DNA of 64,000 nt from assembly GCF_900188415.1 (NCBI RefSeq), contig NZ_FZNV01000004.1:186001-250000 (forward strand), in the 5' to 3' direction. Shown here piece after piece: positions 1 through 64,000 of this stretch; position 1 is the first letter of the stretch, and every line of letters starts with the position of its first letter. The translations under genes and the position numbers were made by a program. The stretch is from Maribacter sedimenticola. GTDB taxonomy: Bacteria; Bacteroidota; Bacteroidia; Flavobacteriales; Flavobacteriaceae. Under the pieces are notes generated by a model. The model had not been told where the DNA came from and made no database searches. It was given only the letters and a program-made list of their open reading frames with translations.

Positions 1-524
1 GCTACGACAATTTTGATGAAATATATACTACTGGACTAGAGCTCAATTCTAAATACTCCCCAACTAGCTCACTTAAGTTAAGTGCAGGTTATCAACTATT
101 ATTCGCTTTTGACAAACAGCAGCAAGATCGTGTGGCAAATAGGGATGTTTTTGTACGGCACACAGTCAACGGTCAAACAATGGTACTGGAAAAAGCAGAT
201 TATTACGGACTTATTAACCGTTCAAGGCATAATGCTAATTTTAAAGTTTTCTATACAATAGCGCCTGCAAATACTGATTTCAACCTAAGGGTCTTATACC
301 GTAGTAAATATGCTCAATATGATGCCAATGGCAATGGATTGATAGACACTTACGACAATAGTTTCATCAACGGATTTTTAACCTTAAATGCAGCGGCAGC
401 TAAGACTTTTTACAAAAAATTGAATCTCCAAGTAGGCGCAAATAACCTATTGGATTACACAGATAGCAATATCCCGAGTATGCCGGGCATTCAAGCATAC
501 ATTAAACTAAACTATCAATTTTAA
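1..524 (+). CDS. TonB-dependent receptor, C-terminal fragment (cut by window edge)
   Basis: The reading frame is open from base 3 to the stop at 522-524, so this is the 3' end of a longer gene whose start lies outside the window. The visible ~173 residues look like the last strands of an outer-membrane beta-barrel: alternating polar/aromatic stretches, an NNLLDY segment typical of the final hairpin of TonB-dependent receptors, and a C-terminal aromatic residue (ends YQF) as needed for barrel insertion. The gene 30 bases downstream encodes an HmuY-like haem-binding lipoprotein, so a haem receptor of the HmuR kind is the most likely identity; this part is inference from context. The plug domain and TonB box cannot be seen here. 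Confidence 0.75.
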   Translation, partial: YDNFDEIYTTGLELNSKYSPTSSLKLSAGYQLLFAFDKQQQDRVANRDVFVRHTVNGQTMVLEKADYYGLINRSRHNANFKVFYTIAPANTDFNLRVLYRSKYAQYDANGNGLIDTYDNSFINGFLTLNAAAAKTFYKKLNLQVGANNLLDYTDSNIPSMPGIQAYIKLNYQF

Positions 525-553
525 CCCCCTGAAAACAAACAGGAATTAATTAC

Positions 554-1186
554 ATGATTATGACGAAGAACATTTTAGCACTAACATTTTTAGCAATGGC
601 TTTTGCCTCTTGCAGCGATGACGATGACAGCACACCGTTAGACCCAGTACAAACTGAATCCGTAAGCAACCTTTATGCACCACAAACAGGTGGACAAGGA
701 GAGCCAGTTGGGGGCGAATTTACCAAATTCGATTTTGAAACCGGTGCCGTAACAACGAGCGAAACGGATTGGGATATTGCTTTTAGGGGTACCACCATAG
801 CTATTAACGGAGGTACGGAAACAGGAACCGCAGATGAACCTGTGCGCAACAGTAATGTAGGTGTAGCAATGGTTACTGGCACTATGGCAAGTGTAAGTAC
901 TGCAGATGGACTAACCTTTGTGCAAGATACCGATACGGCATTTGCAATACCAACCGGAAGCGATAATGGTTGGTACAATTATGCTGGTCCACCATCTCAT
1001 TTAATCACCCCTATTCCAGGTAAAATATTTGTTTTTAGAACTACGGAAGGCAATTTTGCCAAAGTGGAGATTATCAGTTATTACGAAAACGCGCCAGCTG
1101 CACCTGATGCATTTGTAGACGCAACCCCTTATTATACATTTAACTATGTGTACAACCCTAATGAAGGAGATACTTCATTGGAATAA
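554..1186 (+). CDS. HmuY-family haem-binding lipoprotein
   Basis: A 210-aa protein with a lipoprotein signal: hydrophobic segment at residues 7-18 ending in FAS-C20, followed by an acidic SDDDD stretch. The mature part carries features of the HmuY family: a WDIAF motif near residue 75, then I-N-G-G, and further on the IPGKIFVFRT segment and a tyrosine-rich end (YYTFNYVYNP). HmuY proteins capture haem at the cell surface and pass it to a TonB-dependent receptor, which fits the receptor fragment just upstream (30-base gap, same strand, probably one operon). An alternative start at 560 would remove two residues. Haem ligands cannot be assigned by eye. A strong terminator follows. Confidence 0.75.
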   Translation: MIMTKNILALTFLAMAFASCSDDDDSTPLDPVQTESVSNLYAPQTGGQGEPVGGEFTKFDFETGAVTTSETDWDIAFRGTTIAINGGTETGTADEPVRNSNVGVAMVTGTMASVSTADGLTFVQDTDTAFAIPTGSDNGWYNYAGPPSHLITPIPGKIFVFRTTEGNFAKVEIISYYENAPAAPDAFVDATPYYTFNYVYNPNEGDTSLE

Positions 1187-1208
1187 TTTGCTTTTTGAGT
1201 TGTTTGTT

Positions 1209-1239
1209 GCAAAGCTCATCTGTAATGGATGAGCTTTGC
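1209..1239 (+). terminator. Intrinsic terminator after the HmuY-like gene
   Basis: Perfect 12-bp inverted repeat (GCAAAGCTCATC, 1209-1220, with its complement at 1228-1239) around a 7-base loop, followed by a T-rich stretch. It closes the receptor/HmuY operon. Confidence 0.8.
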
Positions 1240-1377
1240 TGTTTAAATTTTTAAATACATAAACAAAAGGGGACAACAGAACAAAAAATTGTATTTTGAA
1301 ATGGGATTACCCAATATTTAAACTACCTACCAAGAACAACTATTGATGTTCAAAAATACTATAGCACCTATATAAAT

Positions 1378-1863
1378 ATGAAAATAATATCAAGCTCGGG
1401 AAAAGGAAATTTTAAGTTAGTAAGCCAAAATCAAGAAATCTGTGAATTGGAGTATACGAATTGGTTTTCCGGAAAAGCGCGCACAATTATAAACGGGAAC
1501 CACATAGAAATAAAGCCGAAAAACATATGGACCAGTAAAGTTGACATCAGTAAAAACGGGCATGTTATTGGGGACATTACCTTTAACCTTAAAGGATATA
1601 TGGTCATTAGAATGGAGCATATCCCCGGTAAGGAAATTAATTATGTTTTAAAAAATAAGGCAGTCTTTAAATTAAGGTTTGAATTATTTGATGAATTCAA
1701 CAAAGATCAATTGACCATGAAGTCTGTTAATAGTTGGTCCAAATTAAATTATGACTATAATATCGAAACCGGCAATTATGTTTCAAGTATAAATCTTGAA
1801 GAAATGGTTGTGTACTGTGGGTACGCTGCAAATTTATATTTAGCATTGATCAGTGCAGTATAA
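1378..1863 (+). CDS. Hypothetical protein, 161 aa
   Basis: I do not recognise this protein. It has no signal peptide and no evident catalytic motif. It is rich in beta-forming residues and polar turns, with paired short segments such as GNFKLV, NHIEIKP, SKVDIS and GYMVIRM, and ends in a more hydrophobic helix-like stretch (EEMVVYCGYAANLYLALISA). The run of short strands followed by a hydrophobic helix recalls tubby/LURP-one-like beta-barrel folds, but this is only an impression. The gene stands alone between a terminator and the arsenic cassette and is more AT-rich than its neighbours. Codon use and length make it a credible gene. Confidence 0.55.
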   Translation: MKIISSSGKGNFKLVSQNQEICELEYTNWFSGKARTIINGNHIEIKPKNIWTSKVDISKNGHVIGDITFNLKGYMVIRMEHIPGKEINYVLKNKAVFKLRFELFDEFNKDQLTMKSVNSWSKLNYDYNIETGNYVSSINLEEMVVYCGYAANLYLALISAV

Positions 1864-1958
1864 TCAATCCCACATGTTCTTCATCGAAATAATCTAGAAA
1901 TTAGAATTTGTTAGTACCTAAAAATAATTAAGCAACACGTATATAATTAAATTATTAA

Positions 1959-1974
1959 TCGTAATATTGCAATG
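1959..1974 (+). promoter_or_regulatory. Candidate ArsR operator upstream of arsR
   Basis: The 16-base element TCGTAATATTGCAATG contains the 8-bp palindrome ATTGCAAT (1966-1973) and lies 19 bases before the arsR start. It recurs with one mismatch at 2344-2359, before the arsenate reductase gene. Two copies, each upstream of a gene of the same cassette, suggest the binding site of the ArsR encoded here; this is inference. Confidence 0.5.
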
Positions 1975-1992
1975 TAACAATCAATTAAAGAT

Positions 1993-2325
1993 ATGGGCTT
2001 AGCCAAAACGGAAATGTTTACAGAGGGTCAGAATAAGATTTCCCTTTTTGCAAAGGTATTTGGACATCCGGCACGGGTGGCCATATTACAGCATCTTTTT
2101 AAAATGAATGCCTGTGTCTGTGGTGATCTAGTCAACGAAATAGGTTTGGCCCAGCCCACAATTTCACAACATCTAAAGGAATTAAAGAGTTTAGGTTTAA
2201 TAAAGGGCAACGTAGAAGGTACAAGTGTTTGTTATTGCATAGACAAGAAAAATTGGACGGCCATGAAAACTATTATGATGGAATTTTTAGACCAAGACGT
2301 GTCCCAAGATATGGATTGTTGCTAA
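1993..2325 (+). CDS. arsR: ArsR-family metalloregulator
   Basis: A 110-aa winged-helix repressor. The helix-turn-helix lies at about residues 40-70 (CVCGDLV...QPTISQHLKELKSLGLI). The metal-sensing helix carries C41-V-C43, the position used by ArsR/SmtB-type sensors of As(III)/Sb(III); further cysteines are C80, C82 and a terminal C109-C110 pair. Proteins of this family release their operator when thiolate-liganded metalloid binds. It is followed by an arsenate reductase and an Acr3 arsenite exporter on the same strand, so its job is to control arsenic resistance. The 213-base gap to the next gene contains a second copy of the candidate operator, suggesting separate control of arsR and of arsC-acr3. 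Confidence 0.85.
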   Translation: MGLAKTEMFTEGQNKISLFAKVFGHPARVAILQHLFKMNACVCGDLVNEIGLAQPTISQHLKELKSLGLIKGNVEGTSVCYCIDKKNWTAMKTIMMEFLDQDVSQDMDCC

Positions 2326-2343
2326 AAAATTTATGCAGATTCA

Positions 2344-2359
2344 TCGTAAAATTGCAATG
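2344..2359 (+). promoter_or_regulatory. Second candidate ArsR operator, before arsC
   Basis: TCGTAAAATTGCAATG differs at one base from the element at 1959-1974 and holds the same ATTGCAAT palindrome (2351-2358). It lies 180 bases upstream of the arsenate reductase start, just after arsR, where a promoter for arsC-acr3 would be expected. Confidence 0.45.
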
Positions 2360-2480
2360 AACAAATATAAAGTTGAACTAATATATTAAACATATTATTA
2401 TAACGATGCAAATTCATTAAATCCATACTCACGCATAAAATGCTTAAGAAACTAAATTTTACGCTACAAGCATAGAAAAT

Positions 2481-2492
2481 CGATCATGATCG
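2481..2492. repeat. 12-bp perfect palindrome upstream of arsC
   Basis: CGATCATGATCG reads the same on both strands and lies 46 bases before the arsC start. Palindromes of this size occur by chance in a window this long, so it is recorded only because of its place in a regulatory gap. Confidence 0.2.
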
Positions 2493-2538
2493 GCTAAAAG
2501 CAATAATTACTATTCACCATACTGTAAAACCATTAAAC

Positions 2539-3171
2539 ATGACAACGACAAAAACTAATTTATTTACTGATATAGAAAAGATTATCAAGACTTTAAATCC
2601 TGAAAGTATTACTGATGAACGGAAAATCATTTTACAACCGTTAATTGATTTTATCCAAAACAAGGTTAATGATCAACAACCCATAAGGATCAATTTTATT
2701 TGTACGCACAATTCTCGCAGGAGCCATCTTTCACAAGTATGGGCCCAGACGATGGCCTATTACTTTCAAATAAAGAATGTGCACTGTTATTCTGGCGGTA
2801 CGGAGGCTACCGCACTTTTCCCAATGGCAGCAGAAACATTAAGAAATGCTGGTTTTAAGATTGAACAAATTACGGAAAACGAAAATCCTGTCTACAGTAT
2901 AAAATATGCGGATAACGAACATCCTATCATAGGTTTTTCCAAAAAATTGGATGCAGAATTCAATCCAAAATCGGAATTTGCCGCTATTATGACCTGTTCC
3001 CAAGCAGATGGTGGCTGCCCGTTCATTGCGGGTGCAGAAAAGCGTATTCCTGTTACGTTCAATGACCCCAAAGCTTTTGACAACACCCCTCAACAAGCAG
3101 AAAAATATCATGAAAGGAGCATACAGATTGCTACAGAACTTTTGTATGTATTCTCACAAATAAATTTATAA
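2539..3171 (+). CDS. arsC: Thioredoxin-type arsenate reductase (LMW phosphatase fold)
   Basis: A 210-aa protein with an N-terminal extension of about 50 residues before the phosphatase-like core. The P-loop C55-THNSR-R61 fits CX5R, and the second redox pair C153 and C160 has the same spacing of 7 as C82/C89 of the Staphylococcus aureus pI258 ArsC. The DP motif (N-D176-P) supplies the general acid. The three-cysteine relay reduces arsenate to arsenite and is recycled by thioredoxin. It sits between arsR and acr3; the acr3 start follows its stop by one base, so the two are translationally coupled. Distinct from the glutaredoxin-type enzyme at 53.6 kb. Confidence 0.85.
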
Positions 3172-3172
3172 G

Positions 3173-4219
3173 ATGGCATCAAAAAAAATGAGTTTTTTAG
3201 ACCGTAACCTTACTTTGTGGATATTTGCCGCAATGGCCTTTGGAGTAGCAATAGGCTATTTTTTCCCAACATTTCCAACCTTTATCAATTCTTTTAATAG
3301 AGGTACTACCAATATCCCTATTGCGATCGGTCTTATATTAATGATGTATCCGCCTTTGGCAAAAGTTAATTATAGATTATTGCCAAAAGTCTTTAAAAAC
3401 ACTAAGATACTTACCATTTCCCTTATTTTAAATTGGATTATTGGACCCATATTAATGTTTGTGCTTGCCATTACCTTTTTAAGGGATTATCCGGAATATA
3501 TGGTGGGACTTATCTTGATTGGATTAGCACGTTGTATTGCCATGGTATTGGTGTGGAATGATTTGGCAGAGGGCAGTAGTGAATATGGAGCCGGATTGGT
3601 TGCCTTAAACAGTATTTTTCAAGTATTTGCTTACAGTTTTTATGCATGGATCTTTATTACCGTACTACCACCCTATTTTGGTTTTGAAGGTGCCATTGTA
3701 GACATTTCTATCAGTACAATTGCGGAAAGTGTGGCAATATATTTAGGCATACCTTTTTTTATGGGTATTTTGAGCAGATTACTATTGGTACCAATAAAAG
3801 GAGAAGAGTGGTATACAAACAAATTTATCCCAATCATTGCCCCCATGACCTTATTGGCTTTACTGTTTACCATAGTAATAATGTTTTCTTTAAAAGGAGA
3901 GTTGATCGTTGAGATACCCATGGATGTTTTAATCATTGCCATACCGTTACTTATATATTTTACGCTAATGTTCATAATAGGTTTTTTCTTTACAAAAGCA
4001 TCTGGGGCAACATATGACAAAACAGCTTCAGTTGCATTTACGGCTGCAGGCAATAATTTTGAATTGGCCATTGCAGTCGCCATAGCGGTTTTTGGCTTAA
4101 ATTCCGGTCAAGCATTTGCGGGGGTCATTGGCCCTTTAGTGGAGGTACCGGCCTTAATATTGTTGGTAAGGGTTTCCTTTTGGCTGCGTAAAAAATATTT
4201 CGGCAATACCGCTGTATAA
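3173..4219 (+). CDS. acr3: Acr3 arsenite efflux permease
   Basis: A 348-aa polytopic inner-membrane protein with about ten hydrophobic segments, the usual size for Acr3 of the BART superfamily. The invariant cysteine of the family is C121 in the motif GLARCIAMV on the fourth membrane span, and the conserved glutamate of the late span is E324 in [10 protein letters not shown]. Acr3 expels As(III), the product of the reductase encoded one base upstream. The order arsR-arsC-acr3 is a complete minimal arsenic-resistance set. No clear terminator follows; the next gene begins 96 bases downstream. Confidence 0.88.
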
Positions 4220-4315
4220 ACCATTAACCTTACAATTTTAATGTCATGCGTAAAAAGTAATGGAGCAATTTGGCACCACCAAAAACGTTCACTTTATAAT
4301 TGCTAATTTAGCCTT

Positions 4316-5095
4316 ATGAAAACCATTGATATCAGAACGGTAGACGTTGTTCAGTATATACAGCCCTTACGGGAAGGGGGCTCAATGCCTGCAATCGTAA
4401 AAGCCGATGATGATTTCTTATATGTATTAAAATTTAGGGGTTCCGGACAAGGAAAAAAATCACTAATTGCAGAGTTCATCGGTGGTGAACTGGCGCGTGC
4501 CATAGGATTAAAGGTACCGGAATTGGTTTTTATGAATTTGGAGGATTCGTTCAGACAAACGGAACCGGATGAAGAAATTCAAGATTTGTTGAAATTTAGT
4601 GTAGGCTTAAACCTAGGATTGCATTTTTTGTCCGGCGCAATCACTTTTGATCCTTTGGCCTCTAAGGCAGATGCCCTTACTGCATCAAAAATAGTTGTAT
4701 TGGATAGCCTTATAAGCAATATAGACCGCACCGCAAAGAATGCCAACCTACTCTATTGGCACAATGAAGTATGGGTTATAGATAACGGCGCAAGTTTTTA
4801 TTTTCACCATAATTGGGATACATGGGAAAATCATCTTTCCAGAACTTTCCCTTTTATAAAAGATCATGTTTTATTAGCTCAAGCTACAGCATTGCCAGAA
4901 GCTGCACAGGAAATAAAAGCACTACTGAAAGAACAAACGGTCAGCGACATTATTTCTAAAATCCCAGAAGACTGGTTAACCAACGAATCCGATATGTTAA
5001 ATGTAGCGGAAAAAAGAGCCGCTTATAGACAATTTATTACCACTAAATTGGCCATGATGGATGTACTCGTAAAAGAAGCTGAAGATGCAAGATAG
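4316..5095 (+). CDS. HipA-like kinase-domain protein (HipA_2 type)
   Basis: A 259-aa protein with a HipA/PI-kinase-like core but without the HipA N-subdomain. Visible motifs: ATP-binding K39 in YVLKF; the catalytic loop S-N135-I-D137-R with N142 five residues after the Asp, matching the NxDRxxxN loop of HipA; and the metal-binding D156 in VIDNG. HipA kinases phosphorylate serine residues of targets such as GltX; the substrate of this short class is unknown. It overlaps the following DUF3037 gene by 11 bases, a pairing I know as recurrent, so the two products probably act together. No HipB-like antitoxin is next to it, so a classic HipBA toxin-antitoxin role is not supported. Confidence 0.7.
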   Translation: MKTIDIRTVDVVQYIQPLREGGSMPAIVKADDDFLYVLKFRGSGQGKKSLIAEFIGGELARAIGLKVPELVFMNLEDSFRQTEPDEEIQDLLKFSVGLNLGLHFLSGAITFDPLASKADALTASKIVVLDSLISNIDRTAKNANLLYWHNEVWVIDNGASFYFHHNWDTWENHLSRTFPFIKDHVLLAQATALPEAAQEIKALLKEQTVSDIISKIPEDWLTNESDMLNVAEKRAAYRQFITTKLAMMDVLVKEAEDAR

Positions 5096-5468
5096 ATACC
5101 TTTTTAAATACGCCATTATAAGAATCGTTCCTAAAGTTGAAAGAGAGGAATTTTTTAATGTAGGTGTTATTCTGTATTGCAAACGCTTAAAGTTTCTTGA
5201 TATTAAATATTATATTGATACAAATAAATTAAAAGTATTCTCGCCAGAACTGGAACCTTCTCTTATAAACACGTATTTAGAAGGATGGAAACTGATCTGT
5301 GATGGTAATGCATCCGGTGGAGCCATAGGAAAGTTAGATTTAACAGACCGTTTTGGATGGCTTACAGCATGTAGAAGTACTATTATCCAAAGTTCAACAA
5401 CCCGTTCCGGATTAAGTGTTGACCCCATTAAGGAATTAGAGTATATATTCAAGGAATATGTGCTTTAA
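5085..5468 (+). CDS. DUF3037 family protein
   Basis: A 127-aa protein that begins inside the end of the HipA-like kinase gene (11-base overlap), implying coupled translation. The N-terminal motif YAIIRIVPKVEREEFFNVGVILYC is characteristic of the DUF3037 family, and the C-terminal half has the conserved region around TARSTIIQSS/TRSG. The family has no established function. Its constant partner is the HipA-like kinase, so it may be the substrate, regulator or adaptor of that kinase; this is inference. No signal peptide or membrane span. Confidence 0.7.
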   Translation: MQDRYLFKYAIIRIVPKVEREEFFNVGVILYCKRLKFLDIKYYIDTNKLKVFSPELEPSLINTYLEGWKLICDGNASGGAIGKLDLTDRFGWLTACRSTIIQSSTTRSGLSVDPIKELEYIFKEYVL

Positions 5469-5574
5469 GCTAGGGGGCCAAACAAAAAATCTGCAAGACT
5501 TTTAGTGATCTCTTTGAACATACCAATAGATAAATTCTTCTTTTTTCAACCCATATCAATTAAAAAAAATATTC

Positions 5575-6111
5575 ATGCAACTTTTAAAATGCCATTACCA
5601 TCCCGAAGTCACTTCTTTAAAAAACAAGTCCATTTTAAAGAGACTGGCCACCAGAAGCATTGCCATGCAAGGTAATGCCATCCTATTAGTGTATACCGCA
5701 AGGTATGAAGATTATAGTCTTCCAGGAGGTGGTTTGGACATTGGCGAAGACAACATAGAAGGTATGATACGTGAGCTTTGCGAGGAAACCGGCGCTAAGG
5801 ATATTAAGAATATTCAACCTTTTGGAATATATGAAGAATTTAGACCTTGGTACAAACCGGACCATGAAATACAACATATGATATCCTATTGTTATACATG
5901 TGAAGTGAGCAAAGAACTAGGCCCAACAAAGCTGGAAGCCTATGAGATAAAAAATGGCATGAAAGCATTATGGATAGATATTGATAAAGCCATAGCACAT
6001 AATAAAAGAACAATGATCACCAGTAATAAAATGGGCATGTCCATAATAAGGGAAACTTTTTTACTTGAACTGATTGCTAGTCGTTATGCAGCTCCTAAAC
6101 CCATCCATTGA
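5575..6111 (+). CDS. Nudix hydrolase
   Basis: A 178-aa protein with a perfect Nudix box at residues 52-74 (G52, E58, R66-E67-L68, E70-E71, G73), the Mg-binding loop-helix-loop that cleaves nucleoside diphosphates linked to another group. The box is preceded by SLPGGGLD as usual. Before it lies a short N-terminal extension. The substrate cannot be told from sequence; possibilities include ADP-ribose, dNTPs or NADH. It starts 106 bases after the DUF3037 gene and may or may not share its transcript. Confidence 0.8.
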   Translation: MQLLKCHYHPEVTSLKNKSILKRLATRSIAMQGNAILLVYTARYEDYSLPGGGLDIGEDNIEGMIRELCEETGAKDIKNIQPFGIYEEFRPWYKPDHEIQHMISYCYTCEVSKELGPTKLEAYEIKNGMKALWIDIDKAIAHNKRTMITSNKMGMSIIRETFLLELIASRYAAPKPIH

Positions 6112-6114
6112 AAC

Positions 6115-6170
6115 ATAGTTTGTATATATAGACGCATATCATTCAGTTGTCAAACAAGTTAACAAACTAT
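6115..6170. repeat. 9-bp inverted repeat upstream of the NCS1 permease
   Basis: ATAGTTTGT (6115-6123) and its exact complement ACAAACTAT (6162-6170) flank 38 bases in the gap before the permease gene. The arms are too far apart and lack a T tract for an intrinsic terminator; a regulator binding region is possible. Confidence 0.25.
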
Positions 6171-6259
6171 ACAAAATCATGTTTTTAAACATTTTGGTCA
6201 AAACTGTATGTTTTCTATTATCTTAATAACTTCAACAAAACTAACAACCAATTGACATT

Positions 6260-7981
6260 ATGGATAATGCTAAAAATCTTCAACAATTCGATGACCTAGA
6301 TGAGGAACAGTTGCCCATTTCAAAACATAAGCTACATGACTGGACCCATTTTGCTGGCCTATATGCCGCAGAACATGTTGCCGCCACGGAATTTGTAATT
6401 GGAGCCACCTTTGTAGCCCTTGGCGCAAAGACCAAGGATATTTTACTGGGCTTGCTCATTGGCAATATTTTGGCAGTATTGAGCTGGACATTAATAACAT
6501 CTCCAATAGCTGTGGAAACCCGGTTAAGTCTGTACACTTACCTGAATAAAATAGCGGGCGATTCCATGACAAAGCTCTACAACTGGGCCAATGTACTTAT
6601 ATTCTCCGTAATATCTGCCGCCATGATTACCGTATCATCCACTGCGGTGCGTTTTGCCTTTGATATTCCCGCCCAGTTGAACTGGTACCCAACCAATATG
6701 TGGTTTGTACTTATTGTTTTTTGTGTGGGAGCCTTTGTGGTCACCATTGCCATATATGGTTTTAATGCGGTATCTGAATTTTCAGGTATTTGTGCTCCAT
6801 GGCTATTTGTCATGTTTACAAGTGGTGCCATGGTACTCCTACCTGCTTTGTCCCTTGATGTTTTAGGAAAAACCATTCCAGATGGCTGGAATGATTTTAT
6901 TGCCTTGGGCAATCAATCCATTTGGACAGGTATAGATAGTAATGGCCAACCTGGCATAGGTTTAATAGAGGTAATTGGTTTTGCATGGGCTGCAAATACA
7001 ATCACCCATTTTGGATTAATAGATATGGCCTTACTTCGTTTCGCAAAAAAGAAATCCTATGCCTTGGCAACCAGTACTGGAATGATGTTCGGGCATTATG
7101 TGGCCTGGATTGCTGCGGGAATCATGGGTGCAGGTGCGGCCGTAATACTAGGCAAATCAATAGTGGAACTTGATCCGGGCGATGTTGCCTATTATGCGCT
7201 TGGTTGGTCTGGTTTTGTCATCGTAATCGTAGCCGGTTGGACCACAGCCATAACCAACTTATATAGGGCAGGTTTGGCAACTCAGGCAATTTTCCACAAT
7301 CATTCCAGAAAAAAAACCACACTTGCCGTAGGTATAGTAACCATAATAATAGCATGTTTCCCATTTGTTTTTTCACAAATATTACCGTTACTAACTTATG
7401 CGGGCTTGATCGTTGTACCCGTAGGAGGTATTGTATTTGCAGAACATCAGATTTTCCCCCGAATAGGATACACACGATATTGGTCACTCTATCAGAAATT
7501 AACTTTTAGCACTCCTGCAGTTGCCTCTTGGGCATTGGGCCTATTCTTTGGTTTTGGTTTAAATGCGTTAAACGTAATTTCATTTTTCTATCTATTTATA
7601 CCTACTTGGATATTTACGATTTTGGTATACACCTTTTTGGCAGGTCGTTATGGTGCCAGAAAAGAATATCCAGAGGAAGCACAAAAAGAGTATATACGTA
7701 ACAGGCAGATAGAGGAATACCAAGACGAAAAAGCAAAATTGACAGATGTAAAAGCAAAGGACAAGTCTATATTAACGAGAATATTGACCACTATAGGTAT
7801 AGTGGCCCTTATATGTACATTAATACTTGCATCTATTGTATTATTTGGCAGTACAAATGAAATAAACTACCAGGAAAATAGGGAGCAATTTTATAATTAT
7901 GCCTTCATTTGTACCATAGTATATTTCGTTGTTGCGTATTGGGCATTACAGCGTGGCAAACAAAAATCTAAAAATCAATGA
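6260..7981 (+). CDS. NCS1/purine-cytosine permease-like transporter
   Basis: A 573-aa polytopic membrane protein. The N-terminal region (W-T-H-F-A-G-L-Y-A-A-E-H...) and the following spans resemble nucleobase:cation symporters of the NCS1 / purine-cytosine permease family, with about 12 spans, then a charged cytoplasmic segment (~residues 470-515) and two extra spans at the C-terminus, longer than the usual ~420-500 aa. The last codons overlap the start of the mannitol-dehydrogenase-like gene (ATGA), so the two are translationally coupled. That makes a polyol or sugar acid a more plausible cargo than a nucleobase; this is inference from context only. Confidence 0.7.
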   Translation: MDNAKNLQQFDDLDEEQLPISKHKLHDWTHFAGLYAAEHVAATEFVIGATFVALGAKTKDILLGLLIGNILAVLSWTLITSPIAVETRLSLYTYLNKIAGDSMTKLYNWANVLIFSVISAAMITVSSTAVRFAFDIPAQLNWYPTNMWFVLIVFCVGAFVVTIAIYGFNAVSEFSGICAPWLFVMFTSGAMVLLPALSLDVLGKTIPDGWNDFIALGNQSIWTGIDSNGQPGIGLIEVIGFAWAANTITHFGLIDMALLRFAKKKSYALATSTGMMFGHYVAWIAAGIMGAGAAVILGKSIVELDPGDVAYYALGWSGFVIVIVAGWTTAITNLYRAGLATQAIFHNHSRKKTTLAVGIVTIIIACFPFVFSQILPLLTYAGLIVVPVGGIVFAEHQIFPRIGYTRYWSLYQKLTFSTPAVASWALGLFFGFGLNALNVISFFYLFIPTWIFTILVYTFLAGRYGARKEYPEEAQKEYIRNRQIEEYQDEKAKLTDVKAKDKSILTRILTTIGIVALICTLILASIVLFGSTNEINYQENREQFYNYAFICTIVYFVVAYWALQRGKQKSKNQ

Positions 7982-9462
7982 AAAACGCAATTTCACTTAC
8001 CCAAAACAATCTAGCTGAAATAGCTACCCATATTACAAGTCCAACATATTCTAGAAATGATCTTGAAATAGGAATTGTACATGTTGGTGTAGGAGGTTTT
8101 CATAGAGCACACCAAGCATTTTATACGAACAAGCTTCAAGAAACAAAAAATGCCAATGAGTGGGCTATTTGTGGCGTAGGACTACGTGAAGGGGATCGGA
8201 AAATTTATGATGTTTTAAAAAAACAGGATGGCCTATATTCACTAATCATAAAACATCCTGATGGAAATATTGAAACAAGTATAATTGGTTCCATTAAGGA
8301 TATCCTATTAAGTGTTGACGATCCAAAAGCTGTAGTTCAAAGAATGGCAAACCCACAGACCAAAATTGTATCGCTCACCATTACTGAGGGTGGGTATAAC
8401 TTTGACGCTTCCACCGGGGAATTTAATTTTAACAATACGGATATTCAACATGAATTACAAAATCCTGACGACCCTAAAACGGTTTTTGGATATTTGACCG
8501 CAGCTTTAAAGAAACGTTGGGACAGTGCATTGCCTGCATTTACCATAATGTCTTGTGACAATATAGAACACAACGGTGATGTAACCCAAAAAATGGTAAT
8601 GTCATTTGCCAAAAAACAAAATCCGGACTTAGCGCAATGGATAGAAAACAATGTTAGTTTCCCAAACAGTATGGTAGACCGTATAACTCCGGTAACGACC
8701 CAAGCTGATATTGAATACCTCGAAAAGGAATATGGACTAAAGGATGAATGGCCCGTAACCTGTGAACCTTTTATACAATGGGTTATTGAGGATGATTTTA
8801 GCAATGGAAGGCCAGAATTGGAAAAGGTGGGCGTACAATTTGTGCCCAATGTAAAACCCTATGAAAAAATGAAACTACGTTTGTTAAATGCAGGCCATTC
8901 GGTTTTAGGGATTCTTGGAGCTTTGCACGGGCACCAAACCATAAACGCATGTATGGAAGATGCTACGTTCGTTAAATACCTAAGAACCTTTATGGATATT
9001 GAAGCCACCCCTACCCTGGATCAGTTAGAAGGTATAGATTTAGACACTTACAAGGATAGTCTGGAAGCCCGTTTTGCAAATCCAAACATAAAGGATAGCG
9101 TTAGCCGCATATGTTCTGAAAGTTCTGCCAAATTACCAAAATTCCTAATTGCCACTCTCAGCGATAATTTGGAAAGCCATAACAGTATTGAGTTTGCCAC
9201 ATTGGTCATTGCTTCATGGTGTTATTATAGTGACAAGCAATTAAATAAAGATGGACAACCTATTGAAGTGATCGATGCCATGGCTAAAGAATTACATGAA
9301 GCAGCAAAGCAAACCAGTTCCGACCCATTGTCATTCATTAAACAGAAGTCTATTTTTGGAAACCTTGCCGATAATGAAAGGTTTGCAAACCAGTACAAAG
9401 AAAAAATTGCTAAAATTTATAACGATACCGACATAAAAAAGCATATGAAGGAAATGATCTGA
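7978..9462 (+). CDS. Mannitol 2-dehydrogenase-like polyol dehydrogenase
   Basis: A 494-aa enzyme of the long-chain mannitol dehydrogenase family. The N-terminal nucleotide-binding motif GVGGFHRAHQ (residues 37-46) is intact, as is TITEGGY (134-140). The catalytic set K299-xxxx-N304-xx-H307 has the same spacing as K295/N300/H303 of Pseudomonas fluorescens mannitol 2-dehydrogenase, which it resembles over its whole length (493 aa there). The expected reaction is NAD-dependent oxidation of D-mannitol to fructose, or a related polyol such as arabinitol. Start overlaps the permease stop by 4 bases. The convergent neighbour is a dead PfkB sugar kinase, so the next step of the pathway may be lost or supplied elsewhere. 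Confidence 0.82.
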   Translation: MKNAISLTQNNLAEIATHITSPTYSRNDLEIGIVHVGVGGFHRAHQAFYTNKLQETKNANEWAICGVGLREGDRKIYDVLKKQDGLYSLIIKHPDGNIETSIIGSIKDILLSVDDPKAVVQRMANPQTKIVSLTITEGGYNFDASTGEFNFNNTDIQHELQNPDDPKTVFGYLTAALKKRWDSALPAFTIMSCDNIEHNGDVTQKMVMSFAKKQNPDLAQWIENNVSFPNSMVDRITPVTTQADIEYLEKEYGLKDEWPVTCEPFIQWVIEDDFSNGRPELEKVGVQFVPNVKPYEKMKLRLLNAGHSVLGILGALHGHQTINACMEDATFVKYLRTFMDIEATPTLDQLEGIDLDTYKDSLEARFANPNIKDSVSRICSESSAKLPKFLIATLSDNLESHNSIEFATLVIASWCYYSDKQLNKDGQPIEVIDAMAKELHEAAKQTSSDPLSFIKQKSIFGNLADNERFANQYKEKIAKIYNDTDIKKHMKEMI

Positions 9463-9491
9463 GCGTAGCATGGTAAACCGTATAAATAATT

Positions 9492-9513
9492 TAGATTTAA
9501 TAGTGTAAATCTA
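9492..9513. terminator. Weak AT-rich hairpin between convergent genes
   Basis: TAGATTTA (9492-9499) and its complement TAAATCTA (9506-9513) with a 6-base loop lie between the dehydrogenase and the kinase pseudogene. The stem has almost no G:C pairs and no clear T tract, so termination here is doubtful. Confidence 0.25.
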
Positions 9514-9514
9514 T

Positions 9515-10521
9515 CTAGCGTTTTAATCGTCCTGATGTATCGCCACTTAAAATATTAGTAACCTCATTGTCCGTTGAAAAGTTGACGTCACCTTCATAGG
9601 TATGTTTTAATGCACAGGCGGCACTTGCAAATTCCATTGCCTTGTAGTCATCATATTGTTGCAGCCCATAAATGAGCCCTGCGGCAAAAGCATTACCCGT
9701 ACCTATACGATCTACTACATGGGTAATATCCAAATCCTCCGTTTCCCTAAATCAGTACCGTTCCACATTCTAGCCCTTATTTTATGCCAGGAGGAATTTA
9801 GGGAAGACCTAATTTTATCAAAAACTTTTTCTACTGACGGGAAAGTAGCGATCAACTGTTTACTTGCTTCAATAAATTCTTTGTTTGAGAAACCATATGC
9901 AGTACCTAGCACCTCATTAATTTCATTGACCCCTCCAATAAAAACAGTAGAATTCTTGAGCAGTATTGTCAGTGCCTCTTTTGGATCTTGGCCATAAGTC
10001 CATATACCACTTCTATACGTTGGATCGGCCGAAATGACCAAACCTTTTTCCTTTGCCAATTTTAGTTCGGCATTCAAGGTATCAAAAGCACCTTTTGACA
10101 ACGCCTGTGTAATCCCTGTCCAATGCAACCACGTCCCTTGTTCCAACGCATTTTCCCAATCTACTTTTTCTGGTGTAATATCGGAAAATGCGGAATGAGA
10201 CCGATTTTAGGAAATCATACTTGGTCTTAAAATTGCGCCTACTTCCAAGAAATATACACCTAAAGGACGTTTTGAAAAAAATATGGATGAAGTATCTACC
10301 CCAAATTAACGAATATAAGCAAGAGCGGTTTCTCCAATAGAATCTTGAGAAACGGCACTGATATGTTTTACATTGCCTCCAAAATTAGCAATGGAAATCC
10401 CCACGTTCAACCCTGTTCCCTCAAAATAAAACTCTACAATATTTGATTGTATGAGTTTCTTGTTTCCACGTGGTGAAATACGCATTAATACCTCCCCAAA
10501 TGTTATTATTTTCCCCGCAAT
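9515..10521 (-). pseudogene. PfkB-family sugar kinase pseudogene (KDG-kinase-like)
   Basis: Reading the minus strand gives one continuous homologous frame: TFGEVLMRISPRG at the N-terminus, then NVGISIANFGG, LGVYFLEVG, an ADPTYR segment and the C-terminal VVDRIGTGNAFAAGL. It is broken by in-frame TAA codons at 10308-10306 (codon 72) and 10209-10207 (codon 105), by a one-base loss in a C run at 9745-9747, and no ATG is in place (ATT at 10521-10519 where a start is expected). With the lost base restored the frame is 336 codons, a normal length. The catalytic GxGD aspartate is Asn (GTGN) and an early glycine of the sugar-binding loop appears as Glu. Fructokinase is the alternative to 2-keto-3-deoxygluconate kinase. 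Confidence 0.9.
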
Positions 10522-10586
10522 GTAAACTTAACCCCAATTTTTCAAAAACTATTATTTTATCAATAATGGAAAGCAAATAGAATTCT

Positions 10587-11909
10587 CTATTTGGGCATAG
10601 GTATGAACACTTCAAATACAGTACCTTGACCTACCGCACTCTTTACCTTCACATAACCTTTATGATTACGAACCACTCTTTTCACGATTGCCAATCCTAT
10701 ACCGGTGCCCGGGTATTCCGTATCGCCATGTAAACGTTTAAAAATCTCAAACACCTTTTCTTCATATTTTTGGTCAAATCCTATTCCATTATCGGTTATT
10801 AATATACGGGCATATTGGGTATGGGCCTTGAGGGGATAGTCCGGAAAATCAGTACTGTTTACTACTTCCCCACAGACTTGAACCTTGGCTTCCACATCTT
10901 TTCTTGCAAACTTGATGGCGTTGGAAAATAGGTTCAAAAGTAGTTGCCTAAATTGTAAGGGTATGACATGTACGGTACAGTCTTTTCCTAAGATGATCTT
11001 TGTATGAACTTCAATTACATCTTCATGAAGCATTGCTATGGTTTCCGCTACTAACTCAGTCAAAGAAATTGATTCCAAATTATTATGAGCACCATCTGCC
11101 GCACCATACATTAGAAGGTCTTGTATTAGGTTTCGCATTCTATCAATAGAAGCTACGATACGATCTAATTTATACCTACCATCATCAGAAAGCTGATCTG
11201 CCTCTTCGGTATTGATTTGGGAAATGAACATTTGAATTTTACGAAGAGGTTCTTGTAGATCGTGACTACATATATAATTGAAAGAAGCCAGTTCTACATT
11301 GGTCAATTCTAATTTTTTTGTCTTTTTCTCTAACTCTACCGTACGCTGCAACACCTTTTTTTCAAGTTTTTCCGAAAATGCGATCAGTTGTTCATTGGCA
11401 CGCTCGAGTTCCATTTTATTCTTTCGCAGCTCTAACAAATGTATTACCTGTTCGGATAAAATGGAAAGAGCCTCTTGTTGGCTAGCTGTTAGTGTCCGTG
11501 GCTTTTTATCGATCACACACAATGTACCCAATGGCACTCCAGATGAATTTTTTAATGGAATACCGGCGTAAAAAACAATATTGGGATCACCTGTAACCAA
11601 CGGATTGTCATGAAAACGCTCATCAGATCTTGCATCGGACAAAGAAAAAATTGTCTGATCAGAAGTAATGGCATGCGCACAAAATGCGTGTTCAATAGGC
11701 GTTTCCTGAACATTAAGCCCATGATTGGATTTAAACCATTGCCGTTTATCATCAAGCAGGGTAATCAATGATATAGGTGTCTGGCAAATTTCCGCAGCGA
11801 GTTTGGTAAGATTGTCGTAATCCTTTTCAGGTAAGGTATCTAATATGGAATATTCGGTTAAAATTTCAAGTCTTTCCTGTATTTTAGGGTGGGGATGCGC
11901 AATTTTCAT
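10587..11909 (-). CDS. GAF-domain sensor histidine kinase
   Basis: A 440-aa soluble kinase. Residues ~20-160 form a GAF domain of the type found in light/redox sensors ([14 protein letters not shown]...HAFCAHAI...GTLCVID). A coiled-coil linker (160-205) leads to a HisKA domain with the phospho-acceptor H216 in [12 protein letters not shown], then an HATPase with N box ([10 protein letters not shown]), G1 (DNGIGF) and G2 ([11 protein letters not shown]). No membrane span, so it senses a cytoplasmic signal. No response regulator is adjacent. The HDLQEPLR form is common in bacteriophytochrome-like and Bacteroidetes kinases. The ligand is unknown. The gene ends about 65 bases before the kinase pseudogene on the same strand. 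Confidence 0.85.
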
Positions 11910-12052
11910 GTTGTATTATGGAATACAGAATTAGAGTTCTTAAATCAAGATAATCAATTTTGGCAAGGTCAACGAATTTAAATTTTTTAATTAGTAACCG
12001 CAGTACGTGTAGTACATAAGTAAATTTAAAAATGCCATAAACCCTAAAAACA

Positions 12053-12082
12053 AAAACCCAATACCTTTCGATATTGGGTTTT
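12053..12082 (-). terminator. Terminator of tRNA-Ser
   Basis: An 11-bp inverted repeat (AAAACCCAATA at 12053-12063 with its complement at 12072-12082) sits directly after the tRNA 3' end on the minus strand and is followed on that strand by a T-rich run. Confidence 0.75.
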
Positions 12083-12089
12083 GCTCTTG

Positions 12090-12174
12090 CGGAGAAAGAG
12101 GGATTCGAACCCCCGGAGGTGTGACCCTCAACAGTTTTCAAGACTGCCGCATTCGACCACTCTGCCATTTCTCC
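12090..12174 (-). tRNA. tRNA-Ser(TGA)
   Basis: On the minus strand the acceptor arms GGAGAAA (5') and TTTCTCC (3') pair, followed by discriminator G at 12090, usual for serine. The anticodon loop CTTGAAA gives anticodon TGA (complement of 12138-12140). There is a long variable arm (GTTGAGGGTCACACCTCC region), as expected of a class II tRNA, and a GGTTCGAATCC T arm. Length is 85 bases; CCA is not encoded. Confidence 0.95.
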
Positions 12175-12209
12175 TGAGTGCCTCATCAGGTATTCCCTGA
12201 ATGCGGGTG

Positions 12210-12217
12210 CAAATATA
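12210..12217 (-). promoter_or_regulatory. -7 box for tRNA-Ser
   Basis: On the minus strand TATATTTG matches the Bacteroidetes -7 consensus TAnnTTTG, 35 bases before the mature tRNA 5' end. No TTG is visible at the usual -33 distance. Confidence 0.4.
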
Positions 12218-12333
12218 TAAATGATTTCTTATGTATTAAAGCCTTTTCTTATTTTATTTTTTATGCAAAAAAAACAAGCCAAAAATTGGTAAAAGCCTAA
12301 GTTTAAAATTAGGTTTTATACTACCTTACGGAC

Positions 12334-13341
12334 ATGGACAAGCCCCTAGTAAGCATCTTAATACCGTTTAAAAATGTAGCGCCATATTTAGAGGAGTGCC
12401 TGGGTTCCATACAGCAACAAACGTATTTAAATTATGAGGTTATTGCCGTAAACGATCATTCTAATGACGATAGTTTGGCCATAGCCCAAAGATATTCCGC
12501 AAAAGATGCACGTTTTAAAATATATTGTAACGAGGAAAAAGGAATCATTACCGCTTTGAGAAAAGCTTACAAGCACAGTAAAGGAACGTTCATAACCCGC
12601 ATGGATTCCGATGATTATATGACCGAACATAAAATTGAGACCATGGTAAGTGCTTTGATGAATAATGGCAAAGGTTCACTTGCATTAGGATTGGTACGTT
12701 ATTTTTCCAAGACCGGGGTCAATGATGGTTATGCCAGGTATGAAAAATGGCTGAACAAATTAACGGTTAAGGGACATAATTTTAAAGAAATTTATAAAGA
12801 GTGTGTAATCCCCTCCCCTTGTTGGATGGTTTATAGATCAGATTTTGAAATCTGTGGTGCGTTTAAACCAAATAGGTATCCGGAAGATTATGATTTGGCA
12901 TTTCGTTTTTACGAACATGGATTATCCTGTATAGCAACAAACCAAGTTTTACATTTTTGGCGAGATTATACCACGCGTACGTCTCGTACAAGCGAACATT
13001 ATGCCCAAAATTATTTTATAGCCATAAAACTTCATTATTTTTTAAAACTGGAATATGATACGGGCAAAACCCTGGTAGTTTGGGGCGCAGGGAAAAAAGG
13101 TAAGGAAGTTGCCCGTTCGTTAATAGAGAAAAAAATACCCTTTACGTGGGTTTGCGATAATACCAAGAAAATAGGAAAAGAAATTTATGGTGTAAAACTG
13201 TTACATTATTCCCAGTTAGAAAAGATTTCAATATCGCAATGCATCATTACGGTTGCCAATGAAGATGAACAATATACTATTAAAACATATCTTGAAGAAC
13301 TAGGCACAACATCATCTGTAGACTATTTCTTTTTCTGCTGA
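12334..13341 (+). CDS. Family 2 glycosyltransferase with C-terminal nucleotide-binding-like domain
   Basis: A 335-aa protein. The N-terminal ~230 residues are a GT-A glycosyltransferase of family 2: VSILIPFKN start, EVIAVNDHS, and the metal-binding D91-S-D93-D94 motif; a later PED185 motif is the likely catalytic base. Residues ~245-335 form a second domain beginning with VVWGAGKKGKEVA, a Rossmann-type glycine-rich loop, seen in some Bacteroidetes GT2 proteins. Expected role: transfer of a nucleotide-activated sugar in cell-surface glycan synthesis. It is a single gene with no glycan cluster around it. Confidence 0.8.
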   Translation: MDKPLVSILIPFKNVAPYLEECLGSIQQQTYLNYEVIAVNDHSNDDSLAIAQRYSAKDARFKIYCNEEKGIITALRKAYKHSKGTFITRMDSDDYMTEHKIETMVSALMNNGKGSLALGLVRYFSKTGVNDGYARYEKWLNKLTVKGHNFKEIYKECVIPSPCWMVYRSDFEICGAFKPNRYPEDYDLAFRFYEHGLSCIATNQVLHFWRDYTTRTSRTSEHYAQNYFIAIKLHYFLKLEYDTGKTLVVWGAGKKGKEVARSLIEKKIPFTWVCDNTKKIGKEIYGVKLLHYSQLEKISISQCIITVANEDEQYTIKTYLEELGTTSSVDYFFFC

Positions 13342-13418
13342 TGGGCACATAAAAAAATAGTGTAAATAGACCTTAAAATAATAGTTGTGCTTCAACAGAC
13401 TTCTACGAACAAAATAAT

Positions 13419-13426
13419 TATCTTTG
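13419..13426 (+). promoter_or_regulatory. -7 box upstream of batA-like gene
   Basis: TATCTTTG, a full match to TAnnTTTG, ends 18 bases before the ATG of the BatA-type gene. No well-spaced -33 TTG. Confidence 0.4.
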
Positions 13427-13444
13427 AAGTAATCAAATCTAGGA

Positions 13445-15361
13445 ATGCAATTTAAATATCCAGAAATTCTTTGGGGCCTTTTACTACTACTCATTCCTAT
13501 ATTCATTCATCTTTTTCAATTACGAAGGTTTAAAAAAACCCCCTTTACCAATGTCAAGTTTTTACAACTGGTGGTATCGGAATCACGAAAAAGCAGCACT
13601 TTAAAAAAATGGTTATTGCTACTTAGCCGGCTAGGTTTAATTGCAGCTGTGGTCATTTCTTTTGCGCAACCATTTTTTGCCAATGAAACCGCCTTAAAAG
13701 AAAAGGAAACGGTATTCTATTTGGACAACTCTTATAGTATGGACGGTAAAAATGAAAACGGTAGCATCCTATATAATGCTATACAAGAATTTATTAAAAA
13801 TACTCCGCAGGACCAACTATTTACTTTATTTACCAATACTAGCGTCTTTAAGAACATTACCATTAAGGATATTCAAAACGACCTTTTGGAAATAACACCC
13901 TCCGCTGATCAGTTAACCATAAACGATATATTATTAAAAGGAAATACTCTTTTTAGCAAGTTAAATGACGTTCAAAAAAATTTAGTTTTAATATCGGATT
14001 TTCAACGCCGCATGGGTGGTATTATACCACAAGATTCCATAATGGAAATCAATATTTTCTACTTAAATCCACTTAACCATACAATAAACAACAGTAGTGT
14101 AGACTCGGTATATATAGAAAATAGAACCAATGAAACTATTGATATAGCAGCTACCCTTACAACAAATACCTCAGAGGAGAGTCTTCCCGTATCACTTTAC
14201 AATGACCAAACCCTAATTGCAAAAACTGCCGCCAAATTTAATAAGAACCAAAAAGCAAAGGTTACCTTCTCCATAAATGCAAATGAAAAAATATTGGGTA
14301 AAGTAACAATCACGGACAATGGTCTGGAGTATGATAACCAGTTCTATTTTAATATTGATGAAAAGTCCAAAATAAAAGTTCTTGTTATAGGAAAGCCTGC
14401 CAATGAATTTCTAGACCGAATATATTACGAAGAGGAATTTGAGTTGACATCCACTTCACTGTCCCAATTAAATTATAGTGATATAGAAAATCAGCATTTA
14501 ATAATTATAAATGAAATTGATGAACTTCCAAGTTCTTTAGCAACCGCGGTAAAGTCATTTCATGACGATGGTGGCAGTTTTGTTGTTATACCTAGTACCA
14601 AAGGAGATTTAAACTCCTATAATCAATTAGCGAATTTTTATAATACAACGTATTATTCCAGTACCATAACGCAAAAATTGGCCATATCCAATATAAAGGT
14701 GGCTCATGACCTCTTCAATAATGTTTTTGAAAACAACGTAGATAATTTTCAGTTTCCTAGTGTAAAAACCTATCATAGAATGCAGACCATTGGCCAAGTT
14801 GCCATTGAGTTTCAAAATAAAGAACCTTTTTTAGTATCTACTGATAACGCCCATTTTTTTGCTACCTCATTATCCAATGAAAATTCAAACTTCCAAAATT
14901 CCCCACTGATAGTTCCTACTTTTTATAATATGGGTATAAACAGTTTAAAATTGCCTTCCTTATATGCAAATATTGAGGACAATGCAGCTATAGAAATACC
15001 AATTACCCTGCAGCAGGATGAAAACATTAAGGTCGTAAATGAAACCATTGAATTTATTCCGCTACAACGAGCTTTGCCCAAAAAAGTACAACTTACATTT
15101 ATGGACAATCCTAAAAAAGCTGGCATTTATAAAGTTATGCATGACCAAAAACTGCTTAGGAACATTAGTTTTAATGAAAACCGGAAAGAAAGTGAATTGG
15201 TTTATAGCCAGATACCGGAAAATAACGGTATTACCTCAATAAATAAATATTTTACGGAGCGTCAAAAAGACAACGCCATAAATGAGTTTTGGAAATGGTT
15301 TGCTATTTTAGCATTCGCGTTTATTATCATGGAAACATTACTTCAAAGATTTATAAAATAG
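13445..15361 (+). CDS. BatA-domain / VWA-like membrane protein
   Basis: A 638-aa protein with the N-terminal BatA (aerotolerance regulator) motif: PEILWGLLLLLIPIFIHLFQLRRFKKTPFTNV over residues 5-40, a second span at ~58-78, and a closing span at ~615-633. After the second span a von Willebrand-A-like domain starts, with a DxSxS MIDAS signature (D-N-S-Y-S in FYLDNSYSM). The large extracytoplasmic part (~250-610) is beta-rich. The family was named for Bacteroides aerotolerance, but its molecular role is unsettled. It is followed closely by the dihydroorotase-like gene (27 bases), an order I associate with Flavobacteriaceae; a shared operon through the esterase at 17.6 kb is likely. Confidence 0.8.
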   Translation: MQFKYPEILWGLLLLLIPIFIHLFQLRRFKKTPFTNVKFLQLVVSESRKSSTLKKWLLLLSRLGLIAAVVISFAQPFFANETALKEKETVFYLDNSYSMDGKNENGSILYNAIQEFIKNTPQDQLFTLFTNTSVFKNITIKDIQNDLLEITPSADQLTINDILLKGNTLFSKLNDVQKNLVLISDFQRRMGGIIPQDSIMEINIFYLNPLNHTINNSSVDSVYIENRTNETIDIAATLTTNTSEESLPVSLYNDQTLIAKTAAKFNKNQKAKVTFSINANEKILGKVTITDNGLEYDNQFYFNIDEKSKIKVLVIGKPANEFLDRIYYEEEFELTSTSLSQLNYSDIENQHLIIINEIDELPSSLATAVKSFHDDGGSFVVIPSTKGDLNSYNQLANFYNTTYYSSTITQKLAISNIKVAHDLFNNVFENNVDNFQFPSVKTYHRMQTIGQVAIEFQNKEPFLVSTDNAHFFATSLSNENSNFQNSPLIVPTFYNMGINSLKLPSLYANIEDNAAIEIPITLQQDENIKVVNETIEFIPLQRALPKKVQLTFMDNPKKAGIYKVMHDQKLLRNISFNENRKESELVYSQIPENNGITSINKYFTERQKDNAINEFWKWFAILAFAFIIMETLLQRFIK

Positions 15362-15388
15362 TCTATAAATGAACCACCCATAAGCCCT

Positions 15389-16648
15389 ATGAACATACTC
15401 TTAAAATCAGTTACGATCGTTAATGGGAACAATAAGGACCTTCACAAAAAAAAGAAGGATATCCTTATTAAAAATGGCACTATAGAGGCCATAGCTACAA
15501 AAATAGACCCACCTGCAAAGACAAAAATTATTGAAAAAGATAATATGCATGTTTCCATAGGTTGGTTTGATAGTGGAGTAAGTTTTGGCGAGCCAGGATA
15601 TGAGGAAAGGGAAACCATAGAGAATGGTTTGATGACCGCTGCCAAAAGTGGATTTACGGATGTCATTCTAAATACAAGCAGTACACCCACCCCAGATTCC
15701 GCATCGGACATCGTATTCCTTAAAAATGCATCAAAAAACCTACTTACAAAACTGCATCCACTAGGCAATCTCACTGCAAACGGAGAAAGTGAAGCGCTTG
15801 CAGAACTCTATGATATGAAAAACTCTGGGGCCGTAGGGTTTTACGATTTCAAACACCCCATATCCAATGCCAATCTCTTAAAAATCGCATTACAATATGC
15901 ACAAAACTTTGATGGATTGATTTTTTCCTTTCCTCTGGATAGGAACATATCCGGTAAAGGCATTGTCAATGAAGGGGTAACCAGTACTAGGCTGGGCTTA
16001 AAAGGTATTCCGGCATTGGCCGAAGAACTGCAAATTGCCAGGGACCTTTTTATTTTGGAATATACCGGTGGCAAATTGTTTATCCCTACCATTTCTACGG
16101 CAAATGCCGTAAAACTTGTTGCAGATGCCAAGAAGAAAGGTTTGGAGGTATATTGTAGTGTTGCGGCCCATAACCTTACCATTACGGATGAGGCACTGGA
16201 AGATTTCAATACAAAATATAAGGTCATGCCTCCTCTGCGCACGTCCACTGACACCAAAGCTCTTATCAAAGGTGTTAAAAATGGTACGATAGATTTAATC
16301 ACTTCTGACCACACACCGTTGAACGTTGAACTAAAACATGTTGAGTTTGATAATGCCGACTTTGGTTCTATTGGCTTGGAAAGTATTTTTGGAATGCTGA
16401 ACAACATTCTGGATATCGAAGATACAATTGCACAATTATCCAAAGGAAGGGAAATTTTTAATGTGGACCCACCTAAATTAGAAATTGGCCAACCTGCTAA
16501 TTTAACCTTGTTCGATCCGGAAATAACCTATAATTTTACACAAGACCATATTCACAGCACTTCCAAAAATGCCTTGGCAACAGGTCGGCAGATGAAAGGT
16601 AAAGTCATAGGAACGGTAGCGAACAACCAATTGGTCATAAACGAATAA
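15389..16648 (+). CDS. Dihydroorotase-like amidohydrolase lacking the HxH metal motif
   Basis: A 419-aa protein of the class I (PyrC/multifunctional-complex) dihydroorotase family, full length by family standards. The hallmark DxHxHxR(D/E)PG is degenerate: residues 61-70 read DSGVSFGEPG, so both metal-binding histidines and the substrate-binding arginine are replaced (Gly, Ser, Gly). The late TSDHTPL motif with its aspartate and a SVAAH histidine remain. Such pseudo-dihydroorotases can act as non-catalytic partners of aspartate transcarbamoylase, or have another function. Databases usually still name it dihydroorotase. The frame is intact, so it is a working gene of uncertain activity. It overlaps nothing; next start is 3 bases downstream. 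Confidence 0.75.
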   Translation: MNILLKSVTIVNGNNKDLHKKKKDILIKNGTIEAIATKIDPPAKTKIIEKDNMHVSIGWFDSGVSFGEPGYEERETIENGLMTAAKSGFTDVILNTSSTPTPDSASDIVFLKNASKNLLTKLHPLGNLTANGESEALAELYDMKNSGAVGFYDFKHPISNANLLKIALQYAQNFDGLIFSFPLDRNISGKGIVNEGVTSTRLGLKGIPALAEELQIARDLFILEYTGGKLFIPTISTANAVKLVADAKKKGLEVYCSVAAHNLTITDEALEDFNTKYKVMPPLRTSTDTKALIKGVKNGTIDLITSDHTPLNVELKHVEFDNADFGSIGLESIFGMLNNILDIEDTIAQLSKGREIFNVDPPKLEIGQPANLTLFDPEITYNFTQDHIHSTSKNALATGRQMKGKVIGTVANNQLVINE

Positions 16649-16651
16649 CAC

Positions 16652-16981
16652 GTGGAAAAGTCCCCAAGCATACCAGGTAAAACAACGGCCATTGTCGCTT
16701 ATCTAACAATTGTTGGCGCAATGATAGCCATGAGCATGAACTCGGAACCAAGACATAGATTTGCCAGATTCCATACAAGACAGGCATTTGGGCTTCATAT
16801 TGTGTTTTTAGGCTTTGCCCTTTTAAACAGTCAGTGGGGAAATGTATATGGTTTTTACGGGTTATATATTTTTTATATAGTACTTTGGTTTTATGCATTT
16901 TTAGGGCTATTGGGCAATAAAGAACAAGAAATTCCGGTCCTTGGAGCCTATTTTCAAAAATGGTTCACATTCATTCAATAA
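16652..16981 (+). CDS. Small integral membrane protein (DUF4870-like)
   Basis: A 109-aa protein with three or four hydrophobic segments: residues ~10-28, 47-65 and 67-87. The RHRFARFHTRQA motif between the first two is typical of DUF4870/Tic20-like small membrane proteins. GTG at 16652 is the only sensible start, since the next Met falls inside the first span; it follows the previous stop by three bases, so translation is coupled. Function unknown. Confidence 0.65.
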   Translation: MEKSPSIPGKTTAIVAYLTIVGAMIAMSMNSEPRHRFARFHTRQAFGLHIVFLGFALLNSQWGNVYGFYGLYIFYIVLWFYAFLGLLGNKEQEIPVLGAYFQKWFTFIQ

Positions 16982-16985
16982 AATT

Positions 16986-17645
16986 ATGACTACAGCTCCC
17001 CTATCTTTAGAACATATTATAAGACCTTCTAACTTAACTGATAAAAAACCACCCGTTCTGTTTTTATTTCATGGTTATGGCAGTAATGAAGAAGACCTTT
17101 TTTCTTTTGCTCCAGAACTTCCGCAAGAACTTTGTATTATTTCCGTTAGGGCACCATATATACTTCAGCCATATGGCTATGCTTGGTATGCGATAAATTT
17201 TGATAATGAAAAAGGAAAGTGGAGTGATGATGAACAGGCTATTGCATCACGGGATAAAATTGTAACCTTTATCGATGAGGCCTGCAATGCATATGGCTTG
17301 GACACGAACCATGTAAATTTACTAGGTTTTAGTCAGGGTACCATACTCAGTTACGCCGTAGCTTTATCTTATCCTGAGAAAGTTAAAAACATAATCGCCC
17401 TAAGCGGATATATCAACGAGTCCATTTTAAAGGAAAATTATAGTACAAACGATTTTGACCAAATAAGTTTCTATTGTAGCCATGGAGACGTAGATCAGGT
17501 AATTCCGGTTGAATGGGCTCGTAAAGCAACGGAAATCTTAAAGAAATTAGGTATTGAACATCAGTATGAAGAATTTCCTGTTGGGCATGGTGTTGCACCT
17601 CAAAACTTTTATTCCTTACAAAAGTGGATCAAGGAAAAGCTTTAA
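16986..17645 (+). CDS. Phospholipase/carboxylesterase-type alpha/beta hydrolase
   Basis: A 219-aa serine hydrolase of the Abhydrolase_2 (carboxylesterase) family. Nucleophile S116 lies in G-F-S-Q-G, acid D170 in HGDVDQVIP, and base H201 in PVGHGV; FLFHGYGSNEED supplies the oxyanion region. I prefer the ATG at 16986 (MTTAPLSLEH), 4 bases after the previous stop, over an upstream ATG at 16941 buried in that gene. Cytoplasmic, no signal peptide. Likely hydrolyses short acyl esters; the substrate is unknown. Its stop overlaps that of the convergent gene by 4 bases. Confidence 0.8.
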   Translation: MTTAPLSLEHIIRPSNLTDKKPPVLFLFHGYGSNEEDLFSFAPELPQELCIISVRAPYILQPYGYAWYAINFDNEKGKWSDDEQAIASRDKIVTFIDEACNAYGLDTNHVNLLGFSQGTILSYAVALSYPEKVKNIIALSGYINESILKENYSTNDFDQISFYCSHGDVDQVIPVEWARKATEILKKLGIEHQYEEFPVGHGVAPQNFYSLQKWIKEKL

Positions 17646-18136
17646 TTACTGCGGGTGTAAAGTAAGTGGTCCACAAGAGTAAAATCAACCCCCAAATCAT
17701 CTTTTAGTTCATATTTAATAAGCAATTCGCCCCAATACTTTCCATCGGAAAAATCAGCCAAGATCCATTTATGGTTTAATATCTTAATTTTATTGATCTT
17801 AAAATCATTTTCCATTCCTTCATAAGGAATTAAAGGATTGTCTCCTTTTTGTTCATTAGTTTCCAACAGTTTGTCCGTTATATATGCAGCTGGGTTATTA
17901 AGATCCAAATGCTCGTAATAAGCCAAAGCATCATCATTATTTTCCAAAGAAAAATATTGCATATCCATAACCTTGACATTGGACCGTTGTACGGAATCCT
18001 TCAAAACATCTATTTCTGACTGTAACTTAGTTATTTTGACGGTGTTCATTTCCACCATTTTATTACTACTGACAAAGAGATACAAGCAGATTAAGGCCGT
18101 AAATAAAAAGAGGTATAAAAAGATATTTTTCTTCAT
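17642..18136 (-). CDS. Hypothetical membrane-anchored protein
   Basis: A 164-aa protein with one N-terminal hydrophobic segment (residues 5-22) acting as a membrane anchor or uncleaved signal, followed by a short coiled-coil (heptad-like region ~33-52, KITKLQSEIDVLKDSV) and a C-terminal soluble domain ending in a conserved-looking KYWGELLIKYELKDD segment. I do not recognise a catalytic motif. It lies 2 bases downstream of the MBL hydrolase gene on the same strand, so the two are an operon. Homologues in flavobacteria are generally unnamed. Confidence 0.65.
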   Translation of the reverse strand: MKKNIFLYLFLFTALICLYLFVSSNKMVEMNTVKITKLQSEIDVLKDSVQRSNVKVMDMQYFSLENNDDALAYYEHLDLNNPAAYITDKLLETNEQKGDNPLIPYEGMENDFKINKIKILNHKWILADFSDGKYWGELLIKYELKDDLGVDFTLVDHLLYTRSN

Positions 18137-18138
18137 AA

Positions 18139-18915
18139 TTAAATAGTAATGGTTAAGTTATCAAAAGCCAAATGTACGTTAGGCGGAAGCATTGCTTCAA
18201 CCTCATCATGAAAACCGAGCAAATGGCTAATATGGGTTAAATATGCGGTTTCCGGGTTTACCTTATTAATAAACTCCAAGGCCTCCTCTAAATTAAAATG
18301 GGAAATATGGGGTTGAATTCTAAGGGCGTTTACGACCAATACTTTAGAATGTTTTATTTTTTCCAATTCAGTGTCATCAATAGACTTAACATCCGTTAAA
18401 TACGTAAAATCTTCAATACGATAACCAAAAACCTGTAGTTTATTGTGCAGTACATTAATGGGTAAAACAGTTTTGTTACCCAATGTAAAAGGACTATTTT
18501 TCTTTACCCTATTAATTTGCACCGAAGGCGCACCAGGATACTTATCCTTTTCATTAAAAATATAATCAAATCGTTTTTTCAAGGATTTCAACACGCGCTT
18601 ATGAGCATAGATAGGTATACTGCCCTGCCGGAAAAAGAAGGGCCTTATATCATCAAGGCCTGCCGTATGGTCAGAATGCTCGTGTGTATACAGAATACCA
18701 TCCAAATGTTGAATATTATGGGTCAACATTTGCTGTCTAAAATCTGGGCCACAATCAATTACATAATGATATTTGTCCCACGATACTAAAACGGATACCC
18801 GTAATCTTTTATCCTTTGGGTTTTCACTTAAACATACCGGATGTGTACTACCTATGATCGGAATGCCCTGCGATGTTCCCGTCCCTAAAAAAGTAACACG
18901 TAAATTATTTGTCAT
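18139..18915 (-). CDS. MBL-fold metallo-hydrolase (PhnP/RNase Z-like)
   Basis: A 258-aa cytoplasmic metallo-beta-lactamase-fold protein. It opens with the VTFLGTGTSQGIP strand-turn typical of the Lactamase_B_2 branch that includes PhnP, and carries the metal motif H78-x-H80-x-D82-H83 (THEHSDH). Further ligands are likely in the DVKSID region and in the C-terminal TYLTHISHLLGFH. PhnP is a cyclic phosphodiesterase; flavobacterial proteins of this type lack the phn operon, so the substrate here is unknown. A TAnnTTTG box ends 6 bases before the ATG, so the transcript may be leaderless. Confidence 0.75.
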   Translation of the reverse strand: MTNNLRVTFLGTGTSQGIPIIGSTHPVCLSENPKDKRLRVSVLVSWDKYHYVIDCGPDFRQQMLTHNIQHLDGILYTHEHSDHTAGLDDIRPFFFRQGSIPIYAHKRVLKSLKKRFDYIFNEKDKYPGAPSVQINRVKKNSPFTLGNKTVLPINVLHNKLQVFGYRIEDFTYLTDVKSIDDTELEKIKHSKVLVVNALRIQPHISHFNLEEALEFINKVNPETAYLTHISHLLGFHDEVEAMLPPNVHLAFDNLTITI

Positions 18916-18921
18916 GCATTA

Positions 18922-18929
18922 CAAATTTA
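18922..18929 (-). promoter_or_regulatory. -7 box abutting the MBL hydrolase start
   Basis: On the minus strand TAAATTTG matches TAnnTTTG and ends 6 bases before the ATG at 18915, which would place the first transcribed base at or next to the start codon. Confidence 0.4.
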
Positions 18930-19054
18930 ATTCCTTTTTAGTAAAATAAAGGTTCAAAAATTAGAAGATCAGTGTAATTAAAGCGCAATAAAGTAAAGAA
19001 TGAAAGTAATTCCATTTTTTTGGGGCATATGCCAAATGTAACGTCCATTCTTTA

Positions 19055-19062
19055 TAACTTTG
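19055..19062 (+). promoter_or_regulatory. -7 box upstream of the 486-aa conserved gene
   Basis: TAACTTTG matches TAnnTTTG and ends 22 bases before the ATG at 19085. No -33 TTG at normal spacing. Confidence 0.4.
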
Positions 19063-19084
19063 TTAAAAAGATAAACAGGTAAAA

Positions 19085-20545
19085 ATGGCATCCGTATTAA
19101 AAAGAGATAGTGTTTTTGAAAACATTCCCTCGATCAAGGCAAAAACGTTACGTATAAATCTAAACCCAGATATTTATGGAACATTTGCTGAGATTGGCGC
19201 AGGACAGGAAACAGCGCGCCATTTCTTTAGATCGGGTGGAGCATCTGGCACGATAGCGAAAGCAATGAGTGCCTATGACAAGGATTTCAGCGACGCTATT
19301 TATGGCATTGAAGCAGATGGCCGGTATGTTACACAAGCCCGTCTTAAAACTATGCTTACCCATGAAATGCAGTTAATGGAGGAGCGTATAAGTAGGGAAA
19401 ACCATCCGGACAGATTGTTCTTTTCCTATGCAAACACCGTAGCTACCATAGATTTTTCAAAACGGTACAAAGGTCACGGATGGGTTGGTATACGTTACCA
19501 ATTGGACCCCAACCAAAAAGAATGGGATGAAATTATTTTACATATACGATTTAAACAAAATGAGGCTCGTTTGCAGCAAGAGACCCTAGGAACACTTGGT
19601 GTAAATTTAATTTATGGTGCTTTCTATAAGTATCATAAGCCAAAAAAAATGTTGAAATACTTATATGACCATATTGACAAGGATACATTGGAAATTGATA
19701 TGGTCAATTTTTCAGGCCCAAATTTTAAGGATGTAGATAACCGTTTAATGAGCTTGCAGCTGATTAAGAACAATATGACAGATGCCGTTATGTTTGGCCC
19801 GGACGGCAATAACCTGTTGCCCGCCGCAGTATTGTACAAAAAAAATATTTTGGCGTTACGCGGTAGTTTTAGACCCGTTACCAAGGTAAATCTAGACATG
19901 TTTGAAAAATCGTATGATATCTTCATACGTGATTCTCAAGTAGACCAGAACAACACCATAGTAATTTTTGAAATTACCCTTTCCAATTTAAAGGCATCCG
20001 GTGAAATTGATGAGCAAGACTTCATGGACCGCGCAGAGCTGTTGTGTTCACTTGGTCATTCCGTTATGATTTCAAAATTTCAGGAATACTATAAGCTGGT
20101 TGAATATTTCAACAACTTTACCAAAAATAGAATTGGACTTACCATGGGTGTCAATAATTTGGTAGATATATTTGATGAAAAATATTACAGGCATTTAAGC
20201 GGTGGAATATTAGAGGCGTTCGGTAAACTTTTCTTTAAAGATCTACAAGTGTATCTATACCCAATGAAGAATCCGGATACCGGACAAATAATGACTAGCA
20301 ATAATGTAAAGGTACACCCACGTATGAAAGAATTGTATAAATTCTTTAAATACAACGGAAAAGTAATGGATATCATTGATTATGAGCCGGATATCATGCA
20401 TATTTTCTCTAGAGATGTACTTAAAAAATTAATGAACAATGAGGAAGGTTGGGAAAAAATGCTTCCTGAGGGCATTGCGGAAATTATAAAGGAAAAGAAT
20501 CTTTTCAGCAGAAAGGATAATGAAGAGGAACTTCAAGAATCATAA
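19085..20545 (+). CDS. Conserved cytoplasmic protein of unknown function, 486 aa
   Basis: A 486-aa protein without signal peptide or membrane span. The N-terminal region is strongly patterned and looks highly conserved: LRINLNPDIYGTFAEIGAGQE followed by ARHFFRSGGASGTIAKAMSAYD. A middle part (~205-300) holds alternating strands such as DAVMFGPDGNNLLPA and NILALRGSFRP, and the C-terminus is basic and helical. I recognise it as a widespread Bacteroidetes protein but know no function. Nothing supports an outer-membrane or receptor role. It stands alone between divergent and convergent neighbours and has its own promoter box and a strong shared terminator. Confidence 0.65.
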   Translation: MASVLKRDSVFENIPSIKAKTLRINLNPDIYGTFAEIGAGQETARHFFRSGGASGTIAKAMSAYDKDFSDAIYGIEADGRYVTQARLKTMLTHEMQLMEERISRENHPDRLFFSYANTVATIDFSKRYKGHGWVGIRYQLDPNQKEWDEIILHIRFKQNEARLQQETLGTLGVNLIYGAFYKYHKPKKMLKYLYDHIDKDTLEIDMVNFSGPNFKDVDNRLMSLQLIKNNMTDAVMFGPDGNNLLPAAVLYKKNILALRGSFRPVTKVNLDMFEKSYDIFIRDSQVDQNNTIVIFEITLSNLKASGEIDEQDFMDRAELLCSLGHSVMISKFQEYYKLVEYFNNFTKNRIGLTMGVNNLVDIFDEKYYRHLSGGILEAFGKLFFKDLQVYLYPMKNPDTGQIMTSNNVKVHPRMKELYKFFKYNGKVMDIIDYEPDIMHIFSRDVLKKLMNNEEGWEKMLPEGIAEIIKEKNLFSRKDNEEELQES

Positions 20546-20570
20546 AGTCTTTAAATTTTCTTACTTAAAA

Positions 20571-20603
20571 AAACCGAGCGTCCATAAATTGGGCGCTCGG
20601 TTT
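20571..20603. terminator. Bidirectional terminator between convergent genes
   Basis: AAACCGAGCG (20571-20580) pairs with CGCTCGGTTT (20594-20603); the stem extends inward through GU pairing and is flanked by A and T runs on both sides, so it serves both the 486-aa gene and bcp. Confidence 0.85.
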
Positions 20604-20622
20604 TTTAATTTAATCCTTAAAA

Positions 20623-21075
20623 TTATTCCAATAGTTGTGCTGCATGGTCTTTGGTCTTCACCTTATCTATAACCTTTACAACCATACCATTACCATCTAT
20701 AACAAAGGTTTTTCTATGTATACCATCATATTCCCTACCCATAAATTTTTTAGGTCCCCAGACGCCAAAAATATTAAGGACCGTATGGTCTTCATCTGCT
20801 AATAACGGAAAAGGAAAATCATATTTACTTTTAAATTTTGCTTGTCTTGCTTCAGAATCTGCACTTACCCCTAAAAGTTCATAGCCATTGGCTTGCAATT
20901 CTTGGTAATTATCCCTTAAATTACACGCTTCGGCAGTACAACCGGGGGTACTGGCCTTAGGATAAAAGAAGACGATCAGTTTTTTTCCTTTGTAATCAGA
21001 AAGTTTAACCAAATTACCATCTTGGTCCTTTGCTGAAAATGACGGCACTTTATCCCCGACTTTTAATGTATCCAT
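20623..21075 (-). CDS. bcp: Thioredoxin-dependent peroxiredoxin (BCP / PrxQ)
   Basis: A 150-aa peroxiredoxin. Peroxidatic C46 lies in ASTPGCTAEAC and the resolving C51 is five residues on, the arrangement of E. coli BCP (C45/C50); an atypical 2-Cys enzyme reduced by thioredoxin that detoxifies hydrogen peroxide and alkyl hydroperoxides. FFYPKA and the GVSADS segment are conserved. Cytoplasmic. Divergent from nth with 52 bases between starts, an arrangement linking oxidative defence with oxidised-base repair. Confidence 0.9.
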   Translation of the reverse strand: MDTLKVGDKVPSFSAKDQDGNLVKLSDYKGKKLIVFFYPKASTPGCTAEACNLRDNYQELQANGYELLGVSADSEARQAKFKSKYDFPFPLLADEDHTVLNIFGVWGPKKFMGREYDGIHRKTFVIDGNGMVVKVIDKVKTKDHAAQLLE

Positions 21076-21111
21076 AATAGTAGTTTAAATTTATGTTTAA
21101 AATATTTCATT

Positions 21112-21119
21112 CAAAATTA
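21112..21119 (-). promoter_or_regulatory. -7 box for bcp
   Basis: On the minus strand TAATTTTG matches TAnnTTTG, 36 bases before the bcp start; no -33 TTG at usual spacing. Confidence 0.3.
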
Positions 21120-21127
21120 AACAAAAA

Positions 21128-21790
21128 ATGACTAAAGCAGAAAAAATAGCGTTTACAATCTCTACGCTACAAGAGCTTTATCCTGAAATTCCTGTACCCT
21201 TAGACCATAAAGACCCGTATACATTATTGATTGCTGTTCTAATGTCTGCCCAAAGTACAGATGTACGGGTAAATAAAATTACTCCCTTGTTATTTGCAAG
21301 AGCTGACAATCCTTATGATATGGTCAAGCTGAGCGTAGATGAAATAAGGGAAATCATAAAACCTGTAGGTCTGTCCCCCATGAAAGCCAAAGGTATATAT
21401 GGTCTTTCAAAGATATTGATCGAAAAACATGATGGTAAAGTTCCAAAAGATCTACCTTCATTGGAAGCATTGCCCGCCGTGGGCCATAAAACGGCTAGCG
21501 TTGTTATATCACAAGCATTTGGTATTCCTGCTTTTCCCGTAGATACACATATTCATAGATTACTATATAGGTGGGGTTTTACCAATGGTAAAAACGTAGT
21601 ACAAACAGAGAAAGATGCCAAACGTTTGTTTCCCAAGGAAATTTGGAACGATTTACACTTGCAGATCATTTGGTACGGCAGACAATATTCTCCTGCCAGA
21701 GGTTGGGACCTGGAGAAAGATATCATTACCAAGAAAATAGGTAGAAAATCCGTATTAAACGAATATTATAAAAAGAAAAAGACCCGTTAA
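21128..21790 (+). CDS. nth: Endonuclease III without the FeS-cluster cysteines
   Basis: A 220-aa DNA glycosylase/AP lyase. The helix-hairpin-helix LPAVGHKTASVV carries the catalytic lysine of GHK, and the catalytic aspartate follows in FPVDTHIHR, so bifunctional activity on oxidised pyrimidines is expected. The C-terminal region where E. coli Nth has CX6CX2CX5C reads YGRQYSPARGWDLEKDIITKK and has no cysteine at all (the whole protein has none), so the [4Fe-4S] cluster is absent. The frame is intact and the usual active-site residues are kept, so it is a lineage form rather than a damaged gene. The stop codon is inside its own terminator hairpin. Confidence 0.88.
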   Translation: MTKAEKIAFTISTLQELYPEIPVPLDHKDPYTLLIAVLMSAQSTDVRVNKITPLLFARADNPYDMVKLSVDEIREIIKPVGLSPMKAKGIYGLSKILIEKHDGKVPKDLPSLEALPAVGHKTASVVISQAFGIPAFPVDTHIHRLLYRWGFTNGKNVVQTEKDAKRLFPKEIWNDLHLQIIWYGRQYSPARGWDLEKDIITKKIGRKSVLNEYYKKKKTR

Positions 21791-21800
21791 AAACGGGCCT
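21780..21800 (+). terminator. nth terminator overlapping the stop codon
   Basis: CCCGTT (21783-21788) pairs with AACGGG (21792-21797) and the stem extends outward with one mismatch, followed by TTTTATT. The TAA stop of nth lies within the hairpin. Two sigma-module genes converge on it from the other strand. Confidence 0.7.
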
Positions 21801-21804
21801 TTTA

Positions 21805-21948
21805 TTAGTTTAAAAATGTTTCGAAACTTAAATCATTGTGCTCAAATTCGTAAAGCGCCTGAGAATAACTCAACAAGAAATTAATTGTCTTTGGACATAC
21901 TTTAACAAATTCTGCCTGTTCTTGAAAATTAGAGTAAATTTTTTCCAT
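21805..21948 (-). CDS. 47-aa small protein downstream of sigma factor (copy A)
   Basis: A 144-base ORF (ATG at 21948, TAA at 21805) encoding 47 residues, 70 bases downstream of the sigma factor stop on the same strand. It begins MEKIY, has a central PKTINFLLSYSQAL helix-like core and ends FETFLN. An ORF of identical length lies in the same place after the other sigma gene (22990-23133); about 23 of 47 residues are the same by hand count, with both ends and the TIxFLLxYS core kept. This conservation between two copies shows it is translated. The role is unknown; a small regulator or anti-sigma-like partner is a guess. Confidence 0.75.
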   Translation of the reverse strand: MEKIYSNFQEQAEFVKVCPKTINFLLSYSQALYEFEHNDLSFETFLN

Positions 21949-22018
21949 ACTTCCTACGTTGTTACACTAAAATAACGCCGCAAAATTGGAAATATTGTCT
22001 ACCCTATGTTCTTCCCTC

Positions 22019-22600
22019 TTAATTCGTAAGAACAATATTGTTTTTGTCGATGATTTTTCTAAGATTTATTAAAGCATAACGCATTCTTCCCAAGGCCGTA
22101 TTGATACTTACTCCTGTATTTTCCGATATTTCCTTAAAGCTCATATCCTTGTAGATACGCATTAAAAGAACTTCTTTTTGATCATCTGGCAACTCTTCTA
22201 CCAATTGTCTAAGATCTGTATCTATTTGATTTTTGATGAGTTGCTTTTCAGCATTTAACTTATCATCACCTATAACAGAAAAAATATTGAAATCATCACT
22301 ACCTTCAAACATTGGCATTCTCTTATTTCTTCTAAAATGATCAATGATCAAATTATGCGAAATTCTCATTACCCATGGTAAAAATTTACCTTCCTCGCTG
22401 TATTTTCCTTTTTTTAAGGTCTTGATCACCTTTATAAAGGTATCTTGGAATATATCTTCTGTAATATCCCTATCCAATACCTTAGAATAGATAAAACTAG
22501 TAATACGCTGATTGTGTCTGTTGATCAATATTTCAAGGGCACTTTCGTTACCATTGATGTAATCCCTTACTAATTCTGAGTCTTCAATTTGTAGTTTCAT
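22019..22600 (-). CDS. Sigma-70 family (ECF-like) sigma factor, copy A
   Basis: A 193-aa two-domain sigma factor. Region 2 spans ~10-85 (ALEILINRHNQRITSFIYSK ... DIFQDTFIKVIKTL ... FLPWVMRISHNLIIDHFRR), region 4 ~130-185 (ELPDDQKEVLLMRIYKDMSFKEISENTGVSINTALGRMRYA). No anti-sigma factor with a membrane span is adjacent. It aligns without gaps to copy B at 23208-23789; about 142 of 193 residues match by hand count, with the strongest identity in 2.3/2.4 and region 4, so both probably recognise similar promoters. Location between nth and uvrA is the usual flavobacterial place for a single such gene, so this is one product of a tandem duplication. Confidence 0.88.
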   Translation of the reverse strand: MKLQIEDSELVRDYINGNESALEILINRHNQRITSFIYSKVLDRDITEDIFQDTFIKVIKTLKKGKYSEEGKFLPWVMRISHNLIIDHFRRNKRMPMFEGSDDFNIFSVIGDDKLNAEKQLIKNQIDTDLRQLVEELPDDQKEVLLMRIYKDMSFKEISENTGVSINTALGRMRYALINLRKIIDKNNIVLTN

Positions 22601-22939
22601 ACGAGTTACTTTCTTTTAAGGTTTTAGATTGGGAAAATCTAATTGGTTATTTTGGTTTGCTTTTTAATTCTGATATAAAACTATAGAAAAGGGGTGCTGT
22701 TCAAAAAAGTATGTTGTCAAACAGCACTTTTATGATGTGAAACATCGAAAAAGTATATTTCCATACAATAAATAAGAATATGGAAAGTTCAGTGAGAAAT
22801 TTAGATATAGCTTTTAAGGACAGTAGTATATAAAAGAATATTGTTTTGGCCTTACTACAGGACTAATATTAAAATAGGAAAGGAACATTACAATAATGTA
22901 TACGGTAAGGATACCTTATATATAATTGTATAAAAAAGA
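22601..22939. other. Intergenic region between the two sigma modules
   Basis: About 340 bases with no credible gene. It holds one hairpin (GTGCTGTT 22694-22701 with AACAGCAC 22720-22727, 18-base loop). The rest is AT-rich and presumably carries the promoter of sigma copy A; I find no full TAnnTTTG box close to the start at 22600. Confidence 0.5.
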
Positions 22940-22969
22940 AAACCTCTTGAACTTCCGTCCAAGAGGTTT
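22940..22969 (-). terminator. Terminator after sigma module B
   Basis: AAACCTCTTG (22940-22949) pairs with CAAGAGGTTT (22960-22969). On the minus strand the stem is followed by a TTCTTTTTTA run, just downstream of the 47-aa gene at 22990. Confidence 0.8.
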
Positions 22970-22989
22970 ATATTATTTGGTAAGGATGA

Positions 22990-23133
22990 TTAATTTAAAT
23001 TACTTTCAAATTGTAATCCCTTTGTTTCTGTTATATCCAATGACTTAGAATAGGCCAATAAAAATTCAATGGTTTCTGGTCTGGCTTTTACTAAAGTGCA
23101 TTTTTCAGTTTTATCGGTGTAAATTTTCTCCAT
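22990..23133 (-). CDS. 47-aa small protein downstream of sigma factor (copy B)
   Basis: A 144-base ORF, ATG at 23133 and TAA at 22990, 74 bases downstream of sigma copy B. The 47 residues begin MEKIY, contain PETIEFLLAYSKSL and end FESNLN, lining up without gaps with the protein at 21805-21948. The pairing of this gene with each sigma copy, with nearly equal spacing, shows that the unit duplicated was sigma gene plus small gene. A terminator follows within 20 bases. Function unknown. Confidence 0.75.
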   Translation of the reverse strand: MEKIYTDKTEKCTLVKARPETIEFLLAYSKSLDITETKGLQFESNLN

Positions 23134-23207
23134 AGTATTTGTTGTTTAGGTTCAACTAAAGAACGATACATTGATGAAGATAGTAGATCCACTCGACCTG
23201 TAACCAA

Positions 23208-23789
23208 TTAATTCGTTAAAACTATACTATTGGCCTCAACTAACTTTCTTAGGTTGATCAATGCGTAGCGCATTCTTCCTAAAGCCGTATTGATACTGAC
23301 ACCCGTATTGTCCGAAATTTCCTTAAAACTCATATCCTTGTAGATACGCATTTCCAAAACCTCCTGCTGATCCTCCGGGAGTTCTTTGATCATCCTCACC
23401 AAATCAGTATCTATTTGCTCCTTGATCAACTGTCTTTCTGCATCAAGTTTTTCATCACCCAATAAGGAGAAAATATTATAGCTCTCCTTACTATTATACA
23501 TGGGCATTCTGTTATGCTTTCTAAAATGATCAATAATCAGGTTATGTGCAATTCTCATGACCCAGGGCAAAAACTTTCCCTCTTCGTTATAGGCACCTTT
23601 TTTTAAGGTACGGATCACTTTCATAAAGGTATCTTGAAAAATATCCTCGGTCAATTCCCTATCCCCTACTTTTGAATAGATAAAACCGGTTAAACGCGAA
23701 TTATGACGATTTATTAAAGCCTCTATGGCCTTTTCGTCTCCTTGAATATATTTTTTGACTAATTGGGAATCTTCAATCTGTACAACCAT
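23208..23789 (-). CDS. Sigma-70 family (ECF-like) sigma factor, copy B
   Basis: A 193-aa sigma factor with the same architecture as copy A: region 2 with DIFQDTFMKVIRTL and FLPWVMRIAHNLIIDHFRK, region 4 with ELPEDQQEVLEMRIYKDMSFKEISDNTGVSINTALGRMRYA. Differences from copy A cluster in the N-terminal 30 residues, the linker at ~92-125 and the last ten residues; region 2.4 and the region 4 helix-turn-helix are almost the same. It is followed by its own 47-aa gene and a terminator, so it is a separate transcription unit. It faces away from uvrA across a 246-base gap that I find otherwise empty apart from the uvrA promoter box. Confidence 0.88.
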   Translation of the reverse strand: MVVQIEDSQLVKKYIQGDEKAIEALINRHNSRLTGFIYSKVGDRELTEDIFQDTFMKVIRTLKKGAYNEEGKFLPWVMRIAHNLIIDHFRKHNRMPMYNSKESYNIFSLLGDEKLDAERQLIKEQIDTDLVRMIKELPEDQQEVLEMRIYKDMSFKEISDNTGVSINTALGRMRYALINLRKLVEANSIVLTN

Positions 23790-24010
23790 AAACTTTACTT
23801 TAAGGGTTAAAATGTGGTCCCTATTTCATTTGAACTAGGATACCAGTAGTATTAATTTTAACATTAAAAATGTAAAGTTGCTTTATAGGCCGATTAAATT
23901 TTATTAGGCTTCAAAGATAGAAAAAAAATAATACTCTTATAATTATGTGAAAATTTCTTCTCAGATTTTAGTTGGCCATCCATTTTTTAGAATAGAAAAA
24001 AGGCAAAGCG

Positions 24011-24018
24011 TATCTTTG
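24011..24018 (+). promoter_or_regulatory. -7 box for uvrA
   Basis: TATCTTTG, a full match to TAnnTTTG, ends 17 bases before the uvrA ATG. No SOS (LexA) box was seen near it. Confidence 0.45.
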
Positions 24019-24035
24019 TACAATTAGATTTTTAT

Positions 24036-26813
24036 ATGCCTACACTTACCGAAGTAAATCCGAAAGAGAACATAATCATTAAGGGAGCAAAACTGCATAA
24101 CCTTAAGAACATAGATGTAGTTATACCTAGAAATAAACTTGTTGTAATTACGGGTTTGTCCGGATCCGGAAAGTCTAGCCTAGCATTCGATACGCTATAT
24201 GCAGAAGGACAAAGAAGGTATGTAGAAAGTTTATCATCTTACGCAAGACAGTTTTTGGGCAAATTGGACAAGCCCAAGGTTGACTATATAAAAGGTATTG
24301 CCCCCGCAATTGCAATAGAACAAAAAGTAAACTCTACCAATCCTAGATCTACTGTAGGTACCACTACGGAAATATATGATTACATTAAATTATTGTTTGC
24401 CAGAATAGGAAAAACCTTTTCTCCCATATCCGGTAGCGAGGTAAAAAAACATACGGTTAGCGACATTGTCAACTTGGTAAAAACTTTTGACGAGCAAACA
24501 AAACTATTATTACTGGCACCCATCCAAATTAGGGAAGACAGGGATACTATTAAATCTCTGGAACTTTTTTCAAAACAAGGATATGCACGTATTAAATATA
24601 ACAATGAAGTCCTGAGAATTGACCAAGCCCCAAAAGATATAGGCAAAAAATTTGATTTGGTCATAGATCGTATCATTACCAAAAACGATGAGGATTTTTA
24701 TAATAGATTGGCCAATGCCATTGATACAGCTTTGTTTGAAGGTAAGGGAGAGTGCGTAATAGAGGAATTGGCTACCGGAAAACAGACATTTTTCAGTAAT
24801 AAGTTTGAACTGGACGGAATGACCTTTCTAGAACCAAATGTACATTTGTTCAGTTTCAACAATCCATATGGTGCCTGTCCAAAATGTGAGGGATATGGAG
24901 ATGTTATTGGTATTGATGAAGATTTGGTCATTCCCAATACGGCACTTTCAGTCTATGAAAATGCAATTTTTCCTTGGCGTGGAGAAAGTATGGGCTTTTA
25001 TAGGGACCAATTGGTCAATTCTGCATATAAATTTGACTTCCCCATTCATAAACCTTGGTATGAACTGACAGAAGAACAAAAAGAATTGGTTTGGAAAGGC
25101 AATAATCATTTCATAGGACTTCATAAGTTCTTTGGTATGCTTGAGGAAAAAAGTTACAAGATTCAAAATAGGGTCATGTTATCAAGATACCGTGGTAAAA
25201 CCAAATGTAATGTTTGTAATGGTAAAAGATTACGTACGGAGACCGATTATGTCAAAGTAGGCGGTGCCAACATCTCATCATTGGTAGGTCGTTCAATAGA
25301 AAAGTTAGGTGAATTTTTCAATACATTGGAGCTAAATGACAACGACGCCAAAGTAGCTTCACGCCTATTGATAGAAATTAGGACCCGTCTTGGTTTTTTA
25401 AGTAAAGTAGGTCTAAACTACCTGACCATAAACCGAAAATCCAACACCCTTTCTGGTGGTGAGAGTCAACGCATAAACCTGGCAACCTCTTTAGGTAGTA
25501 GTTTAGTGGGGTCTATGTATATTTTAGATGAACCAAGTATTGGCCTTCATCCAAAAGACACTGAAAATCTTATAGATGTTTTAATATCACTTAAAAATTT
25601 GGGCAATACGGTTATTGTCGTAGAACATGATGAGGATATTATGAAGGCTGCGGATATGGTCATTGACATTGGTCCTGAGGCAGGCAGCCATGGTGGTAAT
25701 GTTGTGGCGCAGGGAACATTAAAGGAAATATTAAAATCAGACTCACTAACGGCACAGTACCTCAATGGTAGTATGGAAATTAAGGTTCCAAAAGAACGAA
25801 GAACCTCTAAAAATTACATTACTATTAAAGGTGCAAGAGAACATAACCTGAAAAATATTGATGTAACCTTTCCTTTGGATATGTTAACTGTAGTTACGGG
25901 TGTTTCAGGTAGTGGTAAAAGTACCTTGGTAAAAAAGTTACTCTATCCAACAATATTAAAAGAAACTGGTGGCTATGGGGAAAAAGCCGGACAGTTTACT
26001 GATGTGGAAGGAAAATATAAACATATAAAACATGTTGAATTTGTAGACCAAAACCCAATTGGTAGATCTTCCAGGTCAAATCCGGTTACTTATATCAAGG
26101 CATATGATGATATTAGAAATCTTTTTGCAAGCCAAAAGCTTAGTACCATAAGAAACTATCAGGCCAAACACTTCTCATTTAATGTTGATGGTGGTAGGTG
26201 TGAAAAATGCAAGGGGGAAGGCGAAATTACGGTAGAAATGCAATTTATGGCAGATGTGCATTTGGAATGTGAAACCTGTGGAGGCAAACGTTTTAAGAAA
26301 GAGGTATTGGAGGTAACGTTCAATGAAGCCAATATTGATGATATCCTTAATATGACCATAGATGATGCCATTACGTTTTTTGAAAAAGGTTTACAGAATA
26401 AAATCGTTACCAAGCTCAAACCCTTACAGGATGTAGGTTTAGGTTATGTTACTTTAGGACAATCTTCTTCTACTCTATCTGGAGGTGAAGCCCAACGTAT
26501 TAAATTAGCCTCCTTTCTGATTAAGGGTAGCACCAAGGACAAAGCGCTCTTCATTTTTGACGAACCAACTACCGGATTACATTTTCATGATATTAAAAAG
26601 CTTTTGAAATCATTTAATGCGTTGATCAAGAAAGGACATTCCATTGTAGTTATAGAACATAACATTGATTTAATCAAATGCGCCGATTATCTAATTGACC
26701 TTGGTCCAGGCGGCGGGGAAAACGGTGGTCATTTGCTGGCCGAAGGAACTCCTGAAGAAGTCTCTAAAAGTAAAAAATCTTTTACGGCCAATTACTTAAA
26801 AGATAAACTATAA
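24036..26813 (+). CDS. uvrA: UvrA, excinuclease ABC subunit A
   Basis: A 925-aa ABC-type damage-recognition ATPase. First Walker [10 protein letters not shown] at residues 40-48; first signature SGGES in [11 protein letters not shown]; second Walker [10 protein letters not shown]; second signature [12 protein letters not shown]; Walker B motifs in YILDEPS and FIFDEPT. The C-terminal zinc finger is complete (CEKCKGEGE ... CETCGGKRF). The N-terminal zinc finger keeps only its second half ([10 protein letters not shown]): the upstream CxxC of E. coli UvrA is missing, which I believe is usual in Bacteroidetes. It loads UvrB at lesions in nucleotide excision repair. Flavobacteria can have a second uvrA elsewhere. 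Confidence 0.92.
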
Positions 26814-26893
26814 AGATAAATTGGTTTTATTTATATGGAAACTGAATCTAGTAAACAGCTGTTTATCAACAGTATAAATATAATTTATATTTT

Positions 26894-26909
26894 TTGGCAC
26901 GCTGTTTGT
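26894..26909 (+). promoter_or_regulatory. Sigma-54-like promoter
   Basis: TTGGCACGCTGTTTGT matches the -24/-12 sigma-54 consensus (TGGCACG-N4-TTGC) except for the last C. The GG at 26896-26897 and the GT at 26908-26909 are 10 bases apart, the required spacing. The expected transcription start is about 26920, 60 bases before the ATG. A palindromic AAACAGCTGTTT lies about 40 bases upstream. Confidence 0.5.
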
Positions 26910-26979
26910 AATGAAGTAAGGGAATGCGAATAATTGCATTTAGAACCGCTGTCGAAAGGCAGATTTAAAACCTTATATC

Positions 26980-28221
26980 ATGAAAAATTTAGTACTCCTT
27001 TTTACGGCGATGATATTAAGCACCACAGGTGTTTTCGCTATCGGTATTAATGAAGATAAGGTTGCTAATAGCAATGCTTATAGATTTGACAACTCCTTCA
27101 TATTTGTTGAAAACGGAATCACATTTTCGGTGTATCCAGATGGCGAATTTGATTTTTATATTGAAAGTCAAGTAAGCGGTAGCAGAAATGGCATTACGTT
27201 CAACTCAGGATATGATTATAGCCCTTTTGCTCAATATGATGATTATGGAGCAGTAATTCAAGTAGAAAACGTACCCATATTTTACGATTATTATGGAAGG
27301 GTAAACCAAATTGGTGATGTCCAAATCAATTACAGAAATAACCGTGTACGCAGCGTAGGTGGTATGTATGTGTATTATAACAATCAAGGATTTTATGACT
27401 ATCATACCGGTTATATCAATATATACAATAGAAATTATGTTTATAGACCTTTCCATAGATGGTTTTCAAGGCCGGCAATTAACTTGTGCCTAGTATATAA
27501 CAGACCCTATAGAAGATATTATACACCAATTAGGTATTCATATTATAGACCTTATAGAAATAACTTTAGAAGAGCATACGTAAATGTTGGTAAGACATAT
27601 AGATATAATAAAGTTAGAAATGAAAGAGCTACAATATATAGAAATGACAAGCGTGTAGCGGTCAGGGACAATAATTTACGCAGTAACAGAACAGTAGCTA
27701 AGAGAGACAATGGACTTAGAAACGATAAAAGGGTTGTTTCCAGTAATACATCTAGAACAAATAGAAACACTACAATTAATAGGACAACTACCGTAAAGCG
27801 TAACAATGGTGCGGTTCGTAGTAATACTAATAATAGAAGTGTAAATAAAAGAGAGGTTACTAGAACTATTGGAAACAATACAAATAGCAAACGTAGTAAC
27901 AATAATGCAGTGGCTCAAAATGGTCAAAAGAGAACGGTTACCAAAAGAGAGGTAATTAGAACGCCTAGGAGCACCACGGTAAAAAAAACTACTACAACAC
28001 ATAGAAAAGTAAATCCAAATGTTAGAACTCAGCGAAGTACAACGGTTAAACGTTCCGTAAATACACCTGCAAGAAGTAGAAGTGCTGTAAGTAAAAGTAC
28101 AAGTACAAGGTCAACGGCAAAGACTCCCTCAAGAAGTTATAGCTCTAGATCGGTAAGCAAGGCTCCTTCAAAAAGTTCAAGATCGGTTTCTACGACCACA
28201 AGAAGTAGCAGAAGAAATTAA
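26980..28221 (+). CDS. Secreted Arg/Ser/Thr-rich low-complexity protein
   Basis: A 413-aa protein with a signal peptide (residues 1-20, cleavage after FA). Residues ~35-165 are a Tyr/Asn/Gly-rich, beta-looking domain beginning GITFSVYPDGEFDFYI, which I associate with flavobacterial secreted proteins of unknown role. From ~165 it becomes tyrosine/arginine-rich and then a long strongly basic tail made of R, K, S, T and N with recurring units such as STTVK(R/K) and KREVxRT. No catalytic motif. Highly basic tails of this kind are sometimes mislabelled as sperm basic proteins by low-complexity matches. A sigma-54-like promoter and a near-perfect terminator make it a single-gene unit. Confidence 0.7.
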   Translation: MKNLVLLFTAMILSTTGVFAIGINEDKVANSNAYRFDNSFIFVENGITFSVYPDGEFDFYIESQVSGSRNGITFNSGYDYSPFAQYDDYGAVIQVENVPIFYDYYGRVNQIGDVQINYRNNRVRSVGGMYVYYNNQGFYDYHTGYINIYNRNYVYRPFHRWFSRPAINLCLVYNRPYRRYYTPIRYSYYRPYRNNFRRAYVNVGKTYRYNKVRNERATIYRNDKRVAVRDNNLRSNRTVAKRDNGLRNDKRVVSSNTSRTNRNTTINRTTTVKRNNGAVRSNTNNRSVNKREVTRTIGNNTNSKRSNNNAVAQNGQKRTVTKREVIRTPRSTTVKKTTTTHRKVNPNVRTQRSTTVKRSVNTPARSRSAVSKSTSTRSTAKTPSRSYSSRSVSKAPSKSSRSVSTTTRSSRRN

Positions 28222-28250
28222 AAATAGTTTTTAGGTTGGTTAGTTGTTTA

Positions 28251-28280
28251 GCACCGTAATGAATACGTTCATTACGGTGC
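28251..28280 (+). terminator. Strong intrinsic terminator
   Basis: A 13-bp perfect stem (28251-28263 with 28268-28280) closed by a TACG tetraloop and followed by six T bases. It ends the Arg-rich gene; the convergent pseudouridine synthase gene ends 17 bases beyond. Confidence 0.9.
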
Positions 28281-28296
28281 TTTTTTGTACATGACA

Positions 28297-29163
28297 CTAC
28301 AGTTCAAATTCAGGGAATATGTTATAAAATTTTTTTGGCAAAATTGCCTTAAAGTTCATGGTATTATTAGAAATGGGGTGTTGAAATTGTAAGGAATACG
28401 CATGTAGATAAAGCCCTTTGCCCCTAAGCTGTAAATTGTCCTTAAAGTAAAGTTTATCTCCCAATATAGGATTCCCAATAGCATATAGATGTTTACGGAG
28501 TTGATGCCTACGCCCAGTCTGTGGTTGCAACTCAACCAAGTTTAAATAGGTAAACCTATCTGACAAGGTTGATTGGATTACAGAAAAAGAAGAAGAAGCT
28601 ACCTTGTTATCAATGGGTAACGAAATATGACCGTTTTCTCTCATCTCACCGATTGTAACAGCTAAATAAGTTTTTTTGATTGCCCTATTTTTGAACATTT
28701 GATTTAAGGCCACTATTGCACTATTGGTTTTTCCTACCAATAATAGGCCTGTAGTCTCATAATCCAAACGATGAACGGGTTGCGGATCAACAGCATCCTT
28801 GGCCCTACTAATTTTTAAATTTTGAGGAAGGGCATTGGCTATGGTCAAAAATTTATTGCCGCTCACCAAAATTCCTGCGGGTTTATTAATGACAGCTAAA
28901 TACTCGTCTTCAAATATAACCTGCAATGATAATTTTAATCGTTTGGAAGGAGTTTGCGTATCTACGAGATATTCTATTTTCTCCCCTCCGGAAATAAATG
29001 TTGCGGTAAAAGCCTCTTTACCGTTGACCCAAATAAGTTTCTTTTTAATTGCTTTTTTTAAAGCGGATTTACTAGTAATGCCTTCAAAGATACCTACACC
29101 GTATTCTTGTAATCTACTTTTATGAATGTTCTTTGCTACAAAATGGGTCTCTCTAATATGCAT
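28297..29163 (-). CDS. RluA-family pseudouridine synthase
   Basis: A 288-aa enzyme with an S4-like N-terminal RNA-binding region (SKSALKKAIKKKLIWVNG, ~30-50) and a catalytic domain with the family motif PVHRLDYETTGLLLVGKT, where the aspartate of HRLD is the catalytic residue. The later LQPQTGRRHQLRKHLYAIGNPILGDKLY motif is also typical. It converts specific uridines of rRNA or tRNA to pseudouridine; which site cannot be told. Single gene, divergent from the AI-2E family transporter. Confidence 0.85.
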   Translation of the reverse strand: MHIRETHFVAKNIHKSRLQEYGVGIFEGITSKSALKKAIKKKLIWVNGKEAFTATFISGGEKIEYLVDTQTPSKRLKLSLQVIFEDEYLAVINKPAGILVSGNKFLTIANALPQNLKISRAKDAVDPQPVHRLDYETTGLLLVGKTNSAIVALNQMFKNRAIKKTYLAVTIGEMRENGHISLPIDNKVASSSFSVIQSTLSDRFTYLNLVELQPQTGRRHQLRKHLYAIGNPILGDKLYFKDNLQLRGKGLYLHAYSLQFQHPISNNTMNFKAILPKKFYNIFPEFEL

Positions 29164-29304
29164 AGGTATGAGGATAAAAGAATAGTTGGCAATAAAGTCA
29201 CAAGTTAGATTTTTGAATTAGAAAAATAAGTTACAGAGTTAAATTATACTAAAATAATCAGTCACCTTTACCACAATCAATCCAACAGTAAAGATTAAAA
29301 TTCC

Positions 29305-30342
29305 ATGAAGAAAATTAACCATAAGCTCATAAGGCAGATAATCATACTTGCGCTTATACTTTTTCTTGGGGGATTGATCATCACCTATATGTTACCTTAC
29401 ATTTCCGGTGTACTGGGTGCATTAACCCTTTATGTCATCTTAAGAAAATGGATGATTAAATTATTGAACAAGGGCATGAAAAGAACGTGGGCGGCCACAT
29501 TATTGATTATTGCCTCACTATTAGGAATTTTTATTCCATTGACCGGTGCAGCCTTTATGCTAGGTGCCGAAATTGGAAATTTGGCTGATAAATCCGAAGA
29601 AGTTACAAAAGCGCTCAAGGAACAGATATTTAAATTGGAAAAATATGCCGGTTATGACCTATCATCGGCAATTGACCCTAAACAAGCTTCTGGTTGGTTA
29701 ACAGATAATTTACAAGGGTTTGCCAGCGGAACCTTTACCATCCTAATTTCTTTGGGTATTTTACTTTTTATTCTCTATTACATGCTTCAAAGTCCCAAGA
29801 AATTAAAGGATTCTTTATTGGAATATATTCCCTTAAGTAATAAAACATTGGTCATATTGGGAAAAGAAATAGATAATGTCGTTCGTTCCAATGCTATTGC
29901 CATACCATTAGTAGCACTGGCACAAGGAATTATTGCCTTAATAGGATTTTATATTTTTGGAGTGGATAATCCATTGTTTTGGTTTGTGATTGTTACTATA
30001 GGTTCTATGATTCCCTTTATAGGCACCTTTGTAGGAATATTGCCGGTATTTATTTTAAGTATGGCCGGCGGCAATGATTTTCAGGCGTGGGGCATCTTAT
30101 TGTATGGCATATTGGTGGTAGGAATGACCGATAATTTAATTCGATTGGTAGTCTTAAAACAAATTGATAGCACCCACCCATTAATTACATTAATAGGAGT
30201 ATTGATCGGGATACCTATTTTTGGATTTGTAGGATTGATTTTTGGACCGCTCATTATTAGCCTTTTTCTTGTTATCGTAAAAATTTACAAACAGGAATAT
30301 GGTATACAGACCTCAAGTAAAAAAGCAAAACAGAAACTATAG
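29305..30342 (+). CDS. AI-2E family transporter (TqsA/PerM-like)
   Basis: A 345-aa inner-membrane protein with the layout of the AI-2E transporter family: paired spans at the N-terminus (~10-45), a third span at ~60-85, a soluble segment (~90-145), then five or six further spans including the conserved region near FWFVIVTIGSMIPFIGTFVGILP. The family includes TqsA and ion or organic-solute exporters; the substrate is unknown here. The gene ends immediately next to the convergent flippase gene (adjacent stops at 30342/30343). Confidence 0.8.
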   Translation: MKKINHKLIRQIIILALILFLGGLIITYMLPYISGVLGALTLYVILRKWMIKLLNKGMKRTWAATLLIIASLLGIFIPLTGAAFMLGAEIGNLADKSEEVTKALKEQIFKLEKYAGYDLSSAIDPKQASGWLTDNLQGFASGTFTILISLGILLFILYYMLQSPKKLKDSLLEYIPLSNKTLVILGKEIDNVVRSNAIAIPLVALAQGIIALIGFYIFGVDNPLFWFVIVTIGSMIPFIGTFVGILPVFILSMAGGNDFQAWGILLYGILVVGMTDNLIRLVVLKQIDSTHPLITLIGVLIGIPIFGFVGLIFGPLIISLFLVIVKIYKQEYGIQTSSKKAKQKL

Positions 30343-31797
30343 TTAACGCCCTAAAATTTTATTTATAAATTGATATATATCGTCAGAAATCCTAAATTTA
30401 TAAAGTACACCTACATATACCATCAACATTAAAAGGCTTTTTAACGCTATGTTCACTATTGGGTGAAAAGGAAAATCTACAAACCAAAATATACACCCTA
30501 TAGCTACCAACAGTATAAAAACCTTTACAGTTTCTAGGGTAAAAGGTATAATTTTAAACTTGGACCTTACATAGATCAACTTTAAAGTATTGTAAACAAA
30601 GAAAGCACTAAAACTTGCGATTGCTGCACCATTTAATCCAAATGTTGGTATTAACCAAAGATTAAATAGAATAGCCATAAAAGTAAGTAATACCCCAAAA
30701 AATAAAATTGAACGGTAATAATCGGAATTATATAGAATAGAATTATTATTACCTAAAAGGGCATCATATACTTTGGCCAAGCCAATCCAAAATACGATCA
30801 TAAATCCATTTGCATAATTATTGGGAAGTAATTTATAAAGTTCATCAAGATTTAAAAAAATCAACAAAAACAATATCCCAGACACAATGAACAAGGTTAA
30901 CGAACTTTTCTGGTAAAGGGTTTTTAAAGCAGGTTTTTCCTTGTTGTTGATATAGCTTGCAGTTAATGGGTATGTTATTTGATGCATGGCCCTTGAAGGT
31001 ACCGCAATAGTAGAAGCAATAAAACCAGAAACTGCATAATAGGCTACGTTATCAATTTCCAGAAAATTGTTCAGCATCACCTTATCCACTTCCAATAGCA
31101 CAATAGCTGTAGAGCCACCTAATATAATCAAGGCACTGTATTTTACAATATTTATCCAATTATAGGGAAGTGTAAAATTAATCTTGGGCTTACGCAGGTA
31201 AAATGCATATACTTTCATGATCAACGCACGCAGTAGATATGAAGTTACAAGGGCATTGATAAAGAAATATACATCAATGACTTTGAACCACAATAAAATC
31301 AATAACACAGTTTGGACGATTCTGCAAAAAATCTCCTTCATAAAATTACCGAATATGGATTTCATTCTTATTCTGGCCCAAGCATAGAATATTTCAAAAT
31401 AGGCCATGGCCATCCCCACAAAGAAAATATGCCATACATAACTACGCACAATGGGGTTTTTATTTGCCAAAATATTGCCTATAAAATCATTGGCAAAAAA
31501 ACTAAGGAAGGCAATGGGTATGATTAAAACTAGAGGTAAAAACAAGATAAAGGTCAAAAAGCTGTCTTGTTTGGTATGATCTTTAAAACTGGAATAAAAT
31601 TTAACTACGGTATTGGGGACGCCAAAGGCCAAAATGGGCATAAGTATGGCAGAAACCGATAAAATTACTTGTATTAGCCCATAATTTTCAGGCTTCATAA
31701 AACGGGTATACAAAAATAAGGTGTTGATTGCCCCAATGGCAAAACCAATATAGGTTACAATAGTATTGTTCAATGATTGTTTAAGTACAATGCCCAT
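30343..31797 (-). CDS. Wzx-like polysaccharide flippase (MOP superfamily)
   Basis: A 484-aa polytopic protein with about 14 hydrophobic segments, beginning NNTIVTYIGFAIGAINTLFLYTRF, as in oligosaccharide flippases of the MOP/Wzx family. These move undecaprenyl-linked repeat units across the inner membrane. It is the last gene of a three-gene operon with a glycosyltransferase and a YfhO protein; its start shares bases with the upstream stop (TAATG at 31797), so translation is coupled. This supports a role in surface polysaccharide or glycoprotein glycan export. Confidence 0.8.
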   Translation of the reverse strand: MGIVLKQSLNNTIVTYIGFAIGAINTLFLYTRFMKPENYGLIQVILSVSAILMPILAFGVPNTVVKFYSSFKDHTKQDSFLTFILFLPLVLIIPIAFLSFFANDFIGNILANKNPIVRSYVWHIFFVGMAMAYFEIFYAWARIRMKSIFGNFMKEIFCRIVQTVLLILLWFKVIDVYFFINALVTSYLLRALIMKVYAFYLRKPKINFTLPYNWINIVKYSALIILGGSTAIVLLEVDKVMLNNFLEIDNVAYYAVSGFIASTIAVPSRAMHQITYPLTASYINNKEKPALKTLYQKSSLTLFIVSGILFLLIFLNLDELYKLLPNNYANGFMIVFWIGLAKVYDALLGNNNSILYNSDYYRSILFFGVLLTFMAILFNLWLIPTFGLNGAAIASFSAFFVYNTLKLIYVRSKFKIIPFTLETVKVFILLVAIGCIFWFVDFPFHPIVNIALKSLLMLMVYVGVLYKFRISDDIYQFINKILGR

Positions 31798-33068
31798 TAG
31801 ATCAATTCTGATAATTTACGGGTCAGTTCCCTTCTGCTATAGGTTTCTATTCCTGAAGATGATATTGTAAGTTCACCTTTTTTATACTGTTCAAACCAAC
31901 TTAAAAGTACATTTTTAAGTTCAATTTCATCCGTATACTCAAAAATACATCCAGCATTGGTTTCGTTAATTATTGCACCGACCTCCCAACCTTTTGGACC
32001 TATGGCAAGTATTGGTCTTTTTGCAGCCATATACTCAAAAAGCTTTCCTGGAATTATACCTTGGGTCTCAAAGGAATCTATTTCGGCCAAAAGTAAAATT
32101 TGAGACTTATCTTGAAAAGCCAGTGCCTCATGATGAGAAACATATCCTACGAGCTCCAAATTATCCTGTAAGCCATAATGTGATAATGAAGATAAAACTT
32201 CATCACTTACAACCCCTATAAAACGAAGATGCAACGCCTTCTTAAACGCTTTGTCCTGGTTCAGTAATTCAGACAATACCTTCCAAAGATTGGTTGGATT
32301 TCGACCGGACAACATAGAGCCGATATGGGAAATGGTAAATTTGACATCTAATATTTTTTTCTGACCTACTCCCCTGTCAAATCCGTTAGTGATAACAGTT
32401 ATTGGTTGCTCCGTTAAAGTAGTGAACTCTTTCTTTGTTGTAGCACTGGTAACAATGATTTTATCGGCACTATTTAGAACCTTGGATTCCAAACGCTTAT
32501 GTTTCTGTGCAGCAAATGAGGATAATTTCAATTTTTTATGATACCCTATTGTAGTCCATGGATCTCTAAAATCCGCAATCCAATTAATGGGCATTATTTG
32601 CTTCAACCGTAAACCAATTAAATGTACACTGTGCGGCGGACCTGTGGTAATTATTGAGGATATTTGTTCTTTATCGATAATATTCCTTAAAAATTTAACC
32701 GAAGGCCCAACCCAAAATTTTCTTGCGTCCGGTACAAAAAGGTTTCCCCTTACCCACAATAAAATCTTTTCTATAAATGACTGATCTTTGGTATTGATAA
32801 TACCTGCGCTTATCCGCTTTGTTTTTTTTCTTGAAAATAGTTTTGCCCAACGGTAGGGTTCCAAAATTTCATGACTATAGATAGTAATTCCTTCTGGAAT
32901 ATCTTTTAAAAATGATTCATCCACTAATGGATAATTTGGATTCTTAGGAATATAAACTATGGGCTCAACATTAAAATCCCTAAGATACTTAACGAATTTG
33001 AGCCAGCGTTGTACACCCGGTCCGCCAGCGGGAGGCCAATAATAGGTAATGACCAGCACCTTCTTCAT
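31797..33068 (-). CDS. Family 4-like glycosyltransferase
   Basis: A 423-aa GT-B glycosyltransferase. The N-terminus VLVITYYWPPAGGPGVQRW with its glycine-rich loop is typical of this group; a TGPPHS motif follows at ~140, and the C-terminal half has the nucleotide-sugar binding region (GKLFEYMAAKRPILAIGP with an EAL-type element in SHHEALAF). Cytoplasmic. It is joined to the YfhO gene upstream and the flippase gene downstream by TAATG overlaps, so all three are made together. Sugar specificity unknown. Confidence 0.8.
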   Translation of the reverse strand: MKKVLVITYYWPPAGGPGVQRWLKFVKYLRDFNVEPIVYIPKNPNYPLVDESFLKDIPEGITIYSHEILEPYRWAKLFSRKKTKRISAGIINTKDQSFIEKILLWVRGNLFVPDARKFWVGPSVKFLRNIIDKEQISSIITTGPPHSVHLIGLRLKQIMPINWIADFRDPWTTIGYHKKLKLSSFAAQKHKRLESKVLNSADKIIVTSATTKKEFTTLTEQPITVITNGFDRGVGQKKILDVKFTISHIGSMLSGRNPTNLWKVLSELLNQDKAFKKALHLRFIGVVSDEVLSSLSHYGLQDNLELVGYVSHHEALAFQDKSQILLLAEIDSFETQGIIPGKLFEYMAAKRPILAIGPKGWEVGAIINETNAGCIFEYTDEIELKNVLLSWFEQYKKGELTISSSGIETYSRRELTRKLSELI

Positions 33069-35503
33069 TAAGCTTCCCCTTCTTTTTTAGTATTCCAAAA
33101 TGTAAAACCTATTCCGCCTAGAATTATCAAGACCAGTAATATATTGCTGGCCAATGTAATTTTACTTCCTTGAGCAACGACCTGAGGTTCAAATTTAAAT
33201 TCAATTTTATGCGCACCAGCTGGAATACTTAGAGCGCGTAATACATAGTTTACCTTAAAATGATCAACCACCTCTCCATCAATGTAAGCATTCCATCCAT
33301 TCTTATAATACATCTCAGAAAATACGGCAACACCTTCATTATTATTATTAGATCTGTATACTAGATGATTGGGCTCGTATGCCGTCAATGAAATGGTGGC
33401 AGTGGAATCCATTGGGTAAGTCAATGGTGCTATTTTTTCAAATTGGCTTTCATTGAACACAGCATTATTTTTGGTGTCAAGACTATCCAATGCCTTAATT
33501 TCTTCATTGGCATTAGGTACCGGAACCAGTTGCTGTACAAACCAGGCATTTCCATTTGCATTTGGGTTTTCAATAGGAAAAGTTTTTCCTTCTTGATCTT
33601 GTCTTATTAAATACTTGACATTGAGCATATTCATGACGGACAGATTTCCATTATAAATATGAAAGTTGAACAAATCTTGCATTCCTGCAGGTTTTGCCGC
33701 ATGATACCCCGTTATAGTTTGATGAAAATAGGCCGTTTTTGCAGAATCAAATCCATCGGTTTGGTCAAAAACCCTATATACCCCTTCGTCCTTGGCAATG
33801 ATTTTATTGGCCGCCGATGCTTGAAAAGGTTCCAGCATTTTACGTTTAGAAACAAAATTATCATTGTTCACATAGCGTAAATCAACATTTACCAAATCAA
33901 TGACGATCATAAGCCCTATGGCTATTACCAAATAATTTAATCTTATTTTTTGTTTTAAATAGAACCAGATTAACAATGCCGTTACCAAGGCAAAACCTAA
34001 CGAGCGTAAAAGATCGTTCGTATATACTGCTTTGCGGTCCAGCCTTAACATTTCCGGCAGTTCCTCTAAACCGGTCATCCGTAAATTATCATCTGCCGCA
34101 CCCACAAAGTCAAAACTTCCCTTAAATAAAAAAAGGATAGCCCCAATACCCACTATTACCCCTGTAGCCAGTTTAAGTGACTTGAATTTATCCATAGTAG
34201 GGACTTTATCCTTAGCAACTTTCTTCAAGGCCAATATAGCAAGGATCGGTACACAGAGCTCCAATATGATTTGAATGGAGGAAACCGCCCTAAATTTATC
34301 ATATAAAGGAAAATAATCGATCATAAAATCCGTAACGACGCTAAAATTCTTTCCCCAAGAAAGTATAAGCGACATTAACGAACCGAAGAGTAACCACCAT
34401 TTATGTTTTCCTTTTACAAGAAATAGACCTAGGAAAAACAGAAAAAATACTACAGCACCTAAATAGGCAGGCCCGGATGTACCAGGCTGTTCTCCCCAGT
34501 ATAATGGTAATCCGCTCACAAATTCCAAGGCACTGGACCTTGGTAGTCCCTTATCTATCAAGTAATTAAAAGACTTTGATTCCTCTCCCAAATTTTCCTG
34601 ACTTGCACCACCAAATAATCGGGGTACAAATAAATTTAATGACTCCGTAATACCATAACTCCAATTGGTGATATAGCTCTTGCTCAAGCCACCTATATTT
34701 TGTTTTGGAGAACCGTCTGGATTAATGGTCAATTCACTTTTACCACGCGTACTCCAATCCGCATATTCCTTGGTAGCCATTAGTCCAGTGGCATTTGCGG
34801 CAATACCCAATGTTACTGCAATTGCTAAAATTCCTACTGATATTCCAAAATGCTTGATTTCCTTTTCCTTGATAGCATATACCAAATACACCACTCCCAT
34901 AATAAGAACCAATAGCATAAAATAATAGGTCATTTGGTAATGATTGGCAGTAATCTCCAATGCCATTGCCAATGCTGTAAGTACAAAGCCCCACAGGTAT
35001 TTTTTTCTAAAGACCAAAACTATTCCCGCCAAAAGAACAGGAAGGTAGGCAATGGCATGGGCCTTGGCATTATGTCCGGCACCCAAAATTATTATCAAAT
35101 ATGTAGAAAAACCAAATGCCAGAGCACCTACTACAGCCAAACGATAATCGACTTTTAAACAGCATAACAAAATATAAAAGCCAAGCATGTATAAGAATAG
35201 ATAATCTGCAGGCCTTGGCAAAAACCGAATTACCCGGTCTAATTGCTTAATATAATTATGAGGATAATTTGCCCCAAGTTGGTAAGTGGGCATGCCGCCA
35301 AAAGCACTGTTGGTCCAATAAGGCTCTTGATCATTAGCTTTCCTAAAATCATTCTGCTCCTTGGCCATACCGGTATATTGGGCAATATCATGTTGGTACA
35401 TGACCTTTCCCTGAAGTACGGGGTTAAAATAGGATAGGGCCGCTACTATAAAAAAGGCAATAACAAAAAAATGGATGAAAAAGAATTTTAAGCCTTGCTT
35501 CAT
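33068..35503 (-). CDS. YfhO-family membrane protein (GT-C-like)
   Basis: An 811-aa protein with a span at ~8-28, about twelve more hydrophobic segments up to ~545, a soluble extracytoplasmic domain (~560-780, beta-rich) and a final span at ~785-805. The order matches YfhO proteins, which have a GT-C-like membrane fold with an early acidic loop (QHDIAQYTGM after the first span). Bacillus YfhO is required for lipoteichoic-acid glycosylation, so a role in moving sugars from a lipid carrier is plausible. First gene of the operon with a glycosyltransferase and flippase; a promoter with both elements lies just upstream. Confidence 0.8.
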   Translation of the reverse strand: MKQGLKFFFIHFFVIAFFIVAALSYFNPVLQGKVMYQHDIAQYTGMAKEQNDFRKANDQEPYWTNSAFGGMPTYQLGANYPHNYIKQLDRVIRFLPRPADYLFLYMLGFYILLCCLKVDYRLAVVGALAFGFSTYLIIILGAGHNAKAHAIAYLPVLLAGIVLVFRKKYLWGFVLTALAMALEITANHYQMTYYFMLLVLIMGVVYLVYAIKEKEIKHFGISVGILAIAVTLGIAANATGLMATKEYADWSTRGKSELTINPDGSPKQNIGGLSKSYITNWSYGITESLNLFVPRLFGGASQENLGEESKSFNYLIDKGLPRSSALEFVSGLPLYWGEQPGTSGPAYLGAVVFFLFFLGLFLVKGKHKWWLLFGSLMSLILSWGKNFSVVTDFMIDYFPLYDKFRAVSSIQIILELCVPILAILALKKVAKDKVPTMDKFKSLKLATGVIVGIGAILFLFKGSFDFVGAADDNLRMTGLEELPEMLRLDRKAVYTNDLLRSLGFALVTALLIWFYLKQKIRLNYLVIAIGLMIVIDLVNVDLRYVNNDNFVSKRKMLEPFQASAANKIIAKDEGVYRVFDQTDGFDSAKTAYFHQTITGYHAAKPAGMQDLFNFHIYNGNLSVMNMLNVKYLIRQDQEGKTFPIENPNANGNAWFVQQLVPVPNANEEIKALDSLDTKNNAVFNESQFEKIAPLTYPMDSTATISLTAYEPNHLVYRSNNNNEGVAVFSEMYYKNGWNAYIDGEVVDHFKVNYVLRALSIPAGAHKIEFKFEPQVVAQGSKITLASNILLVLIILGGIGFTFWNTKKEGEA

Positions 35504-35526
35504 TTGAAAGATACATAGTGTTTAGA

Positions 35527-35558
35527 CAAAGATAACTAGTCTAGCTCTTCAAAATCAA
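35527..35558 (-). promoter_or_regulatory. Promoter of the yfhO-glycosyltransferase-flippase operon
   Basis: On the minus strand a -33 TTG (35558-35556) and a -7 TATCTTTG (35534-35527) are 21 bases apart, within the known Bacteroidetes spacing. The expected start is near 35521, giving a leader of about 17 bases. The -33 element lies inside the end of the DUF4834 gene. Confidence 0.55.
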
Positions 35559-35790
35559 TGTATTCGCCTACTTTTTCCGAATCTCTCTTTTTCCTGGAAG
35601 TTTTTTTGTTTATAATGACATCCCCTACTTTCTCCTCTGTAGAAGCACGTTGGTTATCAAAAGCTTGCTTAAAATGGGATTCTGTTTTTTTAGCCGCGTA
35701 ACTTAAAATTGTAGGTGCAAACAACTTAACTAAAAATTTTAGCAGGTAATACACCAAGAGAATAATTAATATCGTTTTTAAAAAAGCCAT
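35536..35790 (-). CDS. DUF4834-like small membrane protein
   Basis: An 84-aa protein with one membrane span at the N-terminus (residues 4-22, TILIILLVYYLLKFLVKL) and a basic then acidic cytoplasmic tail ending GEYIDFEELD. It matches what I know of DUF4834, a small Bacteroidetes family of unknown function. It precedes the YfhO gene on the same strand with a 32-base gap, but a separate promoter for YfhO overlaps its end. Own -7 box 20 bases upstream. Confidence 0.7.
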   Translation of the reverse strand: MAFLKTILIILLVYYLLKFLVKLFAPTILSYAAKKTESHFKQAFDNQRASTEEKVGDVIINKKTSRKKRDSEKVGEYIDFEELD

Positions 35791-35810
35791 TTATTATTAC
35801 TTAGGTATAT

Positions 35811-35818
35811 CAAAAATA
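35811..35818 (-). promoter_or_regulatory. -7 box for the DUF4834 gene
   Basis: On the minus strand TATTTTTG matches TAnnTTTG and ends 20 bases before the ATG at 35790; no -33 TTG in place. Confidence 0.4.
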
Positions 35819-35870
35819 CAATTATCACGTTGTATTAGTAGAATCATACTATTAAAATATATATAAAATC

Positions 35871-36959
35871 GTGTTCATGAATAGTCTATTGGCTTACTCT
35901 AAACCCAATTATTACATTTTTGCCTTTTTATTGCTTATACCTCTATATGGCCTTTCCCAATATACCGATGTAATAAATTCAAATAGACCTGGACTATCGG
36001 TTAGTGCCTATGCGGTAGGAAAGAATGTGGTACAGGCAGAAATGGGTTTATTCTATGAACAAAAAGATCATACTTTGCTCAATACACAATCTGATATTTG
36101 GGGTACGGATATTGCCCTAAGATATGGTTTGCTGTTTGAACAACTTGAGCTTAGTTACGAAGGTACTTTTCAAGATCAAGACCTTACCTATTCCAATTTT
36201 AATCTTTTGGCCAAGAGAAGGGATTTTTCAAGAAATAGACTAGGGCTGAAATACCTTGTTTATGACCCGTTTAAAAATCCAGAGGCCAATAAACCAAATC
36301 TCTACAGTTGGAGAGCCAACCATAAATTTCAGTTTAAAAACCTTCTACCTGCAGTGTCCCTATATGGTGGGGCCAATTTTGTATTTGGGGACAACCCCTT
36401 CTATGTAGGGGAACCTACCATATCCTATCGCGGTATGATCGCTACACAAAGTCGACTTACCCCAAGGTTTGTATTGATTACCAATACCGCCTTTGACCGA
36501 ATAACAACGGACGATCCGGAACTAAGCTATTTAATTTCATTATCCCACGCCTTTAGAAATCCTAAATGGAGCGTTTTTGTAGAGCACCAAGGTATACAAA
36601 GCGATCGTTATGCAGATCTATTGTTAAGAGGTGGAATTGCACATTTATTAAAGGAAAATCTTCAGTTAGATTTTAATATGGGGGCAAGTTTAAAAAACAC
36701 GCCTACCCGAATCTTTTTTGGTTTTGGCGGATCATACCGTATGGATTTTCACAAGGACAGCCTTAAACCCATAGAAGATCAAGAAGCCGATCAAAATGGT
36801 GGTGCAATTGACAAAAACGCAATGAAGAAGGAAAAAAGAAAAAAGCGGAAGGGTAACGGTGCTGAGGATATAGACCTAGGACCTTCTAAAAAGCAGCTTA
36901 AAAAGTTGAAGAAAAAAGAAAAGAAGAAACAAAAGGAGTCTAGCGAAATAGACTTCTAA
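35871..36959 (+). CDS. Outer-membrane transporter-like protein with Lys-rich tail
   Basis: A 362-aa protein with a signal peptide (hydrophobic segment ~15-30, likely cut after GLSQ). The body (~35-300) starts TDVINSNRPGLSVSAYAVG and looks like a beta-barrel, in the manner of the phenol-degradation MetA-like/transporter family (PF13557) of Bacteroidetes. The last ~50 residues are an unusual run of Lys, Arg and Glu (KKEKRKKRKG ... KKQLKKLKKKEKKKQKE), highly charged and probably disordered. The substrate is unknown. The gene stands alone. Confidence 0.65.
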   Translation: MFMNSLLAYSKPNYYIFAFLLLIPLYGLSQYTDVINSNRPGLSVSAYAVGKNVVQAEMGLFYEQKDHTLLNTQSDIWGTDIALRYGLLFEQLELSYEGTFQDQDLTYSNFNLLAKRRDFSRNRLGLKYLVYDPFKNPEANKPNLYSWRANHKFQFKNLLPAVSLYGGANFVFGDNPFYVGEPTISYRGMIATQSRLTPRFVLITNTAFDRITTDDPELSYLISLSHAFRNPKWSVFVEHQGIQSDRYADLLLRGGIAHLLKENLQLDFNMGASLKNTPTRIFFGFGGSYRMDFHKDSLKPIEDQEADQNGGAIDKNAMKKEKRKKRKGNGAEDIDLGPSKKQLKKLKKKEKKKQKESSEIDF

Positions 36960-37036
36960 ATTTGGTACATTTTACTTAGTTCCTACTTTCCTGTTATAAT
37001 TAATATACCTAATATTGACACTTCTAAAAACGTGTC

Positions 37037-38155
37037 ATGATCAGTATAAAAGAAGCAAAAACAAAGCAAGATTTAAAACGCTTTGTAACCTTTCCTTTTT
37101 CCTTATATAAAAACAATAAGTTTTGGGTACCCCCTATCATCAATGATGAACTGGAAAGTTTTGATAAGAACAAAAACCCTGTTTTCAAAGATGCCGAAGC
37201 TTGGTTTTATCTTGCCTATGAAGGAAGTAAAATTGTTGGTCGTGTAGCTGCCATCATTAATCATCTAGAGGTGAACGAACAGCAGGTAAAAAAAATGAGA
37301 TTTGGATGGTTTGATTTCGTCGATGACATAGAAGTATCCAAGGCACTTTTGCAACAGGTAGCAGAAATAGGCAAAAATAATGGCCTAGAATTTTTGGAAG
37401 GTCCTGTAGGTTTTTCCAATTTGGATAAGGTTGGAGTTTTAGTAGAGGGGTTTGATCATATTGGCACCATGATCACATGGTACAATCATGCCTATTATAA
37501 GGACCATTATGAACAATTGGGATTTGTAAAGGAAAAGGAATACATGGAAAACAAATTTCCTGCTAAAAATGCAGACCCGAAACTGTTTTCCAAATTAAAC
37601 GATTTGGTCAAGAGACGCTACGGTTTAAAAGAAGTGAACTTTACGAAAACCAAGGAGGTTATGCCATTGGCAGATGAAATGTTCGACCTATTTAACAAAA
37701 CATACGCCAACCTCAGCTCATTTGTTCCTATCACGGAAATCCAAAAGGCATATTTTAAAAAGAAATATATTAGCTTTATCAATCCTGAGTACATCAAGTT
37801 CATAAAGGACAAAGAAGATAAATTGATTGCCTTTGCCATTGTCATGCCCTCATTTTCAGAAGCTTTGCAAAAAGCAAATGGCAAATTATTTCCTTTTGGT
37901 ATTTTTCATCTTCTAAAAGCCAAGAAAAATAGCAAGGATGTTATTTTCTATCTCATAGGAATAGATCCGGAATATCAAAATAAAGGAGTTACCGCAGTAA
38001 TTTTTAATGAATATTACAAAACCTTTACCGAAAAGAATATTGATATGTGCTATAGAACACCGGAACTAGAGGAAAATCTAGCAATAAAACAAATGTGGAA
38101 GCATTTTGACCCGGTAATCTACAAACGTAGAAGAACCTATAAAAAACCGTTATAA
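37037..38155 (+). CDS. GNAT-type N-acetyltransferase-like protein
   Basis: A 372-aa cytoplasmic protein. The N-terminal third has the FVTFPFSLYKNNKFWVPP motif and a GNAT-like acyl-CoA fold is suggested by GSKIVGRVAAIINH and, near the C-terminus, YLIGIDPEYQNKGVTAVIFNEYY, which resembles motif A (QxxGxG/A). It looks like the large flavobacterial GNAT proteins often misnamed GTP cyclohydrolase in older records. The substrate is unknown. A bidirectional terminator separates it from the convergent PLP enzyme. Confidence 0.65.
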   Translation: MISIKEAKTKQDLKRFVTFPFSLYKNNKFWVPPIINDELESFDKNKNPVFKDAEAWFYLAYEGSKIVGRVAAIINHLEVNEQQVKKMRFGWFDFVDDIEVSKALLQQVAEIGKNNGLEFLEGPVGFSNLDKVGVLVEGFDHIGTMITWYNHAYYKDHYEQLGFVKEKEYMENKFPAKNADPKLFSKLNDLVKRRYGLKEVNFTKTKEVMPLADEMFDLFNKTYANLSSFVPITEIQKAYFKKKYISFINPEYIKFIKDKEDKLIAFAIVMPSFSEALQKANGKLFPFGIFHLLKAKKNSKDVIFYLIGIDPEYQNKGVTAVIFNEYYKTFTEKNIDMCYRTPELEENLAIKQMWKHFDPVIYKRRRTYKKPL

Positions 38156-38160
38156 ATAAA

Positions 38161-38191
38161 AAAGTCCGTGATCAATTACATCACGGACTTT
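38161..38191. terminator. Bidirectional terminator between convergent genes
   Basis: AAAGTCCGTGAT (38161-38172) pairs perfectly with ATCACGGACTTT (38180-38191) around a 7-base loop, with A and T runs outside both arms. Confidence 0.9.
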
Positions 38192-38211
38192 TTTATTTAT
38201 TATTTACCAAT

Positions 38212-39471
38212 TTATTCTCCCATTGCTGCAGCTACAGCGGCAGACAATCTTTTATAGGTACCGTTTTGCAAACGTTCACGTATAGCTGAAAAAGCAGCTA
38301 AAGTCTCCTCAACATCTTGTAAAGTATGGGTTGCCGTAGGAATTAAGCGTAATAATATCAATCCTTTAGGTATTACAGGATACACAACGATCGAGCAGAA
38401 AATACCGTGATTTTCACGTAAATCCTTTACCAAGGCCATTGCTTCTGGAATACTACCGTTTAAATAAACAGGAGTTACACAACTGGTCGTTGTACCTATA
38501 TCAAATCCATTTTCCTTTAATCCGTTCTGCAATGCATTTACATTTTCCCAAAGTTTCTCCTTAAGCTCTGGTTGGGTACGCAACATCTCCAAACGCTTTA
38601 ATGCCCCTTTAACATATACCATAGGTAATGATTTAGCGAACATTTGCGAACGTAAATTATATTTAAGATAATCTATTATTCCTTGATCTGCCGCTACAAA
38701 AGCACCAATACTGGCCATAGATTTGGCAAAAGTGGCCAAATATACATCTATTTCATCCTGTACTCCTTGCTCCTGTCCTGCACCACCGCCGGTCTTACCC
38801 AAGGTGCCAAAACCGTGGGCATCATCTACCAATAATCTAAAATTATATTTTTTCTTTAATGCAACGATTTCCTTCAAGATACCTTGTTCTCCACGCATTC
38901 CAAAAACACCTTCTGAAATGACCAAAATACCGCCACCGTTCTGCTCTGCCATTTTACTGGCACGCTCTAGGTTTTTTTCAAGACTATCTACATTATTGTG
39001 TACGAATGTAAAACGTTTACCCATGTGCAAACGAACACCATCAATGATACAAGCATGACAATCTACATCATACACTATAATATCATCCTTGGTAACCAAC
39101 GCGTCTATTACGGACATAAACCCTTGGTATCCAAAATTCAATAAATATGCAGCTTCCTTTTCGACAAAGGCAGCACACTCTCTCTCTAACTGTTCATGAA
39201 ATTCAGTGTGGCCGCTCATCATTCTAGCACCCATTGGGTAGGCAGCACCGTATTCTGCAGCCGCCTCACCATCTACCTTTTTAATTTCGGGTAAATTTGC
39301 CAAGCCTAGATAATCGTTAATACTCCAGGTAATAACATCCTTACCTTGAAATTTCATTCTATTAGAAATAGGACCTTCTAATTTAGGAAATACAAAATAA
39401 CCTTCTGCTTGAGAAGCCCATTTACCTAAAGGGCCTTTATTTTCTAAAATTCTATCAAATAAGTCTTTCAT
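38212..39471 (-). CDS. AOS-family PLP acyltransferase (cysteate/serine fatty acyltransferase candidate)
   Basis: A 419-aa fold-type-I PLP enzyme of the alpha-oxoamine synthase family, which condenses an amino acid with an acyl thioester. PLP lysine K250 is in TFAKSMASIG; D217 and H219 of DDAHGFG bind the cofactor; H139 stacks on it. Family members include serine palmitoyltransferase, KBL and BioF, and in flavobacteria the cysteate acyltransferase (SulA/CapB) that starts sulfonolipid synthesis. The neighbour upstream on the same strand is a cysteine-synthase-like enzyme that could make cysteate, which favours the sulfonolipid role over sphingolipid synthesis; inference. The two genes are separated by a terminator and a -7 box, so they are not simply one transcript. 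Confidence 0.75.
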   Translation of the reverse strand: MKDLFDRILENKGPLGKWASQAEGYFVFPKLEGPISNRMKFQGKDVITWSINDYLGLANLPEIKKVDGEAAAEYGAAYPMGARMMSGHTEFHEQLERECAAFVEKEAAYLLNFGYQGFMSVIDALVTKDDIIVYDVDCHACIIDGVRLHMGKRFTFVHNNVDSLEKNLERASKMAEQNGGGILVISEGVFGMRGEQGILKEIVALKKKYNFRLLVDDAHGFGTLGKTGGGAGQEQGVQDEIDVYLATFAKSMASIGAFVAADQGIIDYLKYNLRSQMFAKSLPMVYVKGALKRLEMLRTQPELKEKLWENVNALQNGLKENGFDIGTTTSCVTPVYLNGSIPEAMALVKDLRENHGIFCSIVVYPVIPKGLILLRLIPTATHTLQDVEETLAAFSAIRERLQNGTYKRLSAAVAAAMGE

Positions 39472-39492
39472 TGCTTAATTCGCTTCTATCTG

Positions 39493-39500
39493 CAAAAGTA
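39493..39500 (-). promoter_or_regulatory. -7 box for the AOS-family gene
   Basis: On the minus strand TACTTTTG matches TAnnTTTG, ending 21 bases before the ATG at 39471 and lying downstream of the terminator that closes the preceding gene. Confidence 0.45.
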
Positions 39501-39540
39501 AATAATTTTGATTAGCTAGCATAAATTATTTACTACGCAA

Positions 39541-39565
39541 AAAAGTGGGTTTGAAACCCACTTTT
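39541..39565 (-). terminator. Terminator between the two PLP-enzyme genes
   Basis: AAAAGTGGGTTT (39541-39552) pairs with AAACCCACTTTT (39554-39565). On the minus strand the stem is followed by more T bases, so it should end the cysteine-synthase-like transcript. Confidence 0.8.
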
Positions 39566-39589
39566 TTTCTATAATTTCAATACGATTGA

Positions 39590-40642
39590 TTATTTTATAA
39601 ATTGTATTTCCTGCGTTTCTTCAACGGTTGCCGCATTTAAGAAACCTTGGTCTTCCATCCATTGATCACTATATATCTTGCTCATATAACGGGAACCATG
39701 ATCGGGAAATATAGCAACTACGTTGCTATCCTTATCAAATGTATTCAGTTCATCCAATTGTTTTAAGGCCTGCATAACCGCACCACTGGTATAACCTACG
39801 AAAATCCCTTCAGTTTTAGATATTTCTCGTGCAGTATGGGCACTTTCTGCATCCGTGACCTTAATGAACTCATCTATTGCGGAAAAGTCAGTGGCCCCGG
39901 GAATTAAGTTTTTACCAAGTCCCTCTATACGATAAGGATAAATCTCATTAGTGTCCAACTTGCCAGTCTCATGGTATTTTTTTAATACGGAACCATAGGC
40001 ATCAACACCAATTACCTTAATATTTGGATTTTGTTCTTTTAAATATCGAGCCGTCCCCGAAATAGTACCTCCCGTACCACTACAGGCCACCAAATGTGTT
40101 ATTTGGCCACCAGTTTGTTCCCAAATCTCAGGACCGGTCGTCTTATAATGGGCATCCATATTCAACGTATTGAAATACTGATTTATATAAATGGAGCCCT
40201 TGGTCTCTTTATGCAATCTTTTGGCAACCTCATAATATGACCTTGGGTCATCTGCACTAACATGTGCCGGACAAACATATACCTTTGCGCCCATTGAGCG
40301 TAACATATCTATTTTATCCATAGAGGATTTGGAACTAACCGCCAATATACACTCGTAACCTTTAATGATACTAGCCATGGCTATACTAAAGCCCGTATTA
40401 CCGGAAGTAGTTTCTATGATAGTACTACCTTCTGTCAACAGACCTGCTTTTTCTGCCTGTTCAATAATATGCATAGCTATACGATCTTTAGAAGAATGGC
40501 CTGGATTAAAGGCTTCAACTTTAGCGTAAAAGTTACCGGTAAGGTTTTTGGCAATTTTATTTAATTTGACCAATGGTGTATTGCCCACTAGTTCTAAGAT
40601 ATTATTGTAAGCCCTGATCTCATTTTTCATAAGGGGGATCAA
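39590..40642 (-). CDS. Cysteine-synthase-like PLP enzyme (cysteate synthase candidate)
   Basis: A 350-aa fold-type-II PLP enzyme. PLP lysine K52 sits in [12 protein letters not shown], the substrate loop TSGNTG is at 79-84, and the phosphate-binding GTGGT follows in [11 protein letters not shown]. The canonical CysK sequence at the lysine is NPxxSVKDR; here it is NPGHSSKDR, and the protein is longer than CysK (~310 aa), so it is a distinct subgroup. Next to an AOS-family acyltransferase, a cysteate synthase role (O-phosphoserine plus sulfite) in capnine-type sulfonolipid synthesis is plausible; cysteine or cystathionine synthesis is the alternative. A start at residue 5 ([10 protein letters not shown]) is also possible. 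Confidence 0.75.
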
Positions 40643-40684
40643 TGTTTAGTTTTACACAAACAAAATGTGTAAATATTATTGCTA

Positions 40685-40692
40685 CAAAGCTA
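40685..40692 (-). promoter_or_regulatory. -7 box for the cysteine-synthase-like gene
   Basis: On the minus strand TAGCTTTG matches TAnnTTTG, ending 42 bases before the ATG at 40642. Confidence 0.35.
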
Positions 40693-40706
40693 CTATTTTT
40701 TTTCAA

Positions 40707-42764
40707 CTATGCGATTTTTCCTTCTAAATCTAGGATAAAAGCGTATTCCTTGGCTACTTCACGTAACGATTCAAACCTGCCGGATGCACCGCCATGACCG
40801 GCTTCCATGTTAATATGGAACAGTAATAAACAATCATTTTTTTTCAGTTCCCTTAATTTTGCCACCCATTTGGCCGGTTCAAAGTATTGCACCTGAGAAT
40901 CGTGCAAACCTGTGGTCACTAACATATTAGGGTAATTTTGGGCCTTTACATTATCATAGGGCGAATATGATTTCATATACTCATAAAACCCCTTTTCGTT
41001 TGGATTGCCCCATTCGTCATATTCACCTGTAGTTAATGGTATAGAGTCGTCTAACATGGTAGTAACGACATCTACAAATGGAACTGCTGCAATGACCCCG
41101 TTGTAAAGGTCGGGTTGCATGTTTATGATTGCCCCCATCAAAAGTCCTCCTGCAGAACCGCCCATGGCGTATAAATGTTCCGCACTTGTCATCTTTTGTT
41201 CGATCAAGAACTTTGAACAATCTATGAAGTCGGTGAATGTATTTTTTTTATGCAGTAATTTTCCGGTTTCATACCATTTCCTACCTAAATATTCCCCTCC
41301 CCTTACATGTGCTATGGCATAAACAAAACCACGATCCAGTAAACTTAACCTGACCGTTGAAAAATAAGGGTCTATGGTTGAACCGTATGAACCATATGCA
41401 TATTGGAGCACCGGTGTTTGTTCGTTTAGCTCAGTATCATTCCTATATACTATGGACATGGGCACCTTGACCCCATCACGTGCAATTGCCCATATTCTAC
41501 GTTCGGTGTAATTTTCTTTCTTAAATTGCCCCCCTAGAACCTGTTGCTCCTTTTTAATTTCCTTTTCCCTAGTGCGCATGTTAAAATCTATCACCGAACT
41601 TGGTGTGGATAAGGAATTATAGGAATACCTTAAAATTTCAGTATCAAAATCTGGGTTGCTGCCCACATATGCAGTATAGGTTTCCAATTGAAAAGGCAGA
41701 TAATAATCCTCGGTACCGTCCCAACGAATGATCCTAATTTTATTAAGACCGTTCTCCCTTTCGGACAGCACGTAATACTCTTTAAATATATCAATATCCT
41801 CTAACAGGACATTTTCCCTATGTGGTATGAATTCCTGCCAATTAATTGACGAGGTATTACCTTCATCAACCTTCATTATTTTAAAGTTCTCTGCCTTATC
41901 CTTATTGGTCAGGATATAGAAGTTATTTTCATAATGGAAAATGGTATACTCCAATCCACGGGTTCTAGGGGAGAAAATTTTAAACTCGCCGTCCGGATTG
42001 TCCGTAGGTAAAATTCTAAACTCGGAAGTTAGCGTGCTAAATGACCCTATGACCAAATATTTTTTTGATTTTGTACGGTAAATAAACGTACTGAACGTTT
42101 CATCCTCTTCATGAAAAACCAGTACATCCTCTGAGGTAGGCGTACCCAGTTTGTGTTTATAAATTTTATCCGAACGAAGTGTTACGGGGTCTTTACGGGT
42201 ATAAAACAGTGTTTCATTATCATTGGCCCAAACACCGCCTCCTGTGGTATTCTCTATTCTATCTTCATAAACGGTACCGGTTTCCAAATTTTTAATTTGC
42301 ATAACGTACTGTCTCCTAGAAACAGTATCTACACCAAATGCAGCCAATTTATTATTAGGACTAATAGCTATACCTCCAAGGCTAAAATAATCATGACCTT
42401 TAGCCATATCGTTGCCATTGAACATAACCTCTTCAGCTGCCTCCAATGTTCCTTGATACCTTGAGTATAGAGCATATTCGCTACCAATTTCATATCGGGT
42501 GCTATACCAATATCCATTTAGTTTATAAGGTACGGAGGAATCATCTTCCTTAATACGGCCTTTCATCTCTAAAAACAAGGATTCCTGAAATTCCTTGGTA
42601 TGGGCGGTAAGGGATTCGTAATAGGCATTTTCTGCGTTTAAATATGAAATTACCTCTTGATCTTCTTTTTGGTTCATCCAATAATACTCATCTATACGAA
42701 CATCATTGTGCTTGATCAATTCTTTAGGAATTTTTCTTGCAACCGGTGCTTTTTTGCCCTCCAT
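40707..42764 (-). CDS. ptrB: Oligopeptidase B-type S9 peptidase
   Basis: A 685-aa serine peptidase of the prolyl oligopeptidase family, subfamily S9A, close in length to E. coli oligopeptidase B. The N-terminus (ARKIPKELIKHNDVRIDEYYWM) and the seven-bladed propeller region precede the hydrolase domain. Nucleophile S537 is in GGSAGG, the acid lies in TTGLHDSQVQY and the base in EAGHGGASGRF. It has no signal peptide, so it acts in the cytoplasm on short peptides, usually after Arg/Lys. Single gene, divergent from ybaB with a shared 119-base promoter region. Confidence 0.85.
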   Translation of the reverse strand: MEGKKAPVARKIPKELIKHNDVRIDEYYWMNQKEDQEVISYLNAENAYYESLTAHTKEFQESLFLEMKGRIKEDDSSVPYKLNGYWYSTRYEIGSEYALYSRYQGTLEAAEEVMFNGNDMAKGHDYFSLGGIAISPNNKLAAFGVDTVSRRQYVMQIKNLETGTVYEDRIENTTGGGVWANDNETLFYTRKDPVTLRSDKIYKHKLGTPTSEDVLVFHEEDETFSTFIYRTKSKKYLVIGSFSTLTSEFRILPTDNPDGEFKIFSPRTRGLEYTIFHYENNFYILTNKDKAENFKIMKVDEGNTSSINWQEFIPHRENVLLEDIDIFKEYYVLSERENGLNKIRIIRWDGTEDYYLPFQLETYTAYVGSNPDFDTEILRYSYNSLSTPSSVIDFNMRTREKEIKKEQQVLGGQFKKENYTERRIWAIARDGVKVPMSIVYRNDTELNEQTPVLQYAYGSYGSTIDPYFSTVRLSLLDRGFVYAIAHVRGGEYLGRKWYETGKLLHKKNTFTDFIDCSKFLIEQKMTSAEHLYAMGGSAGGLLMGAIINMQPDLYNGVIAAVPFVDVVTTMLDDSIPLTTGEYDEWGNPNEKGFYEYMKSYSPYDNVKAQNYPNMLVTTGLHDSQVQYFEPAKWVAKLRELKKNDCLLLFHINMEAGHGGASGRFESLREVAKEYAFILDLEGKIA

Positions 42765-42787
42765 AACCTATTTATCTATAAAGTGCG

Positions 42788-42795
42788 CAAAAATA
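42788..42795 (-). promoter_or_regulatory. -7 box for the oligopeptidase gene
   Basis: On the minus strand TATTTTTG matches TAnnTTTG and ends 23 bases before the ATG at 42764. Confidence 0.4.
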
Positions 42796-42852
42796 AGACT
42801 AATTCACAGAAGCCCTAAGATTTGTAAAAGGAAAAAAGAACTGCCTTTTTAT

Positions 42853-42860
42853 TATTTTTG
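42853..42860 (+). promoter_or_regulatory. -7 box for ybaB
   Basis: TATTTTTG matches TAnnTTTG and ends 23 bases before the ATG at 42884. A TTG at 42822-42824 is 28 bases upstream, further than usual. Confidence 0.4.
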
Positions 42861-42883
42861 CAAACAACAATAAAACAAAAATT

Positions 42884-43210
42884 ATGTTTGGAGATATGAT
42901 GGGAATGATGGGCAAACTTAAAGAAACCCAACAAAAAGTTGAGGCAACGAAGAAAAGACTGGATACCGTTACGTTAAATGAAAAATCAAGCGACGGTTTA
43001 CTAAATGTTACCATAACAGCCAATAGACAAATAAAGGCCATAGATATTGACGATTCTTTACTAGCGGACAAAGAGCAGTTAGAAGATTATCTAATCCTCA
43101 TCATTAACAAAGCTATTGAGCAGGCTACAAAGGTCAACGAAACAGAATTGGCGGCTGTCGCAAAAGAGGGCATGCCCAATATTCCTGGTATGGATTCGTT
43201 ATTCAAGTAA
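42884..43210 (+). CDS. YbaB/EbfC nucleoid-associated protein
   Basis: A 108-aa protein of the YbaB/EbfC family: an N-terminal methionine-rich helix ([26 protein letters not shown]), a beta-hairpin with the [18 protein letters not shown] motif, and a C-terminal helix ([11 protein letters not shown]). The family dimerises and binds DNA without strong sequence specificity. In many bacteria it lies by dnaX-recR; here it has no such neighbours and has its own promoter box. Confidence 0.85.
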
Positions 43211-43212
43211 TA

Positions 43213-43229
43213 CTGGCAAGTTTTTTGCA
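43213..43229 (+). promoter_or_regulatory. Sigma-54-like promoter
   Basis: CTGGCAAGTTTTTTGCA fits the sigma-54 consensus YTGGCACGrNNNTTGCW at all key positions except CAC becoming CAA and one purine position. GG at 43215-43216 and GC at 43227-43228 are exactly 10 bases apart. The start would be near 43240, 11 bases before the ATG of the thioredoxin-like gene. Confidence 0.5.
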
Positions 43230-43250
43230 CTGGATATATAAATTTATATA

Positions 43251-43703
43251 ATGAAACATCTATTGGTAATACTGTTATTCCCGTTAATTATTTCTGCACA
43301 GGCAGACCTATCGATAACGGAAAATTCAAAATGGCTCACAGATTACGACACAGCTGTGTCCAAGGCAAAAAAACAAGATAAGAATATACTTCTGTATTTT
43401 ACAGGAAGTGATTGGTGCCCGCCTTGTAAGATGTTAAAACAGGATTTATTTGAAACCGATGGTTTCAAGACGCTTTCTGAGAACTATATATTACTATATG
43501 TAGACATTCCAAGAAACAAGGATATCCTATCAAAGAAACAATTGGAACACAACAAGGAATTATTGGGCAAATATAACGCCCGAAAAGTCTTTCCCCTACT
43601 AAAGGTATTAAATGCAAAGGGTAAGGAACTGGATGAACTTTCAGGATATAGTATGAACGGGGTGGTAGATTCCCATCTTAATTTACTGGAAAGGAACAAA
43701 TAA
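43251..43703 (+). CDS. Secreted thioredoxin-fold protein
   Basis: A 150-aa protein with a signal peptide (residues 1-16, ending ISAQA) and a thioredoxin-like domain of the Thioredoxin_7/DsbD-gamma kind. The redox motif C56-P-P-C59 is in FTGSDWCPPCKML. Expected location is the periplasm, acting as disulphide reductase or oxidase; the partner is unknown. Starts 40 bases after ybaB, with a sigma-54-like promoter in the gap, so it may be controlled separately from ybaB. Confidence 0.8.
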   Translation: MKHLLVILLFPLIISAQADLSITENSKWLTDYDTAVSKAKKQDKNILLYFTGSDWCPPCKMLKQDLFETDGFKTLSENYILLYVDIPRNKDILSKKQLEHNKELLGKYNARKVFPLLKVLNAKGKELDELSGYSMNGVVDSHLNLLERNK

Positions 43704-43727
43704 TTTTCTTAGATATTAACAATAGAA

Positions 43728-43757
43728 AAAGGGCTTACACCAACAAGTAAGCCCTTT
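43728..43757. terminator. Bidirectional terminator
   Basis: AAAGGGCTTAC (43728-43738) pairs perfectly with GTAAGCCCTTT (43747-43757), 8-base loop, between the thioredoxin-like gene and the convergent OmpA-family gene. Confidence 0.85.
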
Positions 43758-43782
43758 CATTTAAACAACTAAAACCAACCAA

Positions 43783-44883
43783 TTAGTTATTTATCAATCT
43801 AAACTGAGTTCTTCTGTTTACGGCATGTTCCCTAGCTGTACAAGAAACACCATCCTTACATCTGTTCAATAATTTTGTTTCACCATAACCGTTCGCTACC
43901 AAAAGACTAGAGTTGATACCTTTGGAAATTAAGTAATCCGCAACAGCCTTAGCTCTTCTTTCGGATAAATCTTGATTGGAAGCAGCTCCTCCTTGCGAAT
44001 CTGTATGTGAAGCCAATTCAACCTTAACACCAGGATTTTGAGCCAAGACAGGTAACAATCTGTTATCGATAATACTTTTTGCCTGTGAAGTCAAAGTTGC
44101 GCTACCAGAATCCCAGTTAATAGGCAATGCTTGATACTCAACCAAAGCACATTCAACTTCTTTCCAAGTTGTAAGGCCACCTTTTTTACTTAATACTTCT
44201 CTAGTAATAGTTCTAGTTTTTGCAGGTATGGTCTCTTCTACCGTATAAGCATCCTTATCCAAAACCGTTTTAGTAATCTCCTTATATTCTGCAGGAATGA
44301 TTTTTTCAACAACTGTAGCCGGAGAAATCAATACTCTTTTAGTGTAAGAACCATTTGTAGAACCTAACGGTGTAGAAGTTGTAGATGCGGCATTGGCAAG
44401 AACTTGGGTTGAAACCGTTTCAAATTCCGCAGGATACCCTTTATAACACCAGTATCTACAATCGTCTGGATTACCAGATTCACAATCAGGCGCTGCAACA
44501 CCTAGCTCCCATTGCGCATATGCAGGTTTAATTTCTAAAGTTTCTGAACTAGGGGAAAAAGATGCAGGAATAACTTTTAATGAATTTCCACCACCTTTAG
44601 ATACGTAAGTTACAGTCTCTGTACCCCATTTAGCAGGTACTACCGTTAATACTTTTTCTTCTTCCTTTACCAACACACGTTCCGTAATTGTCTTAAATGT
44701 CGCGGGCATTGTTTTTAATATTTTATAGGAAGGGGCCGTAGTGATCGATACAGTTTCGTTTACATACACATCTGGAGTTGTACACCGAACATAACATTTA
44801 CCCGGTTCTGGATTTTCAGGTAAATCTTGTGCCATTGCAAAAGATGCGGTCAAGAATGCAATTGATAATAATACTTTTTTCAT
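43783..44883 (-). CDS. OmpA-family protein with PA-repeat periplasmic region
   Basis: A 366-aa protein with a signal peptide (residues 1-18, ending FAMA). The C-terminal ~110 residues are an OmpA-like peptidoglycan-binding domain: YQALPINWDSGSATLT, then VELASHTDSQGGAASNQDLSERRAKAVADYLISKGI and NRRTQFRL. Between them lies a region of about 220 residues with repeated short units of the form (I/V/M/Y)PAxFxxI(T/S)xxVL, six or seven of them, instead of a beta-barrel, plus several cysteines (CYVRC, CESGNPDDCRYWC). It is likely a periplasmic or outer-membrane-associated wall-binding protein. Single gene. Confidence 0.75.
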   Translation of the reverse strand: MKKVLLSIAFLTASFAMAQDLPENPEPGKCYVRCTTPDVYVNETVSITTAPSYKILKTMPATFKTITERVLVKEEEKVLTVVPAKWGTETVTYVSKGGGNSLKVIPASFSPSSETLEIKPAYAQWELGVAAPDCESGNPDDCRYWCYKGYPAEFETVSTQVLANAASTTSTPLGSTNGSYTKRVLISPATVVEKIIPAEYKEITKTVLDKDAYTVEETIPAKTRTITREVLSKKGGLTTWKEVECALVEYQALPINWDSGSATLTSQAKSIIDNRLLPVLAQNPGVKVELASHTDSQGGAASNQDLSERRAKAVADYLISKGINSSLLVANGYGETKLLNRCKDGVSCTAREHAVNRRTQFRLINN

Positions 44884-45071
44884 TGTAATTAGTGTTTAAA
44901 ATTTAATAATGGTTATTTAATATGAATGAGATAGATATTGGTTTTTTTGATTCAAAAAGGATTGTAAATTTTATCCATATTGAAGAATTCAACCTCGTTC
45001 ATTTAGTAAGACACACTATTATTTGATAGGTCACTAATTTTTTGAAAAATTATTATTTATCTTTAAAAGAT

Positions 45072-45383
45072 ATGATCAAGATCAATAAAAAAAAGGAGGG
45101 CGTTTATATTTTTAAGCTTAAATCTACCAATGGCCGCACCCTATTAAAAAGTGTTCCTTTTTCCAGTAAGGACGACTTGGATAAAACTTTGCAGGAGATT
45201 AAGACCAAGCGTAATTTAACAGCAAAAGTGTTTGAACGCAAAACCACTACTGATGGCAAATTTTTGGTTCAGTTAAAGAATTCTTTGGGCGAAACCATTG
45301 GGTCCAGCGGTCTATATTCCTCTGAAGCAGGCATGGAAAACGGCATATTAAACATAAAGAATAGTTTAAATACGGAGGACTAA
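45072..45383 (+). CDS. DUF1508/YegP-like two-repeat protein
   Basis: About 103 aa from the ATG at 45072; the frame also runs back to a TTG at 45042, but ATG is more plausible. Two tandem ~45-residue repeats are visible: GVYIFKLKSTNGRTLLKS with FSSKDDLDKTLQEIK, and GKFLVQLKNSLGETIGSS with YSSEAGMENGILNIK. This is the YegP/DUF1508 beta-beta-alpha fold. No signal peptide. Function unknown; the family is often stress-linked, but nothing here shows that. Its stop is 13 bases from that of the convergent aldolase gene. Confidence 0.7.
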   Translation: MIKINKKKEGVYIFKLKSTNGRTLLKSVPFSSKDDLDKTLQEIKTKRNLTAKVFERKTTTDGKFLVQLKNSLGETIGSSGLYSSEAGMENGILNIKNSLNTED

Positions 45384-45396
45384 AGAATTTGAAATA

Positions 45397-46419
45397 TTAA
45401 AAAGAAACTAATTGTGATAACAATTGCTCATGCATAGCCTGGGTATAATCCAAATGCGTTACCATACGCAACTTACCCTGACCCATTCCTATGATTAGAA
45501 TATCCTTTTCTTTTAATTTTTCCACAAAGTCCATGCTTGTCATGTACGATTCATCAATTTCAAAAATGACTATATTGGTTTCAATGGGCTCCACTTTTTT
45601 TATAAATGGTCTTGCAACCAAAACCTCCCCTATTTCCTTTGCTCTTTTGTGATCCTCAGCAAGACGATCTATATGATGGTCCAACGCATATATAGCTGCT
45701 GCGGCCAAAAAACCGGATTGCCGCATACCACCCCCAAATAATTTTCGTATTCGTATAGCTTGCTCCATATGCTCCTTTGTGCCCAATAACAATGAGCCTA
45801 CCGGACAACCCAAACCTTTGCTCAAACAGACGCTGACCGTATCAAAAAGTTGACCATACTGCAAAGGGTTCTCTTTCTTTTCCACCATTGCATTCCATAA
45901 TCGTGCTCCGTCAAGATGGTAGCCCAACTTATGTTGCTTACATACTTCACCAATTTTTTCAAGCTCATTGAAATCCCAACAAGTTCCACCACCCTTGTTG
46001 GCGGTATTTTCTACGCAGACCAAAGAGGTTAACGGACTATGATAAAAATCTGGAGGATTAATGGCCGAAACTACTTGGGCAGCCGTCATGGTTCCCCTAT
46101 TGCCATCTATTAACCTACACGAGACACCACTATTAAAACTTACCCCTCCACCTTCATAATTATAGATGTGGGCATATTTGTCGCAAATAAGTTGCTCCGC
46201 AGGTTGTGTGTGCAATTTTATTGCGGTTTGGTTGGTCATGGTACCACTAGGAAAAAAGAGGGCCGCCTCCATTCCAAAAAGGTGTGCTACTTTTTCTTCC
46301 AAGGCATTTACGGTAGGGTCTTCCTTAAATACGTCATCACCTACCGTTGCCGACATCATGGCATCTAACATGCCCGCCGTGGGCTTCGTTACGGTGTCAC
46401 TAATAAGATTTATCTGCAT
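45397..46419 (-). CDS. ltaE: Low-specificity L-threonine aldolase
   Basis: A 340-aa fold-type-I PLP enzyme. N-terminal SDTVTKPTAGML, the GDDVFKEDPT motif, H84 stacking on the cofactor, D170 in HLDGARLWNA and PLP lysine K201 in CLSKGLGCPVGS are all as in threonine aldolase. It cleaves L-threonine and L-allo-threonine to glycine and acetaldehyde. Cytoplasmic. It lies 18 bases downstream of the metalloprotease gene on the same strand, so they may share a transcript. Confidence 0.88.
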   Translation of the reverse strand: MQINLISDTVTKPTAGMLDAMMSATVGDDVFKEDPTVNALEEKVAHLFGMEAALFFPSGTMTNQTAIKLHTQPAEQLICDKYAHIYNYEGGGVSFNSGVSCRLIDGNRGTMTAAQVVSAINPPDFYHSPLTSLVCVENTANKGGGTCWDFNELEKIGEVCKQHKLGYHLDGARLWNAMVEKKENPLQYGQLFDTVSVCLSKGLGCPVGSLLLGTKEHMEQAIRIRKLFGGGMRQSGFLAAAAIYALDHHIDRLAEDHKRAKEIGEVLVARPFIKKVEPIETNIVIFEIDESYMTSMDFVEKLKEKDILIIGMGQGKLRMVTHLDYTQAMHEQLLSQLVSF

Positions 46420-46437
46420 AAATATTTGTTGCTAAAT

Positions 46438-48846
46438 TTAGTGGAAACAGTCCATGCCAATTGGAGAACCATCTGGTATTGCAGGTGAAGGAATTACTTT
46501 GAACAATTCTGGATGGTCATAAAAATCTTTAATTCTTTTTACCATCTCCCCTTTAATAGGGTCCATATGTTGTTCAGATGCAAAATCCTGTGATATCTTT
46601 CTTAACTGCGCATTTGTAATCGCATTTACCTGTGGAGCCACATTGGGGTGGTTTGCCAAATTCATGATATGTGTTAGGACCCTAAAATTAATAGTTACCT
46701 GCGCCTCGTTCAAATAGGCGTCCTTATGCTTTTTCATTAATGTATTCGCTACCAATTCGTCAAGTACCTCCTGTAATCCAATATTTTTTTGGTCGATGGA
46801 TTTTTGCTGAATCAGTCTTGAAGCTCTTTCCGGATGCAATAAAAAGCCCAAGGTCATATCTGCAGCAGTTTCCACAGCGGAAAGGGCATCAAATGTAAGT
46901 CCTGTCTTCCCGTTAATGGATTCCCGTGTTCTAGGATGTCCAAAGGCACGAGGCGGAAACAATTTCAACTTATCCTTCGGAATAGCGATAACCTCCGCAT
47001 TAACGGTATTTAGGATACTGGTCAACGCATCTTTCTGCATGTCTTTATCCGCAATTTCAACAATGTTCTGGCCATCTCCTTTAACCGCATAATTATATTC
47101 CAACCCTCCAATAAGCTTTGCTACAGCCTCTGTTTGGTATCTATGAAAGAAATAAAGGGGCACAAAAACATCTTCTAATACAGCAAAGGCCTCCCCAGTT
47201 CTAATATTGTTCTCCGAAAAATTATTAATTGCCGTTTTCCTAATTTTTAGCATTTCATCCAGTTCCTTACTTACATTGGTACCGTTGTCCCATAAGTGTG
47301 CAAGAACATGTGCGCTACCTTGGGGCCTTGCATCTTGATCGGTTATAAAGCGTAGGCCGTTAGCTGTAGCTTGGTCCAAAATTTTATCCAATTCTTCTTT
47401 TTCGTTTACACCTTCAGGAAAGGTTTCATATGAATACGCAACTGAAACCTTGTCCCATGCTCCAATACCATTTTCATAGGCATTTGAAAATTCCACTTCA
47501 CCATTATGTAATGTAAATTGCGGGTGGGGATAGTCCATCACCGAAGCTTTATTGGTGGTACTGGCAGCATAATTATGCGCAAAACCAAGGGTGTGGCCAA
47601 TTTCATGGGCAGATAATTGCCTAATACGTGCTATGGCCATTTGTAACATTGGTTCATAATTATCGTCCCGTTCTGCAAAAGGTTGTTTCATTAAGGCCTG
47701 TGCAATTAAAAAATCCTGCCTTATGCGCAAACTACCTAGGCTTACGTGGCCTTTCATTATTTCACCTGTACGTGGATCCGTTATACTGCTACCATAGCTC
47801 CAACCTCTGGTAGACCTATGCACCCATTGTATAACGTTGTAGCGTACATCCAATTGATCTGCATCATCTGGTAAGATCTTGACCTGAAATGCATCTTTGT
47901 AACCTATGGCTTCAAATGCTTGATTCCACCATCTACCCCCTTCCAAAAGGGCCGTACGTACCGGTTCTGGGGTGCCGTTGTCCAAATAATATATTATGGG
48001 TTCTACGGCTTCGCTCAATTTGGCAGTAGGGTCCTTCTTTTCAAGCCTATGTCTTCTAATGAATCTTTTTAAGATTGACGATTCTACCGGTGTAGCATAA
48101 TCATAATAACTAAAAGGTGATGCTCCGGAACGCGGATCAAACTCCCGTGGTTCATAACCATCATCCGGCAAGGCTATAAAAGAATGATGCTCGGCAACGG
48201 TTATCAAATTGGCATTGGGGGTCACACTTCTAATATAGCTTCCGGCAGGCTCTCCTTTAAAAGTAAGTGTTACATCAAATTCTACGTTTTGCGGAAAAGC
48301 TTTTGTCCGTTCCATAGCCATGGCGCTCTTTGACTTGTCCAAACTATAAGCGCCCTGCTTAGTTCGCTTTAAACGATTGGCAACGCCATGTGCATCCTGC
48401 ATTAGAAAATCGGTAATATCTATGATATAGGTGCCATTTTTATCTTCCACTATAGGAAAACCATAAAGAATAGATTTTGCAAACGCCTGTTCCACCGAGA
48501 TACGTTCCAATTCATTTTCCGTATTGGCCCTGAATTTTAAATTTGGCTGCACCAAAAGCAATTTACCACCTGCCTTTTTAAAATAAACAACCTGCTCGTC
48601 TCCCAATTGGCCGCGATCCAAACCTATATCATTACTTCCTATACCACTACTTAAGGAATAGACATACAAAAATTCCTTGTTCAATTCCTTTACCTCCAAA
48701 AATATTTTATCTGTTTTTTCTTCATAGAAAAAATCAAAAAGGCCATCATACTTTTTCAGGTCCTTTTTTTTATCGCTGAACTGGCCCAACATTACATTGG
48801 CCGTTACCAATAACAATATGAATAGTGGCAGGTAATTTTTTTTCAT
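46438..48846 (-). CDS. Secreted zinc-dependent metalloprotease (DUF5117/DUF5118 type)
   Basis: An 802-aa protein with a signal peptide (residues 1-21). The zinc motif is H414-E-I-G-H418-TLGFA-H424-N, the extended metzincin-like HExxHxxGxxH. The N-terminal half (DYFYEEKTDKIFLEVKELNKEFLYVYSL; RSVTPNANLITVAEHHSF) matches the DUF5117/5118 arrangement of large Bacteroidetes metalloproteases, and an extended helical C-terminal domain follows. No Por-secretion C-terminal domain is seen, so it probably stays in the periplasm or at the membrane. Substrate unknown. Family often left as zinc-dependent metalloprotease. Confidence 0.82.
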   Translation of the reverse strand: MKKNYLPLFILLLVTANVMLGQFSDKKKDLKKYDGLFDFFYEEKTDKIFLEVKELNKEFLYVYSLSSGIGSNDIGLDRGQLGDEQVVYFKKAGGKLLLVQPNLKFRANTENELERISVEQAFAKSILYGFPIVEDKNGTYIIDITDFLMQDAHGVANRLKRTKQGAYSLDKSKSAMAMERTKAFPQNVEFDVTLTFKGEPAGSYIRSVTPNANLITVAEHHSFIALPDDGYEPREFDPRSGASPFSYYDYATPVESSILKRFIRRHRLEKKDPTAKLSEAVEPIIYYLDNGTPEPVRTALLEGGRWWNQAFEAIGYKDAFQVKILPDDADQLDVRYNVIQWVHRSTRGWSYGSSITDPRTGEIMKGHVSLGSLRIRQDFLIAQALMKQPFAERDDNYEPMLQMAIARIRQLSAHEIGHTLGFAHNYAASTTNKASVMDYPHPQFTLHNGEVEFSNAYENGIGAWDKVSVAYSYETFPEGVNEKEELDKILDQATANGLRFITDQDARPQGSAHVLAHLWDNGTNVSKELDEMLKIRKTAINNFSENNIRTGEAFAVLEDVFVPLYFFHRYQTEAVAKLIGGLEYNYAVKGDGQNIVEIADKDMQKDALTSILNTVNAEVIAIPKDKLKLFPPRAFGHPRTRESINGKTGLTFDALSAVETAADMTLGFLLHPERASRLIQQKSIDQKNIGLQEVLDELVANTLMKKHKDAYLNEAQVTINFRVLTHIMNLANHPNVAPQVNAITNAQLRKISQDFASEQHMDPIKGEMVKRIKDFYDHPELFKVIPSPAIPDGSPIGMDCFH

Positions 48847-49041
48847 GGTCGTATAGTTTTTTCTAAAAGTATAGAAAAAGTAAGGAATACTAAAGACAAC
48901 CTTATATCAAAATATGAAAAAACAGGCTTGATAAATAATGTGCCTAATTATTATTAAATATAAATTTCAACATGCCAATTAATACAAATATCACACCTAT
49001 AAATCATACAATTTCATGTACCTTTTAGGAAAACAACTTCT

Positions 49042-50505
49042 ATGGCAAACATTGAGAGTCAAATATTTGCATCATACCTTAGAAACCCCGATTTATATGA
49101 TGAATTATACAATAGGGAAGGCAAAATTTCTGAAGTATATCAAAAATTATTCAATCTTTATGGAGAACATTCCATAAGCGATTATATAAATCTGAACTCA
49201 AAGGCAAAATCCTCTTTCTTTAATCAAGGAATTACTTTTCAAGTGTACGATGACAAGACCGTACAGGAAAAAATTTTTCCTTTTGATTTGTTTCCGCGCA
49301 TTATAGATGCCAATGAATGGGAAATCATAGAACAGGGCTCTATACAAAGAAGCAAAGCCTTAAATTTATTTTTATGGGACATTTATCACGACAAAAAAAT
49401 TTTAAAGGATAAAATTGTTCCTTTGGACCTGATTACTTCATCCGCAAATTATCTGGATCAAATGAACGGGATCGATCCCCCCGGTGGTATTTACAACCAT
49501 ATTTCCGGAACGGATATCATTAAACATAAAGACGGTCAATATTATGTTTTGGAAGATAATATTAGATGCCCATCTGGTGTAAGTTATGTCATATGTAATA
49601 GAACAGCACTTAAAAAAGCCTTGTTTGGGGTATTTAACCATTATAAGACCCATGCGGTAACCAATTATGCAGAAAATCTTTTGGACCTTTTGGAAACTGT
49701 AAAACCAAATGGTGTTGACGTCCCCAATTGTGTAGTAATAACTCCGGGAATGTACAATTCAGCCTTTTACGAACATTCATATTTGGCCAAGACTATGGGC
49801 GTTGAACTTGTTGAAGGTAGGGATCTTTTTGTGGAGAACGATTTTGTCTATATGAAGACCATTAAAGGTCCGGAAAAGGTAGATGTAATCTATAGAAGAA
49901 TTGATGACCAATTCATTGACCCTTTGGAATTTAAACCGGATTCTTCCTTAGGGGTACCCGGTTTGTTCGCCGCATACAAAAAAGGAAATGTAACCTTAGC
50001 TAATGCACCGGGTACCGGGGTAGCAGATGATAAAGCGGTTTACACCTACATGCCACAGATTATAAAATATTATTTAAACGAGGAACCTATTTTAAATAAT
50101 GTACATACCTACCATTGTAGTAGGCCAGATGAATTGAAATATGTGCTAGAGAACATACAGGAACTTGTCATTAAACCTGTGGATGAAGCGGGCGGTTATG
50201 GCATTTCCATTGGAAATAGACTGACCACGGACGAAATAGCGGAAGTCAGGAAGGTCATTAAGGATAATCCTCGCAAATACGTGGCGCAACCCATCATGTC
50301 ATTATCGGTACACCCTACCTATATAGATGAAACAGAATCTTTTGAACAAAGACATGTGGATCTAAGGACATTTACGGTCTTAGGTAAGGACAAGGAATTT
50401 GTATTAAAAGGAGGATTAACACGTGTAGCGCTAAAAAGGGGAAATTTAATCGTAAACTCCTCTCAAGGTGGAGGATCAAAGGACACATGGGTTCTAAAAA
50501 AATAA
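49042..50505 (+). CDS. Circularly permuted type 2 ATP-grasp protein
   Basis: A 487-aa protein with the pattern of the circularly permuted ATP-grasp family (DUF404/DUF407): ISDYINLNSKAKSSFFNQGITFQVYDD near the N-terminus, HKDGQYYVLEDNIRCPSGVSYV at ~170-185, DVIYRRIDDQFIDP at ~290, ELVIKPVDEAGGYGI at ~390 and a DLRTFTVL motif near the end. These enzymes are predicted to join a carboxylate to an amine. It is the first gene of a tight operon: the alpha-E gene follows after 7 bases and a transglutaminase-fold gene after that, the arrangement described by Iyer and Aravind as a peptide-ligation system. Confidence 0.85.
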   Translation: MANIESQIFASYLRNPDLYDELYNREGKISEVYQKLFNLYGEHSISDYINLNSKAKSSFFNQGITFQVYDDKTVQEKIFPFDLFPRIIDANEWEIIEQGSIQRSKALNLFLWDIYHDKKILKDKIVPLDLITSSANYLDQMNGIDPPGGIYNHISGTDIIKHKDGQYYVLEDNIRCPSGVSYVICNRTALKKALFGVFNHYKTHAVTNYAENLLDLLETVKPNGVDVPNCVVITPGMYNSAFYEHSYLAKTMGVELVEGRDLFVENDFVYMKTIKGPEKVDVIYRRIDDQFIDPLEFKPDSSLGVPGLFAAYKKGNVTLANAPGTGVADDKAVYTYMPQIIKYYLNEEPILNNVHTYHCSRPDELKYVLENIQELVIKPVDEAGGYGISIGNRLTTDEIAEVRKVIKDNPRKYVAQPIMSLSVHPTYIDETESFEQRHVDLRTFTVLGKDKEFVLKGGLTRVALKRGNLIVNSSQGGGSKDTWVLKK

Positions 50506-50512
50506 AAACTAT

Positions 50513-51460
50513 ATGTTAGCAAGAGTAGCCAATAACCTTTTTTGGATGGGTCGTTATATAGAACGATCGGAACACATAGCACGGTATTTAAACGTAAACT
50601 ATTTTTCTTCCTTGGATGCACCCAACCAAAAATCGCAAAATAGACAATTTGTACTCCGTTCCATGATGTTTATGGTTGGCAACCCAGTAAACGATGAAGA
50701 TCAAGTTTTAAATGAAGCCGATATTTTGTATAAAATAGGTCTTGATCCCAATTATAGTTTTTCAATTCTGAACAATGTAAAATACGCAAGGGAAAATGCA
50801 AATAGCGCTCGCGATTTAATATCAACGGAACTCTACGAAGCCATAAATAAATTTTACCATTTTGTAATAAATTATCCTGCAGAGGTTTATGTTAAAAATG
50901 GTCTGCATGACTTCACCAATAATATTACGGAGATGACTGCGGTACTAAGGGGTAAAATAAGGGGAACTTTATTACATGATGCCACCTATGCTACTATTTT
51001 AATGGGGGTGAATATTGAAAGAGCCACCCAAATTACTCGTATGATAAATGCAAAATATAACGATGCCCTAATGGCACAAGGCAGTTATGGCGATAAATTC
51101 AGCAAAAGTTTTGAATGGACCACTTTATTAAAATGCGCAGAGTCATATGATATGATGCGCAGGTATTACAAAAAAGCACCAACAAGCATTTCAACGTTAG
51201 AATTTTTGATTTTAAATCCTAATTGTCCTAGATCGGTAATGAACGCGCTTAATCAAGTAAATGAACATGTAAAGGTATTGAACCCTGAAAAACGATATAA
51301 CAAGGATTCTACAGCATTTTTAATTGGTAGGGTCAGGTCAGAATATGAGTTTAAATATATCGAAGAAATTGAGAATGATATAAAATCCTTTATTGAAAAT
51401 ATTCTGAACAGTTTGGATAAGATCAGTAATAAGGTAGATGCAGAGTTTTTTAATTATTAA
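50513..51460 (+). CDS. Alpha-E domain protein (DUF403)
   Basis: A 315-aa all-helical protein beginning LARVANNLFWMGRYIERSEHIARYLNV, the signature of the alpha-E (DUF403) family; the GNPVNDEDQVL, YARENANSARDLIS and ILMGVNIERATQI segments also fit. It regularly accompanies the circularly permuted ATP-grasp protein and is predicted to carry or scaffold its product. Cytoplasmic. Middle gene of the trio. Confidence 0.85.
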   Translation: MLARVANNLFWMGRYIERSEHIARYLNVNYFSSLDAPNQKSQNRQFVLRSMMFMVGNPVNDEDQVLNEADILYKIGLDPNYSFSILNNVKYARENANSARDLISTELYEAINKFYHFVINYPAEVYVKNGLHDFTNNITEMTAVLRGKIRGTLLHDATYATILMGVNIERATQITRMINAKYNDALMAQGSYGDKFSKSFEWTTLLKCAESYDMMRRYYKKAPTSISTLEFLILNPNCPRSVMNALNQVNEHVKVLNPEKRYNKDSTAFLIGRVRSEYEFKYIEEIENDIKSFIENILNSLDKISNKVDAEFFNY

Positions 51461-51475
51461 ACAGCACAAAACAAG

Positions 51476-51483
51476 TACCTTTG
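51476..51483 (+). promoter_or_regulatory. -7 box abutting the transglutaminase start
   Basis: TACCTTTG matches TAnnTTTG and ends 2 bases before the ATG at 51486 (5 before the ATG at 51489), so a transcript from it would begin at the start codon. It could be chance within an operon. Confidence 0.3.
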
Positions 51484-51485
51484 CC

Positions 51486-52340
51486 ATGATGCCGAACAAA
51501 TATGAAATTACCTATACCGCAGAAAATCATTATGACCATTGGGTATATGATGCATATTGGCAATTCCTTATTATACCCATGGAAAACCAAAGTCAATTTG
51601 GTGTTGAAATAGAATTTTACAATTCACTTTACGCAAATATTGAGTATTCTACCAATGGCTATGGTTTTAAAACCATAAGAATACACCCTAAAAAGAAGTT
51701 TGACAACATATCCTTCAAAGCCAATTTTGAATTTTTCAAGAAAGAAGAAAATCCATTTAACTTTCCATTAGATCTGGATATTTTCAAAGGTTACCAAATG
51801 CTTGAAAAACTTGACTTTAAAATAAGTTTTGAACGTTTTTTGAAAGCCACTCAATTTACCCAATTGGAGAAAGCACATGAAACCATGTTCATCTTTGACC
51901 CCAAAACATCTATTTTCGACAATCTTCAAGCCCTTAACCACTGGACCTTTAAATTTATACAGTTTAAGACTGGTGTAACAGATGTTGATACTTTGCTGAC
52001 GGAAATTGTGTTAAAAAAACAAGGTGTTTGTCAAGATTTTACGCATTTGTTCTGTGCATTGGCCAGAAAAAACGGGGTTCCTACCCGGTACGTATCAGGT
52101 TACTTAAACCAGGGAAGTGGTTTTTTTGGCGATTCTCAGATGCATGCTTGGGCAGAAGCATATATTCCTGAAATTGGCTGGAAAGGTTTTGACCCTACCA
52201 ATAATATTTTGGCGAACATTAATCACATTAAAGTCTGTCACGGCAAGGATTACAATGATTGCGCCCCATTAAAAGGTGTGGTATATTCACAAGGAAAAAA
52301 CCAGACTTCGCATACGGTAACCGTTCAAAGTCAACAATAG
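51486..52340 (+). CDS. Transglutaminase-fold protein of the ATP-grasp/alpha-E trio
   Basis: About 284 aa from the ATG at 51486 (a second ATG at 51489); an ATG at 51438 inside the previous gene would add 16 residues that look unrelated, so I reject it. The papain-like triad is C182 in GVCQDFTHLF, H220 in MHAWAEAY and D236 in GFDPTNN. The N-terminal beta domain (ITYTAENHYDHW) is the bacterial transglutaminase-like N-terminus. In this gene trio the enzyme is predicted to be a peptidase or amide exchanger for the ligated product. A TACCTTTG box ends 2 bases before the start and may give an internal leaderless transcript. Confidence 0.82.
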   Translation: MMPNKYEITYTAENHYDHWVYDAYWQFLIIPMENQSQFGVEIEFYNSLYANIEYSTNGYGFKTIRIHPKKKFDNISFKANFEFFKKEENPFNFPLDLDIFKGYQMLEKLDFKISFERFLKATQFTQLEKAHETMFIFDPKTSIFDNLQALNHWTFKFIQFKTGVTDVDTLLTEIVLKKQGVCQDFTHLFCALARKNGVPTRYVSGYLNQGSGFFGDSQMHAWAEAYIPEIGWKGFDPTNNILANINHIKVCHGKDYNDCAPLKGVVYSQGKNQTSHTVTVQSQQ

Positions 52341-52404
52341 GTATTGTAAAAATTACTTCCCAAAGTATATAAAAGAGTCTTACTTTTACCTAAAATTTAA
52401 ATTT

Positions 52405-53506
52405 ATGAACATTACTACAGACCACTACAAAGGTCTTATAGATCGCCTTGGTGCGTTAAGGAGGTATCTTTGACATTGATGCCAAATTAATAGAAATAGA
52501 GAATGAACAGGAAAAGACCTTGGCCCCAGATTTCTGGAACAATCCACAGGAGGCCCAGGCACATATGAAATATATCCAATCCAAAAAGCAATGGGTAGAT
52601 GATTACAATGCAGCAGAAGCCATTATTGCAGAATTGGAGGTATTGATAGAATTTCATCAAGAAGGTGAGGTTTCTGAAGATGAGGTAGCTGATCAATATG
52701 AAAAAGCCCTTAATGTTCTTGAAAAAATGGAATTCAAGAATATGTTATCTGAAGAAGGTGATGAATTGCCTGCAGTCCTACAAATAACCGCAGGTGCCGG
52801 TGGTACTGAAAGTTGTGATTGGGCGGCAATGCTCATGCGTATGTATATGATGTGGGCAGAAAAAAATGGATTTAAGATCAAGGAGCTCAACTATCAAGAA
52901 GGAGATGTAGCCGGTATAAAGACCGTGACGTTGGAGATAGATGGCGAATTCGGTTTTGGTTGGCTTAAAGGTGAAAATGGTGTACATAGATTGGTGCGTA
53001 TTTCCCCTTTTGATAGTAACGCAAAACGGCATACTTCTTTTGTATCCGTATATGTATACCCTTTGGTAGATGATAGCATTGAGGTGGATGTCAACCCAGC
53101 GGATATTACGATTACTACCGCAAGATCCAGTGGTGCAGGTGGTCAAAACGTAAACAAAGTGGAAACCAAAGTACAGCTAACCCACCACCCAACGGGAATT
53201 CAGATTTCATGTTCAGACAGTAGAAGCCAGCATGACAACAGGGCTACGGCAATGAAGATGCTTAAATCGCAATTATATGAAATAGAATTGCGTAAAAAAA
53301 TGGAAGCCAGGCAAGAAATAGAATCGTCTAAAATGAAGATTGAATGGGGTTCGCAGATTAGAAATTATGTCATGCACCCTTATAAACTGGTAAAAGATGT
53401 GCGTACCGGGGAAGAAACCGGAAATATTGACGCCGTAATGGATGGTGATATAGATAGGTTCTTAAAAGCCTTTTTAATGATGATGGGCCAAAAAGAGGAA
53501 GAGTAA
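52405..53506 (+). CDS. prfB: Peptide chain release factor 2, programmed +1 frameshift
   Basis: The gene starts at ATG 52405 and reads 22 codons to an in-frame TGA at 52471-52473; a +1 shift at CTT-TGA continues with GAC (52472) to the stop at 53506, giving 366 aa, the length of E. coli RF2. Domain 2 has the SPF tripeptide ([12 protein letters not shown]) that reads UGA, and domain 3 has GGQ (residues 245-247 in [10 protein letters not shown]) for peptidyl-tRNA hydrolysis. A shorter ORF starting at 52520 is only the second frame and is not a truncated gene. RF2 level is set by its own efficiency at the UGA. Confidence 0.95.
52459..52473 (+). promoter_or_regulatory. RF2 programmed frameshift site
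   Basis: A Shine-Dalgarno-like AGGAGG (52459-52464), three bases, then CTT TGA C. This is the classic prfB slippery site: tRNA-Leu on CUU slips to UUU when RF2 is scarce. It shows that this organism keeps a working anti-Shine-Dalgarno although its other genes rarely show such a sequence. Confidence 0.92.
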
Positions 53507-53568
53507 CACTTTTAAGGTTTACTGATGTTTTCCTATATTGTAAATTAAGTATATATAGTAAAAATACC

Positions 53569-53922
53569 ATGATTAAGATCTACCATAATCCCAGATGTAG
53601 AAAATCTAGGGAAGGCCTTGAAATTTTAGAAAATTCTGGCAAGAAATTTGAAGTAATTAGATATCTGGATGATGTCCCAACGAAGAAGGAACTTAAAGAA
53701 GTAATCAGCTGCCTGGACATTAAACCTATAAATTTGGTGAGGAAGTCAGAGTCAATTTGGAAGGAAAAATTTAAAAATAGACCATTGAGCGATGAAGAAA
53801 TAATAGATGCAATGATATCCTATCCTAAACTAATAGAAAGGCCAATCGTTATTAAAAACAATAGTGCCGTTATTGGTAGACCACCAGAAAATATATCCAA
53901 TCTAATTAATGGAGAGGTTTAA
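53569..53922 (+). CDS. arsC: ArsC/Spx-family (glutaredoxin-type) arsenate reductase
   Basis: A 117-aa thioredoxin-fold protein with the single catalytic C10 in HNPRCRKSREGLEIL and the downstream RPIV...IGRPPE motif, as in E. coli R773 ArsC (glutaredoxin-linked) and YffB-type proteins. It reduces arsenate with glutathione/glutaredoxin in enterobacteria; flavobacteria often lack glutathione, so its reductant here is unclear. It is not next to the arsenic cassette at 2-4 kb and lies 62 bases after prfB. A Spx-like regulatory role cannot be excluded. Confidence 0.75.
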   Translation: MIKIYHNPRCRKSREGLEILENSGKKFEVIRYLDDVPTKKELKEVISCLDIKPINLVRKSESIWKEKFKNRPLSDEEIIDAMISYPKLIERPIVIKNNSAVIGRPPENISNLINGEV

Positions 53923-53996
53923 GTAGACCGTAAATATCTTAACAAATAATTAACCAAACACGGTTAAACCTAATTGAAAAATTATAATCAAAGCAC

Positions 53997-54506
53997 ATGA
54001 AAAAAGTAGCAAAATTCAGTAGTCTTAAGTTCTTGATCTTACTGTCGGTTCTATTTGCAGGTAGCGAGCTATATGCCCAATATGGATATGGTAGCGGTTA
54101 TGGTTACGGCTCTAGGGGTGGTTATGGTTATGGCAGACAAAGAAGTTCCATACCGCAAGCTCAGGAGACCCAAAAAGAACCAGAGCCCAAAACTGCAGAG
54201 GAATTGGTAGATGGAGAAATGCCTAGAATTACAGAAGCTCTTGGATTAAATGAATTTGAGCAGGCAGTTTTAAGTTCGGTACTTAAAAAATATGTACAAG
54301 AACGAATAGAAGCTCAAATATTAAAGCTTCCTCCAGAAAAAATGAGGGAAGTTTATGATAATATTACAAAAAGACAGGACGAGGAATTAAAGGCTGGACT
54401 ACCGTTAGAAAAGTACGAAGCCTTTGTTGCTTTACAAAAAGATGGTGTATCAAAAACACTGAAGAAAAAAAAGAAAAAAACTAAACGAAAGAAACCTAAA
54501 AATTGA
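53997..54506 (+). CDS. Secreted small protein, Gly/Tyr-rich, Spy-like helical core, Lys tail
   Basis: A 169-aa protein with a signal peptide (cleavage near LYAQ, residue 28). Next comes a short Gly-Tyr repeat stretch (YGYGSGYGYGSRGGYGYG), then a helical region (~70-150: ALGLNEFEQAVLSSVLKKYVQ ... ITKRQDEELKAGLPLEKYEAF) that recalls LTxxQ/Spy-type periplasmic proteins of Bacteroidetes, and a C-terminal poly-lysine tail. Function unknown. Its stop is 4 bases before the ATG of the outer-membrane barrel gene, so the two are coupled; it may be a periplasmic partner or chaperone of that barrel. Confidence 0.7.
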   Translation: MKKVAKFSSLKFLILLSVLFAGSELYAQYGYGSGYGYGSRGGYGYGRQRSSIPQAQETQKEPEPKTAEELVDGEMPRITEALGLNEFEQAVLSSVLKKYVQERIEAQILKLPPEKMREVYDNITKRQDEELKAGLPLEKYEAFVALQKDGVSKTLKKKKKKTKRKKPKN

Positions 54507-54510
54507 TTTG

Positions 54511-57024
54511 ATGAAAAAACTTTTTCCCTTACTCCTAATTTTAGCTTTACAACCAATATTTAGCCAAACACCTCAAGGAGAAAGGGGAAGAGGCAATGGA
54601 CAGGGGCTACGAGACGCTACACCCATTGAAATTACAGGAAAAGTACTGGACAAGGAAAACGACATGCCCTTGGAGTATGCCACCCTTGTATTGCAAAGTG
54701 TGGAAAACCCTGATCAAATTTCGGGTGGAATAACCGATTTGGACGGTAATTTTAATGTAGAGGCCAAGCCTGGCAAATACAATATTTCCATAGAATATAT
54801 TTCTTATAAGACATACAAGTTACCCAACCAGACCTTGACAGAATCTACAGATCTTGGCACCATAAGATTAGCCTTGGACGTTGCCCAGTTAGATGCCGTA
54901 GAAGTGGTAGGTGAGAAAACTACGGTAGAGGTTCGTTTGGATAAAAAAATATACAATATAGGTAAAGACCTTACTAATAGTGGCGCTACGATTACAGATG
55001 CCCTTAACAATGTACCATCTGTAGATGTAGATGTAGAAGGCGCCATTAGCCTAAGGGGTAACGAAAATGTACGTATCTTGATAAATGGTAAACCATCTGC
55101 ATTGGCAGGCTTTGGTTCTACAGATGCCCTTACCCAACTACCTGCGGACGCTATAGAAAAAGTTGAAGTAATTACCAGTCCGTCTGCCCGATATGATGCC
55201 GAAGGAACAGCCGGTATTTTAAACATAATTCTTAAAAAAGAAAAAACTTTAGGCTTCAACGGATCCGTGAATACGACTATTGGGTATCCCGTTAATAGTG
55301 GTATATCTGTCAATGCCAATTTACGAACAGATAAATTTAATATTTTCAATACTACAGGTTATAGCTATAGAGATGCCCCAGGAAATGCATTTTTTGACAA
55401 CACCTATACGTCAGGTAGTTTTGATAGAATTATAGAGGACAGGGAATATAATAGAATGCGTAAAGGCTTTAATACCAACCTTGGCCTTGAATATTTTATT
55501 ACCGAAGAATCCTCTATTACCGGTAGTGTTTTTTATAGAACATCAGACAGTGAGGATAGTACGGAAAATACCAATCAACGATTTATTGATAGTTCAATAA
55601 GCAGTGAAACTTTTAGGACGGAAGATGAAACAGAAGATGATGAAAACTACCAATTCTCACTTAATTATGTGAATAACTTAGATGATGATGGTCAAAAATT
55701 AACTGTAGACCTTCAATATTCTAACGGGGAGGAAACCAAATTTTCAATTATAGAGGAGAACAATACGGTACCCAACCAAGATTTACTGGTTCTAGAAAAT
55801 GTATTTGAAATTGAATCTGAAAACGAATATTTGGTACAAGCGGATTATGTATTACCTATGGGAGATGCTCAATTTGAAGTCGGATATAGGGGCACGTTTG
55901 AAGAGGACGTCACGGATTATAGATTAGATTCATTGAACCAATCTACCAATCAGTTTGATATAAATGAAAACTTGACCAATATATTTACGTATACAGAAAA
56001 TGTAAATGCGCTTTACACCCAATACGGAAATAAGTTTGGAAAATTCTCTTTTCTCCTAGGATTACGATTAGAGAATACACAGTTAAAAGGACAATTGGAT
56101 TCGGAATTTGACACTACCGAGCTAGAAGAACAATTAGGTGTAGATGTAGATGTAAATTTCGACAAGAATTATTTAGGCCTTTTCCCTACCCTCAACTTTA
56201 TCTTTGAACTGGCAGAAAATGAAAATATCTCATTAGGGTACAATAGAAGGATAAATAGACCTAGAGGTAGATTTGTAAACCCTTTTCCTTCCCGTTCAAG
56301 TAGGACCAATATTTTTCAAGGTAACCCAGACCTTAATCCGGCATTTTCCAATGCTTTTGACCTAGGCTATCTAAAACGGTGGGATAAGCTGACCTTTACC
56401 TCATCTGTTTATTACCAAAGAGAAACAGATTCTTTTGAAAGGGTACAGGAAGAAACCGGACAGACCACAACAGATGGTATTGAAATAATAAGATCAATAC
56501 CAATTAACCTTTCCACCAACGATAGAATAGGTGTAGAAGCCGGTATGCTATACAATCCCACAAGATGGTTACGCTTAAACTCTAGCTTTAACTTCTTTCA
56601 ATTTTCTACAGAAGGTATGTTCAATGGTATTGATTATGGTGCCAACAATACAAGTTGGTTTGCCAGGTTTAGCTCAAAAGTATCTTTACCATCTAAAATA
56701 GATTGGCAAACAAATGCTTTTTATAGAGGTCCATCACAAAACGCACAAACAGAAAATAAAGGCATATTCTCTTTGAACCTAGCTTTCAGCAAGGATATTC
56801 TTAACGATAACGGTACGATATCCATGAATGTAAGCGATTTGTTGAATTCAAGAAAAAGAAGATCATATACCGAAACCGAGTTCTTTACTTCTGAGAGTGA
56901 ATTTCAATGGAGAAGAAGGCAGGTTACCCTAGGTTTTGTATATCGATTTAATCAACCAAAGGAGAAAAATAGAAACAATCGTAGAAATGGACAGGATGAA
57001 GGAGAAGAAGAAATAGAAGGTTAA
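54511..57024 (+). CDS. Outer-membrane beta-barrel/TonB-dependent-receptor-like protein
   Basis: An 837-aa protein with signal peptide (residues 1-19, ends FSQ), a CarboxypepD_reg-like Ig fold (ITGKVLDKENDMPLEYATL ... GKYNISIEYISYKTY, ~40-110), a plug domain (GATITDALNNVPSVDVDVEGAISLRGNENVRILINGKPS ... IEKVEVITSPSARYDAEGTAGILNIILKK) and a large barrel of the OMP_b-brl_3 kind. No TonB box stands out. The ATG at 54511 is preferred to an upstream TTG. The C-terminus has an extra charged tail (KEKNRNNRRNGQDEGEEEIEG) instead of ending in an aromatic, unusual for barrel insertion. Cargo unknown. Confidence 0.82.
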   Translation: MKKLFPLLLILALQPIFSQTPQGERGRGNGQGLRDATPIEITGKVLDKENDMPLEYATLVLQSVENPDQISGGITDLDGNFNVEAKPGKYNISIEYISYKTYKLPNQTLTESTDLGTIRLALDVAQLDAVEVVGEKTTVEVRLDKKIYNIGKDLTNSGATITDALNNVPSVDVDVEGAISLRGNENVRILINGKPSALAGFGSTDALTQLPADAIEKVEVITSPSARYDAEGTAGILNIILKKEKTLGFNGSVNTTIGYPVNSGISVNANLRTDKFNIFNTTGYSYRDAPGNAFFDNTYTSGSFDRIIEDREYNRMRKGFNTNLGLEYFITEESSITGSVFYRTSDSEDSTENTNQRFIDSSISSETFRTEDETEDDENYQFSLNYVNNLDDDGQKLTVDLQYSNGEETKFSIIEENNTVPNQDLLVLENVFEIESENEYLVQADYVLPMGDAQFEVGYRGTFEEDVTDYRLDSLNQSTNQFDINENLTNIFTYTENVNALYTQYGNKFGKFSFLLGLRLENTQLKGQLDSEFDTTELEEQLGVDVDVNFDKNYLGLFPTLNFIFELAENENISLGYNRRINRPRGRFVNPFPSRSSRTNIFQGNPDLNPAFSNAFDLGYLKRWDKLTFTSSVYYQRETDSFERVQEETGQTTTDGIEIIRSIPINLSTNDRIGVEAGMLYNPTRWLRLNSSFNFFQFSTEGMFNGIDYGANNTSWFARFSSKVSLPSKIDWQTNAFYRGPSQNAQTENKGIFSLNLAFSKDILNDNGTISMNVSDLLNSRKRRSYTETEFFTSESEFQWRRRQVTLGFVYRFNQPKEKNRNNRRNGQDEGEEEIEG

Positions 57025-57040
57025 GAAAATAATCCCATAT

Positions 57041-57070
57041 AAAAAAAGAAGCCAATTGGCTTCTTTTTTT
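57041..57070. terminator. Bidirectional terminator
   Basis: AAAAAAAGAAGCC (57041-57053) pairs with GGCTTCTTTTTTT (57058-57070) around AATT, between the barrel gene and the convergent 57-aa gene. Confidence 0.9.
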
Positions 57071-57088
57071 ATATCTATATATTTTAAT

Positions 57089-57262
57089 CTAAGCCTCCCT
57101 TTGGGCCTTCTTTTTATCGCGTCTTTCTTTTAGCAATTCAATAATGTTTCCACCTAACCAGTAAGGGACAACAAATAATAACAAAAACATCATCAGCCAA
57201 AAACCAATGGTCAATATGGTTAAAAAAGCTAAAAATCCTAAATATTGGTCAAATTCAAACAT
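57089..57262 (-). CDS. 57-aa small membrane protein
   Basis: An ORF from ATG 57262 to TAG 57089 encoding 57 residues: a short N-terminus (MFEFDQYLG), one long hydrophobic stretch (FLAFLTILTIGFWLMMFLLLFVVPYW, ~10-35) and a basic amphipathic tail (LLKERRDKKKAQREA). Its stop is 19 bases from the bidirectional terminator, which gives it a 3' end, supporting a real gene. Too short for family assignment; I think similar proteins occur in other flavobacteria. Function unknown. Confidence 0.6.
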   Translation of the reverse strand: MFEFDQYLGFLAFLTILTIGFWLMMFLLLFVVPYWLGGNIIELLKERRDKKKAQREA

Positions 57263-57350
57263 ATCTTATTCCTTATATTTTACAAAGATACCATAATCGA
57301 ATTATTTTTTGCAAACGTTCCGTAAAATAAATTTAAGATTACCAACAATC

Positions 57351-57386
57351 TTGTCACCATAAAAATAAAAGTATGCCTTATTTTTG
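57351..57386 (+). promoter_or_regulatory. Promoter of fumC
   Basis: A -33 TTG (57351-57353) and a -7 TATTTTTG (57379-57386) are 25 bases apart, slightly longer than the usual 17-23. The leader to the ATG at 57432 would be about 39 bases. Confidence 0.4.
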
Positions 57387-57431
57387 AGGCTATTAAAACG
57401 AAATAACCCAAGATTCATAAAAATAGAAAAT

Positions 57432-58832
57432 ATGGAATATAGAATCGAGAAAGATACCATGGGTAATGTAGAAGTACCCAAGGATAAATATTGGGGGGCG
57501 CAAACAGAGCGCTCTCGAAACAATTTTAAAATTGGCCCCGCTGCATCAATGCCGTTGGATATTGTATATGGATTTGCCTATTTAAAAAAATCCGCAGCAT
57601 ATGCCAATTGTGAACTTGGCGTCCTAGCGGTCGAAAAAAGAGATTTAATCGCTCAAGTATGCGATGAAATTTTAAAAGGTAAACATGATGACCAGTTTCC
57701 TTTGGTTATCTGGCAAACAGGTTCTGGCACACAAAGTAATATGAACGTCAATGAAGTTATTGCCAATAGGGCCCATGAAATTGCCGGTAAAGTCATTGGA
57801 GAAGGCGATAAGACTATCCAACCTAATGATGATGTCAACAAATCGCAGTCCTCTAATGATACCTTCCCTACCGGTATGCATATTGCAGCCTATAAAAAAA
57901 TTGTGGAGGTTACTATACCAGGAGTAACGCAATTAAGGGATACTTTACAGAAGAAGTCTAAAGAATTTAAGGATGTGGTCAAGATTGGGCGAACCCATTT
58001 AATGGATGCTACTCCACTAACCCTTGGCCAAGAATTCTCAGGTTATGTATCTCAATTGGACCATGGCTTAAAAGCATTAAAAAACACCTTGTCCCATTTA
58101 AGTGAGCTGGCTCTTGGAGGCACTGCTGTTGGTACCGGACTCAATACACCGGAAGGATATGATGTTCTTGTAGCCAAATACATTGCTGAATTTACGGGAA
58201 TGCCATTTATTACCGCCGAAAATAAGTTTGAGGCACTAGCCGCCCATGATGCCATAGTTGAAAGCCATGGTGCTTTAAAACAGCTTGCCGTATCTTTGAA
58301 CAAAATAGCGAACGATATAAGGATGATGGCCTCAGGTCCCCGTTCTGGAATTGGTGAAATTATAATTCCCGCCAACGAACCTGGCAGTTCTATAATGCCA
58401 GGAAAAGTGAATCCTACACAGTGTGAAGCTTTGACAATGGTGTGTGCTCAGGTAATGGGTAATGATGTGGCAATTAGTGTTGGCGGAACCCAAGGACATT
58501 ATGAGTTAAATGTATTTAAGCCTATGATGGCGGCTAACATTTTACAATCTGCACAATTGATCGGTGATGCTTGTGTAAGTTTTGAGGAACACTGTGCGGC
58601 CGGTATAGAGCCCAATTATGAAGTTATAAAACAATTATTGAACAATTCATTAATGTTGGTAACTGCATTAAATACCAAGATTGGATATTATAAAGCTGCA
58701 GAAATTGCAAACACTGCCCATAAAAACGGGACTACATTAAAAGAGGAAGCAGTAAATCTGGGCTATGTAAGTGCAGAGGATTATGATAACTGGGTTAAAC
58801 CGGAAAATATGGTGGGCAGTTTAAAGAAATAA
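57432..58832 (+). CDS. fumC: Fumarate hydratase class II
   Basis: A 466-aa enzyme of the fumarase/aspartase superfamily. I use the ATG at 57432 ([16 protein letters not shown]), typical for FumC, rather than one 48 bases upstream. Conserved regions: [54 protein letters not shown] and the signature [15 protein letters not shown] with the catalytic serine. It interconverts fumarate and malate in the TCA cycle without an iron-sulphur cluster. Single gene with its own promoter and terminator. Confidence 0.95.
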
Positions 58833-58853
58833 GCAGAACACCCGCTTAAATAC

Positions 58854-58882
58854 AAAAAGGCGACCAAATTGGCCGCCTTTTT
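58854..58882. terminator. Terminator after fumC
   Basis: AAAAAGGCG (58854-58862) pairs with CGCCTTTTT (58874-58882), inner pairing CCAA/TTGG with one mismatch, followed by a T run to 58888. The convergent gene ends 8 bases later and probably shares it. Confidence 0.85.
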
Positions 58883-58896
58883 TTTTTGAAGAAATT

Positions 58897-59784
58897 TTAT
58901 TTTAAAACAAATTTAGAAGTTCCCAATAATTTTAATTGGTCATCATATACGTTCACCATATAATTACCATCCTTAAAATCTCCGGCAGGCTTATTAATGT
59001 AATCACACACATCCAAAGATTTGTTTTCAAAATAAAAATTGGTCTGTTTGCTATACGTAACGGAAGCACCATTATCATTAGTCTGGGAATTACTACCACC
59101 TAAAACATTGCCCTGTGGATCCAACACTTCTAAATAAAATGTTCTATCACCAGCTTGTGCAATAACATTATCGGCAACAGTAAAACAGATTTTAAATTTA
59201 TCCGTAGCCCTTGCACGTTGGGTTGAGACCAATTTACCGCTATTTCTTTCCTTAACGGCATCTACATTAAATTTAGATAAGTTCAAAGCAGAACCTTTTT
59301 CAACCACTTGGGCCAAGTTGGTATTCTGTACTACTAATGAATCATTGAAAACAGTTTGTTTTTCCAACTCTACATATGTACTATCTCTTTGCATTGCGAT
59401 CATTGAATTAGAGCGTGTTAAAGAATCAACTTGCTTTAATAATTGCTCTCTCTCAGCTTTCAATACACTTACTTGTCTTCTGTATCTTGACAAGGAACTA
59501 ATATCAGCCTTCATCGTTTTAACAGAGTCAATATATTTTGCAATATTGTCCCTTGCACTTACCAACTCCTCATTAGTAGCATTGCTTTCCAATATAGCTT
59601 TGTCATATTCAGATTTTAAGCTATTTAAATCTTCGACTACCAATTCCTTTTCTTTAGAAAGAACAACTTCTGTCTTTTTCTTATCTTGATAAAGACTAAC
59701 TGTGTAAATGATAGTTCCTAAAAGCACAACGCCTAAAAGGGCGGTTAAAACTTTTAAACCATTGTTATTTTTTGTTTCGGTCAT
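58897..59784 (-). CDS. Membrane-anchored coiled-coil protein
   Basis: A 295-aa protein with one N-terminal membrane span (residues ~12-29) and a long coiled coil (~35-150, heptad-patterned LKSEYDKAILESNATNEEL ... LKAEREQLLKQVDSLTRS). The C-terminal ~120 residues form a beta-rich domain (FKICFTVADNVIAQAGDRTFYLEVLDPQGNVLGG ... GNYMVNVYDDQLKLLGTSKFVLK). The C-terminal part would be extracytoplasmic. Homologues are sometimes labelled chromosome-partitioning protein because of the coiled coil; nothing here supports that. Function unknown. Confidence 0.65.
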   Translation of the reverse strand: MTETKNNNGLKVLTALLGVVLLGTIIYTVSLYQDKKKTEVVLSKEKELVVEDLNSLKSEYDKAILESNATNEELVSARDNIAKYIDSVKTMKADISSLSRYRRQVSVLKAEREQLLKQVDSLTRSNSMIAMQRDSTYVELEKQTVFNDSLVVQNTNLAQVVEKGSALNLSKFNVDAVKERNSGKLVSTQRARATDKFKICFTVADNVIAQAGDRTFYLEVLDPQGNVLGGSNSQTNDNGASVTYSKQTNFYFENKSLDVCDYINKPAGDFKDGNYMVNVYDDQLKLLGTSKFVLK

Positions 59785-60096
59785 AATTGTAAATTTAATA
59801 AAGTGTCTGTTTGTTAAGGTTATATACGAGTGGTTTTAAAATTTAGACTTTTTAAACGTTAAATTAATTTGGGATAAAATCCTCAAACCCTAATGAATCG
59901 TCTATCTTAGAGCTAATTTAACAAATAAATATCTACTGTGTTAACAATAGTAGCATTACCATTAAAATATGTTCATAATTTTACGATTTTAAAGAGGGTT
60001 CCCTACAATAAGAGAGATACTTTAATCATACAAAACTGAATTTTACAACAGCAATATATTACAGACCGGAAATGCAAATAACAATTTAAATACTAT
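59785..60096. other. Intergenic region with no recognised feature
   Basis: About 310 AT-rich bases between two divergent genes. I find no ORF of note, no TAnnTTTG box near either start and no hairpin; it must contain promoters for both genes that I cannot resolve. Confidence 0.5.
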
Positions 60097-60906
60097 ATGA
60101 TGATAACTAAAAATTTACTTTTAATGGTATTGGCCGCCATCCTTATAATAGGATGTAAGGAAGATAAAAAACAGCCCAATACCAGTTCAGATACTATTAA
60201 GGAAGATGTGTCACAATCTACCGGTACAATAGAAAGAAAGGTTCAAATAATTCCTATTGAACATGCTACAGCGGTTATTGAATGGGGAGAAACTACAATT
60301 TATATTGACCCAACAGGTGGTGCCGCTGCTTTTGAAGGGCAAAAGAAACCAGATATAATTTTAATTACAGATATTCATGGCGACCATTTTAATTTAGAAA
60401 CATTGGAAGCCCTAGATACTTCTTCCGCAACCTTTATAGTGCCTCAAGCCGTAGCGGATGATATGCCAGAGCAATATGCCCAGCAATTGGAAATATTGAA
60501 CAATGGGGAGAATAAAGAGCTTTACCAAGTAGGTATAGAAGCTATACCAATGTACAATTTAAGGGAAGATGCCAAAAACTTTCATGTAAAGGGACGTGGA
60601 AATGGATATGTGCTTACATTGGATGATCAACGTATCTATTTCTCTGGTGATACAGAGGATATTTCTGAAATGCGCTCATTAAAAAATATTGACAAGGCCT
60701 TTATCTGCATGAACCTACCTTACACCATGACCGAGGAAAGTGCCGCCGCTGCAGTACTGGATTTCAAACCAAAACAAGTCTATCCTTACCATTATAGAGG
60801 TAGACCGGACGTTAGTGATGTAGAAAAATTTAAAAATTTGGTAAATGCAGCCAATCAAGATATTGAAGTTGTACAATTGGATTGGTACCCTAACGAGGAA
60901 TATTAG
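60097..60906 (+). CDS. MBL-fold (UlaG-like) lipoprotein
   Basis: A 269-aa lipoprotein: hydrophobic N-terminus ending IIG-C20 with KEDKK after it. The body is a metallo-beta-lactamase fold of the UlaG/YcaC-like branch: IEHATAVIEWGETTIYIDPTGG, then the metal motif DIHGDHF, IYFSGDTEDI with a metal-binding aspartate, and PYHYRGRP near the C-terminus. The motif has one histidine fewer than HxHxDH (D-I-H-G-D-H), as is common in this branch. It acts in the periplasm or on the outer membrane; substrate unknown. A perfect palindromic terminator follows. Confidence 0.75.
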   Translation: MMITKNLLLMVLAAILIIGCKEDKKQPNTSSDTIKEDVSQSTGTIERKVQIIPIEHATAVIEWGETTIYIDPTGGAAAFEGQKKPDIILITDIHGDHFNLETLEALDTSSATFIVPQAVADDMPEQYAQQLEILNNGENKELYQVGIEAIPMYNLREDAKNFHVKGRGNGYVLTLDDQRIYFSGDTEDISEMRSLKNIDKAFICMNLPYTMTEESAAAAVLDFKPKQVYPYHYRGRPDVSDVEKFKNLVNAANQDIEVVQLDWYPNEEY

Positions 60907-60927
60907 AAAAAAGACATTCTAAAAACC

Positions 60928-60953
60928 AAAAAGCCCGCAATTGCGGGCTTTTT
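60928..60953. terminator. Perfect bidirectional terminator
   Basis: A 26-base perfect palindrome: AAAAAGCCCGCAA (60928-60940) followed directly by its complement (60941-60953). It serves the MBL lipoprotein gene and ettA, whose stop is at 60955. Confidence 0.92.
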
Positions 60954-60954
60954 G

Positions 60955-62646
60955 TTACCTAATAAGTTTTTTGTATTTGATTCGCTTTGGCATTAAATCC
61001 CCTCCAAGTCGTTTTTTCTTGTTCTCTTCATAATCTGAAAAAGAGCCCTCAAAAAAGTAAACTTGGGAATTACCTTCAAAAGCCAAAATATGTGTACAGA
61101 TACGATCTAAGAACCATCTATCGTGCGAAATAACTACAGCACATCCTGCAAAATTCTCCAAACCTTCTTCTAAGGCACGAAGCGTATTTACATCCAAGTC
61201 GTTGGTAGGCTCATCCAATAATAGCACGTTACCTTCTTCCTTGAGTGTCATGGCCAAGTGTAAGCGGTTACGCTCACCACCGGATAACATACTAACCTTT
61301 TTATTTTGTTCACTTCCAGAGAAATTGAACCTACTTAAATAGGCCCTGGAATTCACCTGTTTACCGCCCATCATGACCAGTTCTTGCTCGTCGCTAAAAT
61401 TTTGCCAAATGGTTTTATCTGGATCTATGTTGGAATGACTTTGGTCAACATAGGCAATTTTAGCCGTATCCCCAGTAATAAACTCTCCTTTATCTGGAGT
61501 TTCCTCACCCATTATCATTCTGAAAATTGTGGTCTTACCCGCACCATTAGGTCCAATTATCCCAACAATTCCCGCTTGGGGTAATTTAAAATTCAGGTCT
61601 TCGTACAACAATTTATCATCATATGCCTTACTTACCCCATTGGCCTCAATAACATTTGTTCCCAGACGGGGTCCGTTTGGAATATAAATCTCCAGTTTTT
61701 CATCAAGCTGTTTTTGGTCTTGGCTCATCAGCTTGTCATAATTCTTTAAACGAGCCTTTTGCTTGGTCTGCCTACCTTTTGCCCCTTGACGAACCCATTC
61801 CAATTCTCGCTCCAATGTTTTCTGTCTTTTGGAAGCCGTTTTACTTTCCTGGGCCAAACGTTTGGATTTTTGATCTAACCAAGAGGAATAGTTCCCCTTC
61901 CAAGGAATGCCTTCTCCCCTATCCAATTCAAGGATCCAACCGGCAACATTATCCAAAAAATACCTATCATGGGTAACGGCTATGACCGTACCCTTATATT
62001 GTGCCAAATGATGTTCCAGCCAATGTACCGATTCTGCATCCAAGTGGTTTGTAGGCTCATCCAATAAAAGAATTTCAGGTTCCTGCAACAACAATCTGCA
62101 TAATGCCACCCTTCTTCTTTCCCCTCCGGACAATACCGCTATTTTTTTATCGGGTTCTGGCGTACGTAGGGCATCCATGGCAATTTCCAGTTTGGTATCC
62201 AATTCCCAAGCGTTGGCAGCATCAATTTTATCCTGCAATACCGCCTGTTGATCCATTAATTTCTGCATTTTATCCGCATCCTCATATACCTCTGGAAGAC
62301 CAAACATATCATTGATCTTATTGTATTCATCCAGAATGGCAACGGTTTCCGCTACACCTTCCTTTACAATTTCCAATACGGTCTTGTTTTCATCCAATTC
62401 GGGCTCTTGCTCCAAATAGCCCACTTTGTAGCCGGGAGAGAATACTACATCCCCTTGAAAATTTTTATCGACCCCGGCAATAATCTTCAACAAGGTTGAT
62501 TTACCGGACCCGTTCAGTCCCAAAATACCGATCTTGGCACCGTAAAAGAAACTTAAATAAATATTCTTTAATACCGGTGTATTGGCATTTTTATAGGTTT
62601 TCGTAACTCCTGACATGGAGAAGATTACCTTCTTATCATCTGACAT
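60955..62646 (-). CDS. ettA: Energy-dependent translational throttle protein EttA (ABC-F)
   Basis: A 563-aa ABC-F ATPase with no membrane spans. First Walker A GLNGSGKST at residues 43-51; first signature LSGGERRRVALCRLL; LLLDEPTNHLD; the EttA arm region (YEDADKMQKLMDQQAVLQ) in domain 1; the P-site tRNA-interaction linker rich in basic residues (RQGAKGRQTKQKARLKNY); second Walker A GPNGAGKTT and LSGGERNRLHLA. EttA binds the ribosomal E site and gates the first peptide bond according to ATP level. Long C-terminal helix is basic (GGDLMPKRIKYKK). The 58-aa membrane gene follows upstream on the same strand. Confidence 0.9.
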   Translation of the reverse strand: MSDDKKVIFSMSGVTKTYKNANTPVLKNIYLSFFYGAKIGILGLNGSGKSTLLKIIAGVDKNFQGDVVFSPGYKVGYLEQEPELDENKTVLEIVKEGVAETVAILDEYNKINDMFGLPEVYEDADKMQKLMDQQAVLQDKIDAANAWELDTKLEIAMDALRTPEPDKKIAVLSGGERRRVALCRLLLQEPEILLLDEPTNHLDAESVHWLEHHLAQYKGTVIAVTHDRYFLDNVAGWILELDRGEGIPWKGNYSSWLDQKSKRLAQESKTASKRQKTLERELEWVRQGAKGRQTKQKARLKNYDKLMSQDQKQLDEKLEIYIPNGPRLGTNVIEANGVSKAYDDKLLYEDLNFKLPQAGIVGIIGPNGAGKTTIFRMIMGEETPDKGEFITGDTAKIAYVDQSHSNIDPDKTIWQNFSDEQELVMMGGKQVNSRAYLSRFNFSGSEQNKKVSMLSGGERNRLHLAMTLKEEGNVLLLDEPTNDLDVNTLRALEEGLENFAGCAVVISHDRWFLDRICTHILAFEGNSQVYFFEGSFSDYEENKKKRLGGDLMPKRIKYKKLIR

Positions 62647-62715
62647 AAAATACTGTATTAATTGAATTATTATAACCCTGTAGATATTTTATACCCACAG
62701 TTGAACCAAGAAGTC

Positions 62716-62892
62716 CTAAACCCTGCCTTTAAGTGCGTTGAAAACCCAGGCAATGGCAAAGAAACCTATACCTACGGAAGCAAACCCCCATCCTGCAACA
62801 TCATCATAACGAAAAGCGCCTAATGCGATCAAGGCCAAGCCTACAAATATCATAATAAAAGTGGCCCATGCGAGCACTGTGTTCTTGTTCAT
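62716..62892 (-). CDS. CAL67264-type small membrane protein, 58 aa
   Basis: An ORF from ATG 62892 to TAG 62716 encoding 58 residues. Two membrane spans (MIFVGLALIALGAF, ~14-27; and GWGFASVGIGFFAIAWVF, ~34-51) with a short RYDDVAG loop, beginning MNKNTVLAWA. It matches my memory of a small family named after CAL67264 of Gramella, conserved in Flavobacteriaceae. Its stop is 69 bases before the ettA start on the same strand, so an operon with ettA is possible. Function unknown. Confidence 0.75.
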   Translation of the reverse strand: MNKNTVLAWATFIMIFVGLALIALGAFRYDDVAGWGFASVGIGFFAIAWVFNALKGRV

Positions 62893-62968
62893 GTTCTATT
62901 GAATTATAAATTAAGCGAACTTCAAATATCGTAAATTTTAAAACATCTGTCCAATTTTAACTATGCTA

Positions 62969-63940
62969 TTATTCAAAGGGGAAAACAATTCCTGTTTTAC
63001 TCCTTACGGTATCCATAATTTCTATTAAATCCAAGCTGTTCTTATGGCTCCATAAACTACTTTCCTTTTTTCCTGAGTTTAGGCAAGTATGTACCTCTTC
63101 AATTTCATAGGTATAGCCTTTTCCAAGCTTACCTACTTCATTTACAGTAGAGTCTCCATCAACTTCCAAGGTATATCCTGTTGTTTCGTGCCATCTTGGA
63201 TGAATATAGATAGATCCCTTGCTACCTGCAATTTCTGCTTTCATTTCAGAATTGGAGTTTAAACCGCTATAAAGCATAGCCTGGGCTTTTTCATAACTAA
63301 AAATCATACTGACCTGCATTTCTACACCAGTTTTAAAAAAATGTGCAGAAGCTTTGATATCCTTGGGCATACCCAATAACAAATACGATAGAAATATGGG
63401 ATAGATACCAATATCCAATAACGAACCACCGGCAAGTGATGTATTCAAGAGCCTGCCTTTTTCATCCCTATCCAATGCATAGAAAGCAAAGTCTGCATGT
63501 AAATATCCAATATCGCCAATGCTACCATCGTCTACCATTTCCTTGACTTTTTTAATGGTTGGGTTAAACCTGCTCCATAAGGCTTCCATTAAAAAAACAT
63601 TTTGTGCCCTTGCCACCTGAAACATTTCCTTGACCTGATCTTTATTGACCCCAATAGGTTTTTCACAGAGTACATTAATACCATGGTTCATGGCGGCTAT
63701 ACTGAGTTCTGCATGAGAAGTGTGCGGTGTGGCTATATATACGACATCTACCGTATTACTTTTAAACAGCTCCTCATAACTTCCATAAGCATTTGGCGCT
63801 CCGTAAATTGCCGAAAAGCCTTTTGCCTTTTCCAAATCTCTTGAAGCTACCGATACCAGCTCTCCACCACGGACCAATGCCAAATCCTTTGAAAAACTAT
63901 GTGCTATATTTCCGGCACCGACTATACCCCATTTAATCAT
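62969..63940 (-). CDS. Gfo/Idh/MocA-family oxidoreductase
   Basis: A 323-aa NAD(P)-dependent oxidoreductase. N-terminal Rossmann motif GIVGAGNIAHSF (residues 5-16); the conserved CEKPIGVN motif at ~92-99 with the catalytic lysine; and DIGIYPIFLSYLLLG at ~175-190, where a histidine is often found but here the motif is GIYP. The C-terminal half is the substrate domain. Acts on a sugar or sugar-derived polyol such as scyllo-inosose or xylose-type substrates; the substrate cannot be told. It resembles the dimeric dihydrodiol/xylose dehydrogenase branch. Confidence 0.82.
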   Translation of the reverse strand: MIKWGIVGAGNIAHSFSKDLALVRGGELVSVASRDLEKAKGFSAIYGAPNAYGSYEELFKSNTVDVVYIATPHTSHAELSIAAMNHGINVLCEKPIGVNKDQVKEMFQVARAQNVFLMEALWSRFNPTIKKVKEMVDDGSIGDIGYLHADFAFYALDRDEKGRLLNTSLAGGSLLDIGIYPIFLSYLLLGMPKDIKASAHFFKTGVEMQVSMIFSYEKAQAMLYSGLNSNSEMKAEIAGSKGSIYIHPRWHETTGYTLEVDGDSTVNEVGKLGKGYTYEIEEVHTCLNSGKKESSLWSHKNSLDLIEIMDTVRSKTGIVFPFE

Positions 63941-63946
63941 ACTTTC

Positions 63947-63954
63947 TATTTTTG
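63947..63954 (+). promoter_or_regulatory. -7 box at the start of the final partial ORF
   Basis: TATTTTTG matches TAnnTTTG and ends 4 bases before an ATG at 63959, which would place the transcription start at the codon itself. Confidence 0.35.
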
Positions 63955-63958
63955 TTGC

Positions 63959-64000
63959 ATGTACACCAAAATTAACTTCTTATCTTTATCCGAAGAAAAG
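63959..64000 (+). CDS. Possible partial CDS running off the window
   Basis: From the ATG at 63959 the frame is open to the window end (MYTKINFLSLSEEK, 14 codons). It diverges from the Gfo/Idh/MocA gene with 18 bases between start codons. The only support is the open frame and the -7 box just before it; the protein cannot be identified. Confidence 0.35.
   Translation, partial: MYTKINFLSLSEEK

Follow-up and report, generated by a model that had tools for sequence, protein, structure and literature searches.

The two 47-residue proteins encoded behind duplicated ECF sigma factor genes of Maribacter sedimenticola are best read as what is left of a class I anti-sigma domain, namely its sigma2-binding helix, together with a short tail. 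Descent from this domain is well supported by a graded series of homologs, and each protein, with its single helix, probably serves as anti-sigma protein to the sigma factor whose gene precedes it. This would add an unannotated partner of class I anti-sigma ancestry to an ECF sigma factor that is widespread in class Bacteroidia; no description of such a partner was seen among the listed hits of searches in open-access literature. In a published survey, only 6% of Bacteroidetes ECF genes had a class I anti-sigma domain encoded next to them, compared with 32% overall, and the control of the remaining ones was left open (PMC7406223). Here, a widespread and usually single-copy Bacteroidia ECF sigma factor has a partner too small or eroded for the family models scanned.

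Two sigma factor and small-gene units

The window, the whole 64,000-nucleotide stretch of M. sedimenticola DNA under analysis, carries two units on its minus strand, in each of which a 47-codon gene comes after an ECF sigma gene (Table 1). All four open reading frames lie where the initial annotation had placed them, and its alignments were reproduced: the sigma copies share 142 of 193 residues without gaps (about 142 had been counted), the small proteins 23 of 47 (about 23 counted), and the distances from sigma stop to small-gene start are 74 and 70 nt, as claimed. Shuffling one small protein 20,000 times never gave 23 gap-free identities (highest count, 11). Both sigma copies scored above the cut-offs of Sigma70_r2, Sigma70_r4_2 and TIGR02937 and thus have the regions 2 and 4, without region 3, of ECF sigma factors. 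The flanking genes are presumably nth (endonuclease III) and uvrA. The usual flavobacterial locus had been described as nth-sigma-uvrA with a single copy, and the other loci of the family indeed carry mostly one copy, usually with nth and uvrA adjoining.

Table 1. Features of the duplicated units and their flanks (positions in the window).
Feature	Position	Strand	Basis
ECF sigma factor copy A, 193 aa; upstream, faster-evolving	23208..23789	-	Sigma70_r2, Sigma70_r4_2, TIGR02937; tree
Spacer from sigma A stop to small A start, 74 nt; terminator none found	23134..23207	-	
Small protein A, 47 aa; proposed miniaturized anti-sigma protein	22990..23133	-	ORF, homologs, dN/dS, AlphaFold2 model
Terminator-like hairpin then T run, end of unit A	22940..22969	-	
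ECF sigma factor copy B, 193 aa; slow, nearest single-copy orthologs	22019..22600	-	Sigma70_r2, Sigma70_r4_2, TIGR02937; tree
Spacer from sigma B stop to small B start, 70 nt; terminator none found	21949..22018	-	
Small protein B, 47 aa; proposed miniaturized anti-sigma protein	21805..21948	-	ORF, homologs, dN/dS
Terminator-like hairpin then T run, end of unit B	21777..21803	-	
Flanking gene nth (endonuclease III, presumed); context only	21128..21790	+	ORF; tblastn query
Flanking gene uvrA (presumed); context only	24036..26813	+	ORF; tblastn query

No terminator-like hairpin was found between the sigma gene and its small gene in either unit. With a hairpin directly behind each small gene, the simplest reading is that the small gene forms the 3' end of the mRNA of its sigma gene, so that the two genes share one transcription unit. 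The small genes of the window are, in this respect, encoded like members of the anti-sigma class, in one unit with an ECF sigma gene. Among 73 distinct two-copy loci, the spacer is 74 nt for copy A in 38 and 70–72 nt for copy B in 42. The copy A spacer spans 104–115 nt, rather than about 74 nt, in seven two-copy loci (L078, L081, L086, L101, L102, L103, and L108).

The small genes are under purifying selection

Of the 35 further genomes of this genus that were searched, 34 carry both small genes, and the lone exception (G008) is 83% complete. Pairwise dN/dS ratios (Nei-Gojobori method, pairs with pS of 0.1–0.6) were 0.206 for small gene A and 0.232 for small gene B, so that the high dN/dS named beforehand as evidence against the small genes was not seen. 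The corresponding ratios for the sigma genes were 0.062 (A) and 0.027 (B). Third codon positions held 0.543 and 0.474 of all differences in small genes A and B, respectively. The dN/dS of about 0.2 together with this codon-position bias indicates that the small ORFs are translated protein genes under purifying selection, as judged from their substitution patterns. The conserved stretch stands just before a terminator-like hairpin, as might also be expected of a 3' untranslated or regulatory RNA that encodes no protein. Such an RNA is extremely improbable, for it is at odds with the dN/dS and with about half of all differences falling at third codon positions; amino-acid motifs are, moreover, kept across families and length changes stay in frame.

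The pair is older than the duplication

The initial annotation regarded the sigma factor and the small protein as a functional pair kept through duplication. The idea of a pair is strongly supported; the pair as a product of the duplication is not, as single-copy sigma genes all through the Flavobacteriaceae have a 47-aa gene beside them and longer homologs occur beside the sigma gene across much of class Bacteroidia. By this distribution, the pair is far older than the duplication. The proposed search for sigma-linked homologs in other genomes also bore out the linkage: a small ORF stands behind the sigma ortholog in 68 of 68 loci (L106–L173), all selected by a small-protein match and most of them single-copy. 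At E ≤ 0.01, a profile of the small proteins found matches in 188 of the 395 genomes of the order, including 74 of 75 other Flavobacteriaceae genomes as far as the kinship-sorted list shows; the exception (G301) has a 41-aa form behind its sigma ortholog.

The sigma factor itself is, by its sequence matches, class-wide in Bacteroidia and usually single-copy. With sigma A as the query, 251 of 295 genomes of the class had a match at E ≤ 1e-38, with one match listed per genome except for the M. sedimenticola genome and G458. Among 92 class loci fetched regardless of a small gene, a core-bearing partner is present in 56 and a long partner judged by eye in eight more (L262, L287, L288, L292, L294, L295, L299, and L300), for a total of 64 of 92. 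Across all unique sigma factors fetched, many of which had been selected for a small-protein match, 321 of 372 have a core partner at E ≤ 0.05. The remaining 51 comprise about 13 with a long form, two at the edge of the contig or fetched region, and about 36 with no recognized partner, so that the sigma factor evidently need not have one. No partner was recognizable within 450 nt downstream of the sigma gene in L220, L222, L224, L231, L234, L236, L237, L239, L243 and others; loss, relocation and extreme erosion of the small gene are possible readings of these loci.

Control ORFs from the same loci (n = 1,799) gave three to six matches at E ≤ 0.005 over the search rounds. Four of the final six were, on reading, true partners missed by windowing; the other two lie in L203 and L301, where the partner gene begins within the sigma gene. 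Weak matches carry little weight on their own, since seven of 17 weakly matching regions that were fetched had no sigma gene nearby and 10 lay beside one.

A graded series of homologs points to anti-sigma descent

Outside the Flavobacteriaceae, the gene following the sigma gene often encodes a longer protein with the same C-terminal core. Partners typically have 47 aa in the Flavobacteriaceae, 44 aa in family f5, 47–50 aa in f2, f3 and f7, 60 aa in f15, 62–67 aa in f11, 88 aa in f14 and 90 aa in f8, and other orders have mostly 55–69 or 72–90 aa. The partners in f22 and f24, whose starts were mis-called in the length tabulation, are really 77–83 aa and overlap the sigma gene. The homologs thus form a series from full-domain proteins of 72–90 aa through forms of 55–69 aa to forms of 44–50 aa. 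Counts of length-class changes on a tree (13, or nine for short versus not short) were discarded given the mis-called starts of f22 and f24 and the unrooted tree.

The longest forms align almost gap-free among themselves and, when compared with a profile of 17 anti-sigma domains, match over the whole domain (hhalign probability 96.6, P 6e-10, 71 columns). After trimming, the comparison scored 49.4, and the highest of 200 column shuffles reached 15.7. The reference profile was built from 17 of 30 loci of the same class matching NCBIfam NF052375, hand-picked for a clear domain start, with 10 of the 17 above the curated cut-off of that family; the 13 loci dropped included zinc-type domains, one duplicate, and rows in which the start was not clear. 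The two NCBIfam families matched by the most long members (two of 16 each) are both anti-sigma families (best E 4.4e-4 and 3.3e-3), and nine other NCBIfam families were each matched by one long member. The short forms, in turn, match the long forms at their C-terminal end (P 9.8e-8; score 30.3 versus a shuffle maximum of 15.3). Compared directly with the anti-sigma domains, the short profile gave no significant match (P 0.31), and the homology of the short forms to helix 4 of the class I domain runs only through the long forms.

The two ends of the protein persist through the series. An N-terminal motif (M-x-[KRQNDTH]-x-[YFTSIV]-[ST]), written as a pattern after the sequences had been inspected, occurs in 112 of 189 short, 34 of 59 mid-length and 15 of 16 long forms, and in 47 of 1,799 control N-termini. 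A terminal asparagine is found in 232 of 236 short and 53 of 60 mid-length forms, three of 16 long forms and 90 of 1,799 controls, so that the Asn-ending tail is common in mid-length and short forms and rare in long ones. The simplest account is that the short forms arose by loss of the middle of the domain (helices 1–3), with its start and helix 4 retained. The family would thereby display several stages in the shrinking of a regulatory domain to one helix and provide a natural test of the smallest part able to control a sigma factor.

Some homologs depart from this pattern. The 90-aa partners of family f8 (L219 and L221), located 67 and 54 nt behind the sigma gene, keep an anti-sigma-like N-terminal half while their helix-4 core is eroded, opposite to the trend in the Flavobacteriaceae. 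In several families (L205, L235, L238, L241, L295, and L301), the start of the long partner gene lies within the sigma gene, 26 nt or more before its end, which suggests translational coupling in such loci. The M. sedimenticola genome also has, outside the window, two longer matches to NF052375 below its cut-off (G000:C11:344754-345470 and G000:C17:76334-77020).

Predicted structure and family searches

AlphaFold2 modeled small protein A with one helix (residues 19–31) and a hairpin of two strands (32–37 and 40–45), at a mean pLDDT of 78.6 and a pTM of 0.43. On this model, the window proteins have one helix plus a hairpin, not the three-helix bundle plus fourth helix of anti-sigma domains, and their C-terminal hairpin and tail lie outside the anti-sigma domain. 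A Foldseek search with the 47-aa model returned 116 matches at E ≤ 10 and no solved structure at E ≤ 0.001. Pfam and NCBIfam scans of 47 short members gave only scattered weak matches, and no form scanned, short or long, rose above any cut-off of either collection. Sequence searches of the PDB with the short and long profiles had best E-values of 1.6 and 0.018, respectively, both to unrelated proteins.

Proposed binding to sigma region 2

The initial annotation envisaged a regulator binding region 2 or region 4 of the sigma factor. Region 2 is the one indicated by the helix-4 homology: in class I anti-sigma proteins, helix 4 lies on sigma2.1/2.2, as reported from four solved complexes and covariation in more than 10,000 pairs, and helix 1 lies on sigma4 (PMC7406223). 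The sigma2.1/2.2 face is also the surface that binds the beta' clamp of the polymerase (PMC7406223). Because helix 4 sits on sigma2, a protein cut down to this helix should hold sigma2 only. We infer on this basis that the small protein binds and inhibits its sigma factor. In the proposed mechanism, the small-protein helix (approximately residues 19–31) would lie on regions 2.1/2.2 in the manner of anti-sigma helix 4 and block the surface for the RNA polymerase beta' clamp. The tail hairpin and the final asparagine may stabilize the contact or receive a release signal. Made together with its inhibitor, the sigma factor would be kept off until a signal removed the small protein.

Covariation was computed on 321 sigma/small-protein pairs (about 101 effective sequences). 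The top pair joined sigma I26, in region 2.1, to small-protein L25 (z 8.2), followed by R60–Y28 and E19–S29, all in or beside sigma2.1/2.2, and the 26–25 pair alone topped the sigma rows in every subset. In control comparisons, the small protein reached z 5.5 with Nth versus 8.9 with sigma on the same 166 rows, and 7.6 with UvrA versus 6.2 with sigma on the same 213 rows. When the published contact pattern was scanned over 2,015 placements, the best unshifted placement ranked sixth and an unrelated shift of 101 ranked second; five of the top ten were within four residues of the best unshifted placement. Tests on independent pairs gave median p values of 0.25 or worse, none of these medians reaching 0.05. 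With control noise of similar size and independent-pair tests that were not significant, the placement of the small protein on region 2.1 by covariation is suggestive only. Covariation, first taken as support for sigma2 binding, was downgraded accordingly once the Nth and UvrA controls had shown phylogenetic noise of the same order.

Linkage in one unit and conservation would fit an activator equally well. The small protein could be a positive partner, i.e., a chaperone, stabilizer or activator that the sigma factor needs, derived from an anti-sigma protein whose effect was reversed once the three-helix bundle holding sigma4 had been lost; the bundle that clamps sigma4 is gone from the window proteins. 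Positive partners of a similar sigma factor exist, since PorX of Porphyromonas gingivalis is reported to bind and activate SigP, and the SigP protein to be lacking in a porX mutant (PMC4800418, PMC7712824). Such a reversal is nevertheless unlikely, considering that those relatives with this fold whose function is known act as inhibitors and that helix 4 occupies the polymerase-binding face of sigma2.

The C-terminal hairpin and near-invariant terminal asparagine resemble a docking element absent from ordinary anti-sigma domains and could instead belong to an adaptor connecting the sigma factor with a second regulator (e.g., PorX or a protease) without a direct effect on the binding of sigma to core polymerase. 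In favor of an adaptor, PglZ (PorX-like) proteins are encoded in 22 of 22 sigma-bearing genomes tested and in 15 of 20 without a sigma match. This co-occurrence is weak and expected from shared ancestry, and PorX was recognized only by its PglZ domain; a pure adaptor role is rather improbable. The inhibitory, one-helix anti-sigma reading is the one we carry forward.

Divergence of the two pairs

The searched genomes with two copies all belong to Maribacter, Zobellia or close kin such as Ulvibacterium, Pareuzebyella, Saonia and Pricia. A 66-row sigma tree placed the duplication inside one clade, which also holds five single-copy rows including Croceivirga. The tree used 22 of 24 chosen two-copy loci; L109 and L111 were left out, each having one incomplete sigma gene. 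Copy B falls together on one side of a branch with support of 79, its own branches being short and close to those of the single-copy genes; copy A evolves faster, and its placement needs three changes. The whole unit was duplicated in the lineage of the window, giving two candidate pairs of sigma factor and miniature anti-sigma protein.

That the small proteins are far more diverged than the sigma factors, as first noted from the two units, is true in a lopsided way. Median identity is 0.91 for sigma B and 0.77 for sigma A, versus 0.49 for small protein B and 0.64 for small protein A. Rates after the duplication were therefore opposite, with a slow sigma and a fast small protein in pair B, and a fast sigma and a slower small protein in pair A. 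These opposite rates may reflect insulation of the two pairs. With two paralogous pairs in one genome, pairing specificity becomes measurable.

Comparison with known systems

This Bacteroidia sigma factor agrees in length, usual single copy and spread with SigP, the type IX secretion regulator of P. gingivalis, which is described as a 193-aa ECF sigma factor with homologs widely distributed in Bacteroidetes, one of them in Flavobacterium johnsoniae (PMC4800418, PMC7323717, PMC10951265). Orthology to SigP is plausible on these three grounds. In P. gingivalis, possible anti-sigma genes are reported downstream of four other sigma factors and none is named for SigP, whose known partner and activator is PorX (PMC7712824). 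Genes for GldM show the same counts as those for PglZ, with 22 of 22 among the sigma-bearing genomes tested and 15 of 20 among genomes lacking a sigma match at 1e-38. An ECF gene of F. psychrophilum that is accompanied by an annotated anti-sigma gene is reported to use the type of promoter that serves type IX secretion genes, and its authors proposed this pair as the regulator (PMC9723704). That pair may involve this sigma factor or another, and it counts against a simple link between the window sigma factor and type IX secretion.

A broader and more tentative scenario, which we hold as a possibility on the doubtful side, is that a cytoplasmic anti-sigma partner has been overlooked for a Bacteroidia-wide sigma factor that is probably SigP. 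In the Flavobacteriaceae and some neighboring families, this partner would have eroded from a full anti-sigma domain to a single-helix microprotein of 44–50 residues that silences through region 2 alone. Its release, perhaps by PorX, would turn on the type IX secretion genes, and Maribacter and its relatives would have two insulated pairs.

Dma and Reo, like the small proteins, are Bacteroidota anti-sigma proteins reported to be encoded with ECF sigma genes (PMC13114119, PMC13088901). Unlike the 47-aa window proteins, they span the envelope, Dma through a transmembrane helix, a tether and a beta-barrel (PMC13114119, PMC13088901). Length alone sets the window proteins apart, as 47 residues leave no room for a tether or barrel. 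The Reo/EcfO system was accordingly rejected as a known family for the small proteins because Reo spans the envelope.

The closest likeness is to the class I anti-sigma domain (ASDI) of proteins such as RseA, RskA, ChrR, and RsiW. As in this class, the small gene lies directly behind its ECF sigma gene; the long homologs align over the whole domain, and the short forms keep its helix-4 end. The window proteins differ in having 47 residues with one predicted helix and a hairpin, without the three-helix bundle that holds sigma4 and without room for a membrane anchor, and they end in a conserved tail. The absence of the bundle makes them proteins apparently derived from the class I anti-sigma family rather than members of it.

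Follow-up and report, generated by a model that had tools for sequence, protein, structure and literature searches.

We wondered what two tiny genes, each set behind a sigma factor gene, are doing in a doubled locus of Maribacter sedimenticola. The window, that is, the whole stretch of 64,000 nucleotides analysed here, carries, between uvrA (24036-26813) and nth (21128-21790), two tandem modules read from the minus strand, and in each the sigma gene is followed by a short gap, a 47-residue open reading frame (ORF) and a terminator-like hairpin:

23208-23789, minus: ECF sigma factor copy 1, 193 residues (Sigma70_r2 and Sigma70_r4_2 above Pfam cut-off; TIGR02937 above cut-off)
23160-23186, minus: small gene 1's promoter-like site of ECF type, CTACTA-N15-CGTTCT variant (all 30 Maribacter copy-1 upstream regions carry TACTAT-N14-CGTT)
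22990-23133, minus: 47-residue protein copy 1 (dN/dS 0.108; matches in 97 of 149 genomes)
23041-23079, minus: predicted helix of the copy-1 small protein, residues 19-31, putative equivalent of anti-sigma helix 4 (transferred from the model of a copy-2 orthologue; homology to helix 4 of the long forms)
22940-22969, minus: intrinsic terminator-like hairpin 3' of module 1 (hairpin scan)
22019-22600, minus: ECF sigma factor copy 2, 193 residues (Pfam and NCBIfam matches as for copy 1)
21974-21997, minus: small gene 2's promoter-like site of ECF type, CAATA-N15-CGTT (all 30 Maribacter copy-2 upstream regions carry the strict form)
21805-21948, minus: 47-residue protein copy 2 (dN/dS 0.058; matches in 101 of 149 genomes)
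21856-21894, minus: predicted helix of the copy-2 small protein, residues 19-31, putative equivalent of anti-sigma helix 4 (AlphaFold model of an orthologous read-through chain, and hhalign to the long forms)
21777-21803, minus: intrinsic terminator-like hairpin 3' of module 2 (hairpin scan)

The original prediction had described this arrangement as a tandem duplication of the whole module, and the alignments bear it out: the sigma proteins align without gaps at 142 of 193 identical residues (143 of 194 including the stop), the two small proteins likewise at 23 of 47 (24 of 48 including the stop), and the distance from sigma stop to small-gene start is 74 bases in module 1 and 70 in module 2. 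Both sigma copies belong to the ECF sigma-70 family, with regions 2 and 4 over their Pfam cut-offs and no region-3 model matched; region 4.2 differs between them at one of 33 positions, and copy 2 is the nearer of the two to single-copy orthologues. The scan for terminator-like hairpins found three, against a mean of 1.4 in shuffled sequence.

The small genes are selected as proteins

Purifying selection acts on the small ORFs at the protein level. We looked for high dN/dS ratios and found none: across 30 Maribacter loci, each gene being represented by 29 or 30 sequences, the median was 0.108 for the copy-1 and 0.058 for the copy-2 small gene; the sigma genes of these loci gave 0.027 and 0.018. 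The third codon position takes 60% (copy 1) and 69% (copy 2) of the changes in the small genes, and their shifted frames gave pN/pS values of 1.15 to 1.88 and were interrupted by stops in every sequence (29 of 29 and 30 of 30). Were the ORFs untranslated and the conserved stretch a small RNA or leader, the short length, the promoter-like site at the 5' side and the terminator-like hairpin at the 3' side would all be accommodated, but the codon-position pattern, the dN/dS ratios, the protein-level homologues found across the class and the lack of an Rfam match at gathering score make such a reading extremely improbable. From the dN/dS values, the codon pattern and the Rfam result we rejected a chance ORF as well.

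Neither 47-residue protein matched a Pfam or NCBIfam family above cut-off. NCBIfam returned nothing for either at E<=0.1, Pfam returned nothing at all for copy 1, and for copy 2 it gave a sub-threshold, 13-residue match to a DnaG domain (E 0.0066; 16.9 bits, cut-off 27). Neither shows a membrane span, the highest 19-residue Kyte-Doolittle means being 0.31 and 0.75. Length is closely held: in the Flavobacteriaceae set fetched around profile matches the ORF spans 45-51 residues, and exactly 47 in 79 of 128. The start codon was ATG in 160 of 161 small ORFs, a figure with no evidential weight, as the start-picking script favoured ATG. Our literature search met no paper on the small protein, which is not proof that none exists.

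The small gene follows its sigma gene across the Flavobacteriaceae

The proposal of a conserved sigma and small-protein pair gains from linkage that reaches well beyond this locus. The ORF lies 3' of the sigma gene in 126 of 127 sigma copies from fetched Flavobacteriales loci (121 recognised by a motif rule and five read by eye; the exception is locus L104), and in 90 of 90 copies among the best 80 named-genome loci listed, all of which are close to the query. Conversely, a sigma gene stood upstream in all 69 loci fetched around small-protein profile matches, a set in which some genomes overlap with the earlier ones. Homologues linked to sigma genes thus exist in other genomes. With a 28-row profile at E<=0.01, the small-protein family was found in 272 of 299 Flavobacteriaceae genomes, including 231 of 249 of good quality, and in 219 of 236 genera. 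At least two profile matches occurred in 47 of the 299 genomes (tandem order unchecked).

A usual arrangement with one sigma gene between nth and uvrA had also been predicted, and it is indeed the common one. Among 54 Flavobacteriaceae genomes of other genera searched at E<=1e-20, 45 had one sigma match, seven had two or three and two had none; in 64 of the best 80 named loci listed, the sigma gene had bcp, nth and uvrA beside it, within flanks of only 2 kb.

Absence of the two genes also coincides. The sigma factor was present in 132 of the 149 genomes searched, and small-protein matches at E<=1 in 97 (copy-1 query) and 101 (copy-2 query), the weakest of these being chance matches and the genome's own included in every count. 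The 17 genomes lacking the sigma factor gave no match to the copy-1 query, and seven of them gave only chance-level matches to the copy-2 query (E 0.029 to 0.88); the best of these sits in a frame with a stop, and those listed by place, all but the ones of G008 and G097, either lie in frames bearing stops or inside long frames. Among the 17, several genomes are either reduced or incomplete.

A conserved promoter-like site precedes the small gene

Upstream of the small gene we found a conserved promoter-like site. The motif CAATA-N14..16-CGTT was present in 135 of 212 distinct small-gene upstream regions, against zero to two in mononucleotide shuffles, and its spacer was 15 in 130 of the 135. 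The site stays near the small gene where the gap between sigma and small gene is long (L156, L158 and L170), and the strict motif is rare before the sigma genes themselves (7 of 212 upstream regions). In single-copy Flavobacteriaceae the strict form was found in 85 of 114 upstream regions, and all 114 had CGTT within the final 75 bases; the corresponding counts in other families were 18 of 37 and 35 of 37. We cite the psychrophilum motif SM6 beside this site, as given in the available text of PMC9723704.

The neighbouring sigma factor is the presumptive reader of the site. A large regulon was not seen in the organism's own genome, where the strict motif occurs 62 times against 49 for the reversed control and is scarcely enriched, and where, of 30 sites examined, 26 are located within open frames longer than 100 codons; since enrichment is weak and the sites fall mostly in open frames, we deduced no regulon from the motif.

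Distant relatives are often longer and are predicted to resemble class I anti-sigma factors

Outside the Flavobacteriaceae the ORF is often longer, with 73-90 residues in many distant families and 56-70 in others. Among 40 distant-family loci (L145-L184) the ORF was found in 31, of which 21 were recognised by profile at E<1e-3 and ten by eye as long forms, and in nine it was missing; 17 of the 40 had been chosen since a match lay near. In the other 23, taken mostly from the sigma list, a small ORF follows in 14 and is missing in nine. An 88-residue query gave 30 loci, with a sigma gene within about 90 bases upstream in 17, farther off in two (167 and 704 bases) and none within about 1.5 kb in 11, seven of which come from one family (f18). 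In several distant families no gap separates the small gene from the sigma stop, the two overlapping or abutting.

Twenty-seven long forms (those of 25 of the 30 loci of the 88-residue query, together with L093 and L096) gave an alignment with hardly any gaps. AlphaFold predicted four helices for the 88-residue L096 form, at residues 7-14, 20-32, 34-52 and 59-71 (mean pLDDT 77.2, pTM 0.48); in this model the long form has the layout of class I anti-sigma domains (ASDI), a three-helix bundle plus a fourth helix. A Foldseek comparison of the model with 350,542 PDB chains gave 23 matches at E<=10, of which 16, including the first 13, were anti-sigma chains, assigned as such rather than as their sigma partners from chain letters and lengths. 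The chains matched were RslA, RskA, ChrR, MucA and RsiW, at weak E values (the first 13 ranging from 0.28 to 6.0); RslA and MucA are grouped with the class I anti-sigma factors.

Among NCBIfam models, those with the most long forms matching are anti-sigma models, which reached 6 of the 27 (best E 4.7e-4), 3 of 27 (0.0033) and 1 of 27 (0.022), all below cut-off; the model reaching six is entitled 'anti-sigma factor', and even its best match lies under the curated cut-off. No anti-sigma family was among the Pfam matches of the 27, and a profile search of PDB sequences with the long forms returned one anti-sigma chain, DdvA, as the last of seven (E 1.1). One match to the 88-residue query (E 1.6e-4) lay inside a 266-residue RskA protein that carries RskA_C at E 7.7e-20.

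The 47-residue form shares its ancestry with these long forms. Aligned by hhalign, residues 13-47 of its profile matched residues 53-88 of the long-form profile (probability 96.7, E 3.9e-10), so the short protein aligns only to helix 4 and the tail. Helices 1-3 are absent, which sets it outside the full ASDI definition, and on sequence comparison we would file it as derived from ASDI rather than as a full member. On a sigma tree, short forms are clustered (three changes against a shuffled mean of 38.3) and long forms occur in several places; this distribution fits loss of helices 1-3, while the tree fixes neither the root nor the number of losses.

A model of an orthologous read-through chain, in which sigma factor and small protein are joined, was built on 62 paired rows and reached a mean pLDDT of 70.7 and a pTM of 0.44; we did not use it as evidence of binding. 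Its small part was predicted as one helix (residues 237-249; block mean pLDDT 69 and 81) and two strands, and its Foldseek matches were ECF sigma chains, as expected. Mutual information between sigma factor and small protein gave signals at the variable ends, not at the helix.

A sigma factor paired with a proposed reduced anti-sigma factor

The original prediction had guessed at a regulator binding sigma region 2 or 4. That guess fits the helix-4 homology, which would point to region 2: in solved complexes of class I anti-sigma factors, by the available text of PMC7406223, helix 4 sits on sigma region 2, on the side contacted by the RNA polymerase clamp, and region 4 is bound by helices 1-3. 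We consider it probable that each module pairs an ECF sigma gene with a gene for a feedback anti-sigma factor reduced to one helix. In many distant families of the class the protein would be a soluble-looking, zinc-free, four-helix class I anti-sigma domain, and in the Flavobacteriaceae it would have shrunk to about 47 residues, with nothing left but helix 4 and a short tail at the C-terminus. Transcription of the small gene from its CAATA-N15-CGTT site would be driven by the active sigma factor or its twin, and the helix of the product would pack on sigma regions 2.1/2.2, where the RNA polymerase clamp is bound. Such packing would limit the sigma factor, acting as a feedback brake rather than as a membrane sensor.

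Comparison with known systems indicates what would have been kept and what lost. As in class I pairs (ASDI: RseA, RskA, ChrR and RsiW), the small gene lies just 3' of an ECF sigma gene, with exceptions in distant families; the 88-residue form has the predicted four-helix layout and class I chains as its best PDB matches, and the 47-residue form keeps the helix-4 segment. Unlike those factors, neither form has a zinc motif or a long hydrophobic span: H-x3-C-x2-C, the mark of the zinc-binding anti-sigma subgroup, was found in none of 27 long and none of 28 short forms, and the search for hydrophobic spans covered the same sequences. The loss of helices 1-3 is a further difference. A precedent for working without a three-helix bundle is the class II factor CnrY, described in the available text of PMC7406223 as having two helices. 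Like CnrY, the small protein would be a short anti-sigma factor lacking the bundle, and the 56-70-residue intermediates seem to keep a remnant of helix 1 along with helix 4; unlike the class II pattern of two helices, one per sigma domain, the 47-residue form has one predicted helix with two strands, and its ancestry is different. EcfO-Reo is likewise a pairing of an ECF sigma factor with an anti-sigma gene, but Reo (Bacteroides / Phocaeicola) spans from cytoplasm to cell surface, according to the available text of PMC13114119, and the 47-residue proteins have no membrane span by the Kyte-Doolittle means given above, let alone one through both membranes; we therefore rejected EcfO-Reo as a match.

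Several observations count against a one-helix inhibitor. It would lose the contacts with sigma region 4, and we also weighed against it the weak Foldseek E values, the pTM of 0.48, the absence of an anti-sigma family among the Pfam matches, the low rank of DdvA in the PDB profile search, the unlinked distant loci, the distant sigma genes that no small ORF follows, and the scant enrichment of the motif, its sites inside open frames and its rarity before sigma genes. The same loss of the bundle leaves room for a protein that binds the sigma factor and helps it, its helix stabilising the factor or aiding its loading on polymerase once the region-4-covering bundle had gone. Short forms do lack the bundle and their remainder is under selection, and the small gene is missing where the sigma factor is missing, as would be expected of a helper too. 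We nevertheless think a helper unlikely, given that class I helix 4 covers the polymerase-binding face of region 2, in the available text of PMC7406223, and that full-length anti-sigma-like forms occupy the same place in other families.

If the reduced anti-sigma factor is indeed inhibitory, it would demonstrate how little of such a factor suffices, and the family would offer a natural reduction series from four helices through intermediate forms to one. About 6% of Bacteroidetes ECF sigma factors have been found beside a class I anti-sigma factor, by the available text of PMC7406223; a partner this small, with no Pfam or NCBIfam model and perhaps missed by gene callers, suggests that this figure may be an underestimate.

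The duplication is probably older than the genus

The anti-sigma ancestry, the promoter-like site and the age of the duplication are new relative to the original prediction. Two sigma matches were found in 34 of 35 genomes of the same genus, the exception being an 83% complete genome with none (G008). In a tree of 134 sigma proteins, whose bootstrap had not fully settled, one clade of nine rows (support 100/97) stands apart from copy 2 and holds the copy-1 sigma factor of Maribacter, those of six of the seven multi-copy genera and that of one further genome (G599); a genome with three sigma matches (G061) does not fit it. From this tree the duplication is common to Maribacter and at least six other genera. 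In seven two-copy genomes, the closest relative of the small protein was its same-type counterpart from another genus in 14 of 14 comparisons, and that of the sigma protein in 11 of 14; the simplest reading is one old duplication of the whole module before these genera split. In our preferred account, the module would have been doubled in Maribacter and related genera before their split, with each small gene keeping its own type of site.

The small proteins are more diverged than their sigma factors, and the original prediction took this as a sign of specialisation after duplication. That argument falls, as the identities of the M. sedimenticola paralogues (0.736 for sigma, 0.489 for the small protein) are ordinary beside single-copy orthologues: among 426 orthologue pairs with sigma identity of 0.70-0.75, small-protein identity had a median of 0.48 (5-95% range 0.37-0.64). 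Across 33 within-genome pairs, the medians were 0.751 for sigma and 0.468 for the small protein. The copies do differ, consistently from locus to locus, in the promoter-like site that precedes the small gene: in all 30 Maribacter loci copy 2 carries the strict CAATA-N15-CGTT form and copy 1 carries TACTAT-N14-CGTT.

The two small proteins could still have specialised so that each guards only its own sigma factor, an idea compatible with the reduced anti-sigma factor proposed above. The differing, separately kept sites and the 14 of 14 same-type nearest neighbours are in its favour, but with divergence no greater than between single-copy orthologues and with region 4.2 nearly identical in the two sigma factors, we hold it to be possible but less likely than not.

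A possible link to SigP and PorX

At E<=1e-35, 256 of the 295 Bacteroidia genomes sampled carry a homologue of the sigma factor, for which an inhibitory small protein would provide a testable regulator. PorX (514-residue query, E<=1e-60) was found in 275 of the 295. The sigma factor was missing from 11 of the 20 genomes lacking PorX and from 28 of the 275 bearing it (odds ratio 10.8, Fisher p 3.9e-6, uncorrected for kinship); in one family (f58) PorX is present and the sigma factor absent. It is conceivable that the small protein is a conserved product of the sigma regulon that acts elsewhere, PorX and the type IX secretion apparatus being examples of a target. The joint absence of sigma factor and PorX and the small gene's own conserved promoter-like site would suit such a role, but the helix is homologous to that of the anti-sigma-like long forms, and overlapping or abutting genes in several distant families are seemingly co-transcribed with the sigma gene; we judge a role elsewhere to be very unlikely.

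In its broadest form, the reduced anti-sigma factor would belong to a feedback loop spread across much of Bacteroidia, in which a near-universal, SigP-orthologous T9SS sigma factor transcribes its own class I-derived inhibitor, in the Flavobacteriaceae a one-helix protein and perhaps the smallest anti-sigma factor known, the loop being doubled in the Maribacter group with two promoter types. So extended, the proposal is speculative and rather unlikely to hold in every part. The identity with SigP is a lead drawn from the co-occurrence with PorX and from equal length: SigP of Porphyromonas gingivalis (PGN_0274) is an ECF sigma factor of 193 residues (available text of PMC4800418), as are both copies here, the two being compared by length and description. 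The available text of PMC4800418, PMC7712824 and PMC10951265 lists downstream anti-sigma candidates for four of six ECF factors and none for SigP, and reports one SigP homologue in Flavobacterium johnsoniae.

Promoter-like sites upstream of sigma genes

The ECF-type promoter-like motif otherwise found before the small gene also occurs, as CAATA-N15/16-CGTT, 124-160 bases 5' of the sigma gene itself in 7 of the 212 upstream sequences scanned, against 0-2 in shuffled sequences. The seven loci (L159, L162, L163, L169, L171, L173 and L184) all belong to distant families; the motif in this position perhaps reflects autoregulation of the sigma factor at those loci.

Directly 3' of the CGTT box, in the window and at sister loci too, we noted by eye an apparent short inverted repeat:

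Within 21955-21995, minus strand: apparent inverted repeat GTTAT..ATAAC, copy 2 (by eye)
Within 23140-23170, minus strand: apparent inverted repeat GTTC..GAAC, copy 1 (by eye)

Variation in copy number and linkage

One genome (G061, locus L051) carries three sigma matches, and its copy L051_1940 falls outside the copy-1 clade of the sigma tree. Across the class sample, sigma presence was associated with that of PorX (p 3.9e-6, with relatedness uncorrected).

In family f18, the 89-aa long form of the small protein has no sigma gene within about 1.5 kb at L108, L109, L113, L118, L120, L123 and L126, and no small ORF follows sigma at the three f18 sigma loci read (L174-L176); the family nonetheless retains the long form. 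At L172 (G187), a 507-aa ORF, which by eye looks like a transposase, starts 136 bases past the sigma stop, at the expected small-gene position.
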